IMG/VR virus record: IMGVR_UViG_3300048921_000246
Coordinates: 1-21,876 of that record
Length of the DNA stretch: 21,876 bases
DNA from: a virus
Reading direction: 5' to 3' (one strand)
The notes under the pieces: model-generated
Database searches by the model: none
The model's input: the letters and a program-made list of their open reading frames with translations, nothing else
What the model was told of the DNA's origin: nothing
Made by a program: the position numbers and the translations under genes
In this document: positions 1-21,876 of the stretch, piece by piece
How the letters are laid out: every line of letters begins with the position of its first letter
Numbering within the stretch: the first letter of the stretch is position 1

Positions 1-1390
1 CCACCACGGCATCAGCGGGAATCTCCGCCTCGATAAGTGCGTCGAGGATCTGCCCCACACCGGAGGGGTCAATGCCTATCTTGTCGAGAAGCTCGGCGGT
101 GTGGATGCGGCTGACGTACTCCGCCACCTCTTCTGTGTCCTGCCCTACACGCTTCACAATGGTCAGGTCACCGGCTTTCACAAAGTCGTTAAACCGTGAT
201 TCCTCGCTTTTACGGCGCCGGATTGCTATTTCATGTGCCCAGGCATGACACCAGCAGAGCCACTCACGCGTCTCAGCATCGCGCCCGACAGCACTGAATC
301 CCAGCAGGTCATCAAGCCCGCCGCCGTCAATACCGACCGAGATCACTTCCGCGCGCTGCAGCAAATCGTTAAAACTTACCCGCCGCGCCTGCTGCTCCCA
401 GAAATCGACGCCCGCCCAGCGGTCGCTGCGCAGGTTGAGACCGATTTCGATGTTGAGGTGTTTCGCCAGAAACTGCTGTAGCGTGCCGTCAGTTTTCGCC
501 TGGTTCTTTCGCAGATTATCGGCAATCCACTCCGGACTGACGGAAAGGCCGATGTTCGGGTTGGTGATATAGAAGTTTTCAGGCTGAAGATAAGCCTTGG
601 TCTGGATCATGCTGTCCGGGAATTCGTAGAGGATCCCCAGCGTTTTCGGATCGCTGATTTTGCCGTCGCGCACATCGCGCCAGTAATCGAGACGCTCCTT
701 AAACACGCCCGCTGGAGGTTCATCACTCTGCGTGGTGAGGTAAATCACCCAGCCTTCATTGCGCGATACCTGTCCGCCGAGAGCCTCCATAAACATCGCT
801 TCTGCGTTGGCGCGTTTGCCGAAAAGCCAGAGTTCGTCGACGAGGATACGCCCTGACTTTTTCCCGGAGACCGTGTCGGTATCAGCGGCCACCACTTTCA
901 GGGTGTTTCGCGTGACCCGGTGGGTGATGGTGCGGATATGATCCTGAATCTGGAACATATCTGTCAGTTCTTCATCCGCGCGGATCATGCCGGCGGCAGG
1001 TTTGAAGCTGTTGTCGGCCACCTCTTTTGTCGGCGCCAGAATGAGATGCTCCTCATCCTCACGCCAGCAGAGAATGAGCGCGGTCAGCATAATGCCGGCG
1101 GCAATCGTCGACTTGGTGTTCTTCTTCGATATCAGCAGACCGTATTCACGGATCAGCTGGTTACCTGTCTCGGCGTCGTACCCGCCGAAGATGACTTTCA
1201 CAAAGTCGAACACCCACGCCTCGGAGCACTCACCGAACGTGGACTTGCCGGGGAGGTCTGAAACACGGAGTTCGCGGAATATGCTCAGCGCCTGTTCAGC
1301 CTGGTCAGCGAATATCGGCGGCGGAATGATGGACTCGCCGTCGATGAGGCGGTTTTCCCAGTCGGTGCAGGCCGTGAACCACTGCGCCAT
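1..1390 (-). CDS. terL: Terminase large subunit, C-terminus cut by window edge
   Basis: Open from an ATG at 1390 to the left window edge (463 codons, no stop). This is the ATPase/nuclease motor that packages DNA into the prohead. The N-terminal third has a terminase-type Walker A variant in the stretch LLISKKNTKST, where SxKNxKS replaces the textbook GxGKT, as in HK97-type TerL. A Walker B follows (ILVDELW). The later segment SVGIDGGGLDDLLGFSAVG looks like the first acidic strand of the RNaseH-like nuclease domain. The gene begins 3 bases after the small-subunit stop, so the two should be translationally coupled. Family assignment (HK97-like TerL, Terminase_1) comes from motif recognition. 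The last part of the nuclease domain lies outside the window. Confidence 0.93.
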   Translation of the reverse strand, partial: MAQWFTACTDWENRLIDGESIIPPPIFADQAEQALSIFRELRVSDLPGKSTFGECSEAWVFDFVKVIFGGYDAETGNQLIREYGLLISKKNTKSTIAAGIMLTALILCWREDEEHLILAPTKEVADNSFKPAAGMIRADEELTDMFQIQDHIRTITHRVTRNTLKVVAADTDTVSGKKSGRILVDELWLFGKRANAEAMFMEALGGQVSRNEGWVIYLTTQSDEPPAGVFKERLDYWRDVRDGKISDPKTLGILYEFPDSMIQTKAYLQPENFYITNPNIGLSVSPEWIADNLRKNQAKTDGTLQQFLAKHLNIEIGLNLRSDRWAGVDFWEQQARRVSFNDLLQRAEVISVGIDGGGLDDLLGFSAVGRDAETREWLCWCHAWAHEIAIRRRKSEESRFNDFVKAGDLTIVKRVGQDTEEVAEYVSRIHTAELLDKIGIDPSGVGQILDALIEAEIPADAVV

Positions 1391-1393
1391 GGA

Positions 1394-1894
1394 TTACCCC
1401 TCTTTGTTGTTAACCACCAGCTTTGGCGGCGCCATGGATCCGAACTTGCTCGCGCCAGCGGCCACTTTCGCTGCAGCGTTGCGCGCCTCTTTTTTGCCGG
1501 TCTCCCCTTTTTTGGGGTGAACGTAAGGCAGCATAGCCTTTGCCGCATCCTTCCGGGTGTCGATGTCTTCAGTGGAGTCGTTCATCACTGCCATCAGAAA
1601 TTTGAGCGGATCGTCATACTGAGCAGCCGCTGGCGGCACTTCTGGCTGAGGGATTTTTTCCGGGGTGTTTACCGCTGGGGTATAAACATTTTTCCGGTAC
1701 TCCGGCACCTCATCCACGGTGACGGTTTCTTGCTTTTTACGGGCAATGAAAGCGATGACTTCCGGGTCTTTTGCAAGCTGCGACCCCTTTGACCGCGCGG
1801 ATTTCTCCGAGTAGCCCGCCTTTACTGCCGCATCTTTCTGAGACATGCCGGACATCAGCGCCACCGCGAATTTTCGCTTTTGCGCTGTTAACAT
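1394..1894 (-). CDS. terS: Terminase small subunit
   Basis: A 166-aa protein whose first 45 residues match the Terminase_2 small-subunit helix-turn-helix (QKRKFAVALMSGMSQKDAA, then KAGYSEKSARSKGSQLAKDP). This domain recognises phage DNA at the packaging site and delivers it to TerL. The rest is a Pro/Ala-rich linker followed by a charged C-terminal segment, as expected for the oligomerisation and TerL-contact part. The ATG at 1894 has a good upstream GGAGGG ribosome site. The gene sits directly before terL. The 176 bases upstream hold the likely cos region and two Fur-box-like palindromes. Confidence 0.9.
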   Translation of the reverse strand: MLTAQKRKFAVALMSGMSQKDAAVKAGYSEKSARSKGSQLAKDPEVIAFIARKKQETVTVDEVPEYRKNVYTPAVNTPEKIPQPEVPPAAAQYDDPLKFLMAVMNDSTEDIDTRKDAAKAMLPYVHPKKGETGKKEARNAAAKVAAGASKFGSMAPPKLVVNNKEG

Positions 1895-1988
1895 GTTTAT
1901 ACCCTCCAGAAGGGGATTTTTTCTGTGCGTGAGGGAGGGGGCGGTGTACAGGGTGATCGGCCTTTTTTTTGAGCCCTCCCCCCCCGGT

Positions 1989-2007
1989 AATGAGAATTAT
2001 TATCATT
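1989..2007. promoter_or_regulatory. Fur-box-like palindrome 1
   Basis: AATGAGAATTATTATCATT differs at one base from the Fur 7-1-7 consensus AATGATAATnATTATCATT. It covers the -10 (GATAAT, minus strand, 1999-2004) of a candidate promoter facing terS. The match is seen directly; Fur binding is inferred. An alternative is a terminase-binding repeat (cosB-like). Confidence 0.45.
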
Positions 2008-2026
2008 ACAGATGAAATAGTTACAA
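1999..2026 (-). promoter_or_regulatory. Candidate sigma70 promoter upstream of terS
   Basis: On the minus strand TTGTAA (2026-2021) and GATAAT (2004-1999) are separated by 16 bases, giving 4/6 and 5/6 matches to the -35 and -10. It would read toward terS about 100 bases away. Late genes normally rely on the Q-dependent promoter, so a local promoter here would be unusual. The -10 is inside palindrome 1. Confidence 0.3.
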
Positions 2027-2047
2027 ATGCAACTAATTTAGCAATTA

Positions 2048-2066
2048 AATGATAATCATTTTCATT
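2048..2066. promoter_or_regulatory. Fur-box-like palindrome 2
   Basis: AATGATAATCATTTTCATT has one mismatch to the Fur consensus AATGATAATnATTATCATT and matches palindrome 1 at 16 of 19 positions. It ends 4 bases before the HNH stop codon (2071) and lies upstream of the candidate terS promoter. Confidence 0.45.
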
Positions 2067-2070
2067 TAAA

Positions 2071-2439
2071 TCAAAATATGACCGTTCCCTGCCCGTCAGC
2101 GCCTTCCGGCACGGCATGTTTCAGGGCTTCATCATCCGGACCGGCCGTGGCTGCTTCGCGCGCTGATTTTCCGGCGTGGCATTCCTTACAGAGCGTCCAG
2201 AGGTTGCGCTCAGAGTTGTCGCCGCCGAACTGCAGCGCAATGCGGTGGTCAAGCTCACTCTCATGCAGATCAACAGCGCGTGAGCACATACAGCAATGTC
2301 CGCCATCGCGTACCCACAGCCGGCGCTTAAGCCCCACACGCACACTGCCACTGATACGCCGCTGCTCACCGTAAACGGGTTTGATGCGTCGGGTGTCCAT
2401 GGCCTTAAGCCGTGGTTTCAGGGTCGTTAGCTTAGCCAT
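2071..2439 (-). CDS. HNH endonuclease (terminase-associated)
   Basis: A 122-aa HNH nuclease with CxxC pairs and the core LDHRIALQFGGDNSERNLWT followed by CKECHAGKS: a DH, an N and a CxxCH in the usual HNH order. In HK97-like phages an HNH protein next to cos works with terminase during specific cos cleavage and packaging. The start was set at the ATG at 2439, because GGAGG lies 4 bases upstream on the minus strand; the reading frame stays open further upstream but that part overlaps the glycosyltransferase gene. It overlaps the end of that gene by 8 bases, so they share one transcript. Confidence 0.88.
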   Translation of the reverse strand: MAKLTTLKPRLKAMDTRRIKPVYGEQRRISGSVRVGLKRRLWVRDGGHCCMCSRAVDLHESELDHRIALQFGGDNSERNLWTLCKECHAGKSAREAATAGPDDEALKHAVPEGADGQGTVIF

Positions 2440-3016
2440 GTAACCTCCATGCCCGTCGCCGCTCGTGGCGGGGCTGACGATCGGGATGCTTCTCAACGGG
2501 ATCACCGTCAGCATGATCCACCAGTGAGCAGCAGGGATAGATAACCGGGCCGCCGCAGGCATCGCCCACGGCGAAGTCAGCAGGCTTACCCGCGTCCCAT
2601 CGTGACAGCAGGTCAGGCAACAGTGCCGGCGGAACGCTGTAGCAGACAGCATGCATGAGACGCTGCATAGTGATGTGGTCGGCACGGATGCGATCAGCTG
2701 CAATGAGCCTGGTCGCTATCTCAAGCTGGTACTGCGGCGGGCGGCCGGTGCCAAGGTAGAACGAGCACAGATGGTCAGGAAAGCAGTCCAGCCAGTCAGC
2801 AACCTTTTCCGCAAACTCTGCAACCGGCATCGCGTCGTCTTCCAGCACGACAACCCGACAGGATTGTCCTTCTGCCCACTCAAGTGCACGGCGATGATTG
2901 AAGTTGGCACCCCTGTCGTGCTCGTCAACCAGCAGGTGAGCGCCAAGAGAGTCAGCAAGCCTTTCGGCCTGTTCTCGCCGCGCATAGTGCGCGACCACCA
3001 CATACTTAATTTCCAT
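2432..3016 (-). CDS. Small glycosyltransferase-like protein
   Basis: A 194-aa protein with the layout of a compact GT-A fold nucleotide-sugar transferase. It starts with a beta strand (KYVVVAHYARREQAERLA), has NHRRALEWA around residues 40-48 and an acidic metal-binding type motif LEDDAMPV around 58-65. These resemble family-25 (LPS-type) transferases. The C-terminus is rich in His/Arg. It would transfer a sugar to an unknown acceptor: phage DNA, virion protein or host surface. The ATG at 3016 overlaps the preceding small gene by 11 bases. The family level is inferred; the acidic motif is seen. Confidence 0.6.
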   Translation of the reverse strand: MEIKYVVVAHYARREQAERLADSLGAHLLVDEHDRGANFNHRRALEWAEGQSCRVVVLEDDAMPVAEFAEKVADWLDCFPDHLCSFYLGTGRPPQYQLEIATRLIAADRIRADHITMQRLMHAVCYSVPPALLPDLLSRWDAGKPADFAVGDACGGPVIYPCCSLVDHADGDPVEKHPDRQPRHERRRAWRLHG

Positions 3017-3182
3017 CGGCTTTTACCTTTGGCTTTGGCCTGCACCCGCTACAGAATTTCAAAGGAGGCTTAACGTTCTTTCCGCAGCGATGGCATTCTG
3101 AAGCGCTTCGGGGACTGCGAGGGGCGAATACAAAAATTAAGAGGGCTATAACTGTCAGGATAAAGATGATTGCCGTTCCCAT
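3006..3182 (-). CDS. Small membrane-anchored zinc-ribbon protein
   Basis: A 58-aa protein with one N-terminal transmembrane helix (GTAIIFILTVIALLIFVFA) and then a four-cysteine ribbon CHRCG...FCSGC with a basic tail. The start was placed at the ATG at 3182, 7 bases after the upstream stop and preceded by AGGCAGGA, in preference to an in-frame start at 3224 inside the upstream gene. It lies between two glycosyltransferase genes and overlaps the next one by 11 bases. It might recruit or anchor the transferases at the inner membrane; that is a guess from position. No named family is recognised. Confidence 0.6.
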   Translation of the reverse strand: MGTAIIFILTVIALLIFVFAPRSPRSASECHRCGKNVKPPLKFCSGCRPKPKVKADGN

Positions 3183-3189
3183 TCCTGCC

Positions 3190-4650
3190 TCACTTGTGCT
3201 TCCAAAAGGCGCACTCCTTACCAATGCCGTCAGATTTGAAAATGGTATGAATTTGCGGCCCGGTCACGATGCGATCGCCAAAGCGTTTAGCCACAATGCC
3301 AAAGGCCAGCATATCGCCAACCGCTGCCGGTGCTTTCTCTGTGTTCCAGAAGCGGTGACACTCCAGCAGGTAATACAGCCGCACTATGCCGTGCGCAAAG
3401 TTCATCACGTCAGCGCGCAGCCCGCCAAGTAATCCGGCATTCAGCATCACATCGTCGCGATACTCATCGAGGAAGTCCTGATAAATGCGTTCCGGGTGGT
3501 GCTGGCGTGCCCACGCATCGGCATATGTCTTTGGTTCAGATCCGACATACACCTTGCCCGGCACCATATCTGCCCATGGCTCACGGAGCATTTCGACATC
3601 GGTACCGTCAGTGCACCAGACGAGATGATACTCAGGGTGATCGCGAAGGTGCTGCCAGATATGCAGCCAGCGCCGGAAGTAGCAGTTCATCTTCACAGCG
3701 GGAACGCGCCACAGTTCGACATCAGCCGGCGCGGTCGCCAGCTCATCAGCCAGCACAACCCGGCTGCAGCCGCGCAACGAACCAGCCCACTTTGCCAGCA
3801 GGTCGGGTGAGGCTGTCATTCTGGTACCGCGCTGCGGGTCAGGCTCGCTGGTCAGCAGCGTGGTGATCACAACATTACGTTGCAGCCGATAAGGGGCATA
3901 GCCGGTATAACCGGTGTCCCGCCGCGCGTTGTGAATTTTGACGTTGTGCTTTACCTGCTCCTCACGGTCCGGACGTGGTACTGAGCGTTCCACCAGCTCA
4001 TGCTCATCGAGGGAGTGAATCAGCTTTTCAGAGCCGACCACATCAGCGAACGCCCACGACGTCAGCCCGGCATTGTGGATGCGCAGAGCGAGATCGCTGT
4101 GCTCATACATGCCGCGACCGTAAATCGGGTCGAAGCCGCCGACACGCTCAATCGCGCTGCGGTGGTAATAGAGCATGACGCCGCGCTGGCCGGTGTAGGC
4201 GATATGCTGATCGTCGCGATACAGCACCGCGATATCGTTAAGCTTGCGCGCACCAGCCAGATCGAGAAACTGATAAGCCAGATGTGGCTCGGGTGATTCG
4301 ATGTAAGACAGCCACCAGCCATCAGCAATCGGCCATGCGTCATCGTCCCACAGGAAAAGGTGCTCACACCCGGCATCCATAAGCGCGGTAAGACAGGCGT
4401 TCTTCGAGGCCACAATGCCCAGCGATTTATCGTGTCGGATCAGGTTAACGCTGGCAGGTACAACCGCTGGTGGCTGTGAACCGTCATCAACGACAACCAC
4501 CAGCGCGCCGACAGGTAAATGGTGGAAATGATGCTCCAGCGCCTTGCTTAGAACAGCAGCGCGATTGTGCGTAGAGATGGCTATGCCGATACGGCTGGTG
4601 GCCGGAGTGCAGACAGGCGCGTACGGGACACCATCGATAGTGACCTGCAT
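3190..4650 (-). CDS. Two-domain glycosyltransferase (GT2 N-terminal domain)
   Basis: A 486-aa protein. Residues about 20-240 form a family-2 GT-A domain: RIGIAISTHNRAAVLSKAL, the nucleotide-binding DDG at 55-57, and the metal-binding LFLWDDDAWP with DDD at 102-104. A GGFDPIYGRGMYEHSDLALR stretch sits in the acceptor-site region. Residues about 260-486 look like a second nucleotide-sugar transferase-type domain with LVWCTDGTDVEM, where the DxTD could be its metal site. The two-domain build suggests a processive or dual-specificity enzyme. A ribosome site (AAGGAAG) precedes the ATG at 4650. It lies in the late region beside terminase genes, so virion or phage-DNA glycosylation is more likely than a classic Gtr serotype-conversion module; no gtrA/gtrB-like genes are present. 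Confidence 0.75.
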   Translation of the reverse strand: MQVTIDGVPYAPVCTPATSRIGIAISTHNRAAVLSKALEHHFHHLPVGALVVVVDDGSQPPAVVPASVNLIRHDKSLGIVASKNACLTALMDAGCEHLFLWDDDAWPIADGWWLSYIESPEPHLAYQFLDLAGARKLNDIAVLYRDDQHIAYTGQRGVMLYYHRSAIERVGGFDPIYGRGMYEHSDLALRIHNAGLTSWAFADVVGSEKLIHSLDEHELVERSVPRPDREEQVKHNVKIHNARRDTGYTGYAPYRLQRNVVITTLLTSEPDPQRGTRMTASPDLLAKWAGSLRGCSRVVLADELATAPADVELWRVPAVKMNCYFRRWLHIWQHLRDHPEYHLVWCTDGTDVEMLREPWADMVPGKVYVGSEPKTYADAWARQHHPERIYQDFLDEYRDDVMLNAGLLGGLRADVMNFAHGIVRLYYLLECHRFWNTEKAPAAVGDMLAFGIVAKRFGDRIVTGPQIHTIFKSDGIGKECAFWKHK

Positions 4651-4761
4651 AAAGCTTCCTTTTAGATGTGAGCCTGTCGCATGGGACTGCCGCCCGAGAA
4701 AGCAGCTTTCCCCAAGCTCACGACTGAAAGACTCTCAATTGTTTAACGCTTGCGGGGCGCA

Positions 4762-4788
4762 ATAAAAAAGCCCCGCTTAGCGTGGCTT
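4762..4788 (-). terminator. Rho-independent terminator after the DUF2513-like gene
   Basis: On the minus strand a 9-bp stem with one mismatch (AAGCCACGC / GCGGGGCTT, loop TAA) is followed by a T-run. It lies about 24 bases past the stop of the gene ending at 4812. Late transcripts bearing the Q antitermination complex would be expected to read through it. Confidence 0.7.
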
Positions 4789-4811
4789 AAATAATAATTC
4801 TTAAATAGTGA

Positions 4812-5219
4812 CTAGGAGCCTAAAATATTGTCGATCTTTTTCTGAACAAAACCTTCAAATAGCCGTTTCGACACATCAACTAAAGTTCCAATACTGGCAT
4901 CCTTAAAGCCATCTTTTACAGTGTTCCATACTTCCTTATTTCGAAGGGCTTCGAGGAAATCATGACCATTTGCGGTGAGACGTAAATGTAAAACACTCCA
5001 AGAGCCACCAGTATCGGCACCTTCATCATAACCAAAGCCATAATTTCCACTTGTTCTTGAAATCAAATTACGATCGTATAATAACCGCATATGGAATAAG
5101 AAATTATCTGTTTTAAAGTCGTATCCTACATCCTGTAATTTAATAATATCAGTGTGTGGCTCACCTGAAGCTTCGAAAGCTTCTAAGAGTCCTTTCAAAT
5201 AATCGTGATCTATTTTCAT
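4812..5219 (-). CDS. DUF2513-like protein (probable winged helix)
   Basis: A 135-aa protein resembling the DUF2513 family: it begins MKIDHDYLKGLLEAFEASGE, has a helical middle with LLYDRNLIS, then the winged-helix-like LRLTANGHDFLEALRNKEVW, and ends in an amphipathic helix. The function is unknown; the fold suggests a DNA-binding or regulatory protein. The ATG at 5219 was chosen because AAGGGGCGGG lies just upstream; a TTG further upstream (5234) is possible. It is much more AT-rich than its neighbours and has its own candidate promoter and terminator, which suggests an independently expressed lysogenic cargo gene (moron). Confidence 0.65.
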   Translation of the reverse strand: MKIDHDYLKGLLEAFEASGEPHTDIIKLQDVGYDFKTDNFLFHMRLLYDRNLISRTSGNYGFGYDEGADTGGSWSVLHLRLTANGHDFLEALRNKEVWNTVKDGFKDASIGTLVDVSKRLFEGFVQKKIDNILGS

Positions 5220-5246
5220 AACCCGCCCCTTCAAAGGTGAGGGGAT

Positions 5247-5255
5247 AATATAGCA
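5247..5255 (-). promoter_or_regulatory. Candidate extended -10 promoter for the DUF2513-like gene
   Basis: TGCTATATT on the minus strand matches an extended -10 (TGn plus TATATT, 5/6) about 28 bases before the ATG at 5219. No good -35 is visible, which suits an extended -10 promoter. Confidence 0.35.
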
Positions 5256-5292
5256 TTATCACACACACTCAGAGAATGCCTGCAGTAATGTC

Positions 5293-5574
5293 TCAGCAGT
5301 CTGCGTCGGGGCGTGCAACTGCACGACATGCCCACATGCAGGCTTCCTGCATTTTGGTGCGGGCAATAGCCAGGCAGCGCGCAGCTTCCTGTGCTTCTAC
5401 AGAGTGATTTGCCGTCTCAGAAAGCTCAGCGCTTACGTTTTCCCGCTCGGTATCAAGAAGGTTGCAGAAATGGCGACTGACACCTTTGAGGCGATTCATG
5501 CGCTCAATGTCGCCATCAGTTAAAGTGCGGTAGCCTTTAACGGTGCTGCCGTCTTGTGGTTTTGCTTCGCTCAT
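5293..5574 (-). CDS. Acb2-like cyclic-nucleotide sponge (putative anti-CBASS)
   Basis: A 93-aa helical protein with the signature spacing of the Acb2/Tad1-type hairpin family: an N-terminal KGYRTLTDGDIERMNRLK (residues 13-30), a long helix, and a C-terminal LAIARTKMQEACMWACRAVA (68-87) then RPD. Family members end in a similar pattern, roughly (W/L)AIART-LQ-GFM-LVRAVAQP. Acb2 proteins form hexamers that bind cyclic di- and trinucleotides, starving CBASS effectors of their signal. The Tyr and Lys of the N-terminal helix (Tyr15, Lys30) are candidate ligand contacts. GAGG lies just upstream of the ATG at 5574. It sits in the late region downstream of lysis genes. The homology is recognised by eye, and the middle (about 45-65) is longer or divergent, so binding is not assured. 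Confidence 0.65.
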   Translation of the reverse strand: MSEAKPQDGSTVKGYRTLTDGDIERMNRLKGVSRHFCNLLDTERENVSAELSETANHSVEAQEAARCLAIARTKMQEACMWACRAVARPDADC

Positions 5575-5583
5575 AGATCCTCG

Positions 5584-5682
5584 TTATTTAAGGCACTGAG
5601 TGCTGATGTAATCCTGCAAGTAGGCAACCTGCTTCGTCACTGTGGCGATTCGCTCTCTGAGGGTGATTATCCTGGGATTCAT
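5584..5682 (-). CDS. Small coiled-coil-like ORF upstream of the Acb2-like gene
   Basis: A 32-codon ORF starting MNPRIITLRERIATVTKQ and ending DYISTQCLK, with heptad-like hydrophobic spacing typical of one amphipathic helix. It ends 9 bases before the start of the Acb2-like gene, as in a tight operon. A weak TAGGT ribosome site is upstream. No family is recognised; it may be a leader peptide or a small late phage protein. Confidence 0.4.
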   Translation of the reverse strand: MNPRIITLRERIATVTKQVAYLQDYISTQCLK

Positions 5683-5993
5683 CCTAATACCTACCGCTTA
5701 CGCTTGTGGTTCCGGGGCTATGTGTAAGAGTTAAACCACCCTGAAGTGGCTCCTACCCACACTGGGGATAGCTCAGGGATGAGCTGGTCGAAGCAATGAA
5801 ACGTAACGGTTCAAATCAAGCATGCATTTTGCCGCCCTCACCTGGAGGGCTTTTTTTCGCAAAAAAACATTCAAATAAGTAAAAAAATCATTTGTTTGAT
5901 TTAGGTGATATATCCATTTATCTGGATTGCACTATGCTTCGCTTGTTATACGTAACGAGCGACCATTTTGGTCTCCCTTCCGAAGTGCGGATT
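5683..5993. other. Gene-free region with plus-strand terminator and palindromes
   Basis: No convincing protein gene in 311 bases between the spanin gene and the 32-aa ORF. It holds a strong plus-strand terminator (5834-5857), a tRNA-like fragment (5764-5822, too degenerate to call) and an AT-rich stretch (5860-5935). At the spanin end there is a series of palindromes: 5941-5960, 5961-5973 and about 5971-6008. The plus-strand terminator has no plus-strand gene before it. Confidence 0.6.
5834..5857 (+). terminator. Plus-strand rho-independent terminator without a gene
   Basis: GCCCTC / GAGGGC with a 5-base loop is followed by seven T on the plus strand. On the minus strand no T-run follows. 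It would end a rightward transcript from the 5680-5830 area, where there is no ORF; an sRNA is one explanation. Confidence 0.65.
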
Positions 5994-6323
5994 TCATTTC
6001 GGAGGGGACATTTTTTTCAGCCCACCAGCAATATTCTGCCTGCTCTCTTCAATCTGCCGGATGGCAGCACGATCGATATTGCACTGCCCCACCAGCCCGT
6101 ATAACTGCGCACTGAGCTGAACGCTGTCACCGAACGTCATTCCGTCCGGCGGCTCAGGCGCATCAATGCGTGATGTCAGTTCTGCCGGAAGGCTGATTTG
6201 CGGCTGGCTTATTGTCCGGTACTCCACCTGCGGCTTTTGCTGCGGCGCGCAGCCGGTCAGCAGCATTGTCAGGCACGCGGGACTGAGCACACTTATCCGC
6301 TTCAAGGTATTGCTTAATTTCAT
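5994..6323 (-). CDS. Rz1: Outer-membrane spanin (Rz1/LysC-like lipoprotein)
   Basis: A 109-aa o-spanin. It has a signal peptide ending in the lipobox LLTG|C around residues 22-26 (after SPACLTML), so the mature protein would be lipidated on Cys and sit on the inner leaflet of the outer membrane. The mature part is proline- and glutamine-rich at first. It starts inside the Rz gene in another frame (6323 against an Rz end at 6163) and runs beyond it, the overlapping arrangement of P2 LysB/LysC. With the i-spanin it fuses the two membranes at the last step of lysis. Confidence 0.85.
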   Translation of the reverse strand: MKLSNTLKRISVLSPACLTMLLTGCAPQQKPQVEYRTISQPQISLPAELTSRIDAPEPPDGMTFGDSVQLSAQLYGLVGQCNIDRAAIRQIEESRQNIAGGLKKMSPPK

Positions 6324-6615
6324 TCTGTAGCTTCCGGTTCTGCTGTGCTGTTACAGCGCGCTGTTCAGTGACCTGCGACATAACCTGGTTCTGCTGCCTG
6401 ACGGCGGTGACCAGCTCGCCCACGCTGGCGGCGAGGCCATCATTTTTCGAGCGCAGATCGTTAATCTGGTCGTCTTTGCTGTTCGCCAGCTTTTCCAGCC
6501 GCTCATTAGTGGCTGTTAACTGGGCGTTACGGGCATTCAGTCCCCACAGCGCAACGCAAATAAGGCCGATAACGATGATGTGCGAATAGTTCTTTATGAA
6601 GTTGATCGGGTTCAT
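6163..6615 (-). CDS. Rz: Inner-membrane spanin (Rz/LysB-like)
   Basis: A 150-aa i-spanin with one N-terminal membrane anchor (IIVIGLICVALWGLNA, about 13-28) and a long periplasmic coiled coil (about 30-105, rich in Gln/Asn/Glu heptads). It resembles the P2 LysB group more than lambda Rz. Its C-terminal coding part also encodes the start of Rz1 in another frame. The start ATG overlaps the endolysin stop (ATGA), so it is coupled to endolysin translation. Confidence 0.85.
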   Translation of the reverse strand: MNPINFIKNYSHIIVIGLICVALWGLNARNAQLTATNERLEKLANSKDDQINDLRSKNDGLAASVGELVTAVRQQNQVMSQVTEQRAVTAQQNRKLQNEIKQYLEADKCAQSRVPDNAADRLRAAAKAAGGVPDNKPAANQPSGRTDITH

Positions 6616-7049
6616 GTCAGAAACACCTCTCTTTCACGCTGGCGGCGCGGCAGGAGAATATCCGGATCGTTACCGGAGCGTTTCCACATCAGGAAAGCAT
6701 CGGCCGCGCCGTGATATTCATGGGCATTGAGCCGCTTAAGGACGGTGGAATCTTCAAAGGCATTTTTGCCGATATTGAAGACTAGACTGCACAGCGCGTC
6801 GTACTGATTCCGGGTAAGCGGCACCTTAACGCTGGCGTTAATAGTTTTCTCAACCCAGGCGATATCAGCCAGGAGCAATGCGGTAGATTTCTCTTTGCTG
6901 ATTGTCAGTTCTGGAGTGATTGCACGGCCATCCACCGGCCCGGTGTGACCGACGCCGATTGTCAGAACGCCTTTCGTGTCGCGGTACGCTTTCAGGCGTT
7001 CGCCTTCTTCGCGCTTAATCAGGGCAATACCGTCAGGGCTGATTTTCAC
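6612..7049 (-). CDS. Endolysin, GH24 lysozyme
   Basis: A 145-aa T4-type lysozyme that cleaves the glycan bonds of peptidoglycan. The catalytic triad is visible with T4-like spacing: Glu15 (REEG), Asp24 (AYRD), Thr30 (VLTIGVGHTG). There is no N-terminal signal-anchor segment, so it should stay in the cytoplasm until the holin opens the membrane. The GTG at 7049 was chosen because GGGAG precedes it and the protein then begins VKISPDGIALI, as relatives do; the frame is open further upstream into the holin gene. It overlaps the holin end by 17 bases. Confidence 0.92.
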   Translation of the reverse strand: MKISPDGIALIKREEGERLKAYRDTKGVLTIGVGHTGPVDGRAITPELTISKEKSTALLLADIAWVEKTINASVKVPLTRNQYDALCSLVFNIGKNAFEDSTVLKRLNAHEYHGAADAFLMWKRSGNDPDILLPRRQREREVFLT

Positions 7050-7392
7050 TGTTATCTCCCGTTCTGCGGCTGATCCACCCGCGCAGTTTCTCGCTGATGT
7101 AGTCATTGCCGACATACCCGATGTACACCGCAAAAACCTGAGCGGCTGTATCGGGCACGTTCCAGTTAAGGACGCCCCCGACTACCTGAAGTGTCGGCGC
7201 GGCGAAGAATGCCAGTGCGCTGCACGATACGGCGTCGAGAACACGCTTACTCCATGAGGACTGTGCATAGGCGCTGCGCAGCAAAGAAAACATGCCCGCC
7301 ACGCCCGCATATCCCCATTCTGTTTTGTGGCTGTATAGCCAGGCGATAAGACCTGCCCAGAAACCAGCGTCTTTGTCCGGCATACGTTTCAT
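7033..7392 (-). CDS. Holin, lambda-family (class with several TM segments)
   Basis: A 119-aa membrane protein resembling the phage holin family Phage_holin_3 (lambda-family TIGR group). Hydrophobic segments lie near the N-terminus (FWAGLIAWLY), around GYAGVAGMFSLLRSAYA, and around VLDAVSCSALAFFAAPTLQVVGG, with a charged C-terminus (RRTGDNSENQP). It sets the time of lysis by permeabilising the inner membrane for the endolysin. The start is uncertain: ATG at 7392 (close behind GGAGGTGGAG) or ATG at 7383 (better spacing); both give the same core. The two starts could form a dual-start holin/antiholin pair, but that is speculation. Confidence 0.8.
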   Translation of the reverse strand: MKRMPDKDAGFWAGLIAWLYSHKTEWGYAGVAGMFSLLRSAYAQSSWSKRVLDAVSCSALAFFAAPTLQVVGGVLNWNVPDTAAQVFAVYIGYVGNDYISEKLRGWISRRTGDNSENQP

Positions 7393-7545
7393 CTCCACCT
7401 CCGCCTGTAACGGGTCGGTGCTGTGTGATATAAAAGGTCAAGGTTAAGGGCGGCATGAGAAAAAGTTACTTTATGATGATGTTTCTTTAGCCTACATACA
7501 TGTTGATTTTTATTGCCACCAAGCAGATATTGGTACCGAATAAAA

Positions 7546-7564
7546 TTTTCTTCAAAGAAGAAAA
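7546..7564. repeat. Short inverted repeat upstream of the FRG gene
   Basis: TTTTCTTC / GAAGAAAA around a 3-base spacer, perfect 8-bp arms, in the AT-rich gap before the FRG-domain gene. It may be an operator or part of the promoter for that gene. No good sigma70 promoter stands out. Confidence 0.4.
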
Positions 7565-7636
7565 ATAATATAACCACAAAATATCGAGTTAAAAGCTCAA
7601 AAAAAATAAAATCACATATACCCTATGGAGATCAAA

Positions 7637-8503
7637 ATGAAGTTGATTCCAAAAGTCGATTCAGTAACATCTTTCCTTTCTATTGTGTATAACAAAACAA
7701 CACCTAAACATATCAGGTGCTACAGAGGACAGTCATCTAATCATTGGACATTAAAACCCTCAGTGATGAGAGGTCTACGTAAAAATGCCGAAAAAGAAAT
7801 TTTTAGTGAATTGATGACAGAAGCACCAGGAGAATTTAATGGAGATCGCTCTATGTTCGATAAACTTGTTCGTGCCCAACATTATGGGTTACCTACAAGA
7901 CTGCTCGATGTTTCCTTAAACCCACTAGTTGCACTTTATTTTGCTTGTGATGAGCAAAGTCATCATGACAAGGATGGAGTTGTGCATTTATTGGATTTTG
8001 CAGAAGAAAGAGTTAGATTTGCTGATAGTGATACGGTAAGCCTTATATGTAATCTGGCCAGACTATCCGATTCTGAAAAAGATGAAATAGGTCAGTTCAT
8101 TAAAATAAAAAAACCTTCAACAGAAATAGAAAAGTTTGAATTTAGAGAACTGAATGCAATGAAGCGTTTGACTCAATTTATACGCGTAGAAAAACCCTAT
8201 TTCACAGATACTGCAAATCATAGCGACTTATTAAAATATTACTTTGTTCATCCAGCCAAAAACAATCGCAGGGTTGTAGCCCAATCAGGTGCATTCGTAG
8301 CCGCTGGACTCCTTAAATATGAAAAGGCAGGAAGCAATGGAAAAGGCTTCGCATTAAGCAAAATAGTCATACCAGCAAGCTCTAAAGAGCTAATTCTGGA
8401 GCAACTAGACGTACTTAACATAAACTCCAGAACTATGTTCCCTGAGGTAGAGTTTGTATCTAGGTACATAAAGCGTAAATGGGAAATACCAAATAAATTA
8501 TAA
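7637..8503 (+). CDS. FRG-domain protein, likely lysogenic cargo (moron)
   Basis: A 288-aa protein with a clear FRG domain: CYRGQSSNHWTLKPSVMR (about 28-45), RAQHYGLPTRLLDVSLNPLVALYFA (about 79-103, conserved HYGLPTRLLD), and QSGAFVAAG in the second half. FRG proteins are of unknown biochemistry and are often found on prophages and near defence genes. The ATG at 7637 is preferred over 7625 because GGAG lies 7 bases before it. The gene is strongly AT-rich, points against every gene around it, and is inserted between the late promoter and the holin, with its own 3' stem-loop. The late transcript would be antisense to it. Role as antiphage or superinfection-exclusion factor is inferred from context. 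Confidence 0.85.
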   Translation: MKLIPKVDSVTSFLSIVYNKTTPKHIRCYRGQSSNHWTLKPSVMRGLRKNAEKEIFSELMTEAPGEFNGDRSMFDKLVRAQHYGLPTRLLDVSLNPLVALYFACDEQSHHDKDGVVHLLDFAEERVRFADSDTVSLICNLARLSDSEKDEIGQFIKIKKPSTEIEKFEFRELNAMKRLTQFIRVEKPYFTDTANHSDLLKYYFVHPAKNNRRVVAQSGAFVAAGLLKYEKAGSNGKGFALSKIVIPASSKELILEQLDVLNINSRTMFPEVEFVSRYIKRKWEIPNKL

Positions 8504-8513
8504 TTGAGAAATA

Positions 8514-8541
8514 AGAGCCGAATCACTATACATTCGGCTCT
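8514..8541. terminator. Perfect stem-loop after the FRG gene (bidirectional?)
   Basis: A perfect 10-bp stem AGAGCCGAAT / ATTCGGCTCT with an 8-base loop lies 10 bases after the FRG stop. On the minus strand it is followed by a U-rich stretch (TATTTCTC), on the plus strand by GGGTGAAC, so it fits better as a terminator for the leftward gene at 8591-8830. A second inverted repeat GGTGAAC / GTTCACC (8543-8549, 8569-8575) follows. Confidence 0.55.
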
Positions 8542-8590
8542 GGGTGAACAAAGGTGAATAATCGAATCGTTCACCATTGAAGAATGATTA

Positions 8591-8830
8591 TTACTCTAAG
8601 CCTGCCCCCTCTAATAGAGCATGGCCTTTAGCAGTAATTTCATCAGCGATCCAATAAGATTCAGCATTGGATTTCCTAGCTGTAATGTATCCATTGAGAT
8701 GTAACTGCTCTATAGCCTCATCAATTCTGTAGGAAGGCTCAGAAGGGAAGCTAGTGTGTTGTACCGGAACCATCCTATCTTGATCCGCCATGCGAATCAT
8801 GATTTCTCTTTGAAGCGAGGAAATAACCAT
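8591..8830 (-). CDS. Small winged-helix-like protein
   Basis: A 79-aa protein starting MVISSLQREIMIRMADQDRM. Its pattern is helix, then YRIDEAIEQLHLNGYITA, then a wing-like YWIADEITAKGHALLEGAGLE. The last part resembles the LTANGHDFLEAL end of the DUF2513-like protein at 4812-5219, so the two may share a fold. It could be a DNA-binding regulator or a phage toxin/antitoxin-type protein; no family is certain. The ribosome site TAGGAGT is inside an inverted repeat. It is the first gene after the late promoter/terminator pair but also has its own candidate extended -10 promoter. Confidence 0.6.
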   Translation of the reverse strand: MVISSLQREIMIRMADQDRMVPVQHTSFPSEPSYRIDEAIEQLHLNGYITARKSNAESYWIADEITAKGHALLEGAGLE

Positions 8831-8835
8831 TTCTA

Positions 8836-8867
8836 ACTCCTACTGTTGGGGTAGGAGTATTTTAACA
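8836..8867 (-). promoter_or_regulatory. Extended -10 promoter and SD-covering inverted repeat
   Basis: The minus strand shows TGT-TAAAAT (8867-8859), an extended -10. Directly after it comes an 8-bp perfect inverted repeat ACTCCTAC / GTAGGAGT (8858-8851 and 8843-8836), whose second arm contains the Shine-Dalgarno AGGAG of the 79-aa gene. It could be an operator overlapping the start of transcription, or an RNA hairpin that hides the ribosome site. Confidence 0.45.
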
Positions 8868-8904
8868 TAGAAACATTGCCCGCCTTGGAGTGGCCATTTA
8901 CAAA

Positions 8905-8929
8905 CGAAAAACCCGCGCTTTGGCGGGTT
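8905..8929 (-). terminator. tR'-like terminator before the late genes
   Basis: On the minus strand AACCCGC / GCGGGTT (perfect 7-bp stem, 6-base loop) ends in a T-run. It lies about 30 to 50 bases downstream of the candidate late promoter, the place of lambda tR'. Q should modify RNA polymerase to pass it. Confidence 0.75.
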
Positions 8930-8965
8930 ATAAACGCTGAACATACATCGCCCATCGTTAGACAA

Positions 8966-8994
8966 ATACTAACCGTCTTTTTCGAATCTTGCAA
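8966..8994 (-). promoter_or_regulatory. Candidate late promoter pR'
   Basis: TTGCAA (8994-8989) and TAGTAT (8971-8966) on the minus strand are 17 bases apart, each 4/6 to consensus. The site lies 33 bases after the end of Q and directly before the tR'-like terminator, the expected order Q, pR', tR', lysis genes. A qut element cannot be read by eye. Confidence 0.5.
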
Positions 8995-9026
8995 GCATCG
9001 TGACGCTAAAAATCACGAATATGCAT

Positions 9027-9785
9027 CTATCTTGTGACTTTGCGCAGTTGCGCCTCGGCAAAAGCCTCCTCCTGCCAGCATTTTGTCACCAGCAGAGCGA
9101 TTACATCGCCATAACCGCTGTACCACTGGTAGCTGGTCAGATCAGGGATAATCTTCTCTATGCGCACCCGCGCAAGTGTTGTAGGCAAACGGCTGAAGCG
9201 GTTTCCGTTGCAACGCCCGCAAACTTTCCTGACTGGTGCGCCGAGGAGTTTGGTTCTCTTCTCATCCAGCACGGTCCCCTTACCTTTACAGCCGCGACAG
9301 GCCGTGGCCATCTCTCCTTTTCCCGCGCAGTGCTGGCACATCACTTCTACGGCTTCGTGCTTAACCGTTGCCTCTACGCCATTAACGCCAGGGTGTTTAA
9401 CCACGTCCTGCATTTCCCGCACCACGCCTTTCCCATCGCAATGTGGGCAGGTCGATTTACTGGCTGCCGAACGCGAATAATCTGCATAGGCAAACTGCAC
9501 CAGTATCGGCAGTACTTCACCGCGTGCCTTCTCACTCAGTTTCCCCAGCACCGGGTTTTTCAGCGCCAGCGCATATTGCATCAGCCCATCAATAGCAGGT
9601 GCCGGATCCTGAATCCCCATTTTCGCCAGGAAGAGATTAAAACCGAGACTGGCTTTCGACTGCACCATGCCCTGTGCTGCCATTACATCGGTGATAGTCA
9701 GCGCGACGCCGCCGGTCGCTGGCGTCTGATCGTTAAGCTTCGGTGATTTCGGGGAATAAAATTTCGGTAATGATTCGAGGTTCAT
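9027..9785 (-). CDS. Q: Late-gene antiterminator Q (phage 82-like)
   Basis: A 252-aa Antiterm-family protein. It has a helical N-terminal half and a DnaJ-like zinc module with four cysteine pairs: CPHCDGKG, CQHCAGKG, CRGCKGKG and CGRCNGNR. The C-terminal part (GYGDVIALLVTKCW) is typical of the 82-type Q group. It binds near the late promoter and loads onto paused RNA polymerase so that the polymerase ignores terminators. A GGAG precedes the ATG at 9785. It is the last gene of the early right operon, and the candidate late promoter follows it. Confidence 0.9.
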   Translation of the reverse strand: MNLESLPKFYSPKSPKLNDQTPATGGVALTITDVMAAQGMVQSKASLGFNLFLAKMGIQDPAPAIDGLMQYALALKNPVLGKLSEKARGEVLPILVQFAYADYSRSAASKSTCPHCDGKGVVREMQDVVKHPGVNGVEATVKHEAVEVMCQHCAGKGEMATACRGCKGKGTVLDEKRTKLLGAPVRKVCGRCNGNRFSRLPTTLARVRIEKIIPDLTSYQWYSGYGDVIALLVTKCWQEEAFAEAQLRKVTR

Positions 9786-9799
9786 AGCGTCTCCACAAT

Positions 9800-10807
9800 T
9801 TACGCCAGTGCGCCGATAGCCAGTGCGCCGATAGCCAGTGCGCGGTCGATAAAACGAAACAGCAGCACCAGCTGGCTGCCGTGCTTTTCTTCAAATGCCA
9901 CGGTGTCAGCGTGCAACAAGTCGTGATGCGCTCTGCAAAGCGGGATCACAAACAGGTCGTGCGCCTTTGTACCCATTCCACCCTGTCCGTGGCCTATCAG
10001 GTGATGGGGGTCGTCTGCCGGGTTGCCACAGCACATGCACTGCTGCGTTTTAACCCAGCGGGTGTACTTCTCACTCTGCCAGCGGCGGCGCTTCGGGCGC
10101 AGCATGAAGGATTCCGGCGTTTCCGGATCGACATTCAGCGCCAGCACCTTCTTTGCCACCTCCTCTACTATCTCCCGCCCAAGGCGTTCACCGGGCACCA
10201 GCTCGGTTTCGCGGGTGACGGAGCGGATCACCGGCTTCGGCATTCTCAGCACCTGCCGCGCCGCATCTTCCGGCAGGGCATCGGCCAGGCCATTGCGCGC
10301 AAGCCACCAGCAGAACTCCGGCAGCGTGAGCGTATGAGAATCGTCGAAACCCAGTTCACGGCGTGCGGTGGTGAGGATGTAAGCCGCGCAGTTCGCCCGC
10401 GCCATGTGCGCAAGCTGCTCTGTAGTCTGCTCCCGCAGCTGGTTGTCGCAGTGCCAGCACAGGCGAAGCGCGCCGGGCGCGTGGCGCATCGTGGTGATGT
10501 TCTCGGCGTGCCAGGACTCATGCGGCCACTGACACTCCCCGCTTTCCATCAGCCAGCTTTCAAGCCCGCCAATGCCGCCGGCGCGGCGCAGCACCGCATC
10601 GTTTTCAAAAACACCGGCGAGCGCAGGATCTTCGGCCAGCGGCTGCTCTGCTGGTGGCAGCTCGCCGTTGGGCATACCCGCCAGGCGCTCCGGCTCGTTC
10701 TCCAGCAGCATGCGCCCGCGGCGGAAATGCATCAGCAGGCTGGTGCCCGGCCTGAACATGACGAGACCCAGCTCTGCCACGACGATCGGATTAAGCAGTG
10801 CCCTCAC
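9800..10807 (-). CDS. DUF968-type phage protein with HNH-like zinc site
   Basis: A 335-aa protein of the DUF968 family common in lambdoid recombination/nin regions. The central part has CWHCDNQLREQT. Near the C-terminus a CMCCGNPADDPHHLIGHGQG block, followed by IPLCRAHHDLLHAD, looks like a His/Cys HNH-type nuclease site, so a DNA-processing nuclease is likely. The start was set at the GTG at 10807, which overlaps the upstream stop (GTGA) and is preceded by GGGAG. The C-terminus ends in ALAIG repeats encoded by a 15-bp tandem repeat. Confidence 0.75.
   Translation of the reverse strand: MRALLNPIVVAELGLVMFRPGTSLLMHFRRGRMLLENEPERLAGMPNGELPPAEQPLAEDPALAGVFENDAVLRRAGGIGGLESWLMESGECQWPHESWHAENITTMRHAPGALRLCWHCDNQLREQTTEQLAHMARANCAAYILTTARRELGFDDSHTLTLPEFCWWLARNGLADALPEDAARQVLRMPKPVIRSVTRETELVPGERLGREIVEEVAKKVLALNVDPETPESFMLRPKRRRWQSEKYTRWVKTQQCMCCGNPADDPHHLIGHGQGGMGTKAHDLFVIPLCRAHHDLLHADTVAFEEKHGSQLVLLFRFIDRALAIGALAIGALA
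9804..9845. repeat. 15-bp tandem repeat at the 3' end of the DUF968 gene
   Basis: The unit GCCAGTGCGCCGATA occurs at 9804-9818 and 9819-9833, with a partial third copy at 9834-9845. The period is five codons, so copy-number change by slippage keeps the frame and only alters the C-terminal tail. Confidence 0.85.
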
Positions 10808-11523
10808 TTTGCATCTCCCTGCGCCTGATGTGCAGCCCACAGGCCGCCGACCCACTGGATCCCCTTTGCCGTAAAGCGCGCCTGGCTGAATGCGTGATTG
10901 TTTTCGGTGCTGGTACCGGTTTTCACCTTAAAGCGCCCGTTTTCAATGTGCTGGTGGTGCGGCGTCAGCACTCCGCCGAGGCGATACATGATCCTGTTGT
11001 CGATGAGGAACATGCGAAATTCAGGCTCCTTGGCGTTAAGCAGCTTCGCCACCTGGCGAAAAGACATTGATCCGCCCGCAGAGCAATAGCGATCCACAAA
11101 TTCCACCTTCGGCGCCGCGGCAGCCAGTTCCTGTTTGAGCTGGTGCTGCTGCTCGGCAAGATCAGCGGCGAGGCGCAGAGCCTCCGGCAGGGATTTCGGT
11201 ACCTGCATCGCCTGCTTGCTCTCCAGCTCCTGCCAGCGGTCGACCAGGCGTGCGGTGAAAGCCGGGGACAACTGGGCCACCACCACGTAGCTGTCACGCT
11301 TGCATAGCTGGTAAACGGCGACGGTCTGCCCGAGGTGATTTATAACTTCCTCCATTGGGGGAAGTTGAATAACCGCGCGTTCGGCAAGCCGTTCAATAGA
11401 CCGTTTAACGTGGTCATGACGCGACTCAACCAGATCGGCAATCTCCTGGCTACTCATCGCCAGTTCCTGTCCCGGCATCATCGCCGCCGGGGTAAAAGCG
11501 GGTACTGCGTTCATCTGTTGCAT
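10804..11523 (-). CDS. Rha/KilAC antirepressor-type protein (Roi-like)
   Basis: A 239-aa protein with two known phage modules. An N-terminal Rha domain (about 20-110) includes MSSQEIADLVESRHDHVKRS and SYVVVAQLSPAFTARLVDRW. A C-terminal KilAC/ANT domain (about 125-235) includes SMSFRQVAKLLNAKEPEFRM and ARFTAKGIQWVGGLW. The same architecture is found in HK022 Roi and other antirepressor or lytic-growth regulators. It is translated between RusA and the DUF968 gene. A hairpin with a TTGCAG loop lies just before its GGAGATACGC leader and ATG. Confidence 0.85.
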   Translation of the reverse strand: MQQMNAVPAFTPAAMMPGQELAMSSQEIADLVESRHDHVKRSIERLAERAVIQLPPMEEVINHLGQTVAVYQLCKRDSYVVVAQLSPAFTARLVDRWQELESKQAMQVPKSLPEALRLAADLAEQQHQLKQELAAAAPKVEFVDRYCSAGGSMSFRQVAKLLNAKEPEFRMFLIDNRIMYRLGGVLTPHHQHIENGRFKVKTGTSTENNHAFSQARFTAKGIQWVGGLWAAHQAQGDAK

Positions 11524-11534
11524 GCGTATCTCCG

Positions 11535-11924
11535 TTAAGCGGCTGCAACCGCTGTTGGTTCATACCTGGTGATCGAGATCTCCACCCTGCCGCCCTTCAC
11601 TGTCGGCCCCCACTCCACCAGCATCTTTTTCACCTGGCTGTCGTCCTCCCACACGCCTGCATGCGTCAGCGCATCAAAAAGCGCCTTGTTGTAGTTGTCG
11701 ATGTCCCGGCGGCGCGCGTCAGGCGGGAAAAGCAGGATTTCAACTGCTGCGGGCTCGGTCGACGGCTTCGGCAGGCGGTACAGCTGATCGAGGATTGCCT
11801 CACAGGCTGCGCTCTGGTATTTGCGGCCGTCGGCGCTGATGAGATGTCGCCCTTTCAGCGGCCCAGAATTAGGGGCGCGCCAGTAGCGATTTACGCTGGG
11901 AGGAAATGGCAGTGTGAGTTTCAT
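11535..11924 (-). CDS. rusA: RusA-type Holliday junction resolvase
   Basis: A 129-aa RusA-family endonuclease that cuts four-way DNA junctions made during phage recombination and before packaging. The start LTLPFPPSVNRYWR is diagnostic. The acidic metal site is visible: Asp74 and Asp76 in RRRDIDNYNKALFDAL, then Asp94/95 in GVWEDDSQV, with Lys80 nearby. The length is normal for the family. The ATG at 11924 overlaps the stop of the preceding gene (ATGA). Confidence 0.93.
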   Translation of the reverse strand: MKLTLPFPPSVNRYWRAPNSGPLKGRHLISADGRKYQSAACEAILDQLYRLPKPSTEPAAVEILLFPPDARRRDIDNYNKALFDALTHAGVWEDDSQVKKMLVEWGPTVKGGRVEISITRYEPTAVAAA

Positions 11925-12247
11925 ACCGCAACCCCGCGCATTTTCAGAAAGGAGATCGCCTGGTCTCTGGCATGTTCTTCACCGGCCACCAGTGAGCGCA
12001 GCAGCGAAACGGCCTCATCCTCCGCGACCGGGCCGTTGATGGAAATGCCGCGGCACACGCCCGGAAAAAGGGTGATAGCGCCTTTACGCTGTAAGGACCG
12101 CAGCACTTCAGTTGCCGCGTTCGGCGATGCTGCGCCCATCAGATCGGCTACTTCCTTTTGCGTCGGCGGGATCCCATGCTCCTTATGGAAGGCCACAATC
12201 AGGCTCAGTATTTGCTCCTGGCGCGCGGTTAACAGGTTCTTTTTCAC
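11921..12247 (-). CDS. LexA-type DNA-binding protein lacking a protease domain
   Basis: A 108-aa protein whose first 65 residues follow the LexA N-terminal winged helix: LTARQEQILSLIVAFHKEHG, IPPTQKEVADLMG, then a wing with LRSLQRKGAITLFPGVCRGI. The S24 protease domain of LexA is absent, replaced by a short helical tail, so it cannot self-cleave. It may bind LexA-like operators and compete with or copy LexA, either on host SOS genes or on phage promoters. It lies between the methylase and rusA, coupled to rusA by an ATGA overlap. Confidence 0.8.
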   Translation of the reverse strand: MKKNLLTARQEQILSLIVAFHKEHGIPPTQKEVADLMGAASPNAATEVLRSLQRKGAITLFPGVCRGISINGPVAEDEAVSLLRSLVAGEEHARDQAISFLKMRGVAV

Positions 12248-12256
12248 ACTGCCTCC

Positions 12257-13117
12257 TCAGAGAATTGCCACGATGTCAGCAGCGTTTTCCCGCGTGCTGC
12301 CTTTGCTGGAAATGGAGCGGCGGGCGCTGACGTGATGCAGCGTGAAGCCGTGCTGCTCGTAAAGCTCGATAATCCGTGGCGCCGCCGAGTTGCTGATCAC
12401 CACCCGCGCGCCGCGCTGATGTGCCGCAACACAGGATTCAACCAGCGCCACCTGGTCAGCCCATGCGAAACCGCCAGCGGAATAGTTCGTGAAACCCGCC
12501 GTGCCCGGCAGCGGCTCATAGGGCGGATCGCAGTAAACGACATCGCCCTCGCCCGCCAGCGACAGCGTGCGGCGGTAACCGGCATTCATGAAAACGCAGT
12601 TGGGCGCCACAGCAGCAAAAGCCACCAGCTCTTTATCCGGGAAATACGGACCAGTTTTTTTACCCCAGCCAACATTGAATTCGCCGGCGCGGTTGTATCG
12701 GATCAGGCCGTTGAAGCAGTGGCGGTTCAGGTACAGGAAAGCGGCGGCGCGCGCCGGTCCGGTCATCTGCTGCGCGTTGAATGCCTGGCGAACGGCGAAG
12801 AAACCAGGCTCGTCACCCATTTCGGCAAACAGCTGGCGCGCCAGCACCGTTACCTTCTCTGGCAATACGGCAAGCATCTGATAGAGGTTAATCAGATCCG
12901 GATTGGCATCTGCCAGCAGGAAGCTTTCATGCTTATCGGAGTTGAGGAACACTGAACCGCCGCCGACAAACGGCTCGATGAGCCGGGAGCCCGCCGGGAT
13001 AAGGCGATCCAGTTCAGGCATCAGCGAATATTTACCGCCAGCCCATTTCAGGAATGGACGCTGCCATGCGCGCGGCGCCGGTTCTGCCACTGGCAGTGCT
13101 GCTGCCGTATCAGCCAT
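12257..13117 (-). CDS. DNA adenine methylase (Dam, MT-D12 family)
   Basis: A 286-aa N6-adenine methyltransferase. SAM-binding motifs KWAGGK (about 24-29) and IEPFVGGGSVF (about 47-57) and the catalytic DPPY (197-200) are all present, in the alpha-type order. GATC is the likely target by similarity to Dam; other targets are possible. It sits where lambda has P, directly after the O-like gene: the replication gene stop overlaps two adjacent ATGs (13120 and 13117), either of which could start it. Methylation may protect phage DNA or time replication at the adjacent origin. Confidence 0.9.
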   Translation of the reverse strand: MADTAAALPVAEPAPRAWQRPFLKWAGGKYSLMPELDRLIPAGSRLIEPFVGGGSVFLNSDKHESFLLADANPDLINLYQMLAVLPEKVTVLARQLFAEMGDEPGFFAVRQAFNAQQMTGPARAAAFLYLNRHCFNGLIRYNRAGEFNVGWGKKTGPYFPDKELVAFAAVAPNCVFMNAGYRRTLSLAGEGDVVYCDPPYEPLPGTAGFTNYSAGGFAWADQVALVESCVAAHQRGARVVISNSAAPRIIELYEQHGFTLHHVSARRSISSKGSTRENAADIVAIL

Positions 13118-13989
13118 CATGAGCGGAACCCCGAGTTTTGCGGCAGCGAGTAATCGACATTCTGGAATGTCGCGCGGGAAGCTGTGCTGCTGATCCATTC
13201 GCCGTTGCGGCGCGCCGGGCGTCCTGCTTCGTTCCACTTCGTCGCGGCCTGCAGGTATCCAGGAAATTTGCTCGGCAGGAAAAGCGTGGTCGGGCGCAGG
13301 TACTCAGCCATCTGCAAATCGGCGCTCCACTTCTCGTTGGTGTAATCCACGACAAGCTTCAGCTCTTCAGCGCTGAACCCTTCACCCAGGCGAGCCCGGA
13401 TGTGTTCCAGCGACGTTTTCGAAACCTGGTACCGGGATCCGGTTTGCTGGTTCAGGTAAGTCAGAACCTGTTTAGCCTGGTCAGTAACCATCACCGCATC
13501 GTCGGGTTGCGCAGCAACCGGACAGAAAGGGTTTTGATTTTTATCTGATGGATCTTGTTTTGATTTTACTGACGGATCCCCCCCAGATTCTGACGGGTGA
13601 AAACCGCCGTTTTTGCCAGATTTCGACGCGTCAGATTTTGAGGCGTCAGAATTTGACCCGTCAGATTTTGAGGTGTCAGATTCTGACAGGTGAGAAAAGG
13701 CAGCGGCCTGAAGCTTTTGCACGTTGAGCTGATAGACGTTCGACGCGTTACGGTTGCCTTTGCGGCGCTGCTGACGGGAAAGCCAGCCATCCTGCTCAAG
13801 CTTGCCGATCGCCGTACGCACGGTGCTTTCACCCGCACCAAGCTGGCGGGCGATGGTCTCGATAGAAGGCCAGCACACGCCGTCGTCGTTGCTGTAGTCG
13901 GCCAGGCGCGCCATGATGGCAACGCTGGTCAGCTTCATGCCAGCTGCGGCACAAACGTCCCAGACATAGCCTTGTAATTTAGTGCTCAT
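13117..13989 (-). CDS. O-like replication initiator with internal origin
   Basis: A 290-aa protein. Residues 1-90 are a helix-turn-helix domain of the HTH_36 type (TSVAIMARLADYSNDDGVCW, then PSIETIARQLGAGESTVRTA). The middle (about 98-145) is a low-complexity Ser/Asp/Lys segment with SDxSKSD repeats, encoded by DNA iterons. The C-terminal 90 residues match the conserved phage replication C-terminal domain (VLTYLNQQTGSRYQ, then YLRPTTLFLPSKFPGYL). This is the lambda O plan: N-terminal DNA binding, origin in the middle of the gene, C-terminal contact with the helicase loader or helicase. No lambda P or DnaC-like gene follows. Confidence 0.85.
   Translation of the reverse strand: MSTKLQGYVWDVCAAAGMKLTSVAIMARLADYSNDDGVCWPSIETIARQLGAGESTVRTAIGKLEQDGWLSRQQRRKGNRNASNVYQLNVQKLQAAAFSHLSESDTSKSDGSNSDASKSDASKSGKNGGFHPSESGGDPSVKSKQDPSDKNQNPFCPVAAQPDDAVMVTDQAKQVLTYLNQQTGSRYQVSKTSLEHIRARLGEGFSAEELKLVVDYTNEKWSADLQMAEYLRPTTLFLPSKFPGYLQAATKWNEAGRPARRNGEWISSTASRATFQNVDYSLPQNSGFRS
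13582..13695. repeat. Iterons: probable phage replication origin
   Basis: Four 15-bp direct repeats, consensus gCGTCAGATTTTGAg, lie head to tail at 13628-13642, 13643-13657, 13658-13672 and 13673-13687, with a weaker copy at 13613-13627. A TTCTGACrGGTGA block flanks them on both sides (about 13589 and 13682). AT-rich DNA lies beyond (13529-13570). The repeats fall inside the initiator gene, as in lambda ori. Confidence 0.75.
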
Positions 13990-13998
13990 GGTCGTCCT

Positions 13999-14337
13999 TT
14001 ATTTCTCTGAAATCGCGCTTGAAGATTTGGAGTGGTTTGAAGCATTCGTGGGGGTAGTCAGTCCGCAGATAGATAACCCGCCGCGATTCTGGCTCCCAAC
14101 GTATGACACGGACGGGGATGCCTCTTCTGTCACGAAACCACCTGTTGAGTTCTCGCATTCGGCTTTCTCCGCCTGGCTGTTAAAATCACCTACAACCCAC
14201 TCAGCAAACGGGTAGCTGACAGGCTCAACAGCGCCCTGTACTCTTACCCCATACACGAACTGCACCGGGCCTTTACCGCCGGTAACAGGAAGCGCTACAA
14301 GTTGCGACCTGCGGTAATGTGTTGTTAAACTGTTCAT
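13999..14337 (-). CDS. Hypothetical early phage protein
   Basis: A 112-aa protein not assigned to a named family. It starts MNSLTTHYRRSQLVALPV and contains GKGPVQFVYGVRV and PVSYPFAEWVVGDFNSQ, which look like a small mixed alpha/beta fold; the last 30 residues are Ser/Thr-rich and probably disordered. The ATG at 14337 was chosen over 14403 because GGAGATACC lies 10 bases upstream and the leader has a TTGCAG-loop hairpin. It lies between the CII-like gene and the replication gene in the early right operon. Confidence 0.65.
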   Translation of the reverse strand: MNSLTTHYRRSQLVALPVTGGKGPVQFVYGVRVQGAVEPVSYPFAEWVVGDFNSQAEKAECENSTGGFVTEEASPSVSYVGSQNRGGLSICGLTTPTNASNHSKSSSAISEK

Positions 14338-14399
14338 GCGTAGGTATCTCCACACTTTGATCGACACGCCACGACGCCAGGGGCTGCAACCCGCTGGCG

Positions 14400-14861
14400 T
14401 CACTTCTTTTTGCGGCTGAAAAGCGCGATAATCGCGGCAATTTCTTCTTCACGCGCGGCCATATGGCGGCGGTGACATTCCATAATTTCTTCGGCTTCAT
14501 CCTGCTCAATCACTCCATCTTCCAGCGCCTGCTGAATGATTTGGTCGACATGTCCGCGTGCTGCTGCTGTTCTCATTGAACGGCTGAAAAGGTCGACGCG
14601 ATCGAGGTCCTCCATGCTTGGCTGTTCCACCAGCAGGCACCCGCGGCGCCGGGCAAAGTAGTCAGCCAGGTAAGAGGTGTTCGAGATGTCCTCCATTGCC
14701 TCCAGCTCTGTTACTTCGAAAGGTCTGCACCCGTTTTTCTCGTACAGGTTGTTGTTGAACTGCGTAACGCTCATACCTAGCGCACCAGCCATCGCCTCGC
14801 GCCCGCCCGGGTAGGCTTTACACATCGCCTTAACCACAGTTTTTAAAGTGTGCTCTACCAT
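14400..14861 (-). CDS. CII-like regulatory protein (CP76/YmfL type)
   Basis: A 153-aa protein whose first half matches the phage CII-type CP76 family and e14 YmfL: VVKAMCKAYPGGREAMAGAL, GMSVTQFNNNLYEKNGCRPF and EVTELEAMEDIS, a helix-turn-helix. The C-terminal half is helical and charged, ending in KKK. By position (second gene after cro) it is the likely lysogeny-decision activator that would stimulate cI and perhaps int transcription. Confidence 0.8.
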   Translation of the reverse strand: MVEHTLKTVVKAMCKAYPGGREAMAGALGMSVTQFNNNLYEKNGCRPFEVTELEAMEDISNTSYLADYFARRRGCLLVEQPSMEDLDRVDLFSRSMRTAAARGHVDQIIQQALEDGVIEQDEAEEIMECHRRHMAAREEEIAAIIALFSRKKK

Positions 14862-14886
14862 CTTGTTTTTCCTTTGGTAGTTACGG

Positions 14887-15084
14887 TTAAGCGGCCGTTT
14901 CGTTAGGCTTCTGGTACATCTTCGCGTCGTACTTCAAAACACCATTTGTGATTCGCTCGATGACGAAAGCCTGTTTCTCTGGAATTACATCGCCCCAGCG
15001 GCACACGGCAGGATGAGAAATGCCAAGAGCGTTGGCTGTTTTTGAGATACCGCCAAAGTGATTCACAACATCGGTTTTACGCAT
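14887..15084 (-). CDS. cro: Cro-like repressor
   Basis: A 65-aa helix-turn-helix protein of the Cro/DicC type: MRKTDVVNHFGGISKTANAL, GISHPAVCRWGDVIPEKQAF, VIERITNGVLKYDAKMY. It is transcribed divergently from cI. The ATG at 15084 is preceded by AGGAGGAATT, a near-perfect ribosome site, so an in-frame start upstream at 15168 (over the operators) was rejected. It binds the shared operators to shut off cI and tune early genes. Confidence 0.88.
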   Translation of the reverse strand: MRKTDVVNHFGGISKTANALGISHPAVCRWGDVIPEKQAFVIERITNGVLKYDAKMYQKPNETAA

Positions 15085-15107
15085 AATTCCTCCTAAATGA
15101 TGACGCC

Positions 15108-15175
15108 TTAAAGGTAACAAAAGGTACATCAAATAGCAAACAACAGTTACCTCCATTGCAGGTAACATTAGTTAC
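15108..15175. promoter_or_regulatory. cI/cro operators and divergent promoters (oR)
   Basis: Half-sites AGGTAAC/GTTACCT cluster here. One perfect pair is GTTACCT-n7-AGGTAAC at 15146-15166. A second palindrome GTAACATTAGTTAC is at 15162-15175, ending at the cI start codon. A third pair of direct AGGTAA/AGGTAC boxes is at about 15111-15127. The cI ATG (15176) has no convincing ribosome site, so cI mRNA may be leaderless, as with lambda pRM. Confidence 0.7.
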
Positions 15176-15835
15176 ATGAAAACTGAAATGAAAGACCGAA
15201 TCCGGGCACGACGATTACAACTGGAAATCACGCAGCAATCCTTAGCCAAACGGCTTGGGGTTAGCAGAGTTTCGGTTACGAAATGGGAAAATGGATCGAC
15301 GAAACCAGATGGTGAAAATCTTCACCAACTTGCGTTATCGCTCGCCACCAGCCCTGAATGGCTGCTGTACGGTAAGAACGATGACACAGCTGATGACACC
15401 AAGCTGATCCCCTTCATTAAGGCACCCACAGCCGTACCGATTATTTCTGCCGTTCAAGCTGGTCATTGGACCGAAACTTATGCTGATGCGAGGCTATCTG
15501 ACGTGATTTCATGGACGCAAACCACTGCTGATGTTTCCAGTGAAGTTTTTGGCCTAATTGTCAGAGGAGAGTCGATGACAAACCCAAACGGTCTGCCATC
15601 AATACCTGAAGGTTCTATCGTTATTGTTGAACCAAATTACGGTCAGATGGATGATCTCTATGGAAAAATCGTTGTAGCGGTGCTGGACGGTTCATCAGAG
15701 GCGACAGTTAAAAAATTAGTGTGGGATAGCCCTCAAAGCTATTTGATGCCCCTGAACCCCGCTTTCAAGCCGATACCGATAGATGGCAATTGCCGAATAG
15801 TTGGTAAGGTTGTCCAAATTACCCAAAACCTTTAA
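15176..15835 (+). CDS. cI: CI-type prophage repressor (HTH plus S24 peptidase)
   Basis: A 219-aa repressor. Residues about 5-60 form an XRE helix-turn-helix (QQSLAKRLGVSRVSVTKWEN). The C-terminal LexA/S24 domain has the nucleophile Ser133 in VRGESM and the general-base Lys179 or Lys180 in EATVKKLV. The self-cleavage bond is probably Ala95-Gly96 in SAVQAGHW. It keeps the prophage silent by binding the AGGTAAC operators at 15108-15175 and 15901-15930; RecA filaments made after DNA damage trigger cleavage and induction. Confidence 0.93.
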   Translation: MKTEMKDRIRARRLQLEITQQSLAKRLGVSRVSVTKWENGSTKPDGENLHQLALSLATSPEWLLYGKNDDTADDTKLIPFIKAPTAVPIISAVQAGHWTETYADARLSDVISWTQTTADVSSEVFGLIVRGESMTNPNGLPSIPEGSIVIVEPNYGQMDDLYGKIVVAVLDGSSEATVKKLVWDSPQSYLMPLNPAFKPIPIDGNCRIVGKVVQITQNL

Positions 15836-15840
15836 ACCTG

Positions 15841-15868
15841 TAGCCATCATACGATGGCTATTTTTTTT
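15841..15868 (+). terminator. Terminator of cI
   Basis: TAGCCATC / GATGGCTA, a perfect 8-bp stem with a 4-base loop, followed by eight T. It begins 6 bases after the cI stop. Confidence 0.9.
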
Positions 15869-15900
15869 ACCCCTGAATGTAACTTTTGGAACATATACGC

Positions 15901-15930
15901 TTGACGATAAAGGTAACTAAAGGTACCTTT
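15901..15930 (+). promoter_or_regulatory. pL-like promoter with operator (oL)
   Basis: TTGACG (15901-15906) and TACCTT (15924-15929) are 17 bases apart. Between and over them lie AGGTAAC and the palindrome AAAGGTACCTTT. The block TAAAGGTAACTAAAGGTAC nearly repeats the cro-side sequence at about 15109-15126 (one change). CI or Cro should therefore repress rightward transcription of the early left operon here. Confidence 0.7.
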
Positions 15931-15935
15931 AATTC

Positions 15936-16022
15936 ACGGCGTATGGCACATGCGTCGAAGCGGTCCACAGCCTCCCTTGAAGTACTGCATTGGGCTTGTG
16001 GGTAGCCGGAATGTGCAAGCCA
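15936..16022 (+). ncRNA. C4-like antisense RNA (P1/P7 C4, P4 CI RNA type)
   Basis: Directly after pL the leader has the look of the C4 family. It has a GCGTCGAAGCGGTCCACAGC block, a CCTCCCTT anti-Shine-Dalgarno-like stretch (15971-15978), and a stem GGCTTG / CAAGCC (15993-15998, 16016-16021) enclosing GGGTAGCC. In P1 and P7, C4 is cut from the leader of the operon it controls and pairs with the ribosome site of a downstream ORF, blocking antirepressor translation. Here TGCGTC at about 15951-15956 is complementary to GACGCA at about 16084-16089, just before an AGGAG site. Recognition is by memory of the conserved sequence; a covariance search would decide. Confidence 0.6.
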
Positions 16023-16102
16023 GGTAAGCACGAGATCGACTCACCATCGCGGCGATACGGTGTGACAACTCGGAAGAGACGAGGACGCAACAGGAGAGAG
16101 CA

Positions 16103-16222
16103 TTGGTTGGAACGCACATAGAAGCTTCGTTGTCCGGGCCAGTGGCTGGGGAAGAATCCAGTACAAACCGACCGGCGGCCAGATCGGTGCCAGGTTACGC
16201 AGTGCTCTCCCCGTTGTGGTGA
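16103..16222 (+). CDS. Possible leader ORF (orfX-like) under C4 control
   Basis: A 39-codon open frame from TTG at 16103 with AGGAG 6 bases upstream. It reads MVGTHIEASLSGPVAGEESS and runs to the stop at 16220. In P1 the C4 target is the ribosome site of a small orfX whose translation is coupled to icd and ant. This ORF has the right place and a complementary upstream element. It overlaps structured RNA, so it may equally be non-coding. Confidence 0.3.
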   Translation: MVGTHIEASLSGPVAGEESSTNRPAARSVPGYAVLSPLW

Positions 16223-16316
16223 ATGCGGCTAAGCGCGCGCGGGACAGTTAACAACGTCTTTATCAGGTGGTTTGGTACCCGGCACCACAAAGAATAAATG
16301 CAACGTGTAGTCATTG

Positions 16317-16358
16317 GCGGCACCGGATCCTTACCCGTGAGGGCGCCGCACTTTTTTT
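16317..16358 (+). terminator. Terminator in the early left leader
   Basis: An outer stem GCGGC / GCCGC (16317-16321, 16345-16349) encloses an inner CCTTA / TGAGG hairpin and is followed by C and seven T. It lies about 390 bases after pL and ahead of all coding genes of the operon, so it could end the C4-containing RNA unless antitermination occurs. Confidence 0.6.
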
Positions 16359-16364
16359 CGCATA

Positions 16365-16440
16365 GATGCAAGCGCGCTCCGGCACTCTCCCTCAAGTGTC
16401 TGGTCGTTAATGCAAACTCCTTCCGGAGCGCGCTTTCATC
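16365..16440. repeat. 18-bp inverted repeat with 40-base loop
   Basis: GATGCAAGCGCGCTCCGG (16365-16382) and its reverse complement with one mismatch (16423-16440) would form a long stem just after the leader terminator. The loop holds an ATG at 16410 that opens a 78-codon ORF. Confidence 0.8.
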
Positions 16441-16646
16441 TGTGTGGAGATACCTGGGCGGTTGCAGCCGCCCGCTTCATTAAGCGCCCTTCGCTGTTCC
16501 GGGCGTTTATTAAAGCGAACCCATTTTTATTAATCGCCAGCCGGCGAGGGATTCGTGCAACCAAAAATCGCGCGTTGCAGCGCGCAAAGGAGATACCACG
16601 CAATGAAAGAGAACTTCATTCGCACTTTCACCGGCAAGAAGTTTGA
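16410..16646 (+). CDS. Doubtful Ash/Icd-like ORF in the structured leader
   Basis: A 78-codon ORF starting MQTPSGARFHLCGDTWAVAA, then a basic middle, ending inside the HD-domain gene. Short ORFs of this look are often annotated as Ash-family or Icd-like proteins next to C4 RNAs in enteric prophages. No ribosome site precedes the ATG, which lies in the loop of the 18-bp inverted repeat. Much of the ORF overlaps two hairpins, so it may be only RNA structure read as protein. Confidence 0.25.
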   Translation: MQTPSGARFHLCGDTWAVAAARFIKRPSLFRAFIKANPFLLIASRRGIRATKNRALQRAKEIPRNERELHSHFHRQEV

Positions 16647-17145
16647 CTATCTGACTGCTAGCGTTGACGACATTGATATCGAAGATATAGCCAATGCCCT
16701 CTCTAACGTATGCCGTTTTAATGGTCATTTGCCGGAGTTCTACAGCGTAGCGCAGCACTCGGTTCTGTGCAGCCTCATCGTCCCCGTTGAGCATGCATTC
16801 GAAGCGCTGATGCACGATGCAGCTGAAGCCTACGTGCAGGACATCCCTGCCCCACTAAAAGCGCTGCTGCCTGACTACCGGCGCATTGAAGATCAGGTGG
16901 ACGGTCTGATCCGCAATAAGTTCGGCCTGCCGGCTGAGCACACACCTGTCATCAAATACGCAGACCTGACCATGCTGGCCACCGAGCGGCGGGATCTGGA
17001 TATCGACGACGGCACAACCTGGGAGATCCTCGAAAACATCCCGCCAACCGATCTTATCCAGATTAACCCTCTGCGCCCCGGTCAAGCCTATGCACTTTTC
17101 ATGAAGCGCTTTAACGAACTGCTGGAGACACGCCCATGCGCCTGA
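16603..17145 (+). CDS. HD-domain phosphohydrolase
   Basis: A 180-aa HD-superfamily protein, similar in plan to 5'-deoxynucleotidase YfbR. Metal ligands can be seen: His52 in SVAQHSV, the His71-Asp72 doublet in ALMHDAAEAYVQDIPAPLK, and a late Asp121 in KYADLTMLATERRDL. It probably removes phosphate from a (deoxy)nucleotide; substrate unknown. The ATG at 16603 has AAAGGAGATACC upstream and follows a TTGCAG-loop hairpin; an in-frame ATG at 16555 lacks a ribosome site. It is the first secure gene of the early left operon and overlaps the next gene by 10 bases. Confidence 0.82.
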   Translation: MKENFIRTFTGKKFDYLTASVDDIDIEDIANALSNVCRFNGHLPEFYSVAQHSVLCSLIVPVEHAFEALMHDAAEAYVQDIPAPLKALLPDYRRIEDQVDGLIRNKFGLPAEHTPVIKYADLTMLATERRDLDIDDGTTWEILENIPPTDLIQINPLRPGQAYALFMKRFNELLETRPCA

Positions 17146-17630
17146 ATGCCAAAGAGCTGATCGCCGACGCCAGAGCGACAGCCCCTACTCTGCCACCAGC
17201 AGCAGCAAAGTTAATTACCGCTATGGCTGACCGCCTTGATGTTCAGTTCGTGGCTCTGTGCGAATCGCGGAACGAGGCAAAGCAGCTGGCTGGAGAGAAT
17301 GCTCAGATGAAGTCGGCTATTAAGACTCACAGCGAATCGGTCCACTTCTGCGTGGGTTGTGGGAAAGATGATCCATGCAGCAATGATGATGTTTGCTATG
17401 CACTCGAAGAAACTCCCGCCACTGATGCGTCCCTCAACTCACTGCGCGCAGAAGCGATTACTGACGCTCTGGAAAATAGCTCGGAATATCTCGACACCGA
17501 CTGCGTTATGGACCGACATGACATCAGTTATGAAGATGCGGAATTGCGCGCAGCTGGTGCGATGGAAATGCGCGATTCGTTGGTTGTAGTAGCAAACCAT
17601 CTCCGCAGCAAATCGGAGGTTCAGTCGTGA
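17136..17630 (+). CDS. Ea22-like early phage protein
   Basis: A 164-aa protein of the ead/Ea22-like type seen in the early left operons of lambdoid phages. It has a helical N-terminus (KLITAMADRLDVQFVALCES), a coiled coil (about 45-65), a Cys pair VGCGKDDPCSNDD, and the family-like RAEAITDALE in the C-terminal half. The function is unknown. It overlaps its neighbours at both ends (ATG inside the HD gene, TGA inside the next GTG). Confidence 0.6.
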   Translation: MRLNAKELIADARATAPTLPPAAAKLITAMADRLDVQFVALCESRNEAKQLAGENAQMKSAIKTHSESVHFCVGCGKDDPCSNDDVCYALEETPATDASLNSLRAEAITDALENSSEYLDTDCVMDRHDISYEDAELRAAGAMEMRDSLVVVANHLRSKSEVQS

Positions 17631-17845
17631 ACCTTAAAACATTGACTATTTCCGACAGCGAAGCTCTGGCAATGATGCCTTCCGGCTGGTTTACCTTATG
17701 GAATGTTCCTTCCAGCCTTAACAGACCAGCTTATCGCATTGAACGCCTTGTAAAAGCTGGTGTGATTGAATCGCGTGTAAATGGGCGCTATCCGGATCAC
17801 GTCATTGAATATCACGTGAAAGCTAATGCAGGAGCAGGCCAATGA
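17627..17845 (+). CDS. Hypothetical protein, possible small winged helix
   Basis: A 72-aa protein: MNLKTLTISDSEALAMMPSG, then NVPSSLNRPAYRIERLVKAG and a beta-hairpin-like VIESRVNGRYPDHVIEYHVK. Helix, helix, wing order suggests a nucleic-acid-binding fold. The GTG start at 17627 is preceded by CGGAGG and overlaps the previous stop (GTGA). It also overlaps the next start by 4 bases, so the run is translationally coupled. Confidence 0.6.
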   Translation: MNLKTLTISDSEALAMMPSGWFTLWNVPSSLNRPAYRIERLVKAGVIESRVNGRYPDHVIEYHVKANAGAGQ

Positions 17846-18594
17846 TCCATTTCCATGGCGGCCCTATTACCCCGGATACCTGCGCGTTAAAAGCGTGGAA
17901 AGCTCGTCATGCTTTCATCAGCTTTGCTAACGCCGGTCAGTTGCCGCTGGCAAGTGAGGTGTGCCAGTCATTCGCCCTGGATAACGGTGCTTTCAGCTTC
18001 TGGACTAAAAAGCGCGTCGTTAACTGGCATGAATATTACGCCTTCGTCGCGCGCTGGGGTAATCACCCGCGATTCTCGTTCGCTGTCATTCCGGACGTCA
18101 TCGGCGGCAGTAGTGAAGAGAATGACGCTCTTATCGATGAGTGGCCACACGGGAAATTTGCTGGCGCTCCGGTCTGGCACATGAATGAACCAGACGAGCG
18201 CTTTATCCGTTTATGCCGGGACTTTCCACGAGTGTGCATTGGCAGCATGGGCGAGTACGACGCAAAACGACCGCGCCGCTGCGTTGCCAGATTGCGTGAC
18301 CTGATTCGATACGTTGTCGATGAGAACGGTTACCCGATTAGCAAATTGCACGGCTTACGAATGCTGAACGCCGACATTTTCAGGCACATCCCTTTGTCAT
18401 CAGCAGACAGCACCAACGTCGCGCGCAATATCGGGATCGATAAAGCCTGGAAAAAATCAGCCTATGCGCCAGCAAGTAAAGAGACGCGGGCTGCGGTGCT
18501 TGTTGAACGCATTGAATCAATGAACAGCGCCAGCTCACTGAACTATGACGCCGGGCGCGACAGGTTTATGCCACAACTGGCCTTCGAAATTTAA
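17842..18594 (+). CDS. tRNA-guanine transglycosylase-like protein (DpdA-like)
   Basis: A 250-aa protein with the ordered motifs of TGT-like phage proteins: FALDNGAFSFW (44-54), NWHEYYAFV (61-69), FAVIPDVIGG (80-89), VWHMNEPDERF (111-121), RVCIGSMGEYD (130-140), LHGLRMLN (about 184-191) and SSADSTNV (about 198-205). This is the TIM-barrel base-exchange pattern, with Asp47 equivalent to the conserved Asp of the LDSGAF motif. DpdA relatives insert 7-deazaguanines into DNA; true TGTs act on tRNA. No preQ0 synthesis gene is in the window, so it would depend on the host pool. The family is inferred from motif order, not from a search. Confidence 0.65.
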   Translation: MIHFHGGPITPDTCALKAWKARHAFISFANAGQLPLASEVCQSFALDNGAFSFWTKKRVVNWHEYYAFVARWGNHPRFSFAVIPDVIGGSSEENDALIDEWPHGKFAGAPVWHMNEPDERFIRLCRDFPRVCIGSMGEYDAKRPRRCVARLRDLIRYVVDENGYPISKLHGLRMLNADIFRHIPLSSADSTNVARNIGIDKAWKKSAYAPASKETRAAVLVERIESMNSASSLNYDAGRDRFMPQLAFEI

Positions 18595-18603
18595 GGAGTC
18601 AGC

Positions 18604-18825
18604 ATGACAGCCGAAATCATAGACCAGGCCAACGAGCTGGTAGAGCTCAACATGGAGCATGCCTTACAGCGCATTCGCATCGACCGTAACGCTGTTTCCG
18701 CTGAGCAGTGCGAAGAGTGCGGAGAAGAAATTCCCGCACCGCGGCGCGCGGCGATGCTCGGCTGCCAGATGTGCGCCAGTTGTCAGGCAGATTTAGAGCT
18801 TATCCGTAAGCAGAGGGGTTTCTAA
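18604..18825 (+). CDS. TraR/DksA-type zinc finger protein
   Basis: A 73-aa protein with a helical N-terminus and the C4 finger CEECGEEIPAPRRAAMLGC then CASC, the mark of the DksA/TraR family. Phage members are short because they lack the long coiled coil; some bind RNA polymerase in the secondary channel and alter promoter choice without ppGpp. AAGGAGTC precedes the ATG. Its stop overlaps the next start by one base. Confidence 0.85.
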   Translation: MTAEIIDQANELVELNMEHALQRIRIDRNAVSAEQCEECGEEIPAPRRAAMLGCQMCASCQADLELIRKQRGF

Positions 18826-19148
18826 TGGATTACGCCAAACTCAGCGACGGTGAAATCTGTGTCAGGCTCGCATATTTTCTTAAGCCAAAGTACAGCGCCA
18901 CTATCCACCCTCACGAAAATACTGGCGCTCAGTTGTCATGGAACTGGTTCAACACGGTGCAGAGTACTGGCTATTTCCCGCTACGTCGTGTCGAAGAGCT
19001 TTTCCCGGCACTTAAGAAGCATCGTATTGGCCTTTACCCATCAGGAAAGACCGTATGGCAGGCATCACACGAATCAGGAATAAGCGTCACGCACCGTAAC
19101 CCACTTCGTGCGGTGGCTATCGTTTACCTCATGATGCAGGAGGTTTGA
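18825..19148 (+). CDS. NinX-like (DUF2591) protein
   Basis: A 107-aa protein resembling P22 NinX: the start MDYAKLSDGEICVRLA, a middle ending in KHRIGLYPSGKTVWQA, and the end RNPLRAVAIVYLMMQEV, which is the typical DUF2591 C-terminus. The function is unknown. It is coupled to the gene before by a one-base overlap, and the next gene starts right after its stop. Confidence 0.7.
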   Translation: MDYAKLSDGEICVRLAYFLKPKYSATIHPHENTGAQLSWNWFNTVQSTGYFPLRRVEELFPALKKHRIGLYPSGKTVWQASHESGISVTHRNPLRAVAIVYLMMQEV

Positions 19149-19385
19149 GTGGAAACTCTTCAGGATATCCGTAACCAGTTAGATGTGATCGTTGTTTCCG
19201 CGCACCGCGTCGCATGCTCTCTCGATCTCGGCGAAGAACGCACCGAAGCTTTCGAGCTATATGAGGCGCTGCGCAGGCTTCAACGCCGTGGCGCTGCCAG
19301 TGAAATGCTGGCAGCTACCAATCCCCTTCTAAATTTTCCATGTGAGGATGGCGAGGAAGGTGAAGACTGGGAGGAGGAAGACTAA
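19149..19385 (+). CDS. Hypothetical acidic protein
   Basis: A 78-aa protein not assigned to a family. It is mostly helical (RNQLDVIVVSAHRVACSLDL, FELYEALRRLQRRG) with a very acidic tail (EDGEEGEDWEEED). It starts with a GTG preceded by AGGAGG. The acidic tail and small size recall DNA-mimic or nuclease-inhibitor proteins, but nothing specific supports that. Confidence 0.6.
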   Translation: METLQDIRNQLDVIVVSAHRVACSLDLGEERTEAFELYEALRRLQRRGAASEMLAATNPLLNFPCEDGEEGEDWEEED

Positions 19386-19654
19386 TGCCCAGCAAACTGA
19401 AGCTTCGGCGCCAGCGCCGACTGCGTGAAGATGTGATCTGGTGGCGCGCTGAAGCAATGGACTGTAAAGCGCGCGTGCTGGAGCTGGCGAACCTGCTGGA
19501 TGAAGCCCGCCGGCAGCGCGTACCGATGCCGGTGCTGGTACCGGCCAGGATAATCAAGCAGGTGGCTGCGGCCACCAGCGAACCGAAGATATGTATCAGT
19601 TGTAACGACGGCGCCCGTCACGGGTGCTCGTCATGTGCTTACCGATTGAAATAG
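19385..19654 (+). CDS. Hypothetical basic protein with CxxC motifs
   Basis: An 89-aa protein with a highly basic start (KLKLRRQRRLRED), a helical middle and a C-terminal CISCNDGARHGCSSC that could bind zinc. Its start overlaps the previous stop (TAATG). Basic charge plus a possible ribbon suggests nucleic-acid binding. No family is recognised. A TTGCAG-type hairpin follows its stop, before xis. Confidence 0.6.
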   Translation: MPSKLKLRRQRRLREDVIWWRAEAMDCKARVLELANLLDEARRQRVPMPVLVPARIIKQVAAATSEPKICISCNDGARHGCSSCAYRLK

Positions 19655-19684
19655 CCGGCTGCAGCCGGTAGCGGAGAACCGACC

Positions 19685-19930
19685 ATGATTCAGATGTTGA
19701 CGCTTGAGGAATGGGCAGCAGATAAATATCGCAGCAATCCACCCAGTGTTTCCACTCTTCGTCGTTATGCAAAACAAAACCTTTTTTCGCCACCAGCGAT
19801 GAAGCAAGGTAGATTGTGGCGTGTACGTGAAGATGCGGAACTGGTTGGTGAATTAGCGTCGCCTATTATCAAGAATTCTGATTCACCAAAGTTATTAAGG
19901 ATCCTTAACGATGGCTGCCAGACCACGTAA
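19685..19930 (+). CDS. xis: Excisionase
   Basis: An 81-aa excisionase of the e14/phage 21 type: LTLEEWAADKYRSNPPSVST and LRRYAKQNLFSPPAMKQGRL then WRV, a winged-helix pattern with the TLRRYA recognition helix. It bends attachment-site DNA and turns Int toward excision. GCGGAG precedes the ATG. It overlaps the start of int by 20 bases, so excisionase and integrase come from the same mRNA. Confidence 0.9.
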   Translation: MIQMLTLEEWAADKYRSNPPSVSTLRRYAKQNLFSPPAMKQGRLWRVREDAELVGELASPIIKNSDSPKLLRILNDGCQTT

Positions 19931-21038
19931 AAATAATGTCAGCGTACCGAATCTATATCCGCTGTATAGCCGGAAGGTCAATAAGGTTTACTGGCGTTAT
20001 AAGCACCCTATCACGGGAAAATTTCATGCCCTTGGTACTGACGAAGCAGAGGCTATTGCAATTGCTACCGAGGCGAATACTCGTCTGGCTGAACAACGCT
20101 CTCGCCAGATCATGGCAATTAGCGACAAAATCGCGTCCAGCAAAGGTAAAGCTATAACCACAAACACCTGGCTTGACCGTTACTGGAATATTCAAGGTGA
20201 GAGACTGGATAGTGGCGATATTAAGCTGAACACCTATAAGCAAAAGGCAAAACCAGTAGCTTTGCTCCGTGAGCGAGTAGGTATGAAGCTGATTTCGTCG
20301 GTAGATGTGCGAGATATAGCTGAAATACTAGAAGCCTACATTTCAGATGGCCAACCCAGAATGGCGCAGGTGATACGCTCAGTTTTAATTGATGTATTTA
20401 AAGAAGCTCAACATTATGGGGAGGTTCCCCCCGGGTACAACCCTGCCCTTGCAACAAAGCAGCCGCGCAGGCGTATAACGCGGCAACGCCTTAATCTGGA
20501 AGAATGGCAAAAAATTTTCGATATTGCCGACGCAAACCACAAGTATATGGGTAACGCGATGTTGTTAGCCCTTGTGACCGGTCAGCGCTTAGGCGATATA
20601 TCCAACATGAAATTCAGCGATATCTGGGATGACCATCTTCACATTGTTCAGGAGAAAACCGGGAGTAAGATCGCCATTCCCCTCGCGCTGAGGTTAAAGG
20701 CAATCAACTGGAGCTTGCGTGAAGTAGTTGCGCGGTGCCGGGATTATGCAGTAAGTCCGTATCTGGTTCATTTTTTCCGCGCTACTTCTCAGGCTGAACG
20801 TGGGGCGCAGGTGAAATCCAATACCTTGACAATGAATTTCAGCAAAGCCAGAGATAAAGCGAATATAGAATGGGGGGATGGGACTCCAGCGACATTTCAC
20901 GAGCAGCGCTCGTTGTCAGAGCGGCTGTATAAAGAACAAGGTATTGATACAAGAAGATTGCTGGGCCATAAATCCCAGCAACAAACAGATAGGTATCACG
21001 ATGATAGAGGAAAAGATTGGAGTAAAGTTAATATTTAA
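19911..21038 (+). CDS. int: Lambda-family tyrosine integrase
   Basis: A 375-aa integrase. Residues 1-60 are the arm-binding domain (MAARPRKNNVSVPNLYPLYS, WRYKHPITGKFHALG), about 80-175 the core-binding domain, and the rest the catalytic domain. The catalytic residues are visible: Arg226 (TGQRLGD), Lys249 or Lys253 (EKTGSK), His330 and Arg333 (FHEQRS), His353 (LLGHKS) and nucleophile Tyr362 (TDRYHDD). The length suits the HK022/e14 group. It points toward icd, the expected attachment gene. The 3' end overlaps the converging gene at 21035 by 4 bases. Confidence 0.95.
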   Translation: MAARPRKNNVSVPNLYPLYSRKVNKVYWRYKHPITGKFHALGTDEAEAIAIATEANTRLAEQRSRQIMAISDKIASSKGKAITTNTWLDRYWNIQGERLDSGDIKLNTYKQKAKPVALLRERVGMKLISSVDVRDIAEILEAYISDGQPRMAQVIRSVLIDVFKEAQHYGEVPPGYNPALATKQPRRRITRQRLNLEEWQKIFDIADANHKYMGNAMLLALVTGQRLGDISNMKFSDIWDDHLHIVQEKTGSKIAIPLALRLKAINWSLREVVARCRDYAVSPYLVHFFRATSQAERGAQVKSNTLTMNFSKARDKANIEWGDGTPATFHEQRSLSERLYKEQGIDTRRLLGHKSQQQTDRYHDDRGKDWSKVNI

Positions 21039-21652
21039 TTAACAATAAGTTTTTTGCTATAGGATTCATCATCAAATAATTGGATTTTCTCAATTATTTT
21101 AATGACAGAATCTTGTGTTGTTTCACGCTCAGTAATAATAGCATTCATGTAATAGGATATGCGCATCCATGCTTTTAAATGCGTCTCTTCTAAGGTAGCG
21201 ACAACAGGAACAAAACTATTGAAGAGATCAATATCATTTTTACAATGTATACGTATATCTTTTATTGCACTTTCATCTAACCCATAATTTACAATATAAG
21301 TTTTAAGAAAAGAAAGTTCTTGGGTATTTTTTTCATGTTCATTACCATAAAATTTACCCACTCTACAATTTTCCGGAACATGCTTATTCAAGGTTTTAAA
21401 GAAAAAGATAAACATTTCTCGTAGGCGTTTTTCTGCCTTAATTTTATTTGTACGTTCATTTTTTCTTTGAAGATAGTCGATAACATAAAGGATGATTATA
21501 AACTCTAGCATAACGCCAGTAAATTCTGGCAATAAATTACCTGACCAATAATCTCCATATTTTATGCTATCGATAGCTAGGGGAATAATCAGTAGCACCA
21601 CAAATAAAATAACAAAGATCCATCTCGGTTTTATTATTTTGAAGCCTTTCAC
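21035..21652 (-). CDS. Two-TM membrane protein, cargo between int and icd
   Basis: A 205-aa protein with two N-terminal membrane helices (WIFVILFVVLLIIPLAIDSI, about 11-30, and TGVMLEFIIILYVIDYL, about 45-61) and a long charged, mostly helical cytoplasmic part starting QRKNERTNKIKAEKRLREMF. No known family is recognised. It is strongly AT-rich and lies between int and the attachment gene, the slot that in e14 carries ymfD, ymfE and lit. The GTG start at 21652 has a weak GAGGT site. A phage-exclusion role is a reasonable but untested inference. Confidence 0.7.
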   Translation of the reverse strand: MKGFKIIKPRWIFVILFVVLLIIPLAIDSIKYGDYWSGNLLPEFTGVMLEFIIILYVIDYLQRKNERTNKIKAEKRLREMFIFFFKTLNKHVPENCRVGKFYGNEHEKNTQELSFLKTYIVNYGLDESAIKDIRIHCKNDIDLFNSFVPVVATLEETHLKAWMRISYYMNAIITERETTQDSVIKIIEKIQLFDDESYSKKLIVN

Positions 21653-21662
21653 TTTAACCTCA

Positions 21663-21695
21663 TTTTGATAACTTGTTTTGATAAATTTTTGATAA
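21663..21695. repeat. Three direct TTTTGATAA repeats near the att end
   Basis: TTTTGATAA occurs at 21663-21671, 21676-21684 and 21687-21695. They lie about 70 bases from the icd stop and could be integrase arm-type binding sites. They also lie upstream of the 205-aa gene, so they may belong to its promoter. Confidence 0.4.
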
Positions 21696-21710
21696 CCGTT
21701 CAGATTTTAA

Positions 21711-21745
21711 TAATAAAGAACGGGAACCATCCGGCTCCCGTTCTT
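21711..21745 (-). terminator. icd terminator
   Basis: AAGAACGGGAGCC / GGTTCCCGTTCTT on the minus strand, a 13-bp stem with one wobble and a 4-base loop, followed by TTATTATT. It lies 19 bases past the icd stop. Confidence 0.9.
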
Positions 21746-21764
21746 GTTTAACCCGCAGCGCGGA

Positions 21765-21876
21765 TTACATATTCGCGATAATCGCGTCGCCAAACTCTGA
21801 ACATTTCAGCAGCTTAGCGCCATCCATCAGACGTTCGAAATCGTAGGTCACGGTTTTGGCAGCAATCGCGCCTTCC
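21765..21876 (-). CDS. icd: Isocitrate dehydrogenase, C-terminal end only (host)
   Basis: The last 36 codons of NADP-dependent isocitrate dehydrogenase (TCA cycle), continuing beyond the right edge. The end reads [20 protein letters not shown] then FGDAIIANM, the typical enterobacterial Icd terminus. This gene is the attachment site of e14 and phage 21, where the prophage replaces the last codons and restores the protein. The att core should lie inside this segment, but the other att copy is not in the window, so its limits cannot be set. Confidence 0.92.

Follow-up and report, generated by a model that had tools for sequence, protein, structure and literature searches.

The stretch of viral DNA analysed here (IMG/VR record IMGVR_UViG_3300048921_000246, 21,876 nt; hereafter, the window) opens with a packaging region in which the terminase genes and the gene for an HNH endonuclease flank an inferred cohesive-end site (Table 1). 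To place the cosN, the window was aligned with two relatives whose ends are mapped: Acinetobacter phage fEg-Aba01, with a 3′ cohesive end annotated as CGCCCCCCAT, and Burkholderia phage Bcep176, for which the ends of the record were used. The cut then falls at ACAC/CGCCCCCTCC/CTCACGCACAG, only about 39 bp from the start of terS. The locus has the make-up of an HNH-type (HK97-like) cos, with HNH, G-run, cosN and terS–terL in order and a 10-nt 3′ overhang inferred by alignment. Two palindromes resembling Fur boxes, R3 and R1, are located between the inferred cosN and HNH, about 46–123 bp from the cut, and the AT-rich arm of 80 bp sits in a GC-rich neighbourhood.

Table 1. Features of the packaging region, with positions in the window.
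Feature	Position	Strand	Sequence	Basis or remark
Terminase large subunit (PF03354)	2..1390	-		Pfam match; cut off by window end
Terminase small subunit TerS (PF03592)	1397..1894	-		Pfam match
A-tract block, conserved; probably the side of cos bound by TerS	1908..1933	-	CTCACGCACAGAAAAAATCCCCTTCT	Kept in relatives; HK97 analogy
Inferred cosN, 10-nt 3′ overhang	1934..1943	-	CGCCCCCTCC	Alignment to phage ends
G-run, possible counterpart of lambda cosQ	1974..1985	-	GGGGGGGGAGGG	Position
Fur-like palindrome R3, cos-proximal	1989..2007	.	AATGAGAATTATTATCATT	1 mismatch in 18; 26.6 bits; same position in relatives
Conserved middle element R2	2013..2033	-	GTTGCATTTGTAACTATTTCA (relatives, GTTTCATTTGAAATNATTTCA)	4 of 21 columns variable
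Fur-like palindrome R1, cos-distal	2048..2066	.	AATGATAATCATTTTCATT	1 mismatch in 18; 27.0 bits
HNH endonuclease (PF01844), 122 aa	2071..2439	-		Pfam match

On the terS side of the cut, the A-tract block (GCACAGAAAAAATCCCC) is kept in the window and its relatives, with or without palindromes; in HK97, TerS binds an A-tract at +15 to +29, also on the terS side (PMC11331095). A G-rich run is present in essentially all relatives inspected, whether palindromes are present or absent, and its position makes it a possible counterpart of lambda cosQ, which is needed for packaging termination (PMC4669245). Elsewhere in the window, two open frames (3190–4650 and 2432–3016) separate the lysis genes from HNH; one is weakly similar to family 2 glycosyltransferases (below the Pfam cut-off) and the other has no Pfam match. 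Position 7625–8503, between the lysis and early regions, encodes an FRG-domain protein (PF08867) of 292 aa that may serve an accessory or defence function, and 12257–13237 encodes a D12-class adenine DNA methyltransferase (PF02086).

The sequence-only reading had singled out R3 and R1 as near-consensus Fur boxes, and this description was borne out: each agrees with the 19-bp Fur consensus (AATGATAATNATTATCATT) at 17 of 18 positions, they lie 40 nt apart, and R1 begins 4 bp past the HNH stop codon. Allowing up to three mismatches, 100 dinucleotide shuffles of the window gave 0.01 consensus matches. We built a Fur weight matrix on nine promoter regions of MG1655 known to be Fur-controlled, which supplied 12 sites; the sites are the best consensus matches in promoters of our own choosing, which is a weakness of the matrix. 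Both palindromes reach operator-grade scores (Table 1) above those of all 12 classical E. coli operators (11.4–23.3 bits, leave-one-out); nowhere else does the window exceed 11.2 bits. R1 and R3 also share a conserved asymmetry, with their weak halves as mirror images. The same reading had R3 covering the −10 region of a plausible promoter facing terS. A match overlapping R3 does exist (TTGTAA-16-GATAAT, minus strand 2026–1999), but it is weak and single, against 0.5 expected in shuffles; a strong terS promoter at R3 was rejected because the number of matches is not above that in shuffles.

Between R1 and R3 lies a further element, R2, overlooked at first reading, which is conserved yet poor as a Fur site. 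The closest clade supplies 13 distinct sequences, among which variable columns amount to 2 of 19 in R1, 5 of 19 in R3 and 4 of 21 in R2, and to 14 of 19 in the two linkers. R2 (of the TTTCATTTGAAATNATTTCA type) also occurs in HK97 and mEp235, but no copy was seen in cos of the lambda type. More distant relatives have the array whole, cut down to two sites or one, or not at all, and in the last case the HNH reading frame usually stops directly at the G-run. Given that TerS is 98–99% identical between carriers and non-carriers of the sites (L069/L064, L086/L083 and L079/L078), this TerS does not need the dyads. The Fur site is absent in several terS relatives from hosts expected to have Fur (Moraxella, Acinetobacter and Vibrio examples), and the many relatives that do without the sites argue against an essential role. 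A small membrane-type ORF with ...QPTWMHCREMRNRYGTP... was seen between HNH and cos in two loci, one with dyads (L069) and one with none (L051).

Recurrence was assessed in three sets of phages gathered blind to the motif, that is, by the TerS family of the window, by homology to P27-like TerS (PF05119) and by lambda-type cosN/cosB sequence, counting one per 80%-identity cluster and taking 15 bits or more as a strong site. A strong Fur site was present in 55% of 31 clusters of the window TerS family, 74% of 23 clusters with P27-like TerS and 56% of 48 clusters with lambda-type cosN; the HK97 clade (18 clusters) reached 17% at 15 bits and 72% at 8 bits. The corresponding null rates were 0.2–0.7% when the window, P27-like and HK97 sets were dinucleotide-shuffled (0.5–0.7% for the first two) and 1.8% in random 110-bp stretches of lambda-type loci. 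None of 300 column-permuted palindromic matrices matched the rates observed in the window, P27-like and lambda-type sets (54–73% in the clustering of that comparison), and because such permuted palindromes are not enriched, the letters of the Fur box themselves matter. Phages with P27-like TerS show the same order of elements, with sites as good as AATGATAATCATTATCATT, and R2 is present in HK97 relatives together with a weaker R3; the motif accompanies PF03592, PF05119 and HK97-type TerS and also lies in lambda-type cos. Conservation restricted to phages sharing this TerS, which the sequence-only reading would have counted against Fur if TerS also protected the repeats, is not what we found, as unrelated TerS share the sites and near-identical ones occur without them.

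A pattern scan of IMG/VR returned at least 120 matches for a Fur-like palindrome before a G-run and 3 for a scrambled palindrome. Placing the G-run on the wrong side of the palindrome returned 103, so that raw pattern counts mislead, and it is the link to TerL and the unbiased sets that carry the argument. With obvious window-family loci removed beforehand, 13 of 50 records with a correctly placed G-run contained a PF03354 TerL, versus 0 of 50 with the G-run on the wrong side; with window-family loci included, 26 of 118 places had a TerL on the same strand 346–1121 bp downstream, versus 1 of 127. Five other loci (L142, L156, L157, L166 and L183) contain several closely spaced TGAGAATNATTCTCA-like palindromes in phages whose records yielded no PF03354 terminase, where the motif may have a different use.

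The spacing counts, which took in sites reaching 12 bits, place the end of the core most often 3–9 bp before the G-run and, in lambda-type cos, most often 4–9 bp before cosQ (GGGTCCT), the larger distances being mainly those of an outer site or of a G-run misplaced by the search pattern. From core to terS start, the distance is mostly 96–102, 106–123 and 134–147 bp in three lineages (about 97 bp for the nearer core of the window) and about 227 bp at nohA; it differs about twofold across lineages, whereas the distance to the G-run or cosQ does not. The site is thus tied to the G-run or cosQ rather than to the gene, so that acting on a terS promoter is just one among several roles that it could have.

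The right end of lambda carries GATGATAATCATTATCACTTTACGGGTCCTTTCC... (21.5 bits on the Fur matrix), with TGATAATCATTATCA immediately before cosQ, and an identical stretch precedes nohA, a gene of the Qin prophage in E. coli K-12 MG1655; at both places, GATGATAATCATTATCACT stands directly before GGGTCCT. Some 80 bp beyond the Fur site, the lambda right end (L477) and the nohA upstream region (L478) also contain TTGATGCAGATCAA, which matches the FNR consensus perfectly. An FNR ChIP peak has been reported at nohA (PMC3688515). This terS homologue is entered among the Fur-repressed operons in Table 4 of Myers et al., citing Chen 2007 and Vassinova & Kozyrev 2000 (PMC3688515), and phage DNA packaging has been named among Fur-repressed functions (PMC3089636); with these entries, the earlier suggestion that placing packaging genes under iron control would be a novelty does not hold in that form. 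The link between Fur and a terS homologue is already known, and it is the cosQ-linked pattern across phages for which we found no earlier record: we found no literature connecting Fur to cosQ or recording this pattern, and nothing direct on Fur with terminase or on Fur ChIP in prophages, and the open Fur ChIP papers examined say nothing of terminase sites in their main text.

Among known systems, nohA and the lambda right end resemble the window in having a Fur palindrome on the same cos arm, upstream of a terS gene, but there a single site directly precedes cosQ GGGTCCT at about 227 bp from the terS start, whereas the window has an HNH-type cos with a G-run and two sites plus R2 at about 97 bp. 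HK97, mEp235 and D3 have the order of the window (HNH, dyads, G-run, cosN, A-tract and terS) with TerS of other families; mEp235 has two strong sites, D3 has one, and HK97 has R2 and a weaker R3 (13.4 bits, a poorer Fur match than in the window). Classical Fur operators (for example, fepA–fes, fhuF, cirA and sufA) belong to the same class of palindrome, but score lower than the window sites and lie at promoters of host iron genes rather than in a phage cos. The use of host IHF by lambda at cosB, at site I1 (PMC4669245), is a parallel in function for a packaging role only, as I1 binds a different protein and lies on the terS side of cosN, unlike the dyads of the window.

Judging from the quality of the sites, their return in several lineages with unrelated terminases and a spacing tied to the G-run or cosQ, we think it probable that R1 and R3 are operators for the host Fur and, at the same time, part of a recurrent but optional cos module. 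Against this weigh the phages that lack the module despite near-identical TerS, the low share of strong sites in the HK97 clade, the choice of sites for the matrix, and R2, which is as conserved as the palindromes but does not resemble a Fur site. Their identity as Fur boxes is nevertheless well supported by the weight matrix, by how the motif recurs alongside unrelated terminases and by what is reported for nohA; binding of Fur is a likely prediction from these sequences, and would be the simplest account of a letter-specific motif common to phages with unrelated small terminases. Such a module would consist of one to three dyads on the cos arm that the packaging motor meets first, the nearest usually ending 3–9 bp before cosQ (in lambda) or before the G-run in the same place (in HNH-type cos). 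In iron-rich cells, iron-loaded Fur dimers may sit on this arm, with the consequence either that transcription into terS–terL would be repressed, as reported for nohA, or that the approaching motor, which would reach the dyads just ahead of the G-run or cosQ, would be slowed shortly before it meets the signal for termination. For HK97, a model has been put forward in which TerS forms a roadblock to the large terminase as it arrives (PMC10359639). We slightly prefer a role in cos over repression, because the spacing follows the G-run or cosQ and not the gene.

Repression of terS–terL, in which a local promoter or read-through would be silenced in the lysogen when iron is plentiful, is a sub-case of this explanation that we consider possible if somewhat doubtful: nohA, with its lambda-type cos upstream, is tabulated as Fur-repressed, and a weak promoter match overlaps R3, yet that match does not exceed the shuffles and the distance to terS varies about twofold where that to the G-run or cosQ does not. 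That the dyads are bound by the packaging apparatus of the phage (TerS, HNH or TerL) and merely look like Fur boxes seems to us unlikely. The sequence-only reading had raised this in the form of terminase-binding repeats in cos, and the location was right: the dyads lie within cos at a fixed place beside the G-run or cosQ, R2 is conserved along with them, and R1, R2 and R3 are carried as a set in HNH-type cos. As the binder, TerS fared poorly. A TerS-binding R element (cosB) belongs between cosN and terS, and the sites are on the HNH side, opposite the TerS site of HK97; neither their presence nor their sequence tracks the type of TerS, and the motif is shared across PF03592, PF05119, HK97-type TerS and lambda-type cos. 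TerS-binding repeats as the main reading were rejected on the HK97 site, the unrelated TerS families and the near-identical TerS that occur without sites, and the lack of enrichment of column-permuted palindromes, which makes the Fur letters matter, also speaks against any packaging protein as the binder.

Fur boxes present in many copies are known to titrate the protein, which is the basis of the Fur titration assay; the assay paper is cited in PMC3089636. The phage might exploit this, with replicated genomes carrying one to three boxes sequestering Fur and derepressing host iron uptake, but a decoy requires no fixed place and the sites are tied to the G-run or cosQ, and we hold this to be very unlikely. 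Least credible to us is a purely structural palindrome, that is, an AT-rich cruciform or bend that serves no dedicated host protein. The AT-rich arm amid GC-rich sequence and a RusA resolvase encoded at 11535–11924 would suit it, but scrambled palindromes of the same composition are rare before a G-run (3 versus at least 120) and permuted matrices are not enriched, and a generic palindrome or cruciform was rejected on these two results.

Fur operators within an optional cos module are the explanation that we favour, and with it nohA, long listed as an oddity of the E. coli Fur regulon, finds a setting, as the Fur site there falls in the remnant of a lambda-type cos. A bolder proposal, which we rate as rather improbable, is that Fur is a general accessory of cos and that iron-loaded Fur before cosQ slows or gates the motor, so that termination would be iron-dependent in lambda and many unrelated phages. 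Even short of this, a strong Fur box beside cosQ or its counterpart in phages with unrelated terminases, lambda included, would link one of the most thoroughly studied systems of viral packaging to host iron metabolism, and the iron status of the host might influence phage packaging or the expression of terminase.
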